Below, piece by piece: positions 1 through 64,000 of a stretch of DNA of 64,000 nt; the stretch's first letter is position 1, and each line of letters starts with the position of its first letter. A model generated the notes under the pieces. It had not been told where the DNA came from. It searched no databases and saw only the letters and a program-made list of their open reading frames with translations. The translations under genes were made by a program, and so were the position numbers. The stretch is from Calditrichales bacterium MX18-03 (lineage in GTDB: Bacteria > Bacillota > Clostridia > Lutisporales > Lutisporaceae), in NCBI GenBank assembly GCA_021083345.1, contig JAJGRE010000002.1, positions 248,001 to 312,000 of the forward strand, given 5' to 3'.

Positions 1-37
1 TTCAAAGTAGCTGCAGGTCTCTCTATCTCGCTCAAGC

Positions 38-733
38 TCATTGACTGCTTTTTTTGCGCCCCGTCCGGTATGGACAGACCCTGCGGCAGGCGCTGCAGTT
101 ATACAGATCCCAGCCCCTTCCCGCTTTAAAGAAGGATTTTTCACGGCAAAGCTTTTGATTCACCGTGATTCCGTCCATTGCCTGCTGCGGGCAAGCCTCC
201 AGGCACCGCCGGCAACCAGAGGGGCACTGGAAGTCTTCCAGCAGAGGGTCTGGCTCAACTACCGCATCGATGAGCACTGCACCGATATAAACCATATTGC
301 CCAGCGCTTCATTCATAAAAATCGTGCTTTTACCCATTATACCCAACCCGGCAAGCACTGCCGCATGTTTGAGTGAAATAATGCCTTTGCCGTGCATGTT
401 TTCCTGATCCCAGGACAGGTAGGGCACATCGGAGGGCACCAATACAGCCCTGACCTGCTTTTGCTGCAAGAAACGGCAAAGTTCCATGGCAATCCGGTCC
501 AGTTCCTCATACATCTTGTAGGCGGTATGTGTATAAGGAACAGGGCTTTCGGCAAGGATGGCATCAATGGGCATCTGCTTGATGAAAACAACAACACTTC
601 TGCACTGGCTGAAAACATCCTTGGGACTGAAGCCTATCGGCGCTTTTTCAAATCTTCCGATATCGGCTATTCCGCAGGCCTGTGCACCTGCTTCCAGTAC
701 AAATTTCTTGATCTGTTCAGATAACATCTGCAT
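38..733 (-). CDS. 4Fe-4S double-cluster protein, epoxyqueuosine reductase-like
   Basis: The protein (about 231 residues) has a reductase-like N-terminal region and a C-terminal pair of cysteine clusters, CPSGCRRCLEACP followed by CSACRRVCPY, typical of two [4Fe-4S] clusters of the QueG/ferredoxin type. It is much shorter than QueG (about 350-380 residues), so it is more likely an uncharacterised redox relative than a true queuosine enzyme. I prefer the ATG at 733 because AGGGAG lies just upstream; an ATG at 757 lacks a ribosome binding site. It is probably cytosolic. It sits downstream of, and on the same strand as, the threonine aldolase gene, so co-transcription is possible. Confidence 0.7.
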   Translation of the reverse strand: MQMLSEQIKKFVLEAGAQACGIADIGRFEKAPIGFSPKDVFSQCRSVVVFIKQMPIDAILAESPVPYTHTAYKMYEELDRIAMELCRFLQQKQVRAVLVPSDVPYLSWDQENMHGKGIISLKHAAVLAGLGIMGKSTIFMNEALGNMVYIGAVLIDAVVEPDPLLEDFQCPSGCRRCLEACPQQAMDGITVNQKLCREKSFFKAGRGWDLYNCSACRRVCPYRTGRKKSSQ

Positions 734-782
734 TTCACTCCCTATAACCTTATTCATTCATTCATCGGGATATGTTTCAGCC

Positions 783-1817
783 TCATCGGCTTTCCAGCGT
801 TTTTTTCATATCTGCAATAAATGCCAATACGGCATCCTCCCTCGTCGCCCATGAAGTGACAAGGCGAATCGATGAATGTGCTTCGTCAACCTTAGACCAG
901 ATATAAAATGCATATATCTCCTGCAGCGCCTCTATCAACCGGTTGGGCAAAATAGGAAAAATCTGGTTTGAGGGTGATTGCGTCAGGAATGAAAAACCTT
1001 CTTTTCTTATGGCCTCTCTCAGCAAATCGGCCATCTTATTGGCATGCTTAGCCAGATCGAAGTACAGCTCATCCCTGAACAGTTCAAGAAACTGCACGCC
1101 AAGGAGCCTGCCCTTTGCCAGCAGCGCACCCTTCTGCTTCATATGAAAGCGGAAATCTTCCTGAAGGGACTCACGGCAGATAACCAGAGCTTCTCCAATC
1201 AGCGCACCGTTTTTGGTTCCGCCGATATAGAATGCGTCCGTCAGCCTTCCCAGATCGGTAAGCGTCAGGTCATTTCCTGCCGCGCATAATGCAGAACCAA
1301 GCCTCGCGCCATCCAGGAACAGAATCAGGCCGTTTTCTTTGCAGAAACCGCTGATCTGTTCTAGTTCACCCTTACGATAAATGGATCCGATCTCAGTGGG
1401 ATTTGAAATATATACCAGCTTGGGCTTTACCATATGCTCATCCGTATGGGTGTCCAATACGGACTTGATCTGGGCCGGTGTTATTTTCCCATCCTCCACT
1501 GCTATGGAAAGAACCTTATGCCCAGTAGCTTCTACCGACCCGGCTTCGTGCACAAGAATATGGCCTGTATTGGCCGCTATCGCTGCTTCGTGAGGCCTTA
1601 GGAAAGCGGAAATGGCAATCAGGTTAGTCTGCGTACCGCCGGATAACAAGTGGATATCTACATCCTTCCGATTGATCTTCTGTTTCAATAGTTCAACGGC
1701 TTCCTGTGTATAGCAGTCTTCTCCATATCCTTCCGTCTGAACCAGGTTTGACTCAATCAATGCGTTAAGTATTCTAGGATGCGCCCCTTCACTGTAGTCA
1801 TTTTTAAAACTGTACAT
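783..1817 (-). CDS. Low-specificity L-threonine aldolase family (PLP-dependent)
   Basis: At 344 residues it matches the threonine aldolase / beta-eliminating lyase family, which cleaves L-threonine or allo-threonine to glycine and acetaldehyde. The PLP lysine is visible in GGTKNG (K202), the cofactor-binding aspartate in LFLDGARLG (near residue 169), and the early SGGTQTN loop (near 60) contacts the phosphate. A GGGGG ribosome binding site precedes the ATG. It is divergent from an XRE-cupin regulator across a 150-bp gap holding a good promoter, so that regulator is its probable controller. The substrate could differ from threonine. Confidence 0.85.
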   Translation of the reverse strand: MYSFKNDYSEGAHPRILNALIESNLVQTEGYGEDCYTQEAVELLKQKINRKDVDIHLLSGGTQTNLIAISAFLRPHEAAIAANTGHILVHEAGSVEATGHKVLSIAVEDGKITPAQIKSVLDTHTDEHMVKPKLVYISNPTEIGSIYRKGELEQISGFCKENGLILFLDGARLGSALCAAGNDLTLTDLGRLTDAFYIGGTKNGALIGEALVICRESLQEDFRFHMKQKGALLAKGRLLGVQFLELFRDELYFDLAKHANKMADLLREAIRKEGFSFLTQSPSNQIFPILPNRLIEALQEIYAFYIWSKVDEAHSSIRLVTSWATREDAVLAFIADMKKTLESR

Positions 1818-1862
1818 CTGTCGGACCCCCTTATTTTGTTTAGCATATTATGCTTTTTTCTG

Positions 1863-1891
1863 TTTACATTCATCATTATGTGCAATATAAT
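1863..1891 (+). promoter_or_regulatory. Sigma-A type promoter for XRE-cupin gene
   Basis: TTTACA (1863-1868), a 17-bp spacer and TATAAT (1886-1891) form a near-consensus promoter pointing at the XRE-cupin gene. The leader is about 70 nt. Confidence 0.7.
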
Positions 1892-1930
1892 ATACATAAC
1901 GTGCTTTATATCGTTTATTTAATCTTACAT

Positions 1931-1951
1931 CTTGTACATGATGATGTCAAG
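1931..1951. promoter_or_regulatory. Inverted repeat, possible operator
   Basis: CTTGtACAT and ATGTcAAG form an imperfect inverted repeat around a 4-base centre, directly upstream of the AGGAGGT ribosome binding site. It could be an autoregulatory operator for the XRE-cupin protein. This is inferred from position only. Confidence 0.35.
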
Positions 1952-1969
1952 ATACAGGAGGTATCCCTT

Positions 1970-2521
1970 TTGAAAGATTTAAACGCCATCTTTTCCGGAA
2001 ACCTGAAGCGGATAAGGGAAGAAAAGAAAATAAGCCTGGACAATATGGCAAAACTGACAGGCGTAAGCAAAAGCATGCTGGGCCAGATAGAAAGGGGCGA
2101 GGTAAATCCTACTATATCAACTGTCTGGAAAATTGCCAACGGCTTGAAGATTTCCTTTACTGCGCTGCTGAACAGGCCCCAATCCGACATCGAACTGGTA
2201 TCCCGCAGAGAGATTGAACCCTTGGTAGAAGACAACGGAAAATATAGAAACTATCCGATCTTTCCCTACGATGAAGCAAGAAGATTCGAAATATATGCCA
2301 TCGAGCTGGATGGGGGCAGCAGTTTAAGAGCAGAGCCGCACCCCACGGATACGCAAGAATTTATCACTCTTTTCTCTGGTAAACTGACAGTGAAGGTCAG
2401 CGATGAAGAATACCAACTGGAATCAGGCGATTCTATCCGCTTCAAGGCCGATGCTCCTCACTTCTATCATAATCCCGGAGAGGTTCTTACCAAACTGAGC
2501 ATGGTGATTTATTATCCTTGA
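1970..2521 (+). CDS. XRE-family regulator with C-terminal cupin domain
   Basis: The protein has an N-terminal helix-turn-helix (LKRIREEKKISLDNMAKLTG, then a SKSMLGQIERGEVNP recognition segment) and a C-terminal cupin barrel (residues about 110-183) with HPTDTQEFITLFSGK and GDSIRFKADAPH. This is the PuuR/SutR-like arrangement in which the cupin senses a small metabolite. I place the start at the TTG at 1970, seven bases after a perfect AGGAGGT; a longer in-frame ATG at 1850 would overlap the promoter. It is divergent from the threonine aldolase gene and likely regulates it. Confidence 0.85.
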   Translation: MKDLNAIFSGNLKRIREEKKISLDNMAKLTGVSKSMLGQIERGEVNPTISTVWKIANGLKISFTALLNRPQSDIELVSRREIEPLVEDNGKYRNYPIFPYDEARRFEIYAIELDGGSSLRAEPHPTDTQEFITLFSGKLTVKVSDEEYQLESGDSIRFKADAPHFYHNPGEVLTKLSMVIYYP

Positions 2522-2631
2522 TTTCTGCGGCTAAAAAAGCGATACTACCAGTTGGCAAGACATAAAAAGATGCCATAAAAAACAATGGCACCTCAAAATA
2601 TCAGAGTAGGATATGTATTTTTCTAACCAAA

Positions 2632-3072
2632 TTACTGCAGGAATCTCTTTAATTCCTCAATATTAGCTTGCTCAAATTTCAATAGCTTTTCACCCAAATC
2701 CAGTATTTCTTGATCCGCTTCCTGATATTCCTTTAGCTTTTTCGTCATGTCCACGATGCCCATGGTACTTCCCTGAATCAGCATTTCTGAGATGTGAGAC
2801 GGGGTTTTGTCCTTCATAGTCTGCAAATTGATCATAACATGTGCTGACGTTTTTTTGAATGGGCCGATCTCCTTTGCTTCCTTATGTGCAGCTTTTAACT
2901 TCTCATCAGATGCGTTGAATATCTTCTCATACTCATGAAGCTGTGACTCCAAGATTTTCTTGAATCCGGCATGATTCACTATACTGGTCAACTGCTTGAT
3001 GGTCTCCTGACCCATTTCCGAATTCTGGTGGATATAATTCAATAATTCTGCATTGCCATCCATGCTAAACAC
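2632..3072 (-). CDS. Conserved helical protein of unknown function
   Basis: This 146-residue protein is nearly all alpha-helical, with long charged helices and no signal peptide or cysteine motifs. The layout (helices at about 5-35, 37-70, 80-115 and 118-146) suggests a ferritin-like or four-helix bundle fold. I do not recognise a named family. An AAGAGGTG-type ribosome binding site precedes the ATG. Neighbours are an XRE regulator facing it and a TauE-like permease upstream on the same strand, which do not suggest a role. Confidence 0.6.
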   Translation of the reverse strand: MFSMDGNAELLNYIHQNSEMGQETIKQLTSIVNHAGFKKILESQLHEYEKIFNASDEKLKAAHKEAKEIGPFKKTSAHVMINLQTMKDKTPSHISEMLIQGSTMGIVDMTKKLKEYQEADQEILDLGEKLLKFEQANIEELKRFLQ

Positions 3073-3158
3073 CTCTTTTATACTATTATGTTTAATTCAT
3101 TTCTGTTTATACCCATGCTTATCATGATAAAGGAGGTAGATAGCATACGCCGGTGATT

Positions 3159-3914
3159 CTATAATATCAGCTTCCCTGCGGCTAAAGCTGTCATGATGAT
3201 AATCATCCAGCGGAAGAGCTTTTCGTTAAGCTTCTTGATAACAATGATCCCCAACCATGCACCAAACGCAATAATCGGTATCATAGCTGCAACCGCCATC
3301 AGCGTATTCAGAGGGATATTGTTCCAAAAAAAGATCTGCAGCGGCATTTTTATTAGATTGATAATTAAGAAGAACCAGGCATAAGTTCCCATAAAGCTAT
3401 TTTTCTTGTAGCCCTTTGCAAGCAGATAAACACTCAGGATAGGCCCGGCAGCATTTCCGATCATGGACGTAAAACCGCTGGCTATGCCGGTCAGTGCGTA
3501 AAACCAGACTTTCTCAGGTACCTTGAACTGCTCCCCTCTCCTTTCGGTATAGATAAGTATGCCCAGGCACACCAGTACCGATAGGGCGATCAATACCTTA
3601 AATTGCTTGTCGTCCACAAGATTCCCCACAAAAATGCCCAGAGCCAAACCGGCCGCTGCCCAGAATATGAGCTTTTTTATATTGCCCCATTCCGCGTGCC
3701 GGTTATAGTACTTTACAGCAAAAACATCACCGACGACAAGCATCGGCAGTATGATACCTGTAGAAGCCTTGCCCCCGAAAACAGCAGCAACTATTGGAAC
3801 GGCAAGAGTTGTCATGCCGCTTATCCCTGTTTTTGAGAAGCCTACCATAAAAGCTACAGTGACCAGCCATAACCATTGCTCCGGTGTAAAGCCCATTGAT
3901 TGCAGCAACTCCAT
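3159..3914 (-). CDS. TauE/SafE family sulfite/anion exporter-like permease
   Basis: The protein has 251 residues with about eight hydrophobic segments and the two-half architecture of the TauE/SafE family, including GFSKTGISGM near residue 25 and GFTSMIGNAAGPILS near residue 150. These permeases move sulfite, sulfoacetate or related organic anions across the inner membrane; the substrate cannot be read here. AAAGGAG precedes the ATG. The neighbouring 211-residue protein starts upstream on the same strand and may share its transcript. Confidence 0.8.
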   Translation of the reverse strand: MELLQSMGFTPEQWLWLVTVAFMVGFSKTGISGMTTLAVPIVAAVFGGKASTGIILPMLVVGDVFAVKYYNRHAEWGNIKKLIFWAAAGLALGIFVGNLVDDKQFKVLIALSVLVCLGILIYTERRGEQFKVPEKVWFYALTGIASGFTSMIGNAAGPILSVYLLAKGYKKNSFMGTYAWFFLIINLIKMPLQIFFWNNIPLNTLMAVAAMIPIIAFGAWLGIIVIKKLNEKLFRWMIIIMTALAAGKLIL

Positions 3915-3957
3915 CTTCTTTTGCTCCTTTGATTAAATCCTTCGATAATGCTCCCCT

Positions 3958-4593
3958 TTAGGCGTTTTCAGCCCCTTCAAGTGAAAGCATGAGGAAACCG
4001 CAGAAAGCCGCATTGTCATGCTGCAGCGATGGATCCAATTCCTTCTTCATGCTGTTGATCCGGTCCCGGTAGGCACGGTAGAACTCAAAGCTGGGCTGCG
4101 GGCGGTATTGGAGCCCCTCCAATTCGAAATGCTCAATGACACCTTTAACCGTTGTGGGTTTGATAAACACCTCCACACCCGGTCTGTAATAGACGGGGCA
4201 AACGGTCAGGAGGGGCCATTTCGCCAGCTTGTACTCATGGAGCACACCCAGCATTAAGTTAAAACCAAAAGCCTGTTCACCGTGCAGGAAAGCCTTCAAG
4301 CCGTGGGCCATCCGCTCTTTTTCGCTATCGTTCATTGCTTTCGCCAAGTCTCTGAATTTCGGCTTTTCAAAAACAGAGACCATGGAGGACTGGCTGACTA
4401 CCTTGCTCATGACTTCTACGATTCTGTCCGGACTTTCGAATTGTTCCAGTGAGAAGCTCTCCTGCGCCAGCTTATTCATCTTCTCCACTTTATGCTTTTT
4501 TGCGATTTCAAGCATTAGGGGATTGGAGAAGCCGCCAGGATAACGGGCAAAAAACCGTTCTTCTGCCTCTTTCAACTTTGATGTATTCATCAT
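3958..4593 (-). CDS. Conserved hypothetical protein
   Basis: This soluble 211-residue protein has no recognisable catalytic motif. The C-terminal half contains the aromatic stretches CPVYYRPGVEVF and GLQYRPQPSFEFYRAYRD, suggesting a folded globular domain. GGAGGAG lies upstream of the ATG. It is separated by 43 bp from the TauE-like permease, so both may belong to one transcription unit. No function is proposed. Confidence 0.6.
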   Translation of the reverse strand: MMNTSKLKEAEERFFARYPGGFSNPLMLEIAKKHKVEKMNKLAQESFSLEQFESPDRIVEVMSKVVSQSSMVSVFEKPKFRDLAKAMNDSEKERMAHGLKAFLHGEQAFGFNLMLGVLHEYKLAKWPLLTVCPVYYRPGVEVFIKPTTVKGVIEHFELEGLQYRPQPSFEFYRAYRDRINSMKKELDPSLQHDNAAFCGFLMLSLEGAENA

Positions 4594-4633
4594 TTGATCT
4601 CCTCCGTTCTTATTCCCGATTGAATGGTGCCCT

Positions 4634-4669
4634 AAAAAACAAGCTGCTGTTTAAGTCAGCAGCTTTGTT
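4634..4669 (-). terminator. Rho-independent terminator
   Basis: AAGCTGCTG pairs with CAGCAGCTT and is followed on the minus strand by GTTTTTTAG. It lies directly after the stop of the 59-residue winged-helix gene. Confidence 0.75.
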
Positions 4670-4673
4670 CCAC

Positions 4674-4853
4674 TTATTTTTTTATTTCCCAATAGCATAC
4701 CTTTGGTGATACTATCTTTTCTTCTTTCTTGAGCTTGGCCATAATTTTATCTACTTCTTTCCTGTCGATGCCGGTTGCTGTTGCGATTTGTCCTGCGCTG
4801 ACCGGTTTGTCTGCGTTGTTGAAATAGGCGAGAACAATTTCATAATTTTCCAT
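4674..4853 (-). CDS. Small winged-helix-like protein (59 aa)
   Basis: This short gene encodes [20 protein letters not shown] followed by [18 protein letters not shown] and a lysine-rich segment ending WEIKK. The pattern (helix, GQIAxxTGI turn, second helix, basic wing) resembles stand-alone winged helix-turn-helix DNA-binding domains common in Clostridia. GGAAGG precedes the ATG and a clear terminator follows the stop, supporting a real gene. No effector domain is present, so it may be a small DNA-binding protein or an accessory subunit. Confidence 0.6.
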
Positions 4854-5007
4854 TCTGATCCTTCCTCTCTTTATCCTTTTGTTCTTGGATGAAGCGGCTT
4901 ACGGATGCCTTTGGCAACTATTGACAATATGTGTACACGCTTCATATTACAATAATAATTCCAAACGTATGTTCTGTCAATATTCTAACCGTTAAAGGCA
5001 ACCGGGA

Positions 5008-6087
5008 TTACAGATCAGGATTGGGTATCATGAGGTCTCGGATGATGCCGAGTAATTCCTCATAGCCTTTGATAAAGCCTCTAAGCGTCCTTGCCGTAGC
5101 CCCATAAGAATCAAATTCTTCGGTGGTCATGCCGTCAGGGTAGTAGGCTCTTCGGAAGTCTTCAAACTTCAGGAGCAATTCTTCGACGATTTTCGGGTCC
5201 ACCGGATGATCCATTCTTGGTATGACTTCGATATCCGACGCGTTGATCTTCTGCTGCCAGCCGGCCGGTATGGTAAGCACCATATCGCCGCCGATAAACT
5301 CGCTCCATTGCTTCAGGTTCCTGTAGGCAGCAGCCAGCAGCCTTGTCTTGTAGCCGCGTTCCTTGAATATACGGTAGGCATTCTTCATGGCTGCAATACC
5401 ACACCAGTCCAGGTACTCAGGATCAATGTCGATACACTTCCTGACGGCTTCAACCTTCATCCAGTCATCCAGACGGCCAACCATGATGGTGCAAACCGGT
5501 GTCATGGACGCAGTTTCCAGCCCTTCCGCTTCCCGTCTCTTCAATCCTCTTTCCACAGCTTCTGCAACAGCTACAGCCTGAGGCACCGTAAAGCATACGG
5601 TCGCATTGATGTTGACACCCCTGTAGGTCGCCTCCTCAAAGGCTTTGACTCCAGCTTTGGTTACAGGCATTTTGACCATCATATTGGGAGCCAGGGTGTT
5701 GAAGTAAGCAGCCTGATCAGCCATCCGCCTTGCATCCCTGTAGTATTTTGCATTGGTCTGGATCGAGATGCGGCCCTTTTTCCCGTTTTCTTTTTCAAAG
5801 ACAGGCATGAGCAAACCGGCACCCTTCACAGCCATTTCTTCAATCAGCTTCCAGGCAATATCATCTTCCGTACCTTCCGGCAGTTCTTTTGTAATCTCGA
5901 GGATCCTGTCTTTCCACAAAGACATTTCCTTCTTCAGCACATCTACCACGATGACAGGATTTGTTGTTGCCCCAACTGCCCCATTCTCAATGGCTTCACT
6001 CAGCTCCTCCACCGAACATGAATCATTCCAGAAATCCGTCACTGTTGTAACGGCTGTCTGATGAAGCGGACTCTTATACTTTTCCAT
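5008..6087 (-). CDS. Transaldolase family protein
   Basis: This 359-residue protein shows transaldolase signatures: GAVGATTNPVIV near residue 40 and the Schiff-base lysine in NMMVKMPVT (K139), followed by GVNINATVCF. Transaldolases transfer a dihydroxyacetone unit in the pentose phosphate pathway, but this copy sits beside a creatininase-family hydrolase, so it may act as an aldolase in a catabolic pathway. I chose the ATG at 6087, preceded by GAGGTG; an upstream TTG at 6111 has no clear site. The stop of the creatininase gene is about 25 bp upstream, so the two are likely one operon. Confidence 0.8.
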   Translation of the reverse strand: MEKYKSPLHQTAVTTVTDFWNDSCSVEELSEAIENGAVGATTNPVIVVDVLKKEMSLWKDRILEITKELPEGTEDDIAWKLIEEMAVKGAGLLMPVFEKENGKKGRISIQTNAKYYRDARRMADQAAYFNTLAPNMMVKMPVTKAGVKAFEEATYRGVNINATVCFTVPQAVAVAEAVERGLKRREAEGLETASMTPVCTIMVGRLDDWMKVEAVRKCIDIDPEYLDWCGIAAMKNAYRIFKERGYKTRLLAAAYRNLKQWSEFIGGDMVLTIPAGWQQKINASDIEVIPRMDHPVDPKIVEELLLKFEDFRRAYYPDGMTTEEFDSYGATARTLRGFIKGYEELLGIIRDLMIPNPDL

Positions 6088-6112
6088 TGCTTTCACCTCA
6101 TTATCATTCAAA

Positions 6113-7072
6113 TTAATAGGTTAACGTATAAATATGTCTTCCACCATTAAATGGACCTTTGATAACTGCCTCGATATCCTCACGTTTCCTTTGTGTCACC
6201 AGTTCAATAGGCGGCAGTTCTCCCGGAGGATATTTCGCAGTAATGTCATGTACCAGCTTTTCCAGATAGTCCAGGATTCGCTCCACCCCTTCACGGGCTT
6301 TCTCCGCATCAGCCAGCTTTGCGTTGCCGATGACCCCTTCGGGCGTGCAGATGCATTCCATCCCCACGGAACCGTATGCGTTATACCATTTGATAGGCCC
6401 TGGACCATTTTCTGCGGAGTTATTGATATGTCCCGGCGGAAGCATGGGTGCCGGTTTTGTTTCTACTGCCTCCGCCTGATTGCATAATTCAGGAAATAAA
6501 GCCAGCGCATAGGACTGCTCACATTCGTCAGCATGTATAAAGGGGGTTTCAAAGGGGCCGCCGAACGCTTTCGTATTGAGCAGCTCTTTCGCAGCGTTCC
6601 AGAAATGGCAATATAGAATAATACCGGGAACCTGGAATTTCTTCCCGAATTTATGGATAGCCAAAGGGATCACATAATCCTGTCCGTGACCGTTGACAAC
6701 AATCATTTTTCTGAAACCGGTGTTCCAGAAACCGGCAAAGACATAACACAGATAATCCGCCAGTGTTTCTTCCGGGATCATGATGGTACCCGGCATGCCC
6801 AAGTGATGGTAAGGATGGGAGCCATACCAGATGGGTTGAGCAACCGTACAGCCGGTAGCCAATGCCACCTGCTCGCATAGTCTGGTATCAAGGAAAGTAT
6901 CCTCACCGTATGGCGCACTGGGGCCATGATTCTCAGTAGACCCTACCGGTATCAGTATGACGTCGTTGTTCTTCAATCGTTCTTTTACCTGTGAAGTTGT
7001 CATGTTCTGAAAGTATACGCCGGTGTTGTTTTCCATGTGACCGCCCTTTGCGGGTATTTGCCACTTCGACAT
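6113..7072 (-). CDS. Creatininase family amidohydrolase
   Basis: The 319-residue protein has the creatininase-fold metal motifs: PVGSTENHGP with E/H ligands near residue 45, the GEDTFLD aspartate, VNGHGQDY near 125, and a late acidic segment HADECEQS near 175. Members hydrolyse cyclic amides or N-formyl compounds using two metals; the substrate is unknown. A GGGGG site supports the start at 7072; an internal ATG at 7036 is an alternative. A strong promoter lies upstream, and the gene is divergent from an XRE-cupin regulator. The downstream transaldolase is probably in the same operon. Confidence 0.8.
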   Translation of the reverse strand: MSKWQIPAKGGHMENNTGVYFQNMTTSQVKERLKNNDVILIPVGSTENHGPSAPYGEDTFLDTRLCEQVALATGCTVAQPIWYGSHPYHHLGMPGTIMIPEETLADYLCYVFAGFWNTGFRKMIVVNGHGQDYVIPLAIHKFGKKFQVPGIILYCHFWNAAKELLNTKAFGGPFETPFIHADECEQSYALALFPELCNQAEAVETKPAPMLPPGHINNSAENGPGPIKWYNAYGSVGMECICTPEGVIGNAKLADAEKAREGVERILDYLEKLVHDITAKYPPGELPPIELVTQRKREDIEAVIKGPFNGGRHIYTLTY

Positions 7073-7152
7073 CTCTTATTCCCCCTTGATCAGCAGCTGG
7101 CTTTTCATCTGTATTGAATTAACAAAAATGTAATACTTCACATTACAAATTT

Positions 7153-7181
7153 AGTATATATTAATTTTTTGTTTGCGTCAA
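7153..7181 (-). promoter_or_regulatory. Promoter of creatininase-transaldolase operon
   Basis: On the minus strand, TTGACG (7181-7176), 17 bp and TATACT (7158-7153) form a strong promoter upstream of the creatininase gene. The AT-rich repeats TTAATTAATCC next to the -35 box could bind the divergent XRE regulator. Confidence 0.65.
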
Positions 7182-7288
7182 TTAATTAATCCTTAATTGT
7201 GAAATTTTGTTCACGTGCCATCAGCACCCTTTATTCCAAGCTGTTTCCCCTACCACGCCCTCAGAAAGGCAGAATAAAGCCAGTGCTA

Positions 7289-7317
7289 TTGACACAATAA
7301 TTAATTATTGCTTAAAT
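7289..7317 (+). promoter_or_regulatory. Promoter with palindrome in the spacer, XRE-cupin gene
   Basis: TTGACA (7289-7294), a 17-bp spacer and TTAAAT (7312-7317) point at the XRE gene. The spacer contains the perfect 16-bp palindrome CAATAATTAATTATTG (7295-7310), an ideal position for a repressor dimer, suggesting autoregulation. Confidence 0.6.
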
Positions 7318-7369
7318 AGTTAGTATAGAAATGAATTCATTATTAAAGAAATGGAATCGTGGTGATAAA

Positions 7370-7978
7370 ATGGAGAAATCCAGAAATGATCTGAACCTTG
7401 AGCTTGGAAAACGCCTGCGGGCTTTAAGGGAGACGAAGAAGCTGAAGATCGTTGATGTTGCGGGCATCACGGGTTTGACGTCCAGCTTCATCAGCCAGGT
7501 TGAGCGGGCTTTGGTTTCCCCCTCTATCGATACGCTAAAAAAAATTGGAGATGCTCTGGATACACCCCTAAGCTATCTCTTTGCGTCTGCCGATGCTGAT
7601 GCGGATGACAGTCCGTCAAGCAGTCACAGCGGCGGCAATGAGAAATCGCCTATCGTGCATGTACATCAGAGAAAAATACTTTCCCCCCAGCAGGGTGTGG
7701 TTTTCTACCTTCTGAATCCCGACATGAGCGGACCCATAGAATTTATCTATAATATCTATGAGCCCGGTGCGGGAACCGGGGATAATCTTTACACGCATAT
7801 AGGTCAGGAATGCGGACTGATTCTGGAAGGTGAACTCCTTGTTACCATTAGAGACAAGCAATACCTGATGAGTGAAGGCGATAGCATTACTTTTTCCTCT
7901 GAGGAACCCCATTCAAAAAAGAACATCGGTGATAAGCGTTGCGTGTGTGTCTGGGCCAATACACCGCCCTGGTTTTAA
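7370..7978 (+). CDS. XRE-family regulator with cupin domain
   Basis: The protein (about 202 residues) has an N-terminal helix-turn-helix (ELGKRLRALRETKKLKIVD, then SSFISQVERALVSPS) and a C-terminal cupin with YTHIGQECGLILEGE and GDSITFSSEEPH. I place the start at the ATG at 7370, just after GGTGAT; an ATG at 7331 has no ribosome binding site and lies too near the promoter. It is divergent from the creatininase-transaldolase operon and probably controls it in response to a small ligand. It belongs to the same family as the XRE-cupin at 1970 but is clearly divergent from it. Confidence 0.85.
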   Translation: MEKSRNDLNLELGKRLRALRETKKLKIVDVAGITGLTSSFISQVERALVSPSIDTLKKIGDALDTPLSYLFASADADADDSPSSSHSGGNEKSPIVHVHQRKILSPQQGVVFYLLNPDMSGPIEFIYNIYEPGAGTGDNLYTHIGQECGLILEGELLVTIRDKQYLMSEGDSITFSSEEPHSKKNIGDKRCVCVWANTPPWF

Positions 7979-8011
7979 TTCAAAAGCTGACTCCAAATAC
8001 CCTGCATACCC

Positions 8012-8058
8012 ATAAGGAATAGAAGAAGCCGGCAGCACCGGCTTTTTCTATTCCTTAT
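8012..8058. terminator. Bidirectional terminator
   Basis: AATAGAAgAAGCCGG, a 5-base loop, then CCGGCTTtTTCTATT form a long stem with A/T tracts on both sides. It ends the XRE gene on the plus strand and overlaps the last codons of mscL on the minus strand. Confidence 0.85.
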
Positions 8059-8443
8059 CTCTTAATAAATCCCTGATCTCCGTCAACAGTAATACCTCAT
8101 CGGATGGTCTGGTTGCCTGAGGCTTTTCCTCTTCTTTCTTACGCAAGGCATTCAAGGCTTTGATAACAATGAAGATTGAGAATGCCACCAGAAAAAAATC
8201 AATGGTGGTCTGAAGGAACTGACCATAACGGATGGATAGCTCTTCAACGCCCTGCTTGCCGGGGCTGATGACCCATTTCAAAGCCGTCAGGTTGATTTTT
8301 CCGGTAAAAATCCCCAATACCGGCATGATGACATCATTAACCAATGAGGTGACGATCTTACCGAAAGCACCCCCAATGATAACACCTACTGCCAGGTCAA
8401 CCACATTTCCTTTCAGAGCGAACTTCTTAAACTCCTTCAGCAT
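8048..8443 (-). CDS. mscL: Large-conductance mechanosensitive channel
   Basis: This 131-residue protein begins [20 protein letters not shown] and has the MscL pore helix [16 protein letters not shown], a second transmembrane helix ([16 protein letters not shown]) and a charged cytosolic helix. MscL opens on hypo-osmotic shock to release solutes. The start at 8443 follows a perfect GAGGAGG. The first 17 bp overlap the end of the upstream GGDEF-EAL gene, indicating translational coupling or at least co-transcription. Confidence 0.95.
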
Positions 8444-10664
8444 TATATCCTCCTCTACGCAAAATTGCATCAAAATAATCTATTTCCATCAGCTTGGGCA
8501 CTTCTGCCGGCGGCAGCGGTTTGCTCATCAGGTATCCCTGCACGTTATCGCAGCTGCATCCAATCAGATATTCCAATTGGCTCTCCGTTTCAACACCCTC
8601 TGCTACGACTTCAATCTGAAGCTTTTGCACCAAGGATACGATGGACCCTGTTATATCCTTTTCCATCGAACCTGTATCGATATCCCGTATAAAGCTCTGG
8701 TCAATTTTCAAGGTATTCAGTGGCAGCCTTTTAAGATAGTTCAAGGATGAATAGCCTGTTCCGAAGTCATCCATAGAGACCCTGACACCTAGCCCGCGCA
8801 GCTCTTCCAGCATCGCAACCGTCTGCTCAAAGGAGTTGATCAGCAGGCTCTCGGTAACCTCCAGCTCCAAATGTGCCGGCTCGAAGCCCGTTTCATCCAG
8901 GACATGCTTTACCATCTCGGCAAAATTCGATTGCTTCAGCTGTACTGCGGATATGTTCACAGAAATGAGCAACTCCGGACTGCATGTACGATTCCACTCC
9001 GCTCCCTGACGGCAGGCTTCTGTGAGCACCCATTCTCCCAAGGGTACAATCAAGCCGGTATCCTCTGCCACTGGTATGATTTCTTTGGGAGAAATGGCTC
9101 CCAATTCAGTATCATTGCATCTAAGCAGTGCCTCGAAGGAGCGGATGACGCCGGTTCTCAGTTCAACCAGCGGTTGGTAATGGAGACTAAAGCCGTCATG
9201 CTCCAGAGCCTTGCGCACACAATTATTGATCATAAGCCGTCGCAGAATATCCGTCTTCATCTCTTCCCGGAAGAATTGAATATTGTTCTTCCCCATGGCT
9301 TTGGTTTTATACATGGCGGTGTCTGCATTTTTGAGGAGTTCTTCCGCTGTTGTCCCATCGTCAGGATACATGGCGATTCCCATACTGACGCTCATATTAA
9401 AATTATAACCGTCGAATTCGAAGGTTTTGTCCAGATCGTTCTTCAGTCTTTGGCATAACTCATAAGCCTCCCTGGGGTCCTTTACGTTTTGTGCCAGAAG
9501 GGCGAACTCATCCCCACCCAGCCTTGCCAGCGTCTCATATTTCCGCATACGCTGCGACAACCGCCAGGCAATTGCCTTCAACAGCTTGTCACCCACACTG
9601 TGTCCTAGAATGTCGTTTACGTCCTTGAAATTGTCTATATCCAGAAAAACCACAGCGGCATGCATGCGGCTCCGCTCCGACAAGCTTATGGCTATATCGA
9701 GCCGATTCATAAACAGGCTGCGGTTGGGCAGATCCGTCAAGGAATCATGATAGGCCAGGTACTGCAGGCGTTCCTGCTGCTCTTTCAGTGCTTCCTCCGA
9801 AGCCAGAACCTCTTCATAAAGGGCGGAAAGCTCCCTGTTCTTTTCATGCAATATGTTCTCATACCGGACTCTGGCAGTGATATCCTGCAATACGCCTAAA
9901 ACTCTTTCCGGTTTGCCGTCAGCATCAGTTTCCAGCTCTGCCACAGAGTGAATGTACTTTTCCTGGACTGATGGATCGTTAATTGCGAATTCTACGTTGT
10001 AAGGCATTCTTTTTGTAATCAGGTCATGCAGGGCTTCATCCAGCTTCCTGCGATACTGGCTTTGCACCATGCTCTGAACCGCAGGAAGCGGCAGATAAGG
10101 TGACTTCCGTTCCAGACCATATATCCGGAACGCCTCTTCTGACGCCCAAACATTACCCGTATGCAGATCGATTTCCCAGTTGCCTGCATTGGCCAGCGCC
10201 TGTGCTTTGTTCAGCCGCCTTTCATTCTCCCGGGCTATCCTGTTTGCATTCAGCAATTCTTTATTCTGCTGCTCTAACTGAGCCTCGTTCACTTTCAGCA
10301 GCGTTACATCATTAAAAATCGTTATAAAATACCTTTTCATAGGCGAAAAAGCATGAATCCCGTACCAGCGTTCCAATCCGCTGACATATTGCATGATATC
10401 GACAGGCTTTCCACTTAAGGCAACCTCCCCATATATGGAAATCCAGTCCACCTCATCCTTTTCTATATCGGGGAGGATCTGCCGGACGGTCTTGCCGATG
10501 ACTTTCTCCTTTTTCAATCCCGTCAAGCATTCAAAAGCGCTGTTGATGTCGATATACCTGTAATCCAAAGGCTTACCGCATTCATCTGTCAAGATTTCAT
10601 GAAAGGCAAAAGCGTTTACCATATTCTCAATTATAGACCGGTAAAACTTATCCGAAAACTCCAT
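8427..10664 (-). CDS. PAS-PAS-GGDEF-EAL c-di-GMP protein
   Basis: This 745-residue cytosolic protein has two PAS-like domains (about 1-130 and 150-280), a short coiled coil, a GGDEF domain (about 310-470, active site [10 protein letters not shown]) and an EAL domain (about 490-740, with [24 protein letters not shown] and EGVET). Both catalytic sites look intact, so it could make and degrade cyclic di-GMP, with PAS-sensed input choosing between them. No RxxD inhibitory site precedes GGDEF. The gene overlaps mscL by 17 bp at its 3' end. Confidence 0.92.
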
Positions 10665-10913
10665 TTCCGTACTCCTTCGTTAATTATCCATCAGATGCAA
10701 CTGTGATGCCATATAATCGGGAAAATGCAGAGTATTAGATGATAGAACGTGTTGGATCGGTATCAATCAAACATGCACAAGCTATATGAAGCTCATGAAT
10801 TGTCTCAGGAGAAACATGAACAGACAGGCATTGTGAATACTATTTACATTATATTTCAAAAATAGCTATTTTTCAACAATTGTTCCATAAATCCCTCCCT
10901 GTAAGGGCATATG

Positions 10914-10940
10914 AAAAAGCACCCGCCTTCCGGCAGATGC
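10914..10940 (-). terminator. Rho-independent terminator
   Basis: On the minus strand GCATCTGCC, a GGAA loop and GGCGGGTGC form a 9-bp stem with G-U pairs followed by TTTTT, just after the VOC gene. The rest of 10665-10913 shows no gene. Confidence 0.8.
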
Positions 10941-10956
10941 CTATACCAATCTAAGC

Positions 10957-11319
10957 TTACATATTTTCCACAAATTGAATTTTCAAACCGTTAGGATCCA
11001 ATACAAAGAAGAATTTCACATGGGGGTTGGGCTGAACGGGTCCGCTGTGGATGCTCAAACCTTTTTCCTTTATATAACCCATCATTTCGTCAACAGACTT
11101 CACTTCAAAGCCCAGGGAAATGTCTTGCCCGATATTGACTTCCTTGTTCGCTTTATGGCTGATCAGTTCAACCTTTGTTTCGCCATCTCCCAGAAACACG
11201 ATTTCCGTTTCCGGCCCGGCGTTAAACCTTCTTTCAAGCTTCAGTCCAACAATTTCCTGATAGAACTTCAATGACGCTTCCATATCACTGACTGTCAAGG
11301 TACACCAGCAAAACTTCAT
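10957..11319 (-). CDS. Glyoxalase/VOC superfamily protein
   Basis: This 120-residue protein has the paired beta-alpha-beta-beta-beta modules of the vicinal oxygen chelate fold, starting FCWCTLTVSDMEASLKFYQE and ending FFVLDPNGLKIQFVEN. Metal ligand positions fit lactoylglutathione lyase-like enzymes (histidine/glutamate near the start of each half), but the C-terminal glutamate is replaced by glutamine in KIQFVE, so activity is uncertain. I chose the ATG at 11319, eight bases after GGAGGGC; an ATG at 11325 is too close. A terminator follows. Confidence 0.75.
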   Translation of the reverse strand: MKFCWCTLTVSDMEASLKFYQEIVGLKLERRFNAGPETEIVFLGDGETKVELISHKANKEVNIGQDISLGFEVKSVDEMMGYIKEKGLSIHSGPVQPNPHVKFFFVLDPNGLKIQFVENM

Positions 11320-11542
11320 AGACATGCCCTCCTCGTATGATTCATCATGTGTTTTTCCAATTGGATTGCAACACTCAATCTTATTATAAGCTTGAATGCA
11401 TAAGTAATCAATACAAGGAAGTCATACCGGGAGCGTAGAGAACAGCAGCGTTATAATTTGCTCAATGCTATTGTCCGCCAGCTATTTCAATAGTATAATT
11501 ATGAACTATATGAAAAGATTAAGCATAACAAAGGAGCTCCAT

Positions 11543-12712
11543 ATGAAGAGTCAGTCATTTTTCTCGGCATTGAACCGTGAAGAGCGGTATAATATCATTT
11601 CTTACTTCGTCGCGTTCCTGGGAAGCGGAATTTTTGTAATTCTGCTGGGTTCCATCCTTCCGATGGTCAAGTCGGAATACGGCCTCAGCTACAGCTTGGG
11701 GGGTGTCCTGCTGTCCTCACATTCCTTTGGAAATCTGTCTGCCAGCTTTATTTCCGGTGTGGTTCCGTTATATATCGGCATTAAAAGATCTGCTGTGCTT
11801 TTCAATGCACTCCCTTATATTGGACTTGCCCTCATCATGCTTACAGGAAATCCCATTCTGCTGATTGCCGCATTCCTATTGACCGGAATCGGCCGCAGCG
11901 GCCTCAACAATTACTGCAACAGTGCAGTCAACAGCGTTTCGGGCGGCAATTCCAGCGCATTGAACCTTCTGCACAGCTGTTTCGCAATTGGTGCTTTCTC
12001 TGCGCCCTTTATCGTCCTCTTTTGCACCCGCAGCAGCGGTTACGGCTGGAAAGGTGCTGTCACTGCAACCATCCTGTTCGGAATCATATCTTGTGCTCTT
12101 CTAATGAAAACCAAGATGGCACCTGCAAGTGAAAGAATGCAGTCTAGTCACACCCGCTCCTTCGAATTTATGAAAAACGGTCGTTTCTGGATCACCTGCG
12201 GCATCCTGTTTTTTTATCTCGGCGCAGAAAACGGCATTATCGGCTGGCTGGTAACCTATTTTACCGACTCGGGCCTGATGAGCCTGGGCTTTGCACAAGC
12301 CTTATCGGCCATATTGTGGATCGTGATTCTGCTTGGCCGCTTGCTATGCAGTTACCTTGCACGCCTTGTTCCGGACAAGGCTGTCCTGCTGACTTCCAGC
12401 GTGGGTGTGAGTATCTTCTTTATTCTCATGGTTTCCAGCCAGAATCCCACGCTAATTACCATCTATATCATCGGGCTGGGGTTCTGCATGTCGGGTATCT
12501 ACCCTACTTCCATCTCTAATACCGGTGCTGTCATAAAGAATTATCCCATGGCGATGGGTACGCTGCTGACCCTTACCACCATATCTGCCATCATCACACC
12601 AGGCTTGATTGGCTTTGTAGCAGAGCACACCGGCATAGACGGCGGTATGACACTCATAACCGGCTCTGTGCTGGCTATGCTGGCATGTGCGGCGGTCAAT
12701 GCGGTTTACTAG
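11543..12712 (+). CDS. MFS transporter
   Basis: The protein (about 389 residues) has roughly twelve hydrophobic segments and the major facilitator layout. It carries a weak loop 2-3 motif near LSSHSFGNLSAS, and the sequence SGIYPTSISNTGAVIKNYPMA resembles the FucP/Bsc6-type sugar-transporter branch. The substrate is unknown. AAAGGAG precedes the ATG at 11543; an upstream ATG at 11465 is unlikely. It stands alone on the plus strand, followed by a hairpin. Confidence 0.8.
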   Translation: MKSQSFFSALNREERYNIISYFVAFLGSGIFVILLGSILPMVKSEYGLSYSLGGVLLSSHSFGNLSASFISGVVPLYIGIKRSAVLFNALPYIGLALIMLTGNPILLIAAFLLTGIGRSGLNNYCNSAVNSVSGGNSSALNLLHSCFAIGAFSAPFIVLFCTRSSGYGWKGAVTATILFGIISCALLMKTKMAPASERMQSSHTRSFEFMKNGRFWITCGILFFYLGAENGIIGWLVTYFTDSGLMSLGFAQALSAILWIVILLGRLLCSYLARLVPDKAVLLTSSVGVSIFFILMVSSQNPTLITIYIIGLGFCMSGIYPTSISNTGAVIKNYPMAMGTLLTLTTISAIITPGLIGFVAEHTGIDGGMTLITGSVLAMLACAAVNAVY

Positions 12713-12727
12713 TTTGTATTGTTCAAA

Positions 12728-12747
12728 GACTGCCTCGAAAGGCAGTC
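12728..12747 (+). terminator. Hairpin after MFS gene
   Basis: GACTGCCT, a CGAA loop and AGGCAGTC form a stable 8-bp stem 15 bp past the MFS stop. The following T tract is weak and interrupted. Confidence 0.5.
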
Positions 12748-12765
12748 ACACAGATTACAGTGCCA

Positions 12766-13164
12766 CTATTTCTTTTTTCTCTTTTTTTCCTCTGCCAGCT
12801 TTGTATTCTCAGCTGCCCTGAATTTTACGATCCGGCCTATCAGTTCGTATGGCAGCAGTTTATCTATAGGGAATTGCACCGACCCCTTTGCCCCTTTATA
12901 TACCGATAGCTCATCCTTAAAGGCTTCAATACCGCTGGGTGCCGGATAGAACCCGATGTGGCTCTTAAATGCGGCAAAATGCACCAGATTTCCATGCAGT
13001 GAAAAGGTAGGCATCTGATAGCTTATTTTCTCCTCAGCATCCGGAGCGGACTCTTTTATCACTTTTCTTAAGGTTTGCAGCGTTTCCTGAAGCTCAAGCG
13101 GAAATTGTGAAATATAGACATCAATTGATTCGGGTGCTGCTTTGATTTCTTCCATATTGGGCAT
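12766..13164 (-). CDS. DUF1801 / YdhG-type iron chaperone-like protein
   Basis: The protein has 132 residues with the DUF1801 pattern: EKISYQMPTFSLHGNLVHFAAFKSHIGFYP (two adjacent segments) and a basic KKRKKK tail. Family members have a frataxin-like fold, and B. subtilis Fra (YdhG) is an iron chaperone. The start at 13164 follows AAGGGGAAGGGAGG. It lies about 40 bp downstream of the nitroreductase-like gene on the same strand. The region immediately after it contains the plus-strand hairpin of the facing MFS gene. Confidence 0.75.
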   Translation of the reverse strand: MPNMEEIKAAPESIDVYISQFPLELQETLQTLRKVIKESAPDAEEKISYQMPTFSLHGNLVHFAAFKSHIGFYPAPSGIEAFKDELSVYKGAKGSVQFPIDKLLPYELIGRIVKFRAAENTKLAEEKKRKKK

Positions 13165-13205
13165 CCTCCCTTCCCCTTCTTTTGTTTTCATATTCTCACA
13201 GTACA

Positions 13206-14093
13206 TTAGAGTTCGATTTTCGCAATGGTACGATAGTCTTTATTCCCGGGTTCTATCCCAGTAAAGTGCCATTTGCAGGGAATCCCCATCGCACCTGCCA
13301 AACCCTCGAACATATACATCATGATGCCTGCGTCGATGTCGTTTTCCTGATTCTCATTATTTATGACAGCGAGCTCTGCTTCGCCATCCTTTAGGATGAA
13401 TCTGCAAGGCTGAATATTCTTGTAAGAAGGCGCATTTCTGACATAATAAAACACTTCTGCCATGCCCCTGCTCTCCAGCTCTTCATAAGTTGCTTGCCTG
13501 CCCCAATCATATAGGAATACAATTTCTCCCAGCGAATGTCTGGAGGTGTCAAAGGGTTCCGCTTCATTCATTTTTGTGCCATAAGGGTCTTGTTTAAAAG
13601 AAGCAGCCGTACTGGTTACGATGACGTGTGCTGCCTTATGCTTAACAGCTTTCTCATCTGCCTGTCCGAAGGCCAGAAGGTAGATCATCTTTCCGGACTG
13701 ACCTGCCTGGAGCTTGGAATTGATCTCTAGAGGGATATTTCTCAGATTGATCCAGCAGCTGCCCAGCATCAGCTCATATAGCTTTCTGACCACTGACTGC
13801 AAATAATAGGCTCCCAAAAACTCAGCTTCAGGATCTTCTTTTGAGACAGTAAGTCCCACATAATGAGGACTTTTGATCATAACACCATGATAACCGCCTA
13901 CACCCTTTAAGCTATTGAATACTTCTTCACCATTTTCCAGCAGTATGAGTGAAAACCCTTTTTCATTGCCGATACCTGCGTTGATTTCCGTCAGGTATGC
14001 CATGACATCACCAAGCACCACCTTGTTCAAGGGACCCTCTTCATATTCTCTCGTCGATTGAGTATTGGAAGCAAAATCTCTGAAGCTCATCAT
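13206..14093 (-). CDS. Putative nitroreductase (TM1586-like domain)
   Basis: This 295-residue protein resembles the putative nitroreductase family. The N-terminus FRDFASNTQSTREYEEGPL mimics the FMN-binding start of nitroreductases, and VRNAPSYKNIQPCRFIL is the family's second half-domain. It likely binds FMN as a single-chain pseudo-dimer. I place the start at the ATG at 14093 after GGGGAGG; an upstream ATG at 14135 gives an unlikely YYYYI leader. It is probably co-transcribed with the downstream DUF1801 gene. Confidence 0.7.
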   Translation of the reverse strand: MMSFRDFASNTQSTREYEEGPLNKVVLGDVMAYLTEINAGIGNEKGFSLILLENGEEVFNSLKGVGGYHGVMIKSPHYVGLTVSKEDPEAEFLGAYYLQSVVRKLYELMLGSCWINLRNIPLEINSKLQAGQSGKMIYLLAFGQADEKAVKHKAAHVIVTSTAASFKQDPYGTKMNEAEPFDTSRHSLGEIVFLYDWGRQATYEELESRGMAEVFYYVRNAPSYKNIQPCRFILKDGEAELAVINNENQENDIDAGIMMYMFEGLAGAMGIPCKWHFTGIEPGNKDYRTIAKIEL

Positions 14094-14301
14094 GATACCT
14101 CCCCATAATCTGTTTATATAATAATAATATACCATTCTTTATATATCCGTATCTATGATTCCAATCACAAAGAAAAAGAACAATCCCATTCCCCTTCGCA
14201 TCTCGTTCATGCCTCTATTTTTCATAGTGTCGTTGGAGCATTTTGTTGTTTAATATATGATATTCTTATAATTGCACGTGACTTGGACTGAGTCATACAA
14301 A

Positions 14302-14336
14302 AACCCCTCCGCCTGATTATCCTGGACAGAGGGGTT
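14302..14336 (-). terminator. Rho-independent terminator
   Basis: AACCCCTC and GAGGGGTT form the stem. On the minus strand it is followed by TTTTTG. It lies 36 bp after the stop of a small minus-strand reading frame (14372-14500). Confidence 0.7.
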
Positions 14337-14371
14337 AAAATGCCTAAACTAAACAGCCGAACACTACTTTG

Positions 14372-14500
14372 TCAAGTGTAGTAGGCTTTGGACAGTTGGA
14401 CGGACTTAGGATCCAACAGATTTGCGTGGATATCCTGACAGCCTGCAGCATGCTTTTCATCAAGAGAATACTTATATTTTTCTCTATCCACAATAACCAC
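14372..14500 (-). CDS. Possible small protein (42 aa)
   Basis: A short frame starting GTG at 14500 after AAGAGAAAGA reads VIVDREKYKYSLDEKHAAGC then QDIHANLLDPKSVQLSKAYY. The composition is protein-like, and a good terminator lies just after the stop. I recognise no family. An overlapping 70-residue frame (14344-14556) looks less like protein. It may be a remnant. Confidence 0.3.
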   Translation of the reverse strand: MVIVDREKYKYSLDEKHAAGCQDIHANLLDPKSVQLSKAYYT

Positions 14501-14606
14501 TCTTTCTCTTTTTTACATCCTATTCGCGAATAAGCCTGTTGGTTATAGGACAACAAAAGATTTTTTCACATTAATTCTTGATAGAGCGTTGTATCGTATC
14601 AAATAA

Positions 14607-14642
14607 AAAACACTTTATTCTAGATCTAGAATAAAGTGTTTT
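14607..14642. terminator. Perfect 36-bp palindrome, probable terminator
   Basis: AAAACACTTTATTCTAGA is followed immediately by its exact reverse complement, giving 18-bp arms with no spacer. It lies 30 bp past the stop of the 58-residue gene, and the flanking A/T tracts allow termination in either direction. Confidence 0.65.
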
Positions 14643-14671
14643 GAACAGATTCTAAGGTAAATTGAATTTTG

Positions 14672-14848
14672 CTAATCCTGGTATCCATTCAATTGCTGCT
14701 GTACAGCGTTTAGTGAATTTATTGCCTGTTGGATCCTGTTCTTGTTGTCTTGCTTCTCTGCAGAGTTAAGTGCCTGCTGTAATGTGCTGATTGTCGACTG
14801 TACGGATGACATACTTTGATCAACATATTGTTTAGCTTTTCCTGCCAC
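14672..14848 (-). CDS. Small Gln/Ser-rich helical protein (58 aa)
   Basis: A GTG start at 14848 follows a strong AGGAGGT. The protein begins MAGKAKQYVDQSMSSVQSTI and continues with STLQQALNSAEKQDNKNRIQ and a helix ending QQQLNGYQD. It is amphipathic and Gln/Asn/Ser-rich, in the style of small spore or cell-surface-associated proteins of Clostridia (compare DUF1657-type proteins), but I cannot assign a family. The strong ribosome binding site plus a terminator support expression. It stands alone, 105 bp downstream of iorB. Confidence 0.6.
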   Translation of the reverse strand: MAGKAKQYVDQSMSSVQSTISTLQQALNSAEKQDNKNRIQQAINSLNAVQQQLNGYQD

Positions 14849-14953
14849 TGGCTATACCTCCTATAATATTTATTCATCCATAGTATCTTCAACAAATTGT
14901 TATCTATGCATCATTTTATGCTTAGAAGCCAACTTTCAGCCTCTGTTCACCTG

Positions 14954-15526
14954 CTATACACTCAAACCCGCCTTAAAAGCTTCCAGGTTTATTTCAACAA
15001 ATTTCGGCTTTACACATTCCTTTATGGCCGCTCTCCATTCTAGCTCCGTAAGCCCCATGGCCTTTACAAGCGCTCCCAAGAGGATCACATTCATTGTCTT
15101 GGGATTGCCCAATTCCTCTGCGATTCTGCCTGCATCGATTACAGTTGCATCCACTTTTCTGGAAATGGTCTCTATGACGCCTCTTGGGTATTCCCTTTTG
15201 CCCGACAAGATAGGCACGGAAGGAATCTTATGGTTGTTGATCACGACTTTGCCGTCAGGCTTCAGGAACTCCAGCCATCTCAAGGTCTCCATGATCTCAA
15301 AGGAAACCAGTACGTCCGCTTGGCCTTTGCCTATGATGGGTGCATGGACCTGTTTGCCGAATCTTACCTGGGTCGTGACGCTGCCTCCCCTCTGAGCCAT
15401 TCCATGGACCTCCGACATCTTGACATCATAGCCCGCCGAAACAAGGCCTGTCGATAATATCTGACTCGCCAGGATGGTTCCCTGGCCACCAACCCCGACC
15501 AATAAAATATTCTTTACATCCGCCAT
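14954..15526 (-). CDS. iorB: Indolepyruvate:ferredoxin oxidoreductase, beta subunit
   Basis: This 190-residue protein is the gamma-type domain of 2-oxoacid:ferredoxin oxidoreductases, with LLVGVGGQGTILASQILSTG at the N-terminus and EVHGMAQRGGSVTTQVRFG in the middle. With IorA it oxidatively decarboxylates aryl pyruvates from aromatic amino acids to aryl-acetyl-CoA and reduces ferredoxin. It starts one base after the iorA stop, so the two are translationally coupled. Confidence 0.93.
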   Translation of the reverse strand: MADVKNILLVGVGGQGTILASQILSTGLVSAGYDVKMSEVHGMAQRGGSVTTQVRFGKQVHAPIIGKGQADVLVSFEIMETLRWLEFLKPDGKVVINNHKIPSVPILSGKREYPRGVIETISRKVDATVIDAGRIAEELGNPKTMNVILLGALVKAMGLTELEWRAAIKECVKPKFVEINLEAFKAGLSV

Positions 15527-15527
15527 A

Positions 15528-17306
15528 CTAATTGCCTGCCTTTCTGATCGCTTTTTTCGGGCAAACCTGGGCGCATACCTGGCAGCCTATGCACTGGATC
15601 TTGTCAATGGATGCTTTTTTACTCTCATTGTCAAAGGCAAGAGCAGGACAGCCCGGTTTGGTGCACAACCTGCAGCCGATACATACATCGGTGTCAACCT
15701 CGCATAAGCTCTTGTAGTCGCCGAATTCCTTCATGTCATGCTCAGAATGCTTTTTCAGTACGCATGGCCATCTGGTGATGATGACTGTCGGTTCCGTCTG
15801 TTCCATCGCCCAGTCAAAAGCTGCCTTTAGCTCATCCAATCTCAACGGATTGACTGTCTTGACCAGGTCAATCCCCAGTGCTCTTACAAGCGGTTCTATC
15901 TCAACGATTTTAGCAGGCAAACCTTGTAGGGTAAAGCCGGTTCCCGGGTTTTCCTGATGACCTGTCATGCCTGTGATCCGGTTGTCCAGTATGCAGGTTA
16001 TGGAATTGCTTCTATTGTAAACCGTATTTAAAAGGCTGTTCATACCTGTATGGAAGAAGGTCGAGTCGCCGATGACGGCAACAGCCCTCATTTTTTCGTT
16101 GAACCGGTTAAAGACCTGCTGGGCGCCGTGTCCCATGCTGATGCTTGCGCCCATGCAGATACAGGTGTCCTTGGCGTACAGCGGATCCATGCCGCCCAAG
16201 CCGTAACAGCCGATATCCCCGGTGATCATAATATCTTTTCGCTTTGAAAGCTCATAAAAGAAGCCCCTGTGGGGACAACCCGCACACAGTACCGGCGGTC
16301 TGGGCACTACAACAGAATCGTCATACCTGATTACTTCCCTTTCTACTCCCAAAAGCGCTTTAGCCAATATGTCCGGGTTCAGCTCACCGGTCCTCGGTAC
16401 CACATCCTTTCCTATGCATGGGATACCTGCTGCTTTTATCTGCTCTTCCATGTATGGTTCCAGTTCTTCTATGACATAAAGATATTTCACCTGACTTGCA
16501 AACGACCTTATTTTATCCACCGGAAGCGGATAAGTGAAGCCCAGCTTCAAATAGGATGCTTTCTCCCCGTACACTTCCTTTGCATATTGATAGGCTATTC
16601 CCGCTGTAACGATGCCTATATCCTTGCTGTTCCATTCAGTGTAGTTGAGCTCCGTTTCATTTGAGAACTTCTCCAGGTCAATCAGCTTCTGCTCAAGTGC
16701 GACGTGCAGCTTCCTGCAGACTGCCGGAACTGCATCGAACTTCTGAAGGTTCTTGACATAAGGCTTCTTGACTGCCTCTGATTTTTCACCCAATTCCACC
16801 AAGGTCTTGCTATGACACACTCTTGTTGTCATTCTCATAAGCACCATGGTATCGAATCCTTCGCTTATCTCCATGGCGGCCTTCACCATGTCCTTGGACT
16901 CCTGGCTGTTGCTGGGCTCAAGCATCGCAACCTTGGCAAACTTGGCATAATATCGGTTGTCCTGCTCGTTCTGTGATGAGTGCATCCCCGGATCATCCGT
17001 GGATATAAGTACCATTCCGCCATTCACCCCGGTATATCCGAAGGTAAACAGCGGATCTGCAGCCACATTTACACCTACATGCTTCATGGAAGCAAGGGCT
17101 CTTGCGCCTGCAATGGAAGCCCCGATTGCAGCTTCCAGCGCGACCTTTTCATTGGGTGCCCATTCTGCAATGATGTCTTCTGTGTATAGGGCTATATTTT
17201 CAAGTATTTCAGTACTTGGGGTGCCCGGATAAGCGGCAGCGTAGGAAATTCCTGCCTCATAGGCACCTCTGGCTGCTGCTTCGTCACCTGTCATAAGCTT
17301 TTTCAT
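15528..17306 (-). CDS. iorA: Indolepyruvate:ferredoxin oxidoreductase, alpha subunit
   Basis: The 592-residue protein contains the pyrimidine-binding domain (start to about 190, with YPGTPSTEILE), the transketolase-type TPP domain (about 340-520, GDIGCYGLGGMDP and GDSTFFHTGMN) and a C-terminal pair of [4Fe-4S] ferredoxin motifs (CIGCRLCTKPGCP and CIGCQVCAQVCPKK). This is the complete IorA architecture. It ferments aromatic 2-oxo acids in anaerobes and archaea. GAGGTAG precedes the ATG. Confidence 0.95.
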   Translation of the reverse strand: MKKLMTGDEAAARGAYEAGISYAAAYPGTPSTEILENIALYTEDIIAEWAPNEKVALEAAIGASIAGARALASMKHVGVNVAADPLFTFGYTGVNGGMVLISTDDPGMHSSQNEQDNRYYAKFAKVAMLEPSNSQESKDMVKAAMEISEGFDTMVLMRMTTRVCHSKTLVELGEKSEAVKKPYVKNLQKFDAVPAVCRKLHVALEQKLIDLEKFSNETELNYTEWNSKDIGIVTAGIAYQYAKEVYGEKASYLKLGFTYPLPVDKIRSFASQVKYLYVIEELEPYMEEQIKAAGIPCIGKDVVPRTGELNPDILAKALLGVEREVIRYDDSVVVPRPPVLCAGCPHRGFFYELSKRKDIMITGDIGCYGLGGMDPLYAKDTCICMGASISMGHGAQQVFNRFNEKMRAVAVIGDSTFFHTGMNSLLNTVYNRSNSITCILDNRITGMTGHQENPGTGFTLQGLPAKIVEIEPLVRALGIDLVKTVNPLRLDELKAAFDWAMEQTEPTVIITRWPCVLKKHSEHDMKEFGDYKSLCEVDTDVCIGCRLCTKPGCPALAFDNESKKASIDKIQCIGCQVCAQVCPKKAIRKAGN

Positions 17307-17500
17307 CGAACTACCTCCTCAAAATCCATCTTCTAATTAAATTGTATTACTAAAGCTACTGGTTTCGCAATTATTATGCCAAAGAAAAGCAATGCATTAA
17401 CTCTTCAGTCTCTATGGATCTGCTTGCCATGTTCGGTAATAATCGCTCCGGTAAAAAGACAGCAAATATTGTATTTTATTGACCAAAGTGGTGAAAATTA

Positions 17501-17530
17501 TTTACATATCAGAGAGCCGAATTGTATAAT
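17501..17530 (+). promoter_or_regulatory. Rubrerythrin promoter
   Basis: TTTACA (17501-17506), an 18-bp spacer and TATAAT (17525-17530), about 40 bp before the rubrerythrin start. The 17307-17500 stretch holds no other feature I can support. Confidence 0.65.
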
Positions 17531-17569
17531 GATTAAAATAACTAACGATTACATAATGGAGGGATCTAT

Positions 17570-18064
17570 ATGGGAGAGCAAAAGACACTTAGGAATCTCA
17601 TGGAAGCATTTGCCGGAGAATCTCAAGCCAACAGAAAATACCTGGCCTACTCCAGGAAAGCGGAGGCAGAAGGGAAAATCAACGCTGCTAAGCTGTTCAA
17701 GGCAGCTTCAGATGCCGAAACCTTGCATGCGCTCAAGCACTTCGACGTTGCAGGCAAAATCGGAACAACGGTTGACAACCTGAAGGATGCCGTAATGGGT
17801 GAAACCCACGAATACCAGGATATGTACCCTGATTTTCTAAAAACTGCCGAAGAAGAAGGCAACAAGGCGGCAATCATGACGTTTACTTTTGCCATGAAAG
17901 CTGAGGAGGTCCATGCCAAGCTTTATAAGGAAGCTTTGGAAAGCCTCGATCAGACAGAAGAAGTATTCTACTTTCTTTGCCCGGTATGTGGGAATATCGA
18001 AAAATTCGTTCCGGAGAAATGCAGCATCTGCGGCGTGCCAGGAACCAAGTTCATCAAGTATTAA
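17570..18064 (+). CDS. Rubrerythrin
   Basis: The 164-residue protein has an N-terminal ferritin-like di-iron domain with E/ExxH ligands (AFAGESQANRKY, DAETLHALKH, ETHEYQ, AMKAEEVHAKLY) and a C-terminal rubredoxin-like domain with CPVCGN and CSICGVPG. Rubrerythrins reduce hydrogen peroxide in anaerobes using electrons from reduced rubredoxin or NADH. GGAGGG precedes the ATG, and a good promoter and terminator frame it as a single-gene unit. Confidence 0.95.
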   Translation: MGEQKTLRNLMEAFAGESQANRKYLAYSRKAEAEGKINAAKLFKAASDAETLHALKHFDVAGKIGTTVDNLKDAVMGETHEYQDMYPDFLKTAEEEGNKAAIMTFTFAMKAEEVHAKLYKEALESLDQTEEVFYFLCPVCGNIEKFVPEKCSICGVPGTKFIKY

Positions 18065-18094
18065 CCCAGTTCAGCTCAGCTAAATTATTGGAAT

Positions 18095-18136
18095 AAAAAA
18101 TCTTCAGCAGAGAGGTTACTCGGCTGAAGATTTTTT
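18095..18136. terminator. Bidirectional terminator
   Basis: AAAAAATCTTCAGC and GCTGAAGATTTTTT form a perfect 14-bp stem between rubrerythrin (plus) and the PPi-PEPCK-like gene (minus), serving both. Confidence 0.9.
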
Positions 18137-18167
18137 ATACAGGCATTCTTATGTGCCGTAGTATTCC

Positions 18168-21100
18168 CTATCCCAATGCGATTGCGGCTGCCCCCAGTGT
18201 ACCTTTCAGTGCCTCCAAATACGCATCTGACTGATAATAGTCAAGGGTATCTTTCGCCGCTGCCAGTCTGGCATCATAACGAAATTCTTTGATTACTGAT
18301 GCATTGATGGGATTTGCAATAAAGTCCTCAAGATTGCCGATTTTTTTTCGGATAAGATTTATGTCAATTTGTTGTTTGTTCTTAAGCCTTATGTCGTACC
18401 AGTCGCTTGAAAGAATGGTTTCTTTCTTAAAAAGATCGCGTACTGCACTGGATTCAAGGGTATGACCCTGGTAATCGCCATAAGCCATAATATGCAGGAT
18501 CGCTCTTATAGGGGGAATCGCATCTTCTATGCTGCCATCCTGGAAATAGTTCAAGGCCGCTTTCTTGTGACCGTTTGCGATATTGAGCACCCCGTCCGCA
18601 AAGGATTCCATGCTCTGTTTTTCAGGCTTCAGGATGTCTTCACTGAAAACAGTCTGCGGCTCGTCAAAGATTTTCCCCAGATACTTGTAGCAAAATACAT
18701 CGGTCATGCGATAACCCAGCCTGCTGGCCGGAATGTGTACACCCTGATAGTCGAAGTCTTCAAGCTTTTCAAATGAACCTTCCTGAATCAACCTGGCCGG
18801 GTTGCGCTCTGCTTCCTTAAGTCTCGACCATATCTCCGGCACCAGAATGGAGATGTCATGGTCAACCTTTATCTTGGAGCCTATGTGTCCGGCGGGGGTA
18901 GTGAAGACAGCATAATCTCCCAGTACATAGGACAAAAGCGCGTTGTTCAGATCGTAAACCGGCAGGAGCATGTTGAAGGGGGCTTTTGTGAGCGCGCCTT
19001 CGGAGCCTGCGCCGGTTGTTGAGGGTGATTTGCCGGTTAAGCTGCTGATAAAGTCCATAAAGAGTTCAGGAAACTCTTGATAGTGAATCGGATTATAGAC
19101 GCTCAGCGGCAATATTTTCTTACCCTTTTCCTCTCCCGGCGGGTTATTTCGGCGGCCCGCCAATATGGCATTTACAGGGGTAAGTATAGGCTGCCCCAAG
19201 GGGATCCTCCTAGAGAAACGCACCCCTACCTCGGAAAGGTATATTTTCAGGGGATCCATAAAGTCCGACCGGTGCTCCAAGTATCTTGGATTCTTACTTG
19301 GCTTACCATCCACAATCCTGGGTTCCGAAGACACGACACAGTATTCATCGTCACTTTTTAAAAACGCTTCAATATGCGTTTTGACGGGTTCGGTATAAGC
19401 AATATACCCCATAACATCGTTTTTGATTGCTGCAACATCTGCTTTTGTGAGAGGCTGATAGTTGGTGGCAAAGAGATTATTGCTGGACAGATCTTTTTCT
19501 GCCTGCTTGTCATACCCTTTGTGGATCGCATCATCCGGCCGCTGGAAGAAACGGTATTCGCAGTTGGTTGTGAATTTAAAGCTTCCGTTGGTATAATCCG
19601 GATTAATGTACGGCAGCTGCTTGCAAGGGACCATGACCGATGCTGTAATATCATCCTCCATTTGAATCTTCTCACTGGGCATGAAGTCCATGCGCAATTT
19701 AAAGATTCTCCAGGCTTGTTCATCCCTGAATCCGACACGCAGATAGCTGGGCCTTATTTTTCGATTGTCGAATTTTAGCTCGTTCCCAGGCTTTCCATTG
19801 ATGATATCAACGCTGAAGTGCTTCCGCCAGTCATTCCCCCAGGACTGCTGGTAAAACCTTTTTACCATGAAAAGCAGCGATTTTACATGATTGGGGATCG
19901 CTTCAATGTAGGCATTGAATTCATCGGTATAGGCTGTTGAGGGCGTCAGGAGCTTAATGACCGACCCCAGGGTACGGTCAATCGACAGGATGGGTCTTGA
20001 TGGCCGCGTCCTATCCGGATAATCTTTCCAACGGTGTCTATAGTCGTAGTTGAGAATGCGTTCCACATTATCCAAGTCCTTGACCAGGTCATTCACGTAA
20101 TAGGTACCATAGATGATGGAATTGTGAATGGATTTGGAAATCTCAGATTTTCCGCCCCCTGATACCGTGCAGGGCTTGTGGCAGAAAGTACCCTCAGCCT
20201 CAGTCCCGATAAGCTTCCAAGTAGGGGCTTCAGGGTGTTTCTCCATATAGATCCTTTCACCGTTTGGAAGTACATAGAAGTAATTCGGAAGCAATTTCAG
20301 CGACCGTATCAACCCGTTATATTCCCAGCTGATTTCTGTTTTGTAAAGATCTATTTTGACATTCTCCGGTAAATAGATGACTTGCTTATTGTGCTTGTCA
20401 ATACCATAATGGTCTTCATGAAGGTTCATCAAGCTGCCATAGTTCTCTATAACCTCATCAAAAGAATAGTTTGTTAACCGATGGTCTTCCACTGCATTAT
20501 AGTTTGCACCAAGGTTTTTTTGGGGATAGGCAATAGTACCGCCGGCATGCTCTTCTTCCACATTCCCGAATAGGTTTGCTGCAAAGCTGATCTGTGTCTT
20601 TATCTCCTTCTTTGAATAGCCGAAGTAATTGTCGGCAATCAGCGTTACTGCTACGCCGCTTCTGTCACGGCAAGTAAGCTTAAAAGCATTGCCGTCGTTA
20701 TAGCACTCGCTTTCATCCTTATAGCACATACCATCCCGTCGTTGTCTTTCTGTGGCATCGTTATAATGGGGAAGCCCCAGGTCGATTTTCTTCATTGTCG
20801 TCAAGTGAGGCGCAAGCAAAATATAGCCTGTGTGTCCGGACCAGTTATCTACGTCCAGGCCTGAGTCATTGCTGTGAAAACTGGGATCGCCCATGTTGCC
20901 GAAGACAGATTCGATAAAATCCAGATTTGAGACCAAACTGCCCGGTGCCACAAATAGGACTTCCATTGTCTTTTCATCCAAAACCCCGGGGACTTTTGGT
21001 GAGACAATGGGTTTAATCATTAAAGAGACAAATGTCTTCGCGGCCTGAGCCTGATTGATGGTAAAAGGGAGTATCAACAGTTCTTCAGGTGGGCGAATAG

Positions 21101-21638
21101 CAGCTTGATAAAGCTTTACAAAGGCTTCCTTCGGCACGGCCTTTTTGTCATAAGGGATTGCCAATCCCCCTTCCACAATGTGAAAGGACCCTTCGGTGGT
21201 ACGTCTGTCGTTCCTTGGATTATGGAGCACGCCTTGTTTAATGCGGTAACTGCTGATATACGCATTGCTAAAGGTATTCCCGTCGGGAGGGAGCGACATT
21301 TCTCTGGCGAGTCCATAATGATCCAGCGTAAGGGAATCTTCTACGCCTTTCAATGGCATAGGGCTGTCATAAAAATAGGTGCTTAAGAATCGGTTGATGC
21401 GCTTATGAATACCGACTTCATTCACATCGACCATTCTGGTCTTCTCTTTGTAATCCTTAATGATGTCTTCAAAAAGATCGATGAAATACGTGCTTGTTGC
21501 TTCACTGGCGGTATTTGAGCGATAGATCGGCAAACCGTGGGATGCCAATTTAAAATTGATGTATTGGATCCTATCTTCCTGGGTAGTGATCGGATCAATA
21601 TCTCCATAGTTTATTCCGAGTTTTTTTCGAATTGACAT
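18168..21638 (-). CDS. PPi-type phosphoenolpyruvate carboxykinase (probable)
   Basis: This 1156-residue single polypeptide has the length (about 130 kDa) of the pyrophosphate-dependent PEP carboxykinases known from Entamoeba and Propionibacterium, which interconvert oxaloacetate + PPi and PEP + Pi + CO2. A PEPCK-like core is suggested by the glycine-rich loop CTVSGGGKSEISKS near residue 510 and the lysine/arginine-rich LTGKSPSTTGAGSEGALTK near residue 870, which I read as phosphate-binding elements. The family assignment is from recollection of length and motifs, not a search. AGGAGG precedes the ATG. It appears to be a monocistronic unit. Confidence 0.7.
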   Translation of the reverse strand: MSIRKKLGINYGDIDPITTQEDRIQYINFKLASHGLPIYRSNTASEATSTYFIDLFEDIIKDYKEKTRMVDVNEVGIHKRINRFLSTYFYDSPMPLKGVEDSLTLDHYGLAREMSLPPDGNTFSNAYISSYRIKQGVLHNPRNDRRTTEGSFHIVEGGLAIPYDKKAVPKEAFVKLYQAAIRPPEELLILPFTINQAQAAKTFVSLMIKPIVSPKVPGVLDEKTMEVLFVAPGSLVSNLDFIESVFGNMGDPSFHSNDSGLDVDNWSGHTGYILLAPHLTTMKKIDLGLPHYNDATERQRRDGMCYKDESECYNDGNAFKLTCRDRSGVAVTLIADNYFGYSKKEIKTQISFAANLFGNVEEEHAGGTIAYPQKNLGANYNAVEDHRLTNYSFDEVIENYGSLMNLHEDHYGIDKHNKQVIYLPENVKIDLYKTEISWEYNGLIRSLKLLPNYFYVLPNGERIYMEKHPEAPTWKLIGTEAEGTFCHKPCTVSGGGKSEISKSIHNSIIYGTYYVNDLVKDLDNVERILNYDYRHRWKDYPDRTRPSRPILSIDRTLGSVIKLLTPSTAYTDEFNAYIEAIPNHVKSLLFMVKRFYQQSWGNDWRKHFSVDIINGKPGNELKFDNRKIRPSYLRVGFRDEQAWRIFKLRMDFMPSEKIQMEDDITASVMVPCKQLPYINPDYTNGSFKFTTNCEYRFFQRPDDAIHKGYDKQAEKDLSSNNLFATNYQPLTKADVAAIKNDVMGYIAYTEPVKTHIEAFLKSDDEYCVVSSEPRIVDGKPSKNPRYLEHRSDFMDPLKIYLSEVGVRFSRRIPLGQPILTPVNAILAGRRNNPPGEEKGKKILPLSVYNPIHYQEFPELFMDFISSLTGKSPSTTGAGSEGALTKAPFNMLLPVYDLNNALLSYVLGDYAVFTTPAGHIGSKIKVDHDISILVPEIWSRLKEAERNPARLIQEGSFEKLEDFDYQGVHIPASRLGYRMTDVFCYKYLGKIFDEPQTVFSEDILKPEKQSMESFADGVLNIANGHKKAALNYFQDGSIEDAIPPIRAILHIMAYGDYQGHTLESSAVRDLFKKETILSSDWYDIRLKNKQQIDINLIRKKIGNLEDFIANPINASVIKEFRYDARLAAAKDTLDYYQSDAYLEALKGTLGAAAIALG

Positions 21639-21793
21639 TGCAACCTCCTGTGATAATCATATGTTTTACAGGACATTTCGCGTCCCATATGGTCATTTTT
21701 GGATGTATTTTAATTATTATACTCTTTGACCGGTTATTTATCAAGAAAGTTATTGTATCAATTCAACTTAATGCCAAACTTGTCGAAAGATGC

Positions 21794-22504
21794 CTAACAT
21801 CTGACACTCTTGCGTTTGAAGCCCAGCCGTCCCTTATCCGTTTGGTTTTTGATACTATCAAAAGCGTTGGGTACGCGGCATGCTCTCTTGCCCAAAGAAA
21901 CCGACACTTCACCGATCCGTTCAGCCGTACGCATCGCTTCTTCGTGTAATGGAATATACGATACGCCTACAGCAATAACAAAACCATTCATTGCGTATCT
22001 CGTCCTGTTTGGTTGGGAATGTATGTGTTTTTCAACTGCTTCAAGCATAGAAAGAATCTTACTGCGATCAAACTCAGTATCCTTCCTCGAGCCGATCAAC
22101 CATTCGTAACAGCTCCATCCCGCAGACATGACCAACTCGTTTCCGCTTGAAATAAATTTATCCGCTACCTCTTGAGCAAAATCAGTTTCAGCAAGGGTTA
22201 CCGCAACAATAAAGTCTGAAATCATATGGAAATAAGCCTTCTCAATCCAACGGTCAAAATCTGCGGGCGTCATGTTTTTGGGGTCTGCTATCATTCCGGC
22301 CAGATACATCGCGTCATAGTTTCCAGTTGCGTACAGTTCCTCAGCAAGCGGCTGGTTTTTCTTTATTTTTCTAGCAATTGGCTTCAAGGCACCTGAAGCA
22401 ACACCGAAAAGCGGCTCCCTGGCGCCTTGGCTTTCATAGTACTTCTTCGTTCTTTCACTGCCGAGGGACTCAAGCTCACTCATAATCTCAAATAGATCCA
22501 TCAT
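21794..22504 (-). CDS. DNA alkylation repair protein (AlkD-like)
   Basis: The 236-residue all-helical protein resembles the AlkD/AlkC HEAT-repeat DNA glycosylase family, with the helix pairs YDAMYLAGMIADP, DFIVAVTLAETDFAQEVADK and MSAGWSCYEWLIGSRK. Family members excise N3- and N7-alkylated bases. The C-terminus (CRVPNAFDSIKN then basic residues) fits DNA contact. AGGAGG precedes the start. It lies just downstream of the ABC/MFS export operon but is separated by a small gap and is probably independent. Confidence 0.75.
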   Translation of the reverse strand: MMDLFEIMSELESLGSERTKKYYESQGAREPLFGVASGALKPIARKIKKNQPLAEELYATGNYDAMYLAGMIADPKNMTPADFDRWIEKAYFHMISDFIVAVTLAETDFAQEVADKFISSGNELVMSAGWSCYEWLIGSRKDTEFDRSKILSMLEAVEKHIHSQPNRTRYAMNGFVIAVGVSYIPLHEEAMRTAERIGEVSVSLGKRACRVPNAFDSIKNQTDKGRLGFKRKSVRC

Positions 22505-22543
22505 TCATCCTCCTGTTGTAGTGCCAGGTTCGGTACTATATTA

Positions 22544-23302
22544 TCATATGCCTATTTCCCGCATTTTCACCGTTACTTCTTTAACCCTGCTATCAATATC
22601 CGTCCCGTCAAACTTTGGCAGCCGCATTTCGCTCTCGATCTTTCCGTCGCGCATAAACAGGATACGCTCCGTCCGCGCCGCAATCTTTGCATCGTGCGTC
22701 ACAAGCATAACCGCAGTGCCGTCCCCGTTGATCTCGGAAAACAAGTCCATAATCTCCTGCGCGGATTTTGAGTTGAGTGCGCCCGTAGGCTCGTCGCCAA
22801 AGACGATCTTGGGACTGTTCATAAGCGCGCGGCATATTCCTGCACGTTGAAGCTGTCCTCCCGAAACCTGTGTTATGTCGCGCTTTTCGAGTTCTGCAAT
22901 GCCTGCCCTTTTCATAAGCACTGCTGCCTTCTCCGATATTTTTACGGCGTTTTTCCTGTTGCCGCGCATTGATGGAAGAATGATGTTGTCGTGGATATTC
23001 AGATTTTTCAGCATCGTCGGCTGCTGAAAAACAAATCCCATTTTTGTTCTGCGTATATCTGAAAGCTCATTCTCAGCCACCGCCGATAAATCCCTGCCGT
23101 CAAAAACGACCTTCCCGCCGTCAACATCGTCCATTCCGCTCAGCGCAAACATTAGCGTCGATTTTCCCGAGCCCGAAGGTCCCATAACCGCAACGAACTC
23201 ACCCTCGTTGATTTCAACAGAAACACCGTCCAGAACATGACGCTTTTCATCGCCCTCACCGAATGATTTCACAATGTTTTCACCGATAATAATCTTATTC
23301 AT
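22544..23302 (-). CDS. ABC transporter ATP-binding protein (MacB/LolD type)
   Basis: The 252-residue ATPase has Walker A (GPSGSGKST near residue 41), Q-loop (FVFQQPTML), signature (VSGGQLQRAGI), Walker B (KIVFGDEPTGALN) and H-loop (LVTHD). It belongs to the MacB/LolD/FtsE group that drives FtsX-like permeases, often exporting peptides or drugs or releasing lipoproteins. It follows its permease with a 3-bp gap and AAGGAG ribosome binding site. The operon order TetR-MFS-permease-ATPase suggests drug- or peptide-inducible control. Confidence 0.92.
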   Translation of the reverse strand: MNKIIIGENIVKSFGEGDEKRHVLDGVSVEINEGEFVAVMGPSGSGKSTLMFALSGMDDVDGGKVVFDGRDLSAVAENELSDIRRTKMGFVFQQPTMLKNLNIHDNIILPSMRGNRKNAVKISEKAAVLMKRAGIAELEKRDITQVSGGQLQRAGICRALMNSPKIVFGDEPTGALNSKSAQEIMDLFSEINGDGTAVMLVTHDAKIAARTERILFMRDGKIESEMRLPKFDGTDIDSRVKEVTVKMREIGI

Positions 23303-23305
23303 ATG

Positions 23306-25624
23306 CTACTCCTTTATATTTTCCGATATTTTTATTTGTCCCGTGCCCGATGTGCCGATCATTGTTGCAGCAAGCACCGCGCTTATCATCATCATCGGAC
23401 AAAGCAGATACGCTGTAAGCGGATTGATCACAAACTCAAACGACGAAGCTCCGAATGAGGAGATGACCGCCCCCGCAAGTACCTGGCCCAGCGTGTTTGC
23501 CAGAAGCGTACCGAGAACAATTCCCATAATCAGGACGAATACCGAGCGCGTCACATACTGCAACCTGATATCAGAGTTTGTAAAGCCGAACGCTTTCATT
23601 ACGGCAATGGAATACCTGTCCTTTGCGACAAGCATTTTCATAAACAAGAGTGTAACCAGTCCCGTTATAATCAACGCAACGGCCACTCCTGCATAGGAAG
23701 CTTTTTTGATGGCACTTATCGTCGGTCCGAATGTCTGTAAAACAAATTCATCCACGCCCGTAACTTTTGCAAAGGTAAATCTATTACCATACTCCAAAAC
23801 CTTGCCGTCGGTAAGAGCTTTATCAGAAAACGCCGCTGAGATTACGCACCTCATAATGTCCGCTGAATTGTCGGTGAAAACAGCCTTTGCGGTTTTGCCG
23901 CCGTTGGTAATGTCGGAATAGATTCCGCATACCATGAGATTTTTCTCCTTCCCCTCCATCACCAGCGTCATGACATCGCCGACCTTTTTGCCCAGCTCAT
24001 TGGCGTTTATTGCAGAAAGCGCAACTTCGTCTTCTGCGGCGGGTGCTCTGCCCTGGGAATATGCTACAGGGAATATCGAATGGTCGCCCAGCTCAATTTT
24101 TATGCTTTCCTCCGAGCCGCCCTCTGTCTTTGTTTTGAATACTTTTGTTGTAAGTACGGCATACTTTGAAATGACACTATCAACCTTCATCGCCTTAGCA
24201 ATTTCAGCGGCTTTTTCAGAAATATTGTCTGTCTGCTGAATGTCAATACGCATATCGCAGCTTCCAATCCCCATATAGGAGATGAAGCTTTTTGACGAAA
24301 TCGTGTTATATAGATTCTGCGGAACAATAATGATGAACGCCGAAAGCACGAGCACGGCAAGCATAGTGGCGTAAAGACCTTTTCTGGCACGAACATCTTT
24401 GACGCCGAGAAAAATATTCGTATCCAACAGCCTGTTTCTGCTAAGGCAAAAACGCTTTGCGCCTATGTGTTTTTCCTGTGAAGTGCCAAAGCGTATTGCT
24501 TCCGCGGCGGATATTTTCCGGAAGCGTTTCAGCACCACGCTTACATAGGCAATAATTGCAAGGAATACGAGCAGAACGCCGATTATCCCTAAAGCCGCGG
24601 CAAAAGAAGAACTTTCGCTTTCACCCATATAAAGCCTTATATTTTCAAGAAGTGCACCTCTGAACACTAATGATAATGCAAAGCCGAGTATACAGCCTGC
24701 TGCTGCGATCGCCGCGTATTTCGCAAGGTAAACCTTCTTTATGTCGGAAACACGCAGCCCTATTGCTTTCATAACACCTATTTCGCGATAGTCGTCTTCG
24801 ATTTTCGCAAGGAGCGTAAAGCGTATGCACATGAATGCGATTGAAACGACGAGTGCACTTACAAGAAGTATAACCGCAATCATCAGCCCGTCAGAAATTG
24901 CGTTAAGCGTTTTGAAGAGCGCGTATGTGATCGTCGGTCCGTTTGCTTCAAGTCCTGCCGAGGTGTAAGCGGTTTCAAATGCGCTGAGTGCCGACAAATC
25001 TCTTAACCTGAATTCAATCAGATACTCCGTACTTCCGAGGTCTTTTATTTCCGCGTAATCATTTTCACTGACAAGAAATCGCTTTGAGGAGGAGAGCGTG
25101 GAGTTCATCTGCGAATCCCGGAGAAATCCCGCAACGGTAAATTCCTTGCCGGATATGACTGCCTTGTCACCGACCCTTGCAGTGTTGTCCTTCATATAAC
25201 ATATGGGAACATAAAGCTCTCCGTCGGTTACGTTTATGACGTTTCCGTCAAGATCTAGAAGATAATCGAATTTTTTGCTCTGTATACTGAAACCGTTATC
25301 CTGAACATTATCTGCAAGAGATCTTCCGTCAAATACTATCTGCGCGCCGTCAACATTGAGAAATTCAAGCACTTGAAATTCATCGACATTGCCATTCTGC
25401 TCCGCAAAGGCCGTAAGCCGCACAGTATCAATTTCACCCGAATGCATTTGCATAAAATGCGGTGTTTTTGCCTGCGTCATAAGCGTGTCTATCGAGCCGG
25501 TCAGATTTACGACGAGTATCGCCGCCAGCGAGACAAGCATAGCCGCCGCAGCGACAAATATCATAGTCGTCAGCGTAATGGCTTTGCTCTTTAAGATGTC
25601 ATTGCGTATTATACCATAATACAT
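23306..25624 (-). CDS. FtsX-like ABC transporter permease
   Basis: The 772-residue membrane protein has an N-terminal transmembrane helix, a large extracytoplasmic domain (about 45-230), three helices (about 240-370), a second extracytoplasmic domain (about 430-640) and three C-terminal helices: the duplicated MacB/FtsX layout. The start at 25624 is preceded by GGAGGTGA and overlaps the MFS stop by 16 bp, so translation is coupled. Its partner ATPase follows immediately. Confidence 0.9.
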   Translation of the reverse strand: MYYGIIRNDILKSKAITLTTMIFVAAAAMLVSLAAILVVNLTGSIDTLMTQAKTPHFMQMHSGEIDTVRLTAFAEQNGNVDEFQVLEFLNVDGAQIVFDGRSLADNVQDNGFSIQSKKFDYLLDLDGNVINVTDGELYVPICYMKDNTARVGDKAVISGKEFTVAGFLRDSQMNSTLSSSKRFLVSENDYAEIKDLGSTEYLIEFRLRDLSALSAFETAYTSAGLEANGPTITYALFKTLNAISDGLMIAVILLVSALVVSIAFMCIRFTLLAKIEDDYREIGVMKAIGLRVSDIKKVYLAKYAAIAAAGCILGFALSLVFRGALLENIRLYMGESESSSFAAALGIIGVLLVFLAIIAYVSVVLKRFRKISAAEAIRFGTSQEKHIGAKRFCLSRNRLLDTNIFLGVKDVRARKGLYATMLAVLVLSAFIIIVPQNLYNTISSKSFISYMGIGSCDMRIDIQQTDNISEKAAEIAKAMKVDSVISKYAVLTTKVFKTKTEGGSEESIKIELGDHSIFPVAYSQGRAPAAEDEVALSAINANELGKKVGDVMTLVMEGKEKNLMVCGIYSDITNGGKTAKAVFTDNSADIMRCVISAAFSDKALTDGKVLEYGNRFTFAKVTGVDEFVLQTFGPTISAIKKASYAGVAVALIITGLVTLLFMKMLVAKDRYSIAVMKAFGFTNSDIRLQYVTRSVFVLIMGIVLGTLLANTLGQVLAGAVISSFGASSFEFVINPLTAYLLCPMMMISAVLAATMIGTSGTGQIKISENIKE

Positions 25625-26916
25625 AAGTCACCTCCGTTTTCAAGCTTTTCAAGCTTTCTAACTGATTTTACATGATACAGAATGACCGAAGTCACACATA
25701 ACAGTACGCCTGCAATAATAATAAGAAATCCCGTTCCTCTGCCGCTGCCAGTGCCGATGATCTTACCCACACTGCCGGCAAGTATGCCACCCTCTAGCAG
25801 AAAAGGATTGAACACATAATCCGCAAGCACGCCGGTCAGCGCATAAGCAGCAACATATCCAAGCTGAGAAATGACACCGATCAGTCCCCATGCTCTTCCC
25901 TGAAGGTCATTTTCTATGTTGGTACGGGTAAGAAAATCCAGACTTGTGTTTGCAAACGGGAGCATTGCGAAAAACAGAAATCCCGAAACGCAGATAAGTA
26001 CAATGTTTTCACGCAGTCCGAACATCGCCATAAATATTCCGGCACAAAACAAAGAAACCGTAAGCATTTTCACATAGTCCTTTTTTATCGGAAGCGTTCC
26101 TATGATCACGCTTGTCACAAGCATTCCCGAAGCTGCGATTGTCTCAACTGTTCCCAATGCGGAGCTGTCGGAGAAAGCAAGTATCATTGGTGTGGAAAGT
26201 GTTTGTATGAAGCCCAGGAAAAATGTTATTACCGATGTCATTATTACAAGTACAAGCACACCCCTCTTTTCAGAAACGGCACCCCAGCCGTCTTTGAACG
26301 CGCGGATAAACGATTTTGCCTGTTCGGATTTCTTTGGAGCAAGACCTCTGCGTACAGCAAGGGTAGAAATAACAGTTACGAAAAATGTTAGGATATCGAT
26401 TACAAGTAAGAGCTTTATATCGGAAATGGCGAGCAGAAATCCCGCAATGACGGGCGAAATCAGGTATTTTGCCGAGCTTGCCACCTGTACAAGACCGCTT
26501 GCTTTTGTGTACTGCTCCTCGGTAAGCAAATCCGTAACCGTGGCTTTGTATGCGGGCTCAAGCAGCGATGAAAACACCGCGCTAATTGTAACACCCATGT
26601 AAATCTGCCATAGCTGTGTTTCTCCGCGAAGCATGCAAATCAGAATAAATGCAATTCCAAGCGCAGAAAGACTGTCGCCCAACACCATTAGTAGCCTGCG
26701 GTCATGACGGTCCGCAAGCACTCCCGCGATGGCACTTAGCAGAATCGACGGCATATACGCAAGTAAAGCTACAAATGCCACCGCCGATGCTTTTCCCGTC
26801 TGCTCAAAAACATAAACCCCAAGCCCGAAGGCTGTAAGCCCGCTGCCTATCGCTGAAACAAGCTCTCCTGACCACAGTAGAAGAAATTTTCCAAAGGATT
26901 TTTCCGATTTATTCAT
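25609..26916 (-). CDS. MFS transporter (DHA3-like drug efflux)
   Basis: The protein (about 435 residues) has twelve predicted transmembrane segments and the MFS motif A-like loop GVLADRHDRRLLM near residue 65, typical of the multidrug/macrolide efflux branch. I place the start at the ATG at 26916, two bases after GGAGGAGG; this overlaps the TetR stop by 8 bp (ATGAATAA). The apparent 40-residue upstream extension lies inside the tetR gene and is spurious. The 3' end overlaps the permease start by 16 bp. Confidence 0.88.
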   Translation of the reverse strand: MNKSEKSFGKFLLLWSGELVSAIGSGLTAFGLGVYVFEQTGKASAVAFVALLAYMPSILLSAIAGVLADRHDRRLLMVLGDSLSALGIAFILICMLRGETQLWQIYMGVTISAVFSSLLEPAYKATVTDLLTEEQYTKASGLVQVASSAKYLISPVIAGFLLAISDIKLLLVIDILTFFVTVISTLAVRRGLAPKKSEQAKSFIRAFKDGWGAVSEKRGVLVLVIMTSVITFFLGFIQTLSTPMILAFSDSSALGTVETIAASGMLVTSVIIGTLPIKKDYVKMLTVSLFCAGIFMAMFGLRENIVLICVSGFLFFAMLPFANTSLDFLTRTNIENDLQGRAWGLIGVISQLGYVAAYALTGVLADYVFNPFLLEGGILAGSVGKIIGTGSGRGTGFLIIIAGVLLCVTSVILYHVKSVRKLEKLENGGDLCIMV

Positions 26917-27556
26917 AGCCTCCTCCATTTCCGCTGCCAAACATCTGTATAATGCACTTAAGACTTCCGCTTTCAGCCCCGAGCAGCCTTTCTGCGTTGA
27001 AAACAAACGCCTGTATGCGTGAAGCGCGCTCCTCATTCGTCATTTTAACCATATCATCATCAAATACGGTATTCGTATACGCCATAACCATTTCCATGCA
27101 TTCATACGGGAATGGCGTGCTGAACAGTCCCTGCTCAATGCCCTCCTGAATTATTCCCGCCAGTATGGGGGTAACGCCGTTGATTATGACCTTTTGTATT
27201 TTCTGATGCATCAGCGCGTTCTGCGGCTTGTGAATGTGCTCCATAATTTCCTTGCCGCTTCCTCCACTTATGTTCAATGCCATAACGACGCGGATAATGC
27301 GCTCGCTTACGGGTATGCTCTTGTCAGCGGCAATTTCTTGAGCCGCGCCTAAGAAACGGACATTATACCGCTCAATCAGCGCATCCATAATATCCTCCTT
27401 CGACTTGAAGTGATAATATAGCGTTCCCCGCGCAATCCCGACCTTTTCGAGAATATCATTCGTACTTGTGCCGTCAAAGCCCTTCAACCCAAATAGCATA
27501 TCCGCCGCGTCAAGTATTTCGTTCCTGCGTTCCTCTGCATCTTTTACAACTCTCAT
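26909..27556 (-). CDS. TetR-family transcriptional regulator
   Basis: The 215-residue protein has an N-terminal TetR helix-turn-helix (ILDAADMLFGLKGFDGTSTN, then GIARGTLYYHFKSKED) and a helical ligand domain. AAAGGAG precedes the ATG. It is the first gene of a four-gene overlapping operon with an MFS exporter and an FtsX-type ABC transporter, so it most likely represses the operon until a toxic ligand is bound. No operator palindrome is obvious, although GACTGCCTGTCGAT lies about 20 bp upstream. Confidence 0.92.
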   Translation of the reverse strand: MRVVKDAEERRNEILDAADMLFGLKGFDGTSTNDILEKVGIARGTLYYHFKSKEDIMDALIERYNVRFLGAAQEIAADKSIPVSERIIRVVMALNISGGSGKEIMEHIHKPQNALMHQKIQKVIINGVTPILAGIIQEGIEQGLFSTPFPYECMEMVMAYTNTVFDDDMVKMTNEERASRIQAFVFNAERLLGAESGSLKCIIQMFGSGNGGGYE

Positions 27557-27650
27557 TTTGCATCTCCTTTATACAGACCGACTGCCTGTCGATTAAATAG
27601 TAACATACTGGTTTTATGCTGTCAATAACAATTTGTAAATTTTGTAAAAA

Positions 27651-27690
27651 AAATATCCTCTGCTGAATCTATTTTCAACAGAGGATATTT
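27651..27690 (-). terminator. Rho-independent terminator
   Basis: AAATATCCTCTG and CAGAGGATATTT form a 12-bp stem followed on the minus strand by a run of T, just after the stop of the GTPase-NYN gene. Confidence 0.85.
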
Positions 27691-27709
27691 AAGCCAGTAA
27701 TGTTGGCAC

Positions 27710-30361
27710 CTACTTACCTTTTTCTTCTTGCAAGAGTTCATCCAACTGCTGTTTGATTTCAACAGATAATGCATTCTCTAGATAATTAAAATTCACTGCT
27801 TGTTTTTCCTGATAGGCCTGAATGACTCTTTCATTTGCTCTTTCAATTTCTTCCTTCAGCTCTCTGGCGGATAATAAGGAACAGCCTGCCCCCCTGATAA
27901 TGATCTGCTGCAAGCCGTCTGAGGTTGCAACCACTATATTATATTTTTTCTGATTGTCATGGGCAAATTTTTCGATATACTGGTCCGCCGTTTGTGCCTC
28001 CCTGGTATATACGACATGGAGGTTACCGTAGTCGATAATTTCCTCAAGATGCCCCTGAACACGATAGGCATCAAACACAACGATAATCTGACATTTTCGG
28101 ATCCCCTGATAATTGCTTAGAGAATCAAGCAATTTCATTCTGGCACCGTCCATATTCCCATCAACAAGCCCTTTCAGTTCAGGCCATGCATAGATAATAT
28201 TATAGCCATCCACAAGAAGATATTCTTCTTTGGTTTCTTTTCGTTCGTTAATATAGGCAGTGGGTTTATAATTAATTTCGAGAGCTGTTCTTCGTTTTTG
28301 CCAAACAGACTTTTTCGCTTGATTTGCATAATAGGTTTGATTAAGGATCCTGTCAATTTCCTTTGGATCAATCCTTTTCTCCTCTGAATATGAAGCCTGG
28401 ATTTCAGCTGGTTCTTCCAATAAATCATCCTTTTTTTGAAAGCAGCTTTCAACATTCATGTAGTCCTTTACTTCATCCCAATGAACTAAAAAGCTAGCGC
28501 CATTTGCACAGAATACGGAATCCGCAGGGTTTTCCACGTCCCTTTCAGAATCATATCCCACCATTTCTATGACCTCTTTAGTATTATGACAGGGCTCATA
28601 CCCCTTCAGACTGCAAAAGAGCCTGCCTTGACCTTTGGTATAGGCCATCACATCTTTCTGATAGTTTCTCATGGCAGCAACAGGGGCTGTCCCCCCAAGA
28701 ACTGCAATTTCATCTTCTATGTGAGTCACTTGACATGTCCCATGCATTTTCTCAATGTCCGTCATAGCACGGCCTACCATTTTCTCAGGCAGCTCAAGAT
28801 GAAAGGCATAATATGGTTCTAATAATATTGATTCTGCCTCCTTTAAGCCTTGACGCACTGCACGATAGGTAGCCTCTCTAAAGTCACCGCCTTGAGTATG
28901 TTTATTATGCGCTCGACCTGACACTAAAGTAATTTTCATATCTGTAATCGCTGATCCTGTGAGAACCCCTTTATGAACCTTTTCTTCCAGATGGGATAAA
29001 ATAAGTCTTTGCCAGCTTTTACCCAGCAAATCTTCACGGCATTCTACCCCAAACTGCAGACCGCTTTGCCGCTCCCCCGGTTCCATCAACAGGTGAACCT
29101 CCGCATAATGCCGCAAGGGTTCAAAGTGTCCTACCCCTTCTACGACATTTGCAATAGTCTCTTTATAAACAATCTTGCCTGAATCAAATGATACCTCGAT
29201 ACCAAATCGGCTTTGTATAAGACTTTGCAGAACTTCGGTTTGCACCTGGCCCATAATCTGTACCTGGATTTCCTTAAGCTGCTCATCCCAGACAATATGG
29301 AGCTCCGGATCCTCCTCCTCTAAGAGGCGCAGCTTAGGTATCATCACTCTTGGGTCACAGCCTTCCGGAAGCAAAATTTGATAGGACAATACAGGCTCCA
29401 AGATGGGTGCATTTGAAGCTTCCTCTATCCCCAAACCTTCTCCCGGTTTTGTTTGACTCAGTCCTGTTACTGCGCATACAGAGCCTGCCTCTACCTCATT
29501 CACAGCTTCGAATTTTTGTCCTGAATAGATTCGGATCTGATTAACCTTTTCTTCCCATACGCCATTATTTATAACATCTCTTACCTTAAGCCTTCCGCCG
29601 GTAATCTTCATATAGGTAAGGCGGTTTTCCTGTTCATCCCTGCCAATTTTGAATACTCTAGCGCCAAAACTATCCGGATAGGAAGGTATGCCGGCATACT
29701 TCACAATGCCATGAATAAATGCCTCTACACCTTCCAATTTTAAAGCTGAACCAAAAAAGCACGGAAATACCCTGCGTCCCCTGATAGCTTCCTTAATCTG
29801 TGGGATTTGGATATCTCCTGTTTCCAAATAGGCTTCCAAGAGTGCTTCATCACACATTGCCAATTGGTCGTTGAAGTCCGCTGTCTCACCTTGTCCAAAT
29901 TCAATACACCCATCACTCAACTGTTTCTTTAATTCATTCGTTATTTTTCGCTTATCAGTCCCATTTTGATCCATTTTATTAATGAATAAAAAAATGGGTA
30001 TCTGATATATGGAAAGTAAACGCCATAAGGTTTTAGTATGCCCCTGTATGCCATCTACTCCGCTTATCACTAAAATGGCATAGTCCAGCACCTGGAGTGT
30101 TCTCTCCATTTCTGTAGAGAAATCTACATGGCCCGGGGTATCTAATAAGGTAATCTGTGTATCAGCCGCTTCAAACATGGCCTGCTTCGAAAAAATAGTA
30201 ATCCCTCTTGCTCTTTCGAGCTCGTAGTTATCCAAATAGGCGTCTTTATTGTCCACCCTTCCTAGTTTTCGAATTTTACCGCTCAAATAAAGCAAACTCT
30301 CTGATAATGTTGTCTTACCCGCATCTACATGTGCTAATATTCCAATGACCAATTTTTTCAT
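27710..30361 (-). CDS. Tet(M)/EF-G-like ribosomal GTPase fused to a Rae1/YacP-like NYN domain
   Basis: Residues 1 to about 640 match the Tet(M)/Tet(O)-type ribosomal protection GTPases: G1 AHVDAGKTT (10-18), switch RGITI, G3 DTPGH, G4 NKMD, then EF-G-like domains II-V. Residues about 714-883 form a second domain with the acidic sites of NYN nucleases: LLVDGYNII (D718), VVFDAYR (D764), TADQYIE (D793), ATSDG (D815). They read like Rae1/YacP, a ribosome-associated mRNA endonuclease. Ribosomal protection proteins are about 640 residues, so this is a true fusion. It may act on stalled or drug-bound ribosomes and cut the mRNA; that is inference. Confidence 0.85.
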   Translation of the reverse strand: MKKLVIGILAHVDAGKTTLSESLLYLSGKIRKLGRVDNKDAYLDNYELERARGITIFSKQAMFEAADTQITLLDTPGHVDFSTEMERTLQVLDYAILVISGVDGIQGHTKTLWRLLSIYQIPIFLFINKMDQNGTDKRKITNELKKQLSDGCIEFGQGETADFNDQLAMCDEALLEAYLETGDIQIPQIKEAIRGRRVFPCFFGSALKLEGVEAFIHGIVKYAGIPSYPDSFGARVFKIGRDEQENRLTYMKITGGRLKVRDVINNGVWEEKVNQIRIYSGQKFEAVNEVEAGSVCAVTGLSQTKPGEGLGIEEASNAPILEPVLSYQILLPEGCDPRVMIPKLRLLEEEDPELHIVWDEQLKEIQVQIMGQVQTEVLQSLIQSRFGIEVSFDSGKIVYKETIANVVEGVGHFEPLRHYAEVHLLMEPGERQSGLQFGVECREDLLGKSWQRLILSHLEEKVHKGVLTGSAITDMKITLVSGRAHNKHTQGGDFREATYRAVRQGLKEAESILLEPYYAFHLELPEKMVGRAMTDIEKMHGTCQVTHIEDEIAVLGGTAPVAAMRNYQKDVMAYTKGQGRLFCSLKGYEPCHNTKEVIEMVGYDSERDVENPADSVFCANGASFLVHWDEVKDYMNVESCFQKKDDLLEEPAEIQASYSEEKRIDPKEIDRILNQTYYANQAKKSVWQKRRTALEINYKPTAYINERKETKEEYLLVDGYNIIYAWPELKGLVDGNMDGARMKLLDSLSNYQGIRKCQIIVVFDAYRVQGHLEEIIDYGNLHVVYTREAQTADQYIEKFAHDNQKKYNIVVATSDGLQQIIIRGAGCSLLSARELKEEIERANERVIQAYQEKQAVNFNYLENALSVEIKQQLDELLQEEKGK

Positions 30362-30449
30362 AATCTATTTAATCCTTCGCTATATATCTCTATCCATATA
30401 TATATAATACCAGTAAATCAGAAATCTAACAAATTGCGGGTTATTCTAA

Positions 30450-30623
30450 TCAGCAGCAAAGAATTTTTTTATCTGACTCCAGACTCATCTGCCAGGTAAA
30501 ACCAAATTTATCTGCTGCACAGCCATAGCATTTACTCCAGAAAGTCTCTTGCCGTTCCATCATAACCACACCGTCTTCTTTGAGTCTTTCATAGGCTGAG
30601 TGAATTTCATGTGAGTAAATAAT
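30450..30623 (-). pseudogene. VOC/PhnB-like protein, C-terminal remnant
   Basis: A frame without a start codon encodes HEIHSAYERLKEDGVVMMER and then WSKCYGCAADKFGFTWQMSL before a stop. This is the C-terminal end of PhnB-like VOC proteins (WGxxYGxxxDKFGxxW). An in-frame TGA lies just upstream and no N-terminal half is found, so it is a truncated relic between the GTPase and UvrA-like genes. Confidence 0.6.
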
Positions 30624-30668
30624 TCATTAAGCTTCTTTCTCGACCGGAAATTTACTTGTCGATCTCGT

Positions 30669-32906
30669 TTACAAGTATTTTGCAGTAATAGACTCCTTAC
30701 AATCTCTCAAGTTACCAGGTGTTCCTTCAAAAAGAATCTGTCCGCCTCTGCTTCCGCCCTCAACACCTACATCGATAATCCAGTCGGCATTACGAATGAC
30801 ATCAAGGTTGTGTTCTATGACGATAACGGTGTTGCCCTTGTCAACAAGACGGTCAATAATGGTCAGAATACTTGTAATATCGGACATGTGCAAACCGGTT
30901 GTAGGCTCATCCATGATATAGATATTGCCCTTTTTGCTTAATTCCTTGGCAAGCTTCAAGCGCTGGCATTCTCCACCGGAAAGGGTGTCCAAGGGCTGTC
31001 CCAGCGTCATATAATGCAGACCGACATCGACTATGTACTTCAGCTTATTTTTTATTTCCTTCTGCATGAAGAAGTCGACAGCTTCTGCTATTGTCATTTC
31101 AAGCACTTCAACAATGGATCTGCCATTATACTTGTACGCCAGAACCTCATGCTTAAACCGTTTGCCGCCGCATTCCTCACAGATGGTTTCAACTGAATCC
31201 ATAAAGGAAAGATCTGTTTCTATATAACCCCGCCCTTTACAAGCCTCACATGCTCCCTCTGAGTTATAACTGAACAATCCCGCGCTTACCTTGTTTTCAT
31301 CAGCAAATAGTTTGCGTATTTCATCCATAATTCCAGTATAGGTCGCTGGATTTGAACGTAAATTCGCGCTGACTGCGGACTGGTCGATAATGATGGCATC
31401 TTTGAATTCCTTCGCAAAGACACCGTTAACAAGAGTAGACTTTCCGGAACCCGCCACTCCTGTAACAACAGTGAATATACCTTTAGGTATTCTTAAGCTT
31501 ACGTTTTTCAGATTATGCAGCCTGCTCTTTTTTGTTTCAAAAAAATCATTGCTTATCCTTGGCTTACTTTTAATCGGCAGACTCCTGCCCATGTATTCTC
31601 CTGTAAGTGTATTTGCTTTCAATAGGTCACTGTAGCTGCCTTCAAACATGATTCTCCCGCCGTTTTTACCTGCTTTGGGCCCAACATCAACAATGTAATC
31701 GGCAACCTTTATCACATCAGGATCATGCTCAACCACAATCACCGTGTTGCCTTTATCCCGCAGTTTTATCAGCAGTTCGTTAAGCCTGTGCACATCTCTG
31801 GGGTGTAATCCGATGCTTGGCTCATCAAAAATATACATGACATCTGTCAAACTGCTTGTAAGATGCTTGACCATTTTAACACGTTGTGATTCGCCGCCGG
31901 ATAATGTGGACGTTTCCCTATCTAAGCTGACATAATCAAGTCCTATTTGAATCAAATCATTCAGCCGCTCAGTCAGATTCTTGATAATCGGTTTGACGTT
32001 CTGATCATCAATTTTTCGGATCAATTCCAGAAGCGCATCCACCTGCAGAGCCGAAAAATCCGCAATGGAATATCCCATGATTTTCGACGATAAAATACTT
32101 TCGTTATAGCGCCTGCCGCTGCAAGCATCGCACTGTTTTTCAGTGATGAATGGCGCGATCTTCTTCTGTGATGCCTCCGATTTTTCGCCCTCGGTTTTAA
32201 TGTTCTGTCTGATAAATCTCTCAACAAGACCTTCATAAGTGGAGTTCATACCTTCAACTAAGGCCGATTTGATTTTTTCCGGTTTACAGTATACAAGCTT
32301 ATCATATTCTTCTTTTGAATAATCCTTAATCTTCTTATCACAATCAAAGAAACCTGTTGAGGTATACATTTTCCACTGCCAGGTGCCAGGGGTAAAACCG
32401 GGCAGCAAGATCGCTCCCTCGTTCAGCGATTTTTCCTTATCCAATGCTTTTTCAAGATCCAGTGTGACAATCCTGCCGATCCCCTCACAGGTCTTGCACA
32501 TTCCATTGGGGTCATTAAATGAAAAATAATGGGATGGGCCGATATGCGGCTGCCCGATTCGTGAAAACAGCAGCCTGATCAACGGATTAATATCCGTTAT
32601 TGTGCCAAGTGTTGAGCGTGAGTTGCCGCCTATCCTCTTTTGATCGACAATAATCGCCATAGACAGGTTCTCAATGGCATCCACCTCCGGATGACCATAC
32701 TTGGGTAAGAAACCTTGAACGAACTTGCTAAAGGTTTCATTCAACTGCCGGCCCGCTTCCTGGGCAATGGTTTCAAATACAATCGATGATTTGCCCGACC
32801 CGGACACGCCGGTAAAAATCGTTATCTTCTTTTTGGGAATTTTCAAACTGATATTCTTTAGGTTATTCGCTCGTGCACCTACTATTTCAATATACTCGTG
32901 TTCCAT
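30669..32906 (-). CDS. UvrA-like ABC ATPase (short UvrA paralogue)
   Basis: The 745-residue protein has two ABC cassettes with Walker A GVSGSGKSS (near 33) and GVAGSGKST, signature LSGGE twice, and the CxxC zinc pairs CKTCEGIGR, CDACSGRR, CEACKGRG and CEECGGKR. It is about 200 residues shorter than canonical UvrA (about 940), with a reduced insertion region. That matches the UvrA2/drug-resistance-associated class, often linked to DNA-intercalating drug tolerance rather than general repair. The start at 32906 follows GGGAGG; a longer ATG start at 32948 lacks a site. Confidence 0.85.
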   Translation of the reverse strand: MEHEYIEIVGARANNLKNISLKIPKKKITIFTGVSGSGKSSIVFETIAQEAGRQLNETFSKFVQGFLPKYGHPEVDAIENLSMAIIVDQKRIGGNSRSTLGTITDINPLIRLLFSRIGQPHIGPSHYFSFNDPNGMCKTCEGIGRIVTLDLEKALDKEKSLNEGAILLPGFTPGTWQWKMYTSTGFFDCDKKIKDYSKEEYDKLVYCKPEKIKSALVEGMNSTYEGLVERFIRQNIKTEGEKSEASQKKIAPFITEKQCDACSGRRYNESILSSKIMGYSIADFSALQVDALLELIRKIDDQNVKPIIKNLTERLNDLIQIGLDYVSLDRETSTLSGGESQRVKMVKHLTSSLTDVMYIFDEPSIGLHPRDVHRLNELLIKLRDKGNTVIVVEHDPDVIKVADYIVDVGPKAGKNGGRIMFEGSYSDLLKANTLTGEYMGRSLPIKSKPRISNDFFETKKSRLHNLKNVSLRIPKGIFTVVTGVAGSGKSTLVNGVFAKEFKDAIIIDQSAVSANLRSNPATYTGIMDEIRKLFADENKVSAGLFSYNSEGACEACKGRGYIETDLSFMDSVETICEECGGKRFKHEVLAYKYNGRSIVEVLEMTIAEAVDFFMQKEIKNKLKYIVDVGLHYMTLGQPLDTLSGGECQRLKLAKELSKKGNIYIMDEPTTGLHMSDITSILTIIDRLVDKGNTVIVIEHNLDVIRNADWIIDVGVEGGSRGGQILFEGTPGNLRDCKESITAKYL

Positions 32907-33032
32907 TGTTTTCCTCCCTTTAAGAGAATTTTGCACAGAAAAGATCAAATCACGATATTCTTATTATATCATAGTAAGTTATTTTTACAGGTCCTTGCTA
33001 TCGAAAAATCCAGCACCCTCCTCAACTAAAAA

Positions 33033-33111
33033 GTTCCCCCAAACCTCAGTCCTAGGGAACATATGCAATGCCACACACGCCACGTGCCTTGAGGAGACAG
33101 AATAGATGCCG
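33033..33111 (-). repeat. rlmD-3'-end-like scar, type II
   Basis: On the minus strand TCTGTCTCCTCAAGGCA leads into CACGTGGCGTGTGTGGC, which reads R-H-V-A-C-V-A-L like the HVECVxL end of RumA/RlmD. A hairpin made of TTCCC/GGGAA (33033-33060) follows. It shares its proximal arm with copies near 41300 and 54080. It lies in the 450-bp gap after the DMT transporter; the rest of that gap (33112-33355) shows nothing. Confidence 0.5.
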
Positions 33112-33355
33112 TTTGAGGCTGATAAGACCTTGGCAGCAAGTGTATTGCTAAACAATATTTTCTCAATAAATAAAAGCAAATAGCCGTATTCTTAATTTCT
33201 ACCAGAACCGCTATCTGCTTTCATTACTTATTACTCCGTGACAATTCACCCTTTTACTTCAGCTTGTTATACAAAAGAGTAAACATTTCCTGTCTTATTA
33301 TTTTTTTGTCCTCGCAAACATATTGTTTCTTATGCCTGCCGTAAGGCCAAGTCTT

Positions 33356-34264
33356 TTAGCTGCTTCTGTAAGCATCAGTTGTTACCACTTGAGCCGGAAC
33401 TTTTTCTTTGGCTGTTCTTCTATCCTTAAGCATTTCCCCGATATAAGTCGAGCCCAATATCAGAAGCCCGCCAATCATCTGTGGGAATGTCAATGCCTCT
33501 CCGACAAAGATCACGCTAAATAAAATACCGAATAGAGGCTCCAGATAACTGTAGGACACTATTTCAACAGATTTCATATGTGCAGAGAGGGAAAAGAACA
33601 GGGTATAGGCCACACCTGTATGCAACACACCCAATAGAATGGTATAAATAATCGCTATGGCATCCAATTTTACAACCGTTAAAATATTTCCATCAATCAA
33701 TACAAACGGCAGTAAAACAATCATCGCTATAAATATCTGCACAAAGGTGGCAGTCTGATTATCCACCCTGAATTTAATGCTGCGGTTAATAAGCACTATA
33801 GTTGCATAAAGCATTCCTGAAACAGCACTGAGCACCATTCCCATGTACCCGTAACCTTCCAGTACGTTTTGCCCTACAATCAGAGAGAGCCCCAGAAACG
33901 AGACGGAAATTACTGCAATTTGAAGCTTTGAGATCGCCTCTTTTAATACCAGTGGTGCAGCTATCATGACATAAACCGGGCACATGTTGTAGATCATAAC
34001 AGCAGATGAAATACTGGTATGCTTAAATCCATAGAACAAGGTCAGCCAGCCGAAACCCAGTAATACACCAGAAATAAGATATGGTTTTAAAAGCGACAGT
34101 TTCACCTTGTCCGCTTTTTTCATTTTCATTACAACAAAAAGAACCGGCAGTGCAATGAATGCCCGAAGAAAAGACAAGCTAAAAGCGGACAATGGAATGG
34201 ATCTTGTAAATACACCCAGACTACCCCAAAGAATCATAACAAGTACCAATTTAATTCTATTCAT
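33356..34264 (-). CDS. DMT-superfamily (EamA) transporter
   Basis: The protein (about 302 residues) has ten transmembrane helices in two EamA repeats (about 5-135 and 150-285), with conserved GxxxxxxxF and the EPLF segment SYSYLEPLFGILFS in the second repeat. It is a metabolite/drug transporter with unknown substrate. The ATG at 34264 is seven bases past GGAG; the TTG two codons earlier is too close. A 19-bp perfect hairpin encloses this ribosome binding site. An AraC regulator lies upstream on the same strand. Confidence 0.85.
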   Translation of the reverse strand: MNRIKLVLVMILWGSLGVFTRSIPLSAFSLSFLRAFIALPVLFVVMKMKKADKVKLSLLKPYLISGVLLGFGWLTLFYGFKHTSISSAVMIYNMCPVYVMIAAPLVLKEAISKLQIAVISVSFLGLSLIVGQNVLEGYGYMGMVLSAVSGMLYATIVLINRSIKFRVDNQTATFVQIFIAMIVLLPFVLIDGNILTVVKLDAIAIIYTILLGVLHTGVAYTLFFSLSAHMKSVEIVSYSYLEPLFGILFSVIFVGEALTFPQMIGGLLILGSTYIGEMLKDRRTAKEKVPAQVVTTDAYRSS

Positions 34265-34269
34265 ATACA

Positions 34270-34312
34270 AACTCCTTTCTTTGCTAATTACAGATTAGCA
34301 AAGAAAGGAGTT
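34270..34312 (-). promoter_or_regulatory. Perfect hairpin enclosing the Shine-Dalgarno of the DMT gene
   Basis: AACTCCTTTCTTTGCTAAT (34270-34288), 5 bases, and the exact reverse complement (34294-34312). On the minus strand the distal arm contains AAAGGAG, the ribosome binding site of the DMT transporter, so the mRNA would fold to hide it. No U tract follows, so it is not a simple terminator. Confidence 0.6.
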
Positions 34313-34334
34313 ACTGTATTGTATAAAATTGACA

Positions 34335-35120
34335 CTATCCTTTTAATTGTTCTATATATGACCCCGGCGTAATACCATACATCTTCTTAAATTCTCGTAT
34401 CAAATGGGCTTGATCATAAAATTTTAATTCCTCACAAATATCAAACACGTCTGCACCTTTACTCAATAACCTTTTTGCTTCAGCTACTCGATATTGCAAA
34501 TGGTATGCAGCAGGTGTGGTTGTATATAGCTTCTTGAAATTCCTGATTATCGAAAATTTATTTAACCCGGATATTTGCTGAAGTTTATCTAATGTTATAT
34601 CATCATTCACGTGATTTAATATATAATCATGGATCGTTTTGACGATATCACTTGTATTTGCAGGAGCTTCTGTAATGCTTTTTTCTCCAAACTCCAGTAA
34701 TAACTCAATCAGTATATTTTCCAATATGTCTGGAATCTTTTCTATTAACAATTGTTCAATAAAGCCTGTTAATTTCTGAACCTGATTACCTGTTAGCTTT
34801 GTTGCTTGATTAAAACCTACTAAATCGCCATAGTAATCGGGATCAACAAATAACATAACGTATGCCCAATGATTGATATCTTTCGGTGCACATCTGTGAG
34901 TCATCAATGGTGGAATAATGACACCATCACCTGATCCATAAAAGATAGTCCTATCATTCAATGTTAAATCAGTAGATCCTTCTACGATATACCCTATGGA
35001 AAGTTCATGATGGACATGAGACTTATATTCATGGGGGTTGTTTCTACACCGCTTGATCTCCACGCCTTCAATAATGCTTCTACAAAATTCCATAGGTCTT
35101 TCTTTCTCAATACTACTCAT
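34335..35120 (-). CDS. AraC-family transcriptional regulator
   Basis: The protein (about 261 residues) has an N-terminal AraC-type cupin (with HVHHELSIGYIVEGS and GVIIPPLMTHRCAP) and a C-terminal double helix-turn-helix (ITLDKLQQISGLNKFSIIRN, then DQAHLIREFKKMYGITPGSY). I prefer the ATG at 35120, after AAGGA; a TTG at 35144 is possible. It is probably an activator of the downstream DMT exporter, with which it shares a strand and a 70-bp gap. Confidence 0.88.
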   Translation of the reverse strand: MSSIEKERPMEFCRSIIEGVEIKRCRNNPHEYKSHVHHELSIGYIVEGSTDLTLNDRTIFYGSGDGVIIPPLMTHRCAPKDINHWAYVMLFVDPDYYGDLVGFNQATKLTGNQVQKLTGFIEQLLIEKIPDILENILIELLLEFGEKSITEAPANTSDIVKTIHDYILNHVNDDITLDKLQQISGLNKFSIIRNFKKLYTTTPAAYHLQYRVAEAKRLLSKGADVFDICEELKFYDQAHLIREFKKMYGITPGSYIEQLKG

Positions 35121-35303
35121 ATAATCCTTGTCTGATCTATTCAAAATTCAAACACTTTCCTTTTCATTTTATTGCTGCTGTGACTATCACAATTATGGCC
35201 TGTGAACTTCTGACTCTTTCCATCATTGTACCATAATTTCTATAACATGTTCATGGCGATGACATGTTTTACAAGAACATATTTCAAAAGACAGCGTCAG
35301 TCA

Positions 35304-35669
35304 TTAGTTAGCCAATACCAACTTTTCTAATGCTTGATCCAAATTGCCTACAAAAAAAATATCATTGCCTTTGTTGCACTCATAAACAAAATCATGCAAA
35401 GGCCTGCTTGTGTACTTGGAAAAGTCACCGACAATCGCCAGCTTGGTGCGGTAATTAATAAATTTCTGCAGAACCTCACCGGCAATACCGCTGCTAAGTC
35501 TGAAGAAAGCTTCACTTATGGCCTTCTTTTCCAGGATAATTCTGCTGCAGTCTTTTTCATATTGAACCGTCATCATGAGGTCGAGAGCCGATTGTGCGTC
35601 CGTTATTAAAACATCTTCGCTCTCAATATATACAATGGAATCGTTTTTTCCGTAAAAAGTGTAGTTCAT
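35304..35669 (-). CDS. DUF4180 domain protein
   Basis: This 121-residue stand-alone DUF4180 protein includes ALDLMMTVQYEKDCSRIILEK, split as two helices, then FFRLSSGIAGEVLQKFINYR and KLAIVGDFSKYTS. The fold is STAS-like (beta-strand/helix alternation). The start at 35669 follows AAGGAG. It is the third gene of an operon whose first gene is a PadR regulator carrying the same domain at its C-terminus, so the two DUF4180 domains may interact. The biochemical role is unknown. Confidence 0.75.
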   Translation of the reverse strand: MNYTFYGKNDSIVYIESEDVLITDAQSALDLMMTVQYEKDCSRIILEKKAISEAFFRLSSGIAGEVLQKFINYRTKLAIVGDFSKYTSRPLHDFVYECNKGNDIFFVGNLDQALEKLVLAN

Positions 35670-35685
35670 TGTCAAGCGCTCCTTC

Positions 35686-36525
35686 TCACTTTAATTGTTC
35701 AAATATTGTATCGGTAAGATTTATGATGCTGTGCCCTACTTCGGGCAAAATATTGATTCTAGCATTTGGAACATGTTTCTTCATCCGGTCGGCAGTCTCT
35801 ATAGAATTCAGAATGATATCTTTGGCTCCAACGAACAAGAATACCGGCATCGTCAGGCGTTTCAATTCATCATCAGTAAATATCGGTATCGGTTCACGCC
35901 TGGAATTGAAATTTTCCGTTATTAAAATCTGGTATTTTAATATGATTTCAGGCATATCGACATTGCCGTTAATTGTTTTAAACAGCCTTCTAACACCCTT
36001 TACCCCAAAAAGCATGTGAAACATTGCTGTAAATATGAATTTTTTATTTTGAGTGCCTATGCCGGCCGGGCACAGTAAAACCAACTTGTCTATTTTTTCC
36101 GGATACCTTATAGCAAATTTGGCCGCCAGCCAAGCTCCCAGGGAGGCTCCCATCACAACTGCCTTGCTTATTGACAGCCCATTGAATACGTCATATAGCC
36201 AGTCATCCAAATCCGATGAGGTAAATGGAAGCTGTCTCTCATCACTTCTCCCTGCTTCACCGGGTATATCAAGCGCATATACCCGGTATTTCTGATAATA
36301 CTTCATGATATCACTTATCCACATACTTGAATTCATACTGCTCCCATGCAGCAAAACCAGCGGTGGTGCAGCTATATCTCCGGCAGCTATCGAAAATGTG
36401 CTGCCATGACGCGTGTCTATACTTAACCTTTCATATGGTATTGTCAGCTTTTCAAGAAGCATGTCATAATATTGAAGTACTTCATCCCGCCCTTGTTGTG
36501 TTTTGAATGCTTTACTATATTTCAT
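35686..36525 (-). CDS. Alpha/beta hydrolase
   Basis: The 279-residue hydrolase has the oxyanion region VLLHGSSMNSSMW (near 60), the nucleophile elbow GASLGAWLA (serine near 126), an acid in FLVGAKDIIL-like FVGAKD (near 235) and the catalytic histidine in EVGHSIINL (near 264). The triad looks complete. The substrate is unknown. Its ATG immediately follows the PadR-DUF4180 stop codon (TAA-ATG), so it is translationally coupled. Confidence 0.85.
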   Translation of the reverse strand: MKYSKAFKTQQGRDEVLQYYDMLLEKLTIPYERLSIDTRHGSTFSIAAGDIAAPPLVLLHGSSMNSSMWISDIMKYYQKYRVYALDIPGEAGRSDERQLPFTSSDLDDWLYDVFNGLSISKAVVMGASLGAWLAAKFAIRYPEKIDKLVLLCPAGIGTQNKKFIFTAMFHMLFGVKGVRRLFKTINGNVDMPEIILKYQILITENFNSRREPIPIFTDDELKRLTMPVFLFVGAKDIILNSIETADRMKKHVPNARINILPEVGHSIINLTDTIFEQLK

Positions 36526-37512
36526 TTAAAGGTCCTCCTTTTGCTTTAGACTTAAAAACCATTTTTCTGCATCTGCAATATTGGTAAATAGCCTAAGAAC
36601 GCCATGTTTTCCGCTTTCAGCAATTGAATCCCTAAATTCACTTTTCAAGCTATTCACATCTTTAACAACAATTGCAGCTTTAATATGATACATCGTAAAT
36701 TTTTGAAGCATAGTTCCGAGCAGTCCTTTTTTAAGCTCAAGGAAATTCTTAGAAAGTGCTTCACTATCTAGCAACACAAACTGGGTATTATTTTCAGCTA
36801 ATACAGTAATGATGTCTAAAATATCTCTTTCTGTTTCAAGTTTAGTCTCTGAATCATTAAAATGAACATAACCTATTCCATTATTGCTGTTTATTCTATA
36901 CTTCATCATTCTGTCGCTTTTTTCTGCCTGACCGGTCACTTTCATAGTTGCATTTTCTTGTATATCGTTCATATTGGGAATATTTGCTATAGCACTTCGC
37001 AGGTCTTGAATCCATCCCAGTTCATTTTCATAGGTTCTTCGAATATTATCGTTGACAAAACGCCATATTGTTGTTTCCAGAGCAGTGCTGCCCGATAGAA
37101 AATTTGTATCCTGCTTTTTACTTTGCTCCATTAATAACTGGATTTTAACTTGATTTTCATATCCATCAAGCAGCCTATTCAATTCACTGGTATTGAGTTG
37201 ATTGGACCATGCAAGCTGAATGAGAAAAGGCTTTTTTATTTCACTTGGCTCGCTTGGAGAAAGAATCCATTCTTTTAATGCTGTTAGTCCTTCACTGGTT
37301 ATTGTATAGATTTTTTTGGTTGGGGAACTCTCCTGATGCTTGACTACATTCGTTACCAGACCTTTATCAAGCAAGTCAGTCAGTGATTTGTATATTTGAT
37401 TATTATTTCCTGACCAATGCATAAAAGCAGAGTCTTGAATAATCTTTTTTAAATCGTATCCTGCCATTGACTTGTAGCTTAGAATCCCTAGAATCGCATA
37501 ATTGATTGACAT
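36526..37512 (-). CDS. PadR-family regulator fused to a DUF4180 domain
   Basis: Residues 1 to about 180 are a PadR regulator: winged helix (YAILGILSYKSMAGYDLKK, GNNNQIYKSLTDLLDKGLV) and the C-terminal dimerisation helices. Residues about 205-328 form a DUF4180 domain (FNDSETKLETERDILDIITV, KNFLELKKGLLGTMLQKFT). PadR proteins are usually 110-190 residues, so the fusion is notable. GGAGG precedes the ATG, and a 30-bp perfect palindrome with the PadR ATGT-8-ACAT signature lies upstream, implying autorepression. Confidence 0.85.
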   Translation of the reverse strand: MSINYAILGILSYKSMAGYDLKKIIQDSAFMHWSGNNNQIYKSLTDLLDKGLVTNVVKHQESSPTKKIYTITSEGLTALKEWILSPSEPSEIKKPFLIQLAWSNQLNTSELNRLLDGYENQVKIQLLMEQSKKQDTNFLSGSTALETTIWRFVNDNIRRTYENELGWIQDLRSAIANIPNMNDIQENATMKVTGQAEKSDRMMKYRINSNNGIGYVHFNDSETKLETERDILDIITVLAENNTQFVLLDSEALSKNFLELKKGLLGTMLQKFTMYHIKAAIVVKDVNSLKSEFRDSIAESGKHGVLRLFTNIADAEKWFLSLKQKEDL

Positions 37513-37530
37513 ATTTCAACCTCCTTTTTA

Positions 37531-37560
37531 ATAACATATGTTAATATTAACATATGTTAT
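37531..37560. promoter_or_regulatory. PadR operator, 30-bp perfect palindrome
   Basis: ATAACATATGTTAAT is followed by its exact reverse complement. It contains ATGT-TAATATTA-ACAT, the spacing seen in PadR operators, and two nested TAACATATGTTA units. It is 18 bp upstream of the PadR-DUF4180 start. Confidence 0.7.
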
Positions 37561-37600
37561 ATATAGAGTCAATGCGTAAAAGTACAACACTCTGAATGAA

Positions 37601-37673
37601 AAATTCCCTCAAGACATAAGTCCGAGGGAACAAATAAAACTTTCTAAACCCGCTCTTTCAACACCTCACATTA
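37601..37673 (-). repeat. rlmD-3'-end-like scar with terminator
   Basis: Directly at the DUF305 stop (TAA), the minus strand continues TGTGAGGTGTTGAAAGAG, read C-E-V-L-K-E-R-V-stop, a shortened version of the rlmD end. A terminator follows: TTCCCTC, 13-base loop, GAGGGAA and TTTTT (about 37601-37627). Confidence 0.5.
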
Positions 37674-38138
37674 CACAAGGGTGGCTTGTTCCGGTCTCTC
37701 AATATCTTGAATCAGTACCTTCATCTCTTCAATTTCCTCGCGCTGAGATTCTATAATCCTATTTGCAAGGTCCTGAGTACGCGGGTCTGTTAGATTAGCA
37801 CTCTCACTGGTAAGAATGGCAATTGAATGGTGTGGTATCATTGATTTCATCCAGGAAACATCATCGATGAGCGCTTGGCTGCGTAAGAGCCAAAGGGCAA
37901 TTGCAAACACTGCTGTGCTAAACAAGAAAATGTCGGAATTCATTCTTCTGTCCGTGTACATATCCTGCATGTTGGAAAGCATGATCACAGCCATTGCTGA
38001 TCCCATTATGAGTGCCATATATACTCGATTCTCGCTAAAGAATAGATGATCTTCCTCGTAAGTATTTAAATACATAAGCCCAAACATGCTTACTGTTGAA
38101 GTTACAACCATGTCTGCAAACCTACTATAATCAGTCAT
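37671..38138 (-). CDS. DUF305 domain membrane protein
   Basis: The protein (155 residues) has three N-terminal hydrophobic segments (about 12-30, 38-55, 70-88) and a C-terminal DUF305 four-helix bundle with the motif SWMKSMIPHHSIAIL (metal-binding histidines). DUF305 proteins are linked to copper and other metal stress. The start at 38138 follows GAGGAGGGAG. Its stop codon abuts an rlmD-like scar. Confidence 0.8.
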   Translation of the reverse strand: MTDYSRFADMVVTSTVSMFGLMYLNTYEEDHLFFSENRVYMALIMGSAMAVIMLSNMQDMYTDRRMNSDIFLFSTAVFAIALWLLRSQALIDDVSWMKSMIPHHSIAILTSESANLTDPRTQDLANRIIESQREEIEEMKVLIQDIERPEQATLV

Positions 38139-38278
38139 AGTCTCCCTCCTCTCCAAATGATCGACATTGAAATCTATTACGAACAATCGAATTTATAGAC
38201 TTTCATCCAATATATAATACTAATAATCAACAAAATGTGATACATCCTATCTTTGGGCCTACTAAAACCACGCCTCTC

Positions 38279-41218
<2,940 letters not shown>

Positions 41219-41284
41219 GCACTAACGTCATTTAGCTTTAAAAAATTGACTTAAAATATCTATCGATGGAAATTCGGTCACTTT

Positions 41285-41340
41285 TTTCGTCAGGGATGGA
41301 AAGACATGCCTTACGGAGACAAAAATTATGCCGCTTGAGC
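41285..41340 (-). repeat. rlmD-3'-end-like scar, type II (eroded)
   Basis: The minus strand carries GGCATAATTTTTGTCTCC then GTAAGGCATG, the same proximal arm as the copies near 33100 and 54100. The rlmD part has decayed. It lies after the QueG-like gene (stop at 41423). Confidence 0.4.
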
Positions 41341-41422
41341 CCGGTGTGGCCTTAGCGGCAGTGCTATTTCTAACAATTTGACTTTTCATTCTAAGCATTT
41401 TTTTTAATTTATTCACGCAGGA

Positions 41423-42454
41423 TTAAACAAATTCTATCTTTTTAAGCAACCTAGCTGTCATCTCTCTTACCTTTTCATTTTTGTCTTCGGATGCTCTCAT
41501 TATATCGTCTTTGTGCTCAGGTTTAAAATCATTTATCATTGCCCGAAGTACATTGACCTTCCATAGCCAAAATTTCTCAGGCTGAATAAACCAGAATTTT
41601 GACAGCAGCACTTCCCTCATCGCACTTTCATCCATAGATAGTATATTTGAAAATGAAATCTTATTGGCAAGTTCAGTCAGACCGGGTAATTCTACTTCTT
41701 CAGTCCATGTTGCACCATTTTCCGGACAGGCATTCTGACAAGCGTCGCATCCGTATATCCATTTGCCCATTGCTTCACTCAGGCTCTCAGGCAGCAAACC
41801 GGTAGCGCCCCAGGTCAGCCCTGTAATACATGCAGTCGAATCCATACAAAATGGTTTGAATAGCGACCTGGTGGGACATGCGTCTATACAGTTACTACAA
41901 TCGTCTGGGCAAGCTGTTAAATCATTGGTTTCTACCCATTCCAATTCATGGTCTATAACCCATGTATCAATAATCACCCATGAACCATGCTTCGTATATA
42001 GAAAATTATTTTTACGGATAATACCCAAGCCTGCTTTATATGCTGCCCATCTCATTGCCGTTACCCCATGAAGCTCCTTGGAAAATCTGATGCCAAGCTC
42101 AGTAAAATACTCTTCAAGTTCAGCTATACTTTTAGTTACCCTTGAATCCGGCTGAAGCTTGTGGTCATAAAGATAATACTTACCTATCAAGCCTTCAAGG
42201 TTTTCCGGAACCTTATACTTTCCATACCTTGTAACACATACAACGACGGCTTTTGCCCATGGGTATGGAATCTCCGGTCTTGCATATCTTTTTGTATTTC
42301 CAAGCATTGGTTTTGATTTCGGGCAATCCTCAATACGCTGATCCAAAATTTCTTCATAATCTCTTAGCTTATCCAGCTTTATCATTCCACAGCCTTCAAA
42401 ACCAAGCTCAAGCGCTTTATTTCTGATTTTCTCTGCCAAATCATTTTGATGCAT
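41423..42454 (-). CDS. Epoxyqueuosine reductase-like 4Fe-4S protein
   Basis: The 343-residue protein has an N-terminal cobalamin-reductase-like region, the cluster CPDDCSNCIDACPTRS (near residue 185) and second cluster CDACQNACPENG (near 238), then HEAT-like helices at the C-terminus. This is the QueG-like order, but the spacing CPDDC and the short linker differ, so it may be an uncharacterised reductive enzyme. GGAGG precedes the ATG. It is probably distinct in role from the shorter relative at 38-733. Confidence 0.75.
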   Translation of the reverse strand: MHQNDLAEKIRNKALELGFEGCGMIKLDKLRDYEEILDQRIEDCPKSKPMLGNTKRYARPEIPYPWAKAVVVCVTRYGKYKVPENLEGLIGKYYLYDHKLQPDSRVTKSIAELEEYFTELGIRFSKELHGVTAMRWAAYKAGLGIIRKNNFLYTKHGSWVIIDTWVIDHELEWVETNDLTACPDDCSNCIDACPTRSLFKPFCMDSTACITGLTWGATGLLPESLSEAMGKWIYGCDACQNACPENGATWTEEVELPGLTELANKISFSNILSMDESAMREVLLSKFWFIQPEKFWLWKVNVLRAMINDFKPEHKDDIMRASEDKNEKVREMTARLLKKIEFV

Positions 42455-42519
42455 ATAAAAACCTCCTGTTATTCTTTCTATTAGTTAGACATAAGCAGGA
42501 AGAAAAGGTTACAGGTTTC

Positions 42520-43311
42520 TTAGTCTTTATTTAATATCGTCCATTCCTTTTTTTTGATTCCCTCTTTGATCCTATTGGCTAAATATTTATCTATATCCTG
42601 CGGATACAATACTTTGTAAATATCACGCAGGTTTCTGAGTTCACTGATTTCTCCTGCAACCTGCAAATCAATCTTCGGGATTTTATTTTCTATCTCTTCT
42701 TTTGAAAACCAACCTTGTTCAATACCAAACCGGACCCATTGGATACAATGACAGGGGTTTGACTTTTTAATAAGCGCACATCTGTCCTCCATATATCCGA
42801 ACCATCTTTGTTTTGCTCTATGTATAGTGGTTTTAACCTTGCTTAACGAACATTCTAATATTTCTGCCACCTGCTTATATGGTAAACCTAGGGTTATGGC
42901 AAGGCAAAAAATCTTTCTCTGTTCACAAGGCAAGCATGTCGTAAGACAATTTAGACATTTAACCCTTACCTCCTTGGCGATATAAAGCGTTTCCGGATTG
43001 CTAGAAGGATTTTCATCAAATATATCATTTAATGAATACCCCATATCTTCTGTGAGAACTTCTACTGGCATTTTCATTTTCCTCTGCTTCATGTAACTAT
43101 TTCCCACATTTAAAGTAATCCTGTATATCCAAGTAAAAAACGAACTGTCCCGATGAAAAGTGTCAAATGAACGAAAAGCTCTACAGAAAGCTTCTTGGGT
43201 TATTTCTTCCGCATCATTCTCATTACCCGTTAAACTAAGCGCCAAACGATATACTTTTACATAGCTATCATCATAATACTTTTCAAATACATCATTAAAA
43301 CGATCACTCAA
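42520..43311 (-). CDS. ECF-type RNA polymerase sigma factor with C-terminal extension
   Basis: The 263-residue sigma factor has region 2 (YRLALSLTGNENDAEEITQE, FRSFDTFHRDSSFFTWIYRI) and region 4 (LPCEQRKIFCLAITLGLPY, QVAEILECSLSKVKTTIHRA). About 80 extra residues follow, beginning KKSNPCHCIQWVRFG, possibly a zinc or redox-sensing element. No separate anti-sigma gene is adjacent, so the extension may regulate activity itself. The start is TTG at 43311 after AAAGG. Confidence 0.85.
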   Translation of the reverse strand: MSDRFNDVFEKYYDDSYVKVYRLALSLTGNENDAEEITQEAFCRAFRSFDTFHRDSSFFTWIYRITLNVGNSYMKQRKMKMPVEVLTEDMGYSLNDIFDENPSSNPETLYIAKEVRVKCLNCLTTCLPCEQRKIFCLAITLGLPYKQVAEILECSLSKVKTTIHRAKQRWFGYMEDRCALIKKSNPCHCIQWVRFGIEQGWFSKEEIENKIPKIDLQVAGEISELRNLRDIYKVLYPQDIDKYLANRIKEGIKKKEWTILNKD

Positions 43312-44040
43312 AAAATCATACCTTTCTGTATCTTTGAAATAACCTTCTATTTATTCTATCAAGCTCCGCAACTGCTACGTGTATTGTGCCATTAGCTGAA
43401 ATACACGCTTCAAATGTATCAAAGCTTTCCTTTTGATTGGTCAGGTTTGTGCTGAAGCCGCCCCACGCCAGAAGCTCCGGATCAAAAACGGCCGCTAGAC
43501 ATTCTTAATGTGCTTTGTCGCATCGCTGTCCGATGGGTCCTGGATCCTTTCTCCTCCTGAAAACAGCATATAGCTTCTGTCACCCTTGGTCAGAATCCTG
43601 AAGTCCTCGGTAGCTGGACTTGGGCCGGTTTCCGGTTTCACAAACACCTCTCTGGCGGAAACGGTATTTGAAGGATATTCCGTATTTGTATATCCGGAAA
43701 CCGGATTATTAAATGACTCGCCTGATGAAACCTCCAGTATATATTGGGACTCTCCGTCCACGTCGTTCCAGTAGAGATCAAAATACTGAGCTGAAACCGT
43801 CGGGTTTTGACCCCAGGCAACTTTGTCCGCATTCCCGTTTTCCAGGGTGGTACGTGTGGCAATACAAAGGGAACCGCATCTGAATCATTGTCGCCGCTTC
43901 CTTCATGCGTGCTGCTTCCCTCAAAAGAATACCATGCTCCGGTTTTGTGTCTATGTTGTCAGCATGTGATACGGATACCAATGAAAAACCGTTTTTTCCC
44001 CTCTTGGCCACAATACATCATCTGGACTATCGTCTCCACG
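43312..44040 (-). pseudogene. Decayed surface/secreted protein gene
   Basis: Frames in three phases encode adjacent pieces: GAWYSFEGSSTHEGSGDNDS then DAVPFVLPHV; TTLENGNADKVAWGQNPTVS and AQYFDLYWNDVDGESQYILE; then DPELLAWGGFSTNLTNQK near the 3' end. Shifts and stops separate them. The Y-x-L-Y-W-N-D/ESYxLEVS pattern resembles fibronectin-III-like repeats of secreted proteins. It occupies the whole space between the sigma and radical SAM genes. Confidence 0.5.
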
Positions 44041-44062
44041 TGCCTGGAGTTGACATAATGCT

Positions 44063-45187
44063 CTAATAATTAATCAATGCTGGTTTATAGTCGTCAGGCA
44101 ATTCTTCTTCACTTAAAAATTTGAAATTGTCATCATTCAATATTGGTATAAATACTTCGTATGGAATCCCAGAAAACTCACAGGCATAATTACTGGCTCC
44201 GAACCACCTGCCCTCTTTGCTGCTCAAATTTAAACCTCTGGCAAATTTGGTATAGTTTGAGCAATCATGAACTGCTAAATCCCAGTTTTCTTCATCGGCT
44301 ATTTTCATGAATTTCAGGGTTAATTCCCTACTCCAAATTGGAGATATATAGCCATGTCTGGAAATATACATGTTTTCCCCATAATAATTGCCTATGTTAT
44401 TTTCATTTAAATGTAATTCTGCACAATTGATAAAATCGAGTTCTGTCTCTAAGATCGCTTGCTTTTTCTTAAAAAATGCTTCGAAAAACTCAGGAGTCAT
44501 TGGCGTTTCAATACCTACACTTTTTATATATTTTTTCGCTATTCCAATATTTTCAATAACTTTGTCTGAACAGTTAGAAGCACCTAGGTTAAAACGTATC
44601 TCGCTAAGACCGGCTTCGCCTAATGCTTTCAATGTCTCTGACCTGGCTAAAGTGCCATTTGTGTATAAATGCTGATGAATTTGAGCATCACAAAATTTCT
44701 TTATAACCGAATAGTATTTTTCAATTTCCATGAATGGCTCTAAATAGACGTAGGAAATGCCAGTGGGTTTCTGGTGGATGGACAGAAGTAAATCAATATC
44801 CTTCTCATAAAATTTAGTTCCTCCAATTTCCCACATACCTTCTCCAACAGGAGGAATATCTTCTAGCTGGCCATAATTATAGCAGAACTTACACTCTAAG
44901 TTACATTTGTTCGTTTTCCTAATTGCACTCAAACCAGTGCCCAACAGACAAGAACGACATCCTTTTGGGAATTTATTTTCATTTCCCACATATAAAGTTC
45001 TATTCTCCAAAGTTTTTAAACCACTAATTTTCGACATTAACGTATCATTTCTATGATCGATCGCTGCCTCAATTTGTGAAAAGGTAGAGTAAATGATTTC
45101 TTCATGTTTTGTGCTAATCTTCTCTTCCTCAGTCAATTGTGAAAAAAAATCAAACCATATCAACGCATCTTTCTTTGAAATTTTCAT
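44063..45187 (-). CDS. Radical SAM protein
   Basis: The 374-residue protein has the radical SAM cluster motif CNLECKFCY (near 96-104), preceded by an extra GCRSCLLGTG (near 78), and downstream TIM-barrel segments (YVYLEPFMEIEKYY, HLYTNGTLA, EIRFNLGAS). The C-terminal region has no evident second Fe-S cluster. The substrate is unknown. A TetR regulator is divergent, and two copies of a 15-bp operator-like sequence lie between them, so that regulator probably controls this gene. Confidence 0.82.
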   Translation of the reverse strand: MKISKKDALIWFDFFSQLTEEEKISTKHEEIIYSTFSQIEAAIDHRNDTLMSKISGLKTLENRTLYVGNENKFPKGCRSCLLGTGLSAIRKTNKCNLECKFCYNYGQLEDIPPVGEGMWEIGGTKFYEKDIDLLLSIHQKPTGISYVYLEPFMEIEKYYSVIKKFCDAQIHQHLYTNGTLARSETLKALGEAGLSEIRFNLGASNCSDKVIENIGIAKKYIKSVGIETPMTPEFFEAFFKKKQAILETELDFINCAELHLNENNIGNYYGENMYISRHGYISPIWSRELTLKFMKIADEENWDLAVHDCSNYTKFARGLNLSSKEGRWFGASNYACEFSGIPYEVFIPILNDDNFKFLSEEELPDDYKPALINY

Positions 45188-45221
45188 AACGTATCCTCCA
45201 AATAAATTTGATTCTTCATAT

Positions 45222-45236
45222 GTTTAAAGTGTCAAC
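45222..45236. promoter_or_regulatory. Operator-like repeat, copy 1
   Basis: GTTTAAAGTGTCAAC, an imperfect inverted repeat similar to the sequence 40 bp further on. It is nearer the radical SAM gene. Confidence 0.45.
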
Positions 45237-45261
45237 TTATAAATTAATAATAACACACAAT

Positions 45262-45276
45262 GTTTACAGCGTTAAC
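45262..45276. promoter_or_regulatory. Operator-like repeat, copy 2
   Basis: GTTTACAGCGTTAAC (arms GTTTAC/GTTAAC). It matches copy 1 at 12 of 15 positions and lies 53 bp before the TetR start. Confidence 0.45.
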
Positions 45277-45328
45277 CATATATGATATTATTATTTAATG
45301 TATCTTTGTAAGTAAAGGAGTAAAATAA

Positions 45329-45922
45329 ATGACAAAAGCAAAGTATCATCATGGAGATTTAAAAAAGACGTTGATAGTAAACGGCCTTCATTTACTTAAT
45401 AAGGAAGGCTATGATGGGTTTTCTCTTCGCAAGGTAGCTATTCTCTGCGGTGTAAGTCACGCAGCACCATATAAGCATTTTAAAAATAAGGAAGAGCTGA
45501 TATTTGCAATTATAAATGAGGTCTCTGAAAGCTTCATTTCAATGATTAAGCAGGTTGCGGCAGAACCGGCATATGATGCCCGTACTCGCTTGTTGGAAAT
45601 GGGAAAGCAATATGTCCGCTTCATGGTAGAAAATCCGGATTACTTCAAATTCATTTTTCTTACTGATCACAACAATCCCATAGTACTTAAAGGCAACCAA
45701 TTTGAACTCAGAGAAAATCATCCTTTTGGCATTGCCATGAGCATTGTAACGGACTACCTGATCTCAAGCAATCAGATAGATGACAATGCTGATATAAAAG
45801 TTCTGTCGGTCTGGAGTATGATTCATGGCTTAACGGTGTTTCTTGTAAACAGAACAATTGGGTACCAAGGAGACTATGAGCAGTTAGTTACGAAGCTGAT
45901 GGAAGAGACAAAGATTCTATAG
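45329..45922 (+). CDS. TetR-family transcriptional regulator
   Basis: The 197-residue protein has the TetR helix-turn-helix (GLHLLNKEGYDGFSLRKVAI, then GVSHAAPYKHFKNKEELIFA) and a C-terminal helical domain of the WHG-type. AAAGGAG lies upstream of the ATG. It is the only plus-strand gene in the 30-64 kb block, which makes it look like part of a self-contained cassette with the divergent radical SAM gene. Confidence 0.9.
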   Translation: MTKAKYHHGDLKKTLIVNGLHLLNKEGYDGFSLRKVAILCGVSHAAPYKHFKNKEELIFAIINEVSESFISMIKQVAAEPAYDARTRLLEMGKQYVRFMVENPDYFKFIFLTDHNNPIVLKGNQFELRENHPFGIAMSIVTDYLISSNQIDDNADIKVLSVWSMIHGLTVFLVNRTIGYQGDYEQLVTKLMEETKIL

Positions 45923-45932
45923 ATGGATAAAG

Positions 45933-46540
45933 TCATTTGTTTCTGAAGAAATCATTGATCTTTGCTTCCCATGCTTTGTCATAATGGATATTTTCCTGGA
46001 TGTATCTTGAGAATTCAACAGCTTGCGGCAGCACCTCATATGTATCACCACTCTGTTTTTCGTATTTAATACGCGCAGACCTGTTGATTCTGCTTCTCTC
46101 GCTGGCCAGCATAAAACGACTCAGTCGAAATATTATCATACTACATCCTCTTGCCATGCGAAACCCAAAGTTCTCTCCCATTGTCTCCAGGTACCTTACA
46201 ATAGAGGCTCCTCCGAATATACCTGAAGGGAGTAGCTGGGAGAGACAAAGACCACTCCGTCTGAACCATTCAGCTTCTTAAGCAATACGTCCCGGTCATC
46301 TTTTAAGGGACAGGATTCCTCTCCTTTATCAAAGCATAAACAGCAGCCAAATCAGCAATACCGAAGGGCTCTGTAGAACTTTTTGATCTCCAAGTCCGAG
46401 AGGATCAAAAGCGAGTACGGTAAAATGTTTCGGCAGAGGTGAGTTGGCAGCCCCCACCGGATTCTTGATATCTGCTCCAATACCGTTGATGAAAAGCAAC
46501 AGCGGCTCTCCTTTAGAATATTTGACATTTCAAATGTTAA
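45933..46540 (-). pseudogene. Hybrid remnant: alpha/beta hydrolase N-terminus joined to flavodoxin-like C-terminus
   Basis: The upstream part reads GEPLLLFINGIGADIKNPVG and LPKHFTVLAFDPLGLGDQK, an alpha/beta hydrolase start. After a shift, the downstream part reads LLKKLNGSDGVVFVSPSYSL, the FMN-binding segment of NAD(P)H-dependent FMN reductases, then MGENFGFRMARG and RSARIKYEKQSGDTYEVLPQ to the stop. Two genes appear to have been joined by a deletion and then frameshifted. No intact frame longer than 82 residues remains. Confidence 0.55.
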
Positions 46541-46552
46541 AATTTTATAGAA

Positions 46553-47158
46553 TTATTCGTTCAAGAATATACCTGCCAATATTCTTGGATCAGGCATCTT
46601 ATAGCTTCCTCCAAAAGCTGCTTTATTCAAGGCAAGTCCTTTTATGGATGTCCAGAAAACAACCGACAAATCCCTCGCATCATAGTCCTTAATTGTGCCC
46701 TCCTTTTGACCTTCAATTAAGATACGTTCAATTACTTCATAAGGCAAAGAACTTCCTTGGCTGATGATTTCTTTAGCCTCCCTCGGTATGGCTTCTGATA
46801 CTGTTGCCTGCAAAATAAGCAAATAATAATATGAGGTATTCTTGTTAGCATCAAAGCCTTGAAGCAGTTTCTCAATTGCCATTTTGATTTTTTGGTGGGG
46901 CGGCAAAGGAAGCTTCTCCAATTCAATACAAGCAGCATTCATCCTATCTAAGGCATATTTGATCAACTCACTAAATATTTCTTCCTTAGATTTGCAATAA
47001 TGGTACATTAAACCCTGGGAGATCCCTGCAGCAGCGGATATATCAGTGATTCTAGTAGCAGAAAGACCCTTTGTTGCAAATAGCATCAAAGCACTGGACA
47101 ATATCTGTTCCCGCCGTTCGTCCTTTATTTTTTGATTTAGTTCTTTATTCCTAGCCAA
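46553..47158 (-). CDS. TetR-family transcriptional regulator
   Basis: The 201-residue protein has the TetR N-terminal domain (ILSSALMLFATKGLSATRIT, AAGISQGLMYHYCKSKEEIF) and a helical C-terminal ligand region. Its probable former targets, the flavodoxin/hydrolase remnants immediately downstream, are broken, so it may now be an orphan. The stop is 13 bp from the remnant. Confidence 0.85.
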   Translation of the reverse strand: MARNKELNQKIKDERREQILSSALMLFATKGLSATRITDISAAAGISQGLMYHYCKSKEEIFSELIKYALDRMNAACIELEKLPLPPHQKIKMAIEKLLQGFDANKNTSYYYLLILQATVSEAIPREAKEIISQGSSLPYEVIERILIEGQKEGTIKDYDARDLSVVFWTSIKGLALNKAAFGGSYKMPDPRILAGIFLNE

Positions 47159-47253
47159 AGCAGTATCCTTTCGTTGGTTGAATTTTTATTCAATATAATT
47201 ATATCATGTTTTGTCTGACTTTCAATAGTATTCTTAAGTAATTCCTCTTCACT

Positions 47254-47315
47254 GGACTACCCCTGAAAAAGCAGAGTCAAAAATGGCAACTATACTACTT
47301 AGGAAGGGGTAGTCC
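47254..47315. repeat. Inverted repeat in intergenic gap
   Basis: GGACTACCCCT (47254-47264) and AGGGGTAGTCC (47305-47315) are perfect 11-bp inverted repeats 40 bp apart. They could be short mobile-element ends. The rest of 47159-47543 shows no gene. Confidence 0.4.
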
Positions 47316-47543
47316 ATAGCTTCGTATAATCTGACTACTACACAACACATAAATAGTCCATCCCAATGCAATTAGGCTTTCTTATCTGAATTACGTTTTA
47401 TAGTTGTTATCCTTCAGAAGAGCCAATGTCATCAGAACTATCGCTTCCATGTGTGTTTTGGCAGCAAGGTGATACAAATACGCAATTTTGTCTTGCTCTT
47501 TTTTTCTAATTATTAAACAATGTTGTAAAAGAGTAATATTAAT

Positions 47544-49070
47544 TTATTCTGATAATGGTTTGATTTCTAAGTTACAATTGTTAATAACAATACATCCATT
47601 CTTGATGAGTGCGGATACTCTTTTACCAATACAAGCATAATCCTCAATCGGGTTTCCGTCAATTATGGCCAAATCAGCTGTTTTCCCTGCCTCGATTGAG
47701 CCAAATTCATTTTCCAATCCCATTGCTTTAGCTCCATTTATTGTGGCATACCTGAGAGCATCTATTCCAGCAAGTCTTTTATTCAAAACTTTATGACACA
47801 AATCAAGCATGCCCAACTCAATATCTATATTAGCATCATTTACAGGAAAGAATCCCCCATCATTTGCAAAGCTCATCCTGGGTAATGCTCCGGCTTCAAT
47901 TAAGAGTTTAACATTTTCAAGCCAATTTACTGCTCCTTTTAACTGTTTGATTAAAAGAGGTTTCATATCAGGCATCATGAATTTCTTAAACTCACCTACT
48001 TCAATACTTTTTATGCCTTCTTGTATGCTATCATGAAATTCCGGTATCCAGTACTCCTGAATTAAATTAGGAAGAGTTTTTCCCTTATAATCTGTCAGCA
48101 TTTCAACATAAGGATGCTTACCTTCAGGAACATCATTTATCTTCCAAGCTCCTACATATGCGCCAGAAATTGTTGGCTCAATAAGGCTATTTGAATTCAT
48201 AAACAATTCAATCTCGGAAGAGTTCATTACCCTGTCTGTAGGCATATGTGCTATTGAATGCACCCCCGCATTGATTGCCCGTGTAAAGGAATTTACCTCT
48301 ATATGGTGCATGGTAGTTTTTATACCGCGGAGTTTTGCTTGGTCTACGATGGCACTCATTTGTTCCTCAGACATAAATGGCAGCTTTTTCTCAGTTTTGA
48401 GACGGTGGTAGTTTTGCTCTCCAAGCTTAATATAATCAGCATGGCGCTCCTCTATCGCTTTATCTACAATTTCTCTCACCTGCAGGGCAGTAGCATCCTT
48501 GTGAAAAACCATCACTGAGGATTCGGGGTCGCTGTATTTTAACCCCATGCCTAATAGGGGAAGTAAAAAGTCAATAAATCCAAGGCTTTCTGCCATAAAG
48601 TTGCCTAATAAATTCACAATAATTGACTGATATATTCTGGGACCAAGGATTTCTCCTTTTTCAATTCTTTCTTTTAAAGCTCTATTATTTTTCAAAGGCG
48701 TGTAAAAAGTACCACAATCACGTACTATTGTAACTCAATGTTCCAAACAATCGCGCATTCTTTTTTCGATTTGTTTGTCTTGGTACTTCTTTACCAAGTT
48801 CAGCATTTTGAATGAATATATAAGAGACGGAACAACCATTTGAATATGAGTATGCGTATTAATTATCCCAGGGATAACGGTTTTGCCCATAAGGTCTATC
48901 TCAGAATCAGCCCTTGCTTGTTCTCTCTGCAAAGGATTAACCAGACTTACAATCTTGCTATCCCGAATAACTACATCTAAACCTTTACTAAAATAGCACC
49001 CATTGGTAACATCAACAAATCTTCCATTAGTAAGCCTAACATTGCTTCCCTTTGGTACATGCTCACTCAT
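47544..49070 (-). pseudogene. Amidohydrolase with in-frame premature TGA
   Basis: A single frame encodes an amidohydrolase (imidazolonepropionase/Xaa-Pro dipeptidase type): GKTVIPGIINTHTHIQM metal motif near residue 75, then MRDCLEH, then TGA (48735-48737), then V-T-I-V-R-D-C-G-T and the rest, including KLGEQNY, TMHHIEVNSF, HSIAHMPTD, SFANDGGFF and GKTADLAIIDGNP. Normal relatives read LEHGVTTVRD, so a Gly GGA codon has become TGA. The downstream 383-residue part is otherwise intact. AAGGTGGG precedes the ATG at 49070. Likely a recent pseudogene. Confidence 0.7.
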
Positions 49071-49285
49071 TATAAATCCCACCTTCACAATCACCATGCT
49101 TGAAATCTTAACATTACTAGTTATCAAAGCAACGTAATTTAATATCTAAAACCCTTTCAAGTTTTTATAACTAGATATCTGTTAAGTTTCAAGATCTCCT
49201 GCAAAATCTCATTAAAACCATACAGTATTTCCCACATTATATCATACAATTTCTCAAAACTGATATTTTCCGCGCTTTAATTTAA

Positions 49286-49387
49286 TTACGCACTCAACAT
49301 ACTGTCCAGCTTAACATCAGCAAGGTGTTTATTCTCTATTTTGGTGCCTACCGGAATGTCCTCCGCTGCCCGCAGCACCATGACCAT
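49286..49387 (-). pseudogene. SAF-domain (CpaB-like) fragment
   Basis: A 33-codon frame reads MVMVLRAAEDIPVGTKIENK then HLADVKLDSMLSA-stop, resembling the SAF domain VxVAAxDIPxGTxI of CpaB/flagellar P-ring assembly proteins. No further part is present, and frames before it are closed. It lies in the 590-bp gap between the amidohydrolase and the 122-residue gene. Confidence 0.35.
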
Positions 49388-49659
49388 TTCCCTTTTTCTC
49401 GGTTGTTACAATATTGTTGCACTTTTTTCAAAGTGTGCCTTGTAATGTGGAGTCCCCAACCAGAATCAAAATGGTGACCTCTCCCTGCCATGTATTCTAT
49501 TTCTTTGTGTCCCCACATACTACTTCAACAGCCACTGAAACATTAATGTAATTTTTTATCTCCTTATTGCGAGGTTTTTTACCGTTTTCGGTGAACACCA
49601 TATGCCTCGTAAAGTGCTTAAATCTAAGGATTTCTACATATATACTCCTTGTATCAACA

Positions 49660-49740
49660 CAACACACTCCACGCAGATGGTGTGTTCTTGTTAGCATATT
49701 CTGAATATGTGAGAAAATTCGATGCTTGGCACCTGTTCTC
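49660..49740 (-). repeat. rlmD-3'-end-like scar, type I (HVECVVL variant)
   Basis: Immediately after the 122-residue gene stop, the minus strand reads AGGTGCCAAGCATCG, about 20 bp, ATATGCTAACAAGAA, then CACACCATCTGCGTGGAGTG, encoding H-T-I-C-V-E-C-V-V-L. The rlmD part is of the RumA HVECVVL kind rather than HCEAVAL. Confidence 0.7.
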
Positions 49741-50109
49741 CTATGTATATCGTTTACTAATTTCATCTGCAATTAACGATTTAGCAATATTCATTGCATC
49801 AATTATCTTCCGAAAGCTCTTGTAGTGAAATGATTCCAAATCGTGTTTTCTTTGAGCCGTTTCACACTTACTTATGACAGATGCTACCGGTTTAAGAGCA
49901 TTAATTAATTCTTCTTTCGAATATCTCTCAATCTCACTGTCCTCTGTAATTAGTGCCTTCGAAATATACATAGCCTTTATTCTGTTCTTAAGAAGAGTAT
50001 ATTGAGAAGTCCCCTCCGCAAATTTAGGTTGTATCTTTTCACATTTACTAATAGTAGATGATACAACTTCTAGTGCATCTGAAAATTCATCTCTTGTATA
50101 TTTGCCCAT
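49741..50109 (-). CDS. Protein of unknown function with internal duplication
   Basis: The 122-residue protein consists of two similar about 57-residue halves: YTRDEFSDALEVVSSTISKC ... MYISKALITED and YSKEELINALKPVASVISKC ... MNIAKSLIADE. Each half is a helical pair with a conserved SxxISKCE centre. No known family is recognised. GAGGTAAAATGAC precedes the ATG. The stop codon touches an rlmD-like scar. Confidence 0.6.
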   Translation of the reverse strand: MGKYTRDEFSDALEVVSSTISKCEKIQPKFAEGTSQYTLLKNRIKAMYISKALITEDSEIERYSKEELINALKPVASVISKCETAQRKHDLESFHYKSFRKIIDAMNIAKSLIADEISKRYT

Positions 50110-50220
50110 GTCATTTTACCTCATTACTTTCTCATTTGCTGAATTTCAATTCAATTACATATGAAGTCATTTTGCTTTTTACTTAGCAGACTTCATATTT
50201 TTGAACTGTATGAAACATAT

Positions 50221-50358
50221 TTATTTAAAGGGCAATTTGATCCCACGCCAACCGCTTACATCACATTGGCCATACTTATTATCACCAACAGCTATCACCG
50301 TTCCATCCAACTTAAGTCCAACTGAATGGCGAGGACCTGCAGCTATGGCATTCTTAGT
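50221..50358 (-). pseudogene. RCC1-repeat fragment
   Basis: A frame reads AIAAGPRHSVGLKLDGTVIA then VGDNKYGQCDVSGWRGIKLP-F-K-stop. This is the RCC1 repeat pattern (IAAGxxHxVGLKxDGTVxAxGxNxYGQCxV). Upstream it runs into a shift. It is a C-terminal relic of a secreted RCC1-like protein. Nothing else is seen in 50359-50537. Confidence 0.6.
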
Positions 50359-50537
50359 TTAATTTTTTTTATATCTCCCATGAAATGGTCTCTATTATTA
50401 TCCATAGTTATACCTCATCAAATTTCAATTTAATACGATTAACTCATATATCACCAATTTACATTTCTCATTATAGCAGACTGACAAGACCCTGGTGCGA
50501 TAGTGGAGGTTTTAAAATGTGTTTCATACTAAAGCAA

Positions 50538-50700
50538 AATTCCCTCGAACCATCAGGCTGAGGGAAAATAAAGCATACATCTAAAAACCTTTAAACCGTC
50601 TATTTCCTTTCTTTCAGCGCTAAGGCCTCACAATGGATGGTGTGTTCTAGTTAGCTTAGAGCAAGTAATAAAAAATCGTGATGCCTAATGCCCTATTTTA
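50538..50700 (-). repeat. rlmD-3'-end-like scar with terminator, type I
   Basis: On the minus strand the copy begins AGGGCATTAGGCATCACG six bases after the MBL stop, then CTAAGCTAACTAGAA, then CACACCATCCATTGTGAGGC, read H-T-I-H-C-E-A-L-A-L-K-E-R-K-stop. About 40 bp later comes a terminator, TTCCCTC/GAGGGAA. This copies both the gene end and the terminator style of rlmD. Confidence 0.75.
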
Positions 50701-50705
50701 CAGTT

Positions 50706-51656
50706 TTACTTGGATAGATAGTCCCTATAATTTTCAACTAGGAAATTGATATTGGGAATCAATTTACCCCCTTTCCATGATTTATAGGGTTCATTTAGGC
50801 AATCTTCATTGACTTCTTCAATATCTTTATTGCCCCTTACTACTTCTCTAGCTAATTCCTCCACCTTTTTTATATATAGCAAATTAAGATCAATATCCTT
50901 CTTACATCCTATATTTCCATGACCTGTTATCAATATTTCAAAATCAATAGCTTTGAGATTCTCAAGTATCTGTATCAAATTGAACGGGTTACCGCTACCC
51001 AGCCATGGATGGCGGTCCACAAACACCAGATCTCCGCCAAACAGTATTCTTTTATCGGGAATATACAGTACTGTATCACATTCCGTGTGCCCGTTATAAT
51101 AGTTGGAGAGTTCTATCTGATTCTTTGAGCCTGTAATGTTAAGCTTATCTGAAAAACTTATATTAGGACGCACTAATTGAAATTCATCGTGCGTGAGTAT
51201 ATCAATATACAGAAGTTGCTCCTTTATCTGCTCAGAAGCCTTGCTTTTTTCCTCCTTTGCCAACAGTTTCTGGAAGTGAACACGCATATTAGCACCATTT
51301 TCATGATAGTATTTGACCATATCCAGATTTCTACCTAGTATTAAATCTCTGGTAATAACACTGGAAATTAGACCGGCTTCCTCTGTAAAAGCTAGGTTTC
51401 CGCCAGTATGGTCAATATGGTAGTGACTATTCACGACATACCTTATAGGTTTACCTATATGATTCTTTACTGATTCCTTCAATTCTATAGCAGCATGAGG
51501 GGACAAGAAGCTATCAAACAACAAGATCCAGTCGCCTAAATCCACGATACCCGCATTGCTGAATGCTTCACTCCCTGCTGTTGAAATTGCTGAATACACG
51601 CCATCAGTTAATTCGGCCAAGTCAAAGTTCTCATATTTCCTAACTATATTTTTCAT
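50706..51656 (-). CDS. Metallo-beta-lactamase fold hydrolase
   Basis: The 316-residue protein has the MBL zinc motif HYHIDHTGG (near 76), a later histidine in GHTECDTVLY (near 191), the aspartate in FGGDLVF and the final histidine in TGHGNIG (near 248). These residues support a di-metal hydrolase of the glyoxalase II/alkyl-sulfatase-like group. The substrate is unknown. AAGGAG precedes the ATG. The 101-residue gene ends 11 bp upstream, so both are probably one cassette transcript. Confidence 0.85.
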   Translation of the reverse strand: MKNIVRKYENFDLAELTDGVYSAISTAGSEAFSNAGIVDLGDWILLFDSFLSPHAAIELKESVKNHIGKPIRYVVNSHYHIDHTGGNLAFTEEAGLISSVITRDLILGRNLDMVKYYHENGANMRVHFQKLLAKEEKSKASEQIKEQLLYIDILTHDEFQLVRPNISFSDKLNITGSKNQIELSNYYNGHTECDTVLYIPDKRILFGGDLVFVDRHPWLGSGNPFNLIQILENLKAIDFEILITGHGNIGCKKDIDLNLLYIKKVEELAREVVRGNKDIEEVNEDCLNEPYKSWKGGKLIPNINFLVENYRDYLSK

Positions 51657-51667
51657 AATAACACTCC

Positions 51668-51973
51668 TTAATAATTACTTTCTAGATATGTCAACAATTC
51701 ATTATAAATGCACTCTGCATCCTTTAAATATTCTTCAAAGTACTCAAGCTTCTTGGCGATTAAATTCAGTGTCAAGCTAGTTTCATTCCTAATGTCAATC
51801 ATACTAGTATCCAATTGTGCCATAACTACATAATAATCAAGCTTCTTTTCATAGTTCGCCATAGCCTCCAATAAATGTTCCATTCTAGATTCACTGGTTT
51901 TCATATAATAAGCCAATGCATCTAGTATTACACTCAGTTTATTACTAGGCAAACCCTTAAATTCTTTCTCCAT
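51668..51973 (-). CDS. Small helical protein of unknown function
   Basis: The 101-residue all-helical protein has heptad-like segments (SRMEHLLEAMANYEKKLDYY, LIAKKLEYFEEYLKDAECIY), suggesting a coiled coil. AAAGGAGGTGA precedes the ATG at 51973; a GTG three codons earlier overlaps the site. It is just upstream of the MBL gene and likely shares its transcript. Confidence 0.6.
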   Translation of the reverse strand: MEKEFKGLPSNKLSVILDALAYYMKTSESRMEHLLEAMANYEKKLDYYVVMAQLDTSMIDIRNETSLTLNLIAKKLEYFEEYLKDAECIYNELLTYLESNY

Positions 51974-52018
51974 ATATGTCACCTCCTTTCAAATGCTTGC
52001 TTTTAAATAAAAACAAAA

Positions 52019-52058
52019 GCAAAGACCCATCTAACTCATGTATTAGATAGGTCTTTGC
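52019..52058 (-). terminator. Rho-independent terminator
   Basis: GCAAAGACCcATCTAA and TTAGATaGGTCTTTGC form a long stem, followed on the minus strand by TTTTGTTTTTATTT. Confidence 0.7.
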
Positions 52059-52067
52059 CGCAAAATA

Positions 52068-52095
52068 TAACCCCCTTGAATAATTCAAGGGGGTT
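52068..52095. repeat. Short perfect hairpin
   Basis: TAACCCCCTTGAA and TTCAAGGGGGTTA are perfect inverted repeats next to the terminator at 52019-52058. It may be an additional terminator or a REP-like sequence. Confidence 0.45.
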
Positions 52096-52196
52096 ACTTC
52101 CACTATTTGTTGTTTATATAATAAAACTCCTCATACAAATTGTCAAGTACATTGTAAAATTTTCTCAGCTATTTTAATCTAATGCCTAGTAAGCAT

Positions 52197-52303
52197 CCTA
52201 CTCTTTAACCACCAATGCTACGGCCTGACAATAGATGGTGTGTTCTAGTTAGCATACACTTATACTAACTCAATAACTGGATAACTTTGGTGCCTGGCAC
52301 TTA
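52197..52303 (-). repeat. rlmD-3'-end-like scar, type I
   Basis: Right after the DUF6144-like stop the minus strand reads AAGTGCCAGGCACC, then after about 40 bp GTATGCTAACTAGAA and CACACCATCTATTGTCAGGC, encoding H-T-I-Y-C-Q-A-V-A-L-V-V-K-E-stop. Confidence 0.75.
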
Positions 52304-52305
52304 AT

Positions 52306-52854
52306 CTATTTCCAAATAGTCCCTTGCGGAATGATTTTCATAAGGCATATTTCATCACCCATTTTTATGCTTTTTAATAGTTCCACATCTACTTTACACT
52401 CAAAAGCTCTTTCAAAAAGGACTTTACTATACCCAGTTGTACATTGACACCAAGTATCAGTAACTAATCTATCCACATCTGCAAGCATTGGACATGGGCA
52501 GAAAGGAAATTGAAGAAATAGTTCTCCATTTACACTGTACATTCCTGCTGCTTTTGCTTTGTCTAAGTTTCCAAACTCCTCCATACTGGATGATAGTGCT
52601 ACTAGTTCTTTCACCAGAGCTAATTTTTCATCCATTCCATATCCGCACTGACAATTCATTCTAATCTGATTAACTTCCAACTTATCAAAGTGGTTTTCTA
52701 ACCTCATCATTGTAGACTTTACCCATGTCGGATTACTCTCTGTCCTAGCCGACTCGTCTTTTCCGAATACTATTTCTCTTGCTGTTTCATCACTGCTCGC
52801 ACTTTTGACAGCTCCATATATTACCTGTTCCTGAATTTTTCTTATATCAAACAT
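52306..52854 (-). CDS. Cysteine-rich protein of unknown function (DUF6144-like)
   Basis: The 182-residue protein has three conserved cysteine groups: MNCQCGYGMD (near 70), FPFCPCPML (near 120) and TWCQCTTGYS (near 137), a pattern I associate with DUF6144-type proteins, from memory. They might bind metal or form redox pairs. GGAGGG precedes the ATG at 52854; an upstream in-frame start at 52881 is less likely. An AraC-GyrI regulator is upstream on the same strand. Confidence 0.6.
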   Translation of the reverse strand: MFDIRKIQEQVIYGAVKSASSDETAREIVFGKDESARTESNPTWVKSTMMRLENHFDKLEVNQIRMNCQCGYGMDEKLALVKELVALSSSMEEFGNLDKAKAAGMYSVNGELFLQFPFCPCPMLADVDRLVTDTWCQCTTGYSKVLFERAFECKVDVELLKSIKMGDEICLMKIIPQGTIWK

Positions 52855-52903
52855 TTTAATACCCTCCATTTTTTGTTTCATTTTGCTGTAGATTATAAGT
52901 TTA

Positions 52904-52972
52904 TTAAATCATAGCTAATACAATCCCACTGCCATGATCTACCTCTTTTGTTTCTATTACTTCTAAAAACAT
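52904..52972 (-). CDS. Possible 22-aa peptide or truncated gene
   Basis: A short frame MFLEVIETKEVDHGSGIVLA-M-I follows a strong AAAGGAG nine bases before its ATG and ends 50 bp before the DUF6144-like start. It could be a leader peptide or the broken start of another gene. The good ribosome binding site is the main support. Confidence 0.3.
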   Translation of the reverse strand: MFLEVIETKEVDHGSGIVLAMI

Positions 52973-53060
52973 AAAACAGACTCCTTTCAAATAGAACTAT
53001 ATATCTGTTACAGTTCTAATTATAGTAAGAAGTCTGCTTATTTACTTCTGAATTCTTGCT

Positions 53061-53894
53061 CTATTTTATAGGTATGCATAAATCCATTACAACATGCATG
53101 TTCTCTCTATCAACCATCCGATAAATGCCTAATCCATATCTTTCATCCATTTCATAACCGCTATATGCCAACCAAATATTGAATATGCCCTGAAAAGCAA
53201 CAAAAATATCTTGTATCAATCCATTAAAACGGTAAACTGCGAATTTTCCCCCTTGAATAGTTGTAACATTCTCAAGAGAACAACTTTTATCAACAGTCAT
53301 GCATATATCATATAAACATTGATCTACATTTGTAATAGAGGGGTCATGATAGGACTTTTCAATCAATAGTGTATCTTCCTTTAAATATTCTTTATATTTT
53401 TCCGTGAAGTCATACCAATTCTTTCCTAGCTCTATATAGTTTCCGATATGTCTTTCATAAACAACCAAGAAGTCATCTAATTCCTTTATTAGGATACGCT
53501 TATTATATTCTTCGAATGATTGAAATCTGGCAAGCTTGTCCGGGTAAAAGGGATGGGGTAAACATGTTATATTCATACTCTTTCGGTATTCAGCCGGAGA
53601 AATATTATGGTGCTTCCTAAATGCCGAACTGTAATTTGATGGACTATATCCATAATCAAATCCAATTTCGGTAATAGACTTGTCGTTTTCCGTTTTGAGT
53701 CTTACTGCACTATGTTCCATTTTTAAGCGTTTGATAAAGGCGTAGATACTTTCTCCTGTTTCAGCCTTGAAGATTCTACAAAAGTAATATTTTGAAATAT
53801 GACAGTGTGCTGCAACGTCTTCGAGGGAAATCTCCTCATCTAAATGTCGCAAGATATACTCAATACTTTTATTTACCAACTCGTTTGTAATCAT
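53061..53894 (-). CDS. AraC-family regulator with GyrI-like effector domain
   Basis: The protein (277 residues) has an N-terminal AraC helix-turn-helix pair (ISLEDVAAHCHISKYYFCRI, TEIGFDYGYSPSNYSSAFRK) and a C-terminal GyrI/Rob-like domain ending in DERYGLGIYRMVDRENMHVV. Such proteins sense toxic small molecules and switch on resistance genes. AGGAG precedes the ATG at 53894. The downstream 22-codon frame and DUF6144-like gene may be its targets. Confidence 0.87.
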   Translation of the reverse strand: MITNELVNKSIEYILRHLDEEISLEDVAAHCHISKYYFCRIFKAETGESIYAFIKRLKMEHSAVRLKTENDKSITEIGFDYGYSPSNYSSAFRKHHNISPAEYRKSMNITCLPHPFYPDKLARFQSFEEYNKRILIKELDDFLVVYERHIGNYIELGKNWYDFTEKYKEYLKEDTLLIEKSYHDPSITNVDQCLYDICMTVDKSCSLENVTTIQGGKFAVYRFNGLIQDIFVAFQGIFNIWLAYSGYEMDERYGLGIYRMVDRENMHVVMDLCIPIK

Positions 53895-53995
53895 AAGCAC
53901 AACTCCTATTGCTTTCTATTTCTATTTTAAAACAAAACCAATGTAGTCAAGATGCTATCACACATACATAATATATCATTACTTACCAACTTATT

Positions 53996-54041
53996 GAATA
54001 AAAATCCTCTGATGAAAATTCGCCATCAGAGGATTTTTATT
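53996..54041. terminator. Bidirectional terminator
   Basis: AATAAAAATCCTCTGATG and CATCAGAGGATTTTTATT form a long stem. On the minus strand it ends the rlmD-like scar; on the plus side it is T-rich too. A closely similar hairpin follows the scar at 61658. Confidence 0.85.
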
Positions 54042-54044
54042 CTT

Positions 54045-54130
54045 ATTCTACTCCCTAACAACCAACGCTACAGCCTCACAATGCCTTGAGTAGACAAAAA
54101 TGATGTCGTGAAGACACATTAGTTCCTAGG
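54045..54130 (-). repeat. rlmD-3'-end-like scar, type II
   Basis: On the minus strand ATTTTTGTCTACTCAAGG joins CATTGTGAGGCTGTAGCG, reading R-H-C-E-A-V-A-L-V-V-R-E-stop, followed by the terminator at 53996-54041. The 110 bp between it and the HD-GYP stop contain GGCGCCTGTCGCC-like repeats. This copy shows the type II arm with an intact rlmD end. Confidence 0.65.
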
Positions 54131-54246
54131 CGACAGGCGCCACTTAGAATACGAAGCGCCTCCATCTTATGTCTCATTTGGCTTTTAATTTTGCTCACAA
54201 TTTCACTACCCACATACTTTGAATGAAACAGACATAAACTGCTCAA

Positions 54247-55908
54247 TCAAAGATTTTTATCGGTTAACATCTTAATAAAAAGAGGAACTATATCGGGGTC
54301 AAACTGGACTCCGGCTTTACGGTAAAGCTCATCCATGGCTTCGTTTATACTCACGGCAGGTTTATATGGCTGGTTGTGGGTCATAACATCAAAAGCATCC
54401 AAAATGGATATAATACGCGAATTAAGAGGAATCTCTTCTTCTTCAAGTCCTTGAGGATAGCCTTGGCCATTCCACCACTCTTGATGATATAAAATGATAT
54501 CACCGAGATGTGCAAATTCTCCGGAAGCACGGGCAATTCGGTAACCAATTTCCACATGCTTTTTAACAATATGCCATTCTGATTCGTCAAGCTGAGTCTT
54601 CTTCAGAATAATGCTTTCCGGTATGCCGATCTTTCCAATATCATGCAGATGTATAGCTTGTACAAGGTATGTAAGGTTTTCTTTGTGAAAATTGAGAATC
54701 CGAGCCAGCTCTTTAGCCATAGTTTCCATTCTTTCGAGATGTTCTTTGGACTCATAGTTTTTTTTCTGTAATAGGCTGTCGAGGGTCTCAACTATAGCAC
54801 CCCTGGCTTTCTTACCTTCAACAAGCTTAGTTCCATACATTATATCTTCAGCTTCTTTTAAAACGCTTGTTATATCCGTTTCAATATCGATTTTGGTTGA
54901 TACGCCCAGGGATATGCTTAGCATCATATCTGTTTCCTGGCTGCTTTTACATGCTTCGTTAATCTCATTTCCAATCCTGGAGGCTGTTTCTTTGTCGGTG
55001 TTTGGAAGAATAATCGCATACTCATCCCCACCCCATCTTGCTATAATGTCATTCTGCCGACATGCTTGCTGAATGATGTGTGCCACCGCTTTTAGCCAAT
55101 TATCCCCCTCCTGGTGACCAAAAACATCATTAACAAATTTCAGGCCGTTCATATCGCCAACAATCAGGGAGACAGGCAGACAGTCAATATTATTTCCCAG
55201 TTCCTGTATTTTTTCATCAAAATAATTCTTGTTATATAATCCCGTCAATTCATCATGAAAAGTAAGATAGGATATCCGTGCCATACCCTGCTCAATTTCT
55301 TTTTTCTGCTCTTTTAGAAAAAGTTGAATGAGCCCGATGGCGTTAAAGAGCAGTATTATTTGTGAAACAATATAAGGAGCCATCCGTGGCATTTCCAAAA
55401 TATAAGAAAAAATAATTGCATTCCCGACCCAGACTATATTTAACAAGCCTATAAACAATGCAAGCTTTCCAAACTTTTTTTCTAATCTGATCATGACCCA
55501 GCCTACACAGAAGGAAAGGGCAAATACCGATAAAGAGGTATATTTAATCAGCTGCAGATCGGTGCAATTCTGGTTCACGAAGATAATAAAGGGAAAGAAC
55601 CAGACTATTCCGGCACTAATAAGCAGTGGTATTCCTTTTTTTAAACGCAGGAATATCAGGGTACCCCAGAATATCAAAAGGTTTGCATAAAAATATGAGC
55701 TTAAGCTAAGCAGTAAAACCAGGTGGTTTTGTCTCAGCAGGGCAGGGAAAAATGCATCAAGGCTATAATTGACAGCAATGGTGATCCAGCCAAAAAACCA
55801 CAGTCCAAGAAAATGCCTGTGGTCAAACATGAAAATATAGATATATAGCATTAGTAATACAGAAATAGCACCCAGTGAGGCAATTAATAGCAATGTTGAA
55901 GTATTCAT
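54247..55908 (-). CDS. Membrane GGDEF and HD-GYP c-di-GMP protein
   Basis: The 553-residue protein has about seven N-terminal transmembrane helices (5-200), a GGDEF domain (about 220-365; RxxD inhibitory site RQND, active site RWGGDEYAII) and an HD-GYP phosphodiesterase domain (about 375-550; LHDIGKIGIPE, YHQEWWNGQGYP). Both catalytic modules keep key residues, though the site is GGDEY and HHE reads YHQE. It may both make and break cyclic di-GMP in response to a membrane signal. It is in the cassette region. Confidence 0.9.
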   Translation of the reverse strand: MNTSTLLLIASLGAISVLLMLYIYIFMFDHRHFLGLWFFGWITIAVNYSLDAFFPALLRQNHLVLLLSLSSYFYANLLIFWGTLIFLRLKKGIPLLISAGIVWFFPFIIFVNQNCTDLQLIKYTSLSVFALSFCVGWVMIRLEKKFGKLALFIGLLNIVWVGNAIIFSYILEMPRMAPYIVSQIILLFNAIGLIQLFLKEQKKEIEQGMARISYLTFHDELTGLYNKNYFDEKIQELGNNIDCLPVSLIVGDMNGLKFVNDVFGHQEGDNWLKAVAHIIQQACRQNDIIARWGGDEYAIILPNTDKETASRIGNEINEACKSSQETDMMLSISLGVSTKIDIETDITSVLKEAEDIMYGTKLVEGKKARGAIVETLDSLLQKKNYESKEHLERMETMAKELARILNFHKENLTYLVQAIHLHDIGKIGIPESIILKKTQLDESEWHIVKKHVEIGYRIARASGEFAHLGDIILYHQEWWNGQGYPQGLEEEEIPLNSRIISILDAFDVMTHNQPYKPAVSINEAMDELYRKAGVQFDPDIVPLFIKMLTDKNL

Positions 55909-55997
55909 ATTTGCTCCAATCGTAAGCTACTTTCTTTATTTCAATTTTACCAAATATTCATACAAATAGCTAGATACCCCTTGCTGTTATAATTCCA

Positions 55998-56460
55998 TAT
56001 GGGGTCAGGCTTGAATTATTCACTTATCTTCAAATTTACGTATTAATTCATCAACCTATTGAGTGCCTCCACTTTTCCCACTTATAATTTTCGAAATCAT
56101 TGATGGTGGCAGGTTTAGCTCATTTGCCAGTTCTTTTTTTGATACATCCGTGTACTTCTCACTTAATCTGACTATCGCTTTCCTGACATCAGAGTATTTC
56201 TGAATCTTGGTCTTTCTTATTATTTCCTCAATAGAAACTTCTGCTTCTTTACACACTTTATTTATAATAGCTTCAAGTCTGATTTTCCTACTTACTACCA
56301 TGGGTTGCTTTGAGTTGTATTTCACCATTATTACCTCGACACATTACATGATAAAATGCTCCCGGATATTCAATTCTAGGTGTTCTTGGCATAAACTAGC
56401 ACCCCCCCATCATTTTATATTATAGTATTAATAAGGGTATAATCCAAGCCTGACCCCATT
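55998..56460 (-). mobile_element. Internally deleted REP-associated transposase element
   Basis: The ends are 13-bp inverted repeats GGGGTCAGGCTTG (56001-56013) and CAAGCCTGACCCC (56445-56457), with similar flanks. Between them lie the start of a Y1/REP-associated tyrosine transposase and its C-terminal helix-turn-helix, without the catalytic middle. It appears inserted at the 3' end of an AbiEii-like remnant. Confidence 0.7.
56056..56392 (-). pseudogene. REP-associated tyrosine transposase, catalytic core deleted
   Basis: The N-terminal frame (from ATG at 56392) reads MPRTPRIEYPGAFYHVMCRG, the classic RAYT start. A different frame (56328-56056, 90 residues) carries the DnaA-like C-terminal helix-turn-helix (VCKEAEVSIEEIIRKT, ELANELNLPPSMISKIISGK). 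About 100-150 residues with the HUH and tyrosine motifs are missing, so it cannot transpose itself. The C-terminal piece might still be expressed as a DNA-binding protein, but that is speculative. Confidence 0.65.
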
Positions 56461-56906
56461 TTTCCTCATTCGGTCTTGTATCTCTTTATCTTCAAATAGC
56501 AATTCTGGAATGTATTCACCATTGTCAAACATATCCATGAATACTTTCTCGTCTTTTGTAAGAAGCATTAAACCAGCGATGTAATCCTTAACGATTTTCT
56601 TTGCCTACTCTAATTCAAATTGTCTTTTCTCTTTATCACAGGTAAAAGTTCTGTTTTTATTCTTTGTATAACCTTGAGATAGCATATAGCGATCAAAGTG
56701 CTATTTATTAACTCACGATGTTTCAGCATTTCTTCTCCACTATTATTGATTAAAAAGTCCATATCGATATCTATAGAAAGTTGAGGTAAATTAAAAATCA
56801 TTAGATTAATCGCTGTGTCGTCTTTTTGAGCAAGGCTTTCTTAAAAAATCGGATTTGTATTCAGATACTCCAGTATATCTGTCAGCCTTGATATTCTTCT
56901 CTCCAT
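56460..56906 (-). pseudogene. AbiEii/AbiGii toxin-like nucleotidyltransferase remnant
   Basis: The parts match AbiEii family proteins: ISRLTDILEYLNTNPIF, stop, then DTAINLMIFNLPQLSIDID (relatives have GGTAINL), and the C-terminus FMDMFDNGEYIPELLFEDKE. The nucleotide-binding GG is DD here and a stop interrupts it, so it is dead. The C-terminal end runs into the REP-type element. No AbiEi antitoxin is seen nearby. Confidence 0.55.
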
Positions 56907-56965
56907 GGTTTTCCCATAAAAAATCCCTTCTGAACATATTTATAATTATACTATCAGTAAGACTA

Positions 56966-57003
56966 TCGCTACGACAATAACTGTCTAACTGTCGTGCCTG
57001 CAA
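56966..57003 (-). repeat. Partial scar, type I proximal arm only
   Basis: GCAGGCACGACAGTTAGACA and the following GTTATTGTCG match the proximal arm of the copy after rph (GCACGACGTTTAGACGGTTATTG), without the rlmD part. It lies after the terminator of the dCache-GGDEF gene. Confidence 0.5.
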
Positions 57004-57020
57004 TCTATTATATGAAGAAA

Positions 57021-57055
57021 AAAAGCAGCTATCAGTGGTAATTGACAGCTGCTTT
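57021..57055 (-). terminator. Rho-independent terminator
   Basis: AAAGCAGCTATCA and TGACAGCTGCTTT (one mismatch) with a T tract on the minus strand, just past the dCache-GGDEF stop. Confidence 0.8.
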
Positions 57056-57088
57056 CGACATGCTAATTGTAAATTATTTCAATTTCTA

Positions 57089-58984
57089 TTAAATAGATGC
57101 CACACAATTGCGACCATTGTCCTTAGCTTTATAGCAAGCTTGATCCGCCTTGTCCAACAAATCTCCGAAGCTACCATTGTCCCATGTATGCGTTGCTACG
57201 CCTACACTGATGGTACAACGAATCTGCTCGTCACTTGCTGCACAAGCATGAGCATCAAAATAAGCTCTCAATTTTTCTGCTAGTTGGATTGCTGCATCAA
57301 AACTCGTATTTGGCAATAATACACAAAATTCCTCTCCGCCCAAACGCGCCACCAAATCCGTGCTACGTACACTGCTTCTAAGCATCTTTGCAACACATCT
57401 TAATACATCATCGCCGACCATATGGCCATAAGTGTCGTTGACTCGTTTAAAATAATCCAAATCGATGAAGAGCAGGGATAATGGCAACCCTGTCCGGTCT
57501 ATGACGCCAACCTCTGCCACGCCGCGCTCCAGAAAATAGCGACGGTTCCATAGCCCTGTCAATTCATCTGTTATCGCTAATTCCTTAAGATTTTCTTCTG
57601 CTCGTACTCGGTCAGTCACATCGCGATAACGCCACAGTTGACCGATTAATTCTCCATTTTCAAGCACTGGACAGGTGTATTGTTCCAATACTTGTCCATC
57701 TTCTAAATAGACCATATCCAACATCTCCTTTTGAGAAAAGAGTCGTTCGGTCTTTGATCCTTCATCTTCTAACACCCTAGACAAATCTGACTGTATGTCA
57801 GCATATTTTTCATTCATATGAATAACTTGCGCCCCAACACTTAACACGAGAATTGCATCGCTCGTCGCATCCAAAATCAGCTTTAGGTCATCTGTTTTCT
57901 TCTTCAGAGATTTTGTCGCCATCTCTACAATACGATTGGCAATCTCTGCAAGTTCACTATTGGAATAGGAGTACTGCGTACTAATTTGCCTAATGTCTTT
58001 ACCTAATGTAAGCTCTTCGATGTGATCTTTTAATAAATTAATGGGTTTTACAAAACGCTTCTCGTAAAGCTTCACTTGGCCAATAGCCAACACCAAACTT
58101 AAGAAAACTAACGCCATAACACTATAAATCAGCATGACTATAATCGGAGCTGTTACCTCAGAGAGATCGATGGCCGAGACGATAATCCAGTCCGAAGAAT
58201 CCAAAACTTGATAATAAGCAAGCCTCTTAGCCCCCTCCAAGTTATAATGTATAAATCCAGAATCTGAAGAAAACTGTTGTGATAAGCCTGGGACAATTAA
58301 ATCTGCGGATTGATGCAAGAACTCCCTGTTCTTATGTACAAAGACTTTTCTATTTTTATCCAGCACGTAATTAGTCTGGGAATCAAAATAGGTCGCTTGC
58401 AGCATAAGGGATTTAACATACTCAAGGGTACAATCCACCGCCATAACGCCTACTAAATGACCCTCGCCATCGAACATCGCTAGAGAAACAGAAACCAACC
58501 ACTCCTCGGTTTTTGCATCTTGATATGGTAGACCCACTGAAATATCTGGATACCGCTCCACAGCTGATTTATACCAAGGGCGCAAGCGTGCATCAAAATC
58601 CGCTGTCGGAACATAACCTTCAATTAACAGCGAACCATCTTCATATCCTGCAAAAGAATATTTGATATTGGGATTAGCTCGTGTCGTCGCTGCAAATAGC
58701 TGCAATAGACCACTTTGCGCTGGGTAGTTGTCCGAGTCATAATCCATCGCTCCAGGAAAAGCCGCATTTGTTTTAGCCGACATCACTAAACTCTCTAAGA
58801 CACCATCAGTGTATGTTGCTATATGTAAATTCGCTGTTTTAAGTGTCTGGCGGGCGTTTTCAAGTCTCAGCATATAAACACTCACCAGAGTTAGCGCAAT
58901 AAAAATCATAGAAATAATCAGAACACTGGTTAATCCCGTCACAAAAAACTCGCCTTTAATTGTCCTTTTGTAAAATTTGAGCAT
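57089..58984 (-). CDS. dCache-HAMP-PAS-GGDEF diguanylate cyclase
   Basis: The 631-residue protein has an N-terminal transmembrane helix (15-37), a periplasmic/extracellular double Cache domain (about 40-280, with LRPWYKSAV and SDWIIVSAID), a second helix (about 282-305), HAMP-like linker, a PAS domain (about 365-450) and a C-terminal GGDEF domain (about 460-630). The active site is ARLGGEEFCVL with the RSTD inhibitory site five residues earlier, so it is likely an active, product-inhibited diguanylate cyclase that senses an external ligand. Confidence 0.92.
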   Translation of the reverse strand: MLKFYKRTIKGEFFVTGLTSVLIISMIFIALTLVSVYMLRLENARQTLKTANLHIATYTDGVLESLVMSAKTNAAFPGAMDYDSDNYPAQSGLLQLFAATTRANPNIKYSFAGYEDGSLLIEGYVPTADFDARLRPWYKSAVERYPDISVGLPYQDAKTEEWLVSVSLAMFDGEGHLVGVMAVDCTLEYVKSLMLQATYFDSQTNYVLDKNRKVFVHKNREFLHQSADLIVPGLSQQFSSDSGFIHYNLEGAKRLAYYQVLDSSDWIIVSAIDLSEVTAPIIVMLIYSVMALVFLSLVLAIGQVKLYEKRFVKPINLLKDHIEELTLGKDIRQISTQYSYSNSELAEIANRIVEMATKSLKKKTDDLKLILDATSDAILVLSVGAQVIHMNEKYADIQSDLSRVLEDEGSKTERLFSQKEMLDMVYLEDGQVLEQYTCPVLENGELIGQLWRYRDVTDRVRAEENLKELAITDELTGLWNRRYFLERGVAEVGVIDRTGLPLSLLFIDLDYFKRVNDTYGHMVGDDVLRCVAKMLRSSVRSTDLVARLGGEEFCVLLPNTSFDAAIQLAEKLRAYFDAHACAASDEQIRCTISVGVATHTWDNGSFGDLLDKADQACYKAKDNGRNCVASI

Positions 58985-59213
58985 TCAAATCTCCTTTCAA
59001 ACTGACCATGATAGTTTAATCCCTACTGATTATTTCAATTTCCATTTAGAATGATTTGCGTTTTTAACTTTACGTCTATTAATAAGAAGTTTACTGATCA
59101 AGCATAAATCTAGCTTTACCATTAGAAAGTCTGACTTGAGTAAAATCAGTATACCACACCTTGTTCTTGTATTGCACTGAAAAAAGGCGATTTAAAAGAT
59201 TCGGGAATACAGA

Positions 59214-59259
59214 GAAGGACAAGGGGGTTATATCAATATCAACCTATCCCCCTGTCCTT
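59214..59259. terminator. Inverted repeat, possible terminator
   Basis: AAGGACAaGGGGG and CCCCCTGTCCTT form a 12-bp stem (one bulge) in the gap between the dCache gene and the IS. No gene is seen in 58985-59350. Confidence 0.45.
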
Positions 59260-59350
59260 TCGTTCCCATATGCTCCCTGCTTATTCCTCTTCTTAAAGCT
59301 AAACAGCAGCTGCTTTCTATAAAAGTCCCTTCTTGTACTCCCATCAGGCT

Positions 59351-59401
59351 GAGGGTCCCCCAAAATTTGTACCAGCCTTAATGAGAATTTTTGGACCCTT
59401 T
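59351..59401 (-). repeat. Extra copy of the IS left end
   Basis: A 51-bp unit starting GAGGGTCCCCCAAAATTTGT directly abuts a similar unit starting GAGGGTCCCCCACTTTTTGT (59402-59451), the IS end. About 80 percent of positions agree. It may be the remnant of a second copy of the same IS. Confidence 0.5.
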
Positions 59402-59449
59402 GAGGGTCCCCCACTTTTTGTACCACTCTTTATGAGAATTTTCGAACCT

Positions 59450-60253
59450 TTAAATCGCTGGATTTATTGCCGCAGAAGCGAACTCGAACGGCGTCATGTA
59501 TGTTAGTCCGCTGTGCGGTCTGAACTCATTGTAGTCTTTTCTCCAGTTTTCTATCTTATTTCTAGCATCTTCCAAGGACATAAACCAATTGGTGTTCAAG
59601 CATTCATCCCGAAGGCTTCCGTTGAAGGATTCGATATGTGCGTTATCCGTTGGTTTTCCTGGCCTTGAGTATTCTAATTGAACGTTATTCAAGTAAGCCC
59701 AGGCATCTAAGGATCTTGAGATGAACTCTGGACCGTTATCGACTTTAATTTTCTTTGGTAGACCTTTAGTTAATCCAATATCAGATAGGGTATAAGCTAC
59801 AGCCTCGCCCTTAATGGATTTATCGACACAAATAGCTAGACACTCACGGCTGTAAGTATCTATGATTGTCAAAGCTCTGAATCTCTTCCCGTCATAGAGC
59901 TGATCAGATACAAAGTCCATCGCCCAGCATTCATTTACAGCTGATGCTAAGTTTTTATCTGGTACTCTAGGCTCACTGATTTTCTTTCTCTTAGACTTAT
60001 TTCGAAGGTTCAAGCCTTCTTCCTTGTATAACCGATATACGCGCTTATGGTTGATATTCCACCCTTCGCGCCTGAGTAATATATGTATTCGCTTATACCC
60101 GTATCTTATGCGGGTAGCTGCTATTTCTTTAATTCTCATTCGTAGGAACGCCTGCTCGTCCTTTTTAGGTTTATATCTATAGGCATTTCGGTTGATCTTT
60201 AATACTTTGCAAGACCTGCGTTCGCTTACTTCATAAGCTTTCTGCAAGTACAT
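59450..60253 (-). CDS. IS3-family transposase OrfB (DDE)
   Basis: The 267-residue OrfB has an HTH_21 region (IRYGYKRIHILLRREGWNIN) and the rve integrase core with DDE residues in CWAMDFVSDQLYDG, KVDNGPEFISRSLD and HIESFNGSLRDECLN. The frame is open upstream of the ATG and joins OrfA at A AAA AAG, so the active enzyme is probably the OrfAB fusion made by -1 frameshifting. It looks intact. Confidence 0.9.
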   Translation of the reverse strand: MYLQKAYEVSERRSCKVLKINRNAYRYKPKKDEQAFLRMRIKEIAATRIRYGYKRIHILLRREGWNINHKRVYRLYKEEGLNLRNKSKRKKISEPRVPDKNLASAVNECWAMDFVSDQLYDGKRFRALTIIDTYSRECLAICVDKSIKGEAVAYTLSDIGLTKGLPKKIKVDNGPEFISRSLDAWAYLNNVQLEYSRPGKPTDNAHIESFNGSLRDECLNTNWFMSLEDARNKIENWRKDYNEFRPHSGLTYMTPFEFASAAINPAI

Positions 60254-60279
60254 TACAAGTTCCCTTTTGGCAGCAGGCT

Positions 60280-60585
60280 TTAGAGCTTTTTTGATAGTAC
60301 ATCCTGGAGCATCGCTTTATCCAAGCTAAGATCGGCAACAAGTTGCTTGAGCTTCCTGTTTTCTTCTTCAAGCTGCTTAAGCTTCTTAACATCGCTAGGA
60401 AGCATTCCACCGTATTTATTTCTCCAGCGGTAGAAGGTTTGCTCGGATATTCCGACTTTCCTGCAAACTTCCTCAATAGGGGTTCCAAGTTCAGCTTGCT
60501 TCAGTACGAATGTAATCTGTTCTTCTGTAAATTTCTTTCTCATTTTTACTCCACTCCCTTGTTCTGATTTTATCATTTTTCTCAT
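60280..60585 (-). CDS. IS3-family transposase OrfA
   Basis: The 101-residue OrfA begins MRKKFTEEQITFVLKQAELG and has the helix-turn-helix VCRKVGISEQTFYRWRNKYG and a leucine-zipper-like tail (LKQLEEENRKLKQLVADLSL). Near its end A AAA AAG is a classic slippery heptamer for the -1 shift into OrfB. Confidence 0.9.
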   Translation of the reverse strand: MRKMIKSEQGSGVKMRKKFTEEQITFVLKQAELGTPIEEVCRKVGISEQTFYRWRNKYGGMLPSDVKKLKQLEEENRKLKQLVADLSLDKAMLQDVLSKKL

Positions 60586-60688
60586 TGAGAGTGGACCATA
60601 ATTTTGAGGAGAAGATCACTGTCCCCTAGTCTCTCATGGGTAAATCCTCCAACAATTTCTGATTTGCATTATAGAATCACTATTACTC

Positions 60689-60976
60689 TTACTGTCCCTT
60701 TTTATCCCGTTTGGTTATCTTATGCTTAGTGCCTTTATCGTCGCATGTAATCCACTCCCCTACGGGTTCTCCTTTTTCAAAATGCCCTGAACGTTTTATT
60801 GTACCATCCGGTCGATACCATTCCCAATAACCTTCGGGCTGCCCATTCACCATCTTGCCCTTCGACCAAACTGTAGTCCCATTGGCGTGGTACTTAATTG
60901 TATATCCATCAATCACTTCTAGTTTCTTTTCTTTCACTCCATTAGGATGAACAAGGTCACATTTTTCATTTTCCAT
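60689..60976 (-). CDS. MORN-repeat protein
   Basis: This 95-residue protein is built of short repeats with the MORN-like pattern GYWEWYRPDGTIKRSGHF then EKGEPVGEWITCDDKG. Such proteins are often small antitoxin-like or scaffolding proteins; the function is unknown here. GGAGGAA precedes the ATG. The IS inserted just downstream, and no rlmD-like scar is found at its end. Confidence 0.7.
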   Translation of the reverse strand: MENEKCDLVHPNGVKEKKLEVIDGYTIKYHANGTTVWSKGKMVNGQPEGYWEWYRPDGTIKRSGHFEKGEPVGEWITCDDKGTKHKITKRDKKGQ

Positions 60977-61007
60977 CTCTTCTATTCCTCCTTGTCAAGT
61001 AATCATG

Positions 61008-61052
61008 TATTCTACTCTCTGACCACCAAGACGACCATGTCACTTATGTCTT
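61008..61052 (-). repeat. rlmD-3'-end-like scar, short
   Basis: Just after the DUF1801 stop the minus strand reads GACATGGTCGTCTTGGTGG, encoding D-M-V-V-L-V-V-R-E-stop, the last codons of the rlmD-type end. The type I proximal arm is missing or eroded. Confidence 0.5.
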
Positions 61053-61448
61053 TTATGTTGTGGCTTCTATCCATTTATCAACAACTTCTTTTAACATTAT
61101 GCTATTATTCTGAATTTCCACTAGACTCTTAAATGATGCAATTGCTCTGTCGTTTTCCTTCCATATCAAAATATCATATTTCTCACTTAATAATCTTTCC
61201 TCTAGTTGCTCCTTAACCCTTGCTCCACGATGAAATATAACTTGAAGCTGTTTTTGTGGATTGATTCTTATCGTGATACGGTCCTCGCTATTGATGCTGT
61301 AGTTAGGCCCATTCCATTTTATTCCCTCAGTCAAATTAAAATCTGTGCTCATTATTGTTTTTCTTAAATACTCAATCCCATCCCTTAATGAATGTTCTAA
61401 GCTATCTAAAAAGGCTGTCACTTCATTATTCAAATAGTTTTTGCTCAT
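61053..61448 (-). CDS. DUF1801 family protein
   Basis: The 131-residue protein has the DUF1801 pattern: GIEYLRKTIMSTDFNLTEGI, KWNGPNYSINSEDRITIRIN, LQVIFHRGAR. It has a frataxin-like fold and no enzymatic residues. The start at 61448 follows GGAGTGAG. It is distinct from the DUF1801 gene at 12766. It lies between two rlmD-like scars, so it looks like a single-gene cassette. Confidence 0.8.
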   Translation of the reverse strand: MSKNYLNNEVTAFLDSLEHSLRDGIEYLRKTIMSTDFNLTEGIKWNGPNYSINSEDRITIRINPQKQLQVIFHRGARVKEQLEERLLSEKYDILIWKENDRAIASFKSLVEIQNNSIMLKEVVDKWIEATT

Positions 61449-61657
61449 ATGCTCACTCCTTCTCTCAGACAAAAATTTATTCCATACGCCAGTAAGTGTT
61501 TTTCATTATTATACCATTGGATTATAATCCAAAACAGAACTTTGTAGATTTCAAACCCTCTCTTTGACAAGTATTATAAAAAGTATCTGGCTTGATATTT
61601 TCTCTTACTTGAATACTAAGATACCAAGTTACCCACTTAAGAACTTTTATCAGAATA

Positions 61658-61806
61658 AAAAAATCCTCTGATGGAACTACTCCGTCAGAGGATTAATATT
61701 CTATTCTACTTCCTAACCACCAAGGCAACAGCCTCATAATGGATGGTGTGTTCTTGTTAGCATATGATTTATATGTGCGAAAGTGCGATGCCTAGCACCA
61801 TGACTG
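61658..61806 (-). repeat. rlmD-3'-end-like scar with terminator, type I
   Basis: Following the AraC-GyrI stop, the minus strand reads ATGGTGCTAGGCATCGCAC, then CATATGCTAACAAGAA and CACACCATCCATTATGAGGC, encoding H-T-I-H-Y-E-A-V-A-L-V-V-R-K-stop, then a terminator (AATCCTCTGACGG/CCATCAGAGGATT). It is one of the best-preserved copies. Confidence 0.75.
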
Positions 61807-61807
61807 A

Positions 61808-62671
61808 TTATTTTTTTACTATTGGTATCCATATCTCACACTTATAATCTGCTGCATTAGTATCACCAGGAGGGCAAATTTCAAGCACTGGTGCGTTGGC
61901 ATGTTCATAACTAGTAGCTGGAAACCACTCTTGGAATATCCTTGCTAGTGTATCTTGTATTGCAAATGGCAAAGATCCTAATGAAGTAAATATAGCCCAT
62001 GTAGAAGCTGGAATTTCTATTTTAGAAAATTCAGTGCCCTCTATATTATTGATATCTTCTATGCCTATCATGTAAGACATTTGATCCATATCTTCTTGAC
62101 AATCCATGCTCACACTAAGCATGGTCTGAGTATTCCCTAAGGAGGAAAGTTTCTCACATGTCCCATTAGCTAAACACTCACCCCAAAACTCTGAAATTCT
62201 CTGGTGATGTTGTTCGCCACATGTAGATATTTTGATAACCTCTCCTATTACCTTGAATGCATTTTTATTAATTATTCTGTAATCCATATCTTTATCTCCT
62301 CTCAACGATAAATGGAAAGAAATACGTGGAAATGCTTTAAGGTTTACACCAGGTTCACGTGCTGCAGTAGGAGTAATTCCATGTGCCCTTCGAAATGCCT
62401 TTGTAAAGGACTCAGGAGAATCATAACCATATTTTAATGCTACATCAATAACCCTGATTTTCGATAGGATTGCTAATTCCTGTGCTGCTAGAGTTAATCT
62501 TCTGTTACGAATATATTCTGAAACTGTAAAACCTGTTAGCATGTGAAACATACGTTGAAAATGAAAGGTAGAAGAACATGCCACTCTCGCCACATCCTCA
62601 ATATCAATCTTTTTCTCCACATTCATTTCCATGTAATCAATAGCATCCATCATTTTGTTAAGCCATCCCAT
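61808..62671 (-). CDS. AraC-family regulator with GyrI-like domain
   Basis: The 287-residue protein has the AraC helix-turn-helix pair (IDIEDVARVACSSTFHFQRM, VIDVALKYGYDSPESFTKAF) and a GyrI/Rob-like effector domain ending CEIWIPIVKK. It likely senses a xenobiotic. GGAGG precedes the ATG. It is the first gene after rlmD in the cassette region and stands alone between rlmD and its scar. Confidence 0.88.
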   Translation of the reverse strand: MGWLNKMMDAIDYMEMNVEKKIDIEDVARVACSSTFHFQRMFHMLTGFTVSEYIRNRRLTLAAQELAILSKIRVIDVALKYGYDSPESFTKAFRRAHGITPTAAREPGVNLKAFPRISFHLSLRGDKDMDYRIINKNAFKVIGEVIKISTCGEQHHQRISEFWGECLANGTCEKLSSLGNTQTMLSVSMDCQEDMDQMSYMIGIEDINNIEGTEFSKIEIPASTWAIFTSLGSLPFAIQDTLARIFQEWFPATSYEHANAPVLEICPPGDTNAADYKCEIWIPIVKK

Positions 62672-62821
62672 TTTATTTGCCTCCTATGCCTGTATATTAA
62701 CATAAGTAAATTTTAATGTCCTGTCATATTATGCTTTTACATGACAGGATAATTGTATATTAATAAAGATTTCTAGTAAATATTCCAAGGGATGCATATC
62801 GGTACGTCTTCAAAAAACAAA

Positions 62822-62852
62822 ATCCCCCAAACAGCTTAGTCTGAGGGAAAAA
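62822..62852 (-). terminator. rlmD terminator
   Basis: On the minus strand TCCCTCAGAC and GTTTGGGGGA form a 10-bp stem with G-U pairs, then TTTTGTTTTTT, about 50 bp after the rlmD stop. Confidence 0.8.
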
Positions 62853-62901
62853 ACACACTTAAAAACTTTCACTTAAAGATTTCAGAGCCATTGAAATCAT
62901 C

Positions 62902-64000
62902 CTACTCCCGCACCAACAATGCAACTGCCTCACAATGCACCGTATGCGGAAACATATCCACGGGCTGCACCTCTTGCACCTTGAATCCACGCTCTGCCAA
63001 ATACTTCAAATCCCTTGCCAGCGTGGCAGGGTTGCAGGATACATACACCACCCGCTCCGGCTTCATCTCAGCGATAACCTCCAGCAGCTCCTCCCCGCAG
63101 CCTTTTCGTGGCGGGTCTACGACGATGACGTCTGCCTTCACGCCTTTCCGGTATAGCTCCGGGATGACCTTCTCGGACTCGCCTAGAATAAACTCTGTAT
63201 TTGTCACGCTGTTCAGCTTTGCGTTTTCCTTTGCGTTTTCAATAGCCTGCTCAACAATTTCAACGCCATATACCATTTTTGCTCGCTTGCTTAAGAACAA
63301 GGATATTGTTCCGATACCGCAGTAAGCATCAAAGACTGTTTCATTCCCTGTCAGGCCTGCAAATTCAAGAGCTTTGCCGTACAGCACCTCGGTTTGCACC
63401 GGATTGACCTGAAAAAAGGAAAGTGGTGATATTTTGAATTTGAATTCCCCGATATAGTCATAAATGGCATCACTGCCGAAGAGTACGATATTACGGTCTC
63501 CCATTATGACATTGGTCCTTTGAACGTTAACATTCAAGATAACGCTCTTCAGACCCGCTATCTTGTCTTTGAGTTTCTCTACCAATACTTCTTTGTTGGG
63601 TAATGTGCCCCCATTGCATACGATGCACACCATGACCTCCCCAGTGACAAAGCCCTTCCGCGTCATCACATGGCGAACCAGCCCTTTCCCTGTTTTCTCA
63701 TCATACACGCTGATGCCGTATTTACCGATATACTCCCGGACAACAGCCACTGCATTCTCGCTCGCCTCGTCCTGAATCATGCACTGATTTGCATCAATGA
63801 TGTCGTGGGTCCGGTTGGCATAAAAACCGATCTTGAGCGTCCCGTCGGCTGCAAAGCCAACAGGGTACTGCGCCTTGTTCCTGTAGCGCCACGGCTCCTT
63901 CATGCCGATGGCATCGTGAATGGCAACGTCATCCAGCCCACCCAGGCGGTGAATCGCATCCCGCACCTGCTGCGTCTTGTATCGGAGCTGGGCCTCATAT
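62902..64000 (-). CDS. rlmD: 23S rRNA (uracil-C5)-methyltransferase RlmD/RumA, partial
   Basis: The gene runs off the right edge of the window; the codons before the apparent GTG at 63966 continue Y-E-A-Q-L-R-Y-K-T-Q-Q-V, as in full-length RlmD. Present are the Rossmann motif FDAYCGIGTISLFLS, VVDPPRKGC and the catalytic cysteine in YVSCNPATLARDL. The C-terminus DMFPHTVHCEAVALLVRE is the sequence reproduced in the scars. The enzyme methylates a uridine of 23S rRNA using SAM. Missing the N-terminal TRAM/Fe-S part, outside the window. Confidence 0.92.
   Translation of the reverse strand, partial: YEAQLRYKTQQVRDAIHRLGGLDDVAIHDAIGMKEPWRYRNKAQYPVGFAADGTLKIGFYANRTHDIIDANQCMIQDEASENAVAVVREYIGKYGISVYDEKTGKGLVRHVMTRKGFVTGEVMVCIVCNGGTLPNKEVLVEKLKDKIAGLKSVILNVNVQRTNVIMGDRNIVLFGSDAIYDYIGEFKFKISPLSFFQVNPVQTEVLYGKALEFAGLTGNETVFDAYCGIGTISLFLSKRAKMVYGVEIVEQAIENAKENAKLNSVTNTEFILGESEKVIPELYRKGVKADVIVVDPPRKGCGEELLEVIAEMKPERVVYVSCNPATLARDLKYLAERGFKVQEVQPVDMFPHTVHCEAVALLVRE

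Follow-up and report, generated by a model that had tools for sequence, protein, structure and literature searches.

A translational GTPase joined to a Rae1-like nuclease domain appears to have replaced the separate Rae1 in many Clostridia

What does a protein do in which an EF-G-like GTPase and a nuclease are joined in one chain, and is it a drug resistance protein or a factor acting on stalled ribosomes? The question was raised by a gene in the 64,000 nucleotides of Calditrichales bacterium MX18-03 that we analysed (assembly GCA_021083345.1, contig JAJGRE010000002.1, positions 248,001 to 312,000; referred to as the window). The recognition of stalled ribosomes by bacteria and the cutting of the mRNA on them are only partly understood. 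According to passages of two papers, Rae1 is an A-site endonuclease that is thought to enter stalled ribosomes (PMC6613710, PMC10100781), and its route to the A site is a model. Proteins with the same architecture as the window fusion were described in 2015, in what is the first report as far as found, as NYN-fused 'Tet proteins' in ten Clostridiales and read as possible resistance proteins acting via RNase activity (Atkinson 2015, PMC4342817). The passages of that paper on these proteins contain no link to Rae1, no displacement of a separate gene and no separate subfamily, and the present reading differs in all three respects. A full-text literature search, with Condon 2018, Leroy 2017 and Deves 2023 outside its scope, returned no functional study of the fusion and no link to Rae1. 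This agrees with the original prediction for the locus, made from the sequence alone, which had known of no functional study but left unmentioned the 2015 report of this architecture and the speculation on it. The parts are known and the join is known but, as far as found, unstudied; the comparative evidence for the role of the join is new.

The fusion gene is on the minus strand, with its ATG at 30361 and its stop codon ending at 27710, and its translation is 883 amino acids long. The coordinates 27710-30361 had been predicted correctly and the strand left unstated. The features of the gene are:

27710..30361, minus strand: whole gene, fused translational GTPase-Rae1, 883 aa (ORF, translation, Pfam)
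29696..30352, minus strand: G domain, residues 4-222 (Pfam GTP_EFTU, 1.2e-51; motifs invariant or almost so in 26 and 74 proteins)
29186..29665, minus strand: EF-G domains II and III, residues 233-392 (Pfam EF-G_D2 at 233-305, EFG_III at 322-392)
28835..29179, minus strand: EF-G domain IV, residues 395-509 (Pfam EFG_IV, 5.3e-18)
28877..28918, minus strand: domain IV tip loop GRAHNKHTQGGDFR, residues 482-495 (family-specific; unlike the Tet loop SP[VA]STPADFR)
28577..28825, minus strand: EF-G domain V, residues 513-595 (Pfam EFG_C)
28442..28603, minus strand: conserved extension, residues 587-640, GY..C591H..GYD..SVFC618..G..V.W..V (C591 and C618 in 74/74; pLDDT about 85-92)
28226..28441, minus strand: mostly disordered linker, residues 641-712 (pLDDT below 50 at 644-664 and 677-709)
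28331-28366, minus strand: short conserved predicted linker helix, residues 666-677 (E668 in 70/74, I672 in 72/74, T676 in 68/74)
27734..28219, minus strand: NYN_YacP (Rae1) nuclease domain, residues 715-876 (Pfam, 1e-53; phmmer to 5MQ9, 1.9e-23; Foldseek)
28208-28210, 28070-28072, 27983-27985 and 27917-27919, minus strand: codons of the acidic residues D718, D764, D793 and D815 of the NYN domain
27651..27690, minus strand: terminator-like hairpin and T-run just 3' of the fusion stop codon (pattern scan only)

All elements of an EF-G-family GTPase were found in the N-terminal part, namely intact G-domain motifs (P-loop AHVDAGKTT, switch I RGITI, DTPGH and NKMD) and domains II-V (Pfam, AlphaFold and structure alignment). 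The AlphaFold model of the whole fusion had a mean pLDDT of 82.9 and a pTM of 0.60, with a well ordered GTPase, an extension ordered to about residue 640 and an ordered NYN domain. In the structure alignment the GTPase part was closest to ribosome-bound EF-G (Z 38.7). The extension is predicted to form two short helices and a hairpin, and past residue 595 it had no Pfam match. The pattern scan gave 14 promoter-like sites against 8.3 (sd 2.9) in shuffled sequences and 4 terminator-like sites against 2.5 (sd 1.9), numbers that are hints only. No Rfam match at gathering score was obtained in 17000-42000, which means that no known regulatory RNA is found there.

Conservation was measured in two sets. 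The first contained 25 fused proteins from 25 genomes and the window protein (26 in all), and the second 73 full-length fusions from named records and the window protein (74 in all). The 73 were obtained from the best 80 of 596 loci, among which 78 had a GTPase ORF; three ORFs without NYN (L156, L169 and L187) and two ORFs of 800 aa or shorter were excluded. Sixty-two of these fusions entered structure alignment A3 and 41 entered A4. In the 74 proteins the length of the linker varied between 65 and 166 residues (median 81).

The C-terminal domain was predicted with high confidence when modelled alone (pLDDT 91.6). A Foldseek search of this model against the PDB gave three matches at E ≤ 0.001, all of them B. 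subtilis Rae1, and the alignment with 5mq9_A had an E-value of 1.5e-12, TM-scores of 0.71/0.79 and an rmsd of 1.6 Å. Residues D718, D764, D793 and D815 were invariant (26/26 in the first set and 74/74 in the second) and align, as read by eye, with D7, D53, D81 and D104 of B. subtilis Rae1. The four acidic residues were also present in all of the 39 fused and 39 separate NYN domains compared, and Asn721, Glu797, Thr813 and Gln819 were fixed in the same 39/39 and 39/39. The fusion thus has the NYN fold and the four acidic sites of B. subtilis Rae1 (PDB 5MQ8, 5MQ9), and the prediction of a GTPase joined to a Rae1/YacP NYN domain with these four sites was borne out by Pfam, the Rae1-like model and the 74/74 conservation. 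Absence of the NYN fold or lack of conservation of the acidic residues had been named as what would speak against the prediction; neither was observed. A join produced by chance or by assembly was excluded by the occurrence of the same architecture in many families.

There are also differences from the separate protein. Rae1 is a free protein about 170 aa long, whereas the fused NYN is a domain of an 883-aa GTPase. The fusion gene also lies outside the rlmB-rae1-sigH block in which separate rae1 is found, a block seen in 0/25 loci around fusion genes; this concerns gene position and not activity. Within the domain, position 766 is Y in 39/39 fused NYNs and H in 31/39 separate ones, position 724 is N in 36/39 separate NYNs and mostly F in fused ones, and position 829 is R in 39/39 separate NYNs and L in 17/39 fused ones. 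Judging from these aligned positions, the cutting specificity of the fused and separate forms may differ.

If the fused domain does the work of Rae1, a separate rae1 gene would be redundant in genomes that carry the fusion. In the window genome the fusion was the only NYN_YacP match. Among 61 relatives, 40 had an NYN match, each above-cut-off match being alone in its genome and lying either in a frame some 170-220 aa long or in part of a longer frame. The window's own family contains both states, with separate rae1 kept in five genomes and the fusion in others; in the two of the five that were examined (G002 and G021) the separate rae1 is in the operon with rlmB and sigH. In a class-wide sample of 393 genomes an NYN match was present in 249 and the fusion in 134 (126 of them as full-length ORFs). 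An intact separate rae1 was found in 1/134 fusion genomes (G302) and in 115/259 others (Fisher's exact test, p = 9e-25, shared ancestry ignored). In the phylum sample an NYN match was present in 196/348 genomes, and separate rae1 was found in 0/18 fusion genomes outside the class as compared with 170/322 genomes without the fusion (p = 5e-6, shared ancestry ignored).

The states were assigned by hand from the search tables, and for some genomes the state was deduced from the matches listed, namely a single NYN match together with a single long ORF. The 134 fused cases include eight under 800 aa, most or all of which are cut or frameshifted; a further 28 genomes have a GTPase without NYN (one of them split), and the remainder consists of a fragment in G021 and a short ORF without NYN in G222. 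Three fusion genomes in which a second NYN match fell below the cut-off (G143, G194 and G226) and one with a relic just above cut-off (G388) were counted as lacking an intact separate rae1. The G021 fragment, in a genome that keeps separate rae1, is 40 aa of extension and closest to fused proteins (54% over about 54 residues); it may be the remnant of a fusion, but its length is insufficient for it to be counted.

The near-exclusion between separate rae1 and the fusion is most simply explained if the fused NYN performs the function of Rae1 and has made the native gene redundant. From these comparisons the fusion appears to have replaced separate Rae1, and we regard it as probable that the fused NYN acts as Rae1. 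Other causes of rae1 loss are also common, since the gene was absent in 137/229 class genomes without any form of the GTPase. The joined protein is present in many gut and soil Clostridia, in which the separate nuclease gene is nearly always lost.

The former position of the gene was examined for traces of such a loss. Separate rae1 was located directly between rlmB and sigH in 12/15 loci; in the other three there was one extra gene between (L087), sigH alone as neighbour (L089) or neither neighbour (L085). Common neighbours of the fusion genes were absent among 25 loci. The names of the SigH and RlmB probe proteins were confirmed by NCBIfam, and the neighbouring gene that we take to be mrnC had no NCBIfam match. 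The rlmB region was taken in 31 fusion genomes, sigH was found in 28 of them (no match in G031, G158 and G220) and 27 intervals were testable, a 29 nt gap in G389 being too short. A Rae1 match scoring above all 200 shuffles was obtained in 8/27 slots: the gene was intact in G302 and decayed in the window genome, G004, G045, G121, G317, G362 and G388. In the window genome the relic covers Rae1 residues 135-173 with 39.7 bits (best of 200 shuffles 24.3), and the relic in G317 is weak (26.2 against 23.1). The remaining 19/27 slots contained no Rae1 trace. One family, f53, includes the whole series, with an intact rae1 in addition to the fusion in G302, relics in G121, G317 and G362 and no trace in G210 and G256. 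The loss of native rae1 in genomes with the fusion lends support to the part of the original prediction that concerned ribosome-associated cutting of mRNA.

The GTPase part has its own distribution. A search with the extension only (alignment A1) was positive in 164/393 class genomes. These comprised 126 long ORFs of 822-1045 aa, all in genomes with an NYN match, 28 ORFs of 618-729 aa that lack NYN, and ten further cases that were short or cut, of which eight were counted as fusions. The NYN-less GTPases (in the 28 class genomes, Paenibacillus and L. salivarius) resemble the fusion in having the extension and a tip loop of the same kind and differ in the absence of the nuclease domain; public records list some of them as 'translation factor GTPase family protein'. 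In a tree of the GTPase part, from which L127 (two ORF pieces) and the second L123 match were omitted, the fused proteins were apart from 19 NYN-less proteins (support 95 for the NYN-less side), and the L. salivarius NYN-less protein sat weakly within the fused group. In the first tree of the NYN domains, from which domains shorter than 100 aa were left out, as were copies with the same first 100 residues, the fused NYNs formed one group that contained two separate NYNs (G227 and G243), each from a genome with an NYN-less GTPase elsewhere. A tree in which the 39 fused NYNs were kept together had a higher likelihood (p-AU 0.696), and a single clade of fused GTPases was not rejected (p-AU 0.435). 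Because the constrained NYN tree fits better and the GTPase clade is not rejected, both trees are compatible with a single fusion event. Fission need not be invoked to explain the two separate NYNs, given that the joined-NYN tree is likelier.

A separate NYN gene was present in 22/28 class genomes with the NYN-less GTPase and none in 6/28; outside the class, 4/6 such genomes had separate rae1 and 2/6 had no NYN. Given these six and two genomes, the GTPase can exist without Rae1. The proportion with separate rae1 (22/28) was higher than in genomes without any form of the GTPase (92/229, p = 1.8e-4), with 14 of the 28 belonging to family f40; outside f40 the numbers were 8/14 and 84/221 (p = 0.17). 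Significance thus came from f40, and the co-occurrence was dropped as evidence for a partnership and kept as a lead.

Our main reading, to which we assign a probability of roughly one half, is that the cell has its only Rae1 as the C-terminal domain of a dedicated GTPase, which binds the ribosome and acts where it is stalled or has an empty A site. EF-G-type GTPases enter the A site via domain IV, and a linker of 65-166 residues is on general grounds long enough for a tethered domain to follow. The GTPase part would recognise ribosomes whose A site is empty or blocked, domain IV would enter this site and leave it after GTP hydrolysis, and the NYN on its flexible linker could then reach the A site and cut the mRNA. 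The truncated complex could then be rescued by tmRNA, which is present in the window genome; a passage of one paper states that tmRNA requires such a cut where mRNA fills the A site (PMC12320835). Sequential action is favoured because domain IV and the NYN cannot share one A site, and for the same reason coupling requires ordered events. We infer that the GTPase and nuclease activities are coupled, the order (GTPase first, then nuclease) being a guess, and consider the odds about even that the GTPase delivers or gates the NYN on stalled ribosomes. As a naturally occurring stand-in for Rae1, the fusion points to a candidate GTPase partner and opens the question of Rae1 entry to experimental test.

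Factor-assisted no-go decay is the term used for a comparable process, and by analogy the fusion would in outline be a one-protein bacterial counterpart of it. A fuller version, that the protein is a self-contained no-go decay factor in which the GTPase, with a tip loop of its own, senses the stalled or A-site-empty ribosome, the tethered Rae1 cuts the mRNA in the A site and free Rae1 has been displaced across much of Clostridia, is put forward tentatively, as one that may well prove wrong. If true, the NYN-less sister GTPases could partner free Rae1 in other Firmicutes.

Coupling is what the best surviving alternative denies. The GTPase could have a ribosome job of its own and Rae1 could ride along for proximity to the ribosome, as might be expected from the NYN-less versions in 28/164 extension-bearing class genomes (six of the 28 without any NYN) and from a linker that is long, variable and mostly disordered. 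However, the full-length fusion is kept in 126 class genomes and 18 outside with separate rae1 nearly always missing, and the conserved linker helix (E668, I672, T676) suggests more than a string, so that independent activities seem unlikely to us, if still a serious competitor to the coupled action preferred here.

The reading of 2015, also put forward in the original prediction, is drug protection: the GTPase would displace a drug from the A site, be it tetracycline or another, with the nuclease contributing a second activity. Several observations point this way. TetO and TetM are the best-scoring solved relatives by sequence, the EF-G-like five-domain layout is common to Tet(M)/Tet(O) and TetB(P), with an identity of about 30-34% to known Tet proteins over residues 1-586, and the ribosome-bound TetM structure (3j9y) was aligned with the model over residues 1-630 (Z 32.0). 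Moreover, the fusion of A. rectalis and many NYN-less proteins of L. salivarius are named Tet(M/W/O/S) family in RefSeq-based records, and a TetR-type regulator gene and a Mef-like MFS gene adjoin the fusion gene. Against this, the window GTPase scored 441.8 bits with the tetracycline-protection model (NCBIfam tet_protect) as compared with a cut-off of 775, and all six GTPases scored (the window fusion, four NYN-less proteins and the A. rectalis fusion) were far under every tetracycline cut-off shown.

The tips of domain IV lead to the same result. Tet loops in this domain contact and dislodge tetracycline, according to passages of Atkinson 2015 (PMC4342817). The tip SP[VA]STPADFR was found in Tet(M), Tet(S), Tet(W), Tet(36) and TetB(P); the corresponding tip in the fusion is AHNKHTQGGDFR, which does not match it. 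Fused and NYN-less forms alike keep their own tip, mostly xHxKHTxGGDFR, with the variants ASNVHTVGGDFR in L. salivarius and DHNEHTHGGDFR in a Paenibacillus protein. H485, H488, T489 and D493-R495 of the tip and C591 and C618 of the extension were conserved in 74/74 proteins and K487 in 73/74; a divergent member of the first set (L068) has phenylalanine at the C618 position and an altered tip. Unlike Tet(M)/Tet(O) and TetB(P), the fusion also has the C-terminal extension and the NYN domain. The tip loop and the extension together set off a GTPase subfamily distinct from the tetracycline-protection proteins. Since the tip loops are unlike those of Tet and the scores are under the cut-offs, the fusion GTPase is outside the tetracycline-protection family as defined. 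In the phylogeny of NYN-fused GTPases and Tet proteins, the latter fell far outside, and the predicted Tet(M)-like drug removal is weakened by the score, the absence of Tet tip loops and the NYN-less sisters that share the tip kind; as an explanation we find it improbable. This matters for resistome surveys, as the proteins with Tet(M/W/O/S) names that were tested lack Tet tip loops and fall far under curated cut-offs. TetB(P), whose 652 aa resemble the length of NYN-less proteins, was considered as a hidden family member and rejected, with about 31% identity to an NYN-less protein, a Tet-type tip and no extension.

A further alternative, that the GTPase is a splitting or recycling factor which, once the mRNA has been cut by the NYN, clears the stalled complex independently of tmRNA, finds some encouragement in the structure alignments, where the model was aligned with mitochondrial EF-G2 in its complex with RRF (7nsh, Z 37.5). 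Such matches are, however, expected of any EF-G-like protein, and this role is in our view quite improbable. The VIA structure listing spans residues 1-604 in most rows and is uninformative on the fold of the extension. Cutting of rRNA or tRNA by the NYN, for processing or for marking faulty ribosomes, had on its side a role in rRNA and tRNA maturation that was proposed before the characterisation of Rae1 (passages of PMC4342817 citing Anantharaman and Aravind 2006) but is very improbable given that the fusion stands in for Rae1, described in the passages seen as a translation-dependent mRNA cleaver, and has acidic sites and many fixed residues in common with separate Rae1.

Close matches to the GTPase in two 'Bacteriophage sp.' records were considered as pointing to a phage origin; these records are UNVERIFIED unannotated fecal scaffolds and nothing was drawn from them. 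Three family members were seen on large plasmids.

The genes flanking the fusion, which joins an EF-G/Tet-like GTPase to a Rae1-type NYN nuclease, and one further gene of the window matched known protein families as follows.

Window 22544-27556, minus strand: TetR-type regulator, then MFS transporter, then FtsX-type permease and ABC ATPase, directly downstream of the fusion
Window 30669-32948, minus strand: short UvrA-like ABC protein (759 aa), upstream of the fusion
Window 38364-41078, minus strand: 904-aa protein with an above-cut-off match to NCBIfam Rph

The MFS transporter resembled Mef macrolide efflux proteins with a score below the cut-off. The UvrA-like protein exceeded the TIGR00630 cut-off but fell short of that of PRK00349, and it matched the UvrA DNA-binding domain only below the cut-off. 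The 904-aa protein scored 1492 bits against a cut-off of 999 for the rifamycin-inactivating phosphotransferase Rph, and was matched better by two PEP synthase subfamily models (1620 and 1523).

A separate NYN protein close to the fused NYNs was found in genome G227, encoded outside the rlmB-sigH block, and this genome also carries, at another place, a GTPase of the same subfamily lacking the nuclease domain.

L085 9790-10308, minus strand: separate NYN of G227, 173 aa

In L. salivarius UCC118 the NYN-less GTPase of plasmid pMP118 adjoins two genes.

L128 3529-3798: ribosomal protein S14
L128 3402-3509: small "putative metal homeostasis" gene

Together with the conserved Cys/His residues of the extension that follows the GTPase, this gene setting could be a hint of metal dependence.

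The genome from which the window derives contained two extra matches to the tmRNA model. At 67 and 63 bits, respectively, both exceeded its gathering score; the main tmRNA scored 173 bits.

Contig C9 531861-532230: extra tmRNA-model match (L277)
Contig C9 542763-543073: extra tmRNA-model match (L278)
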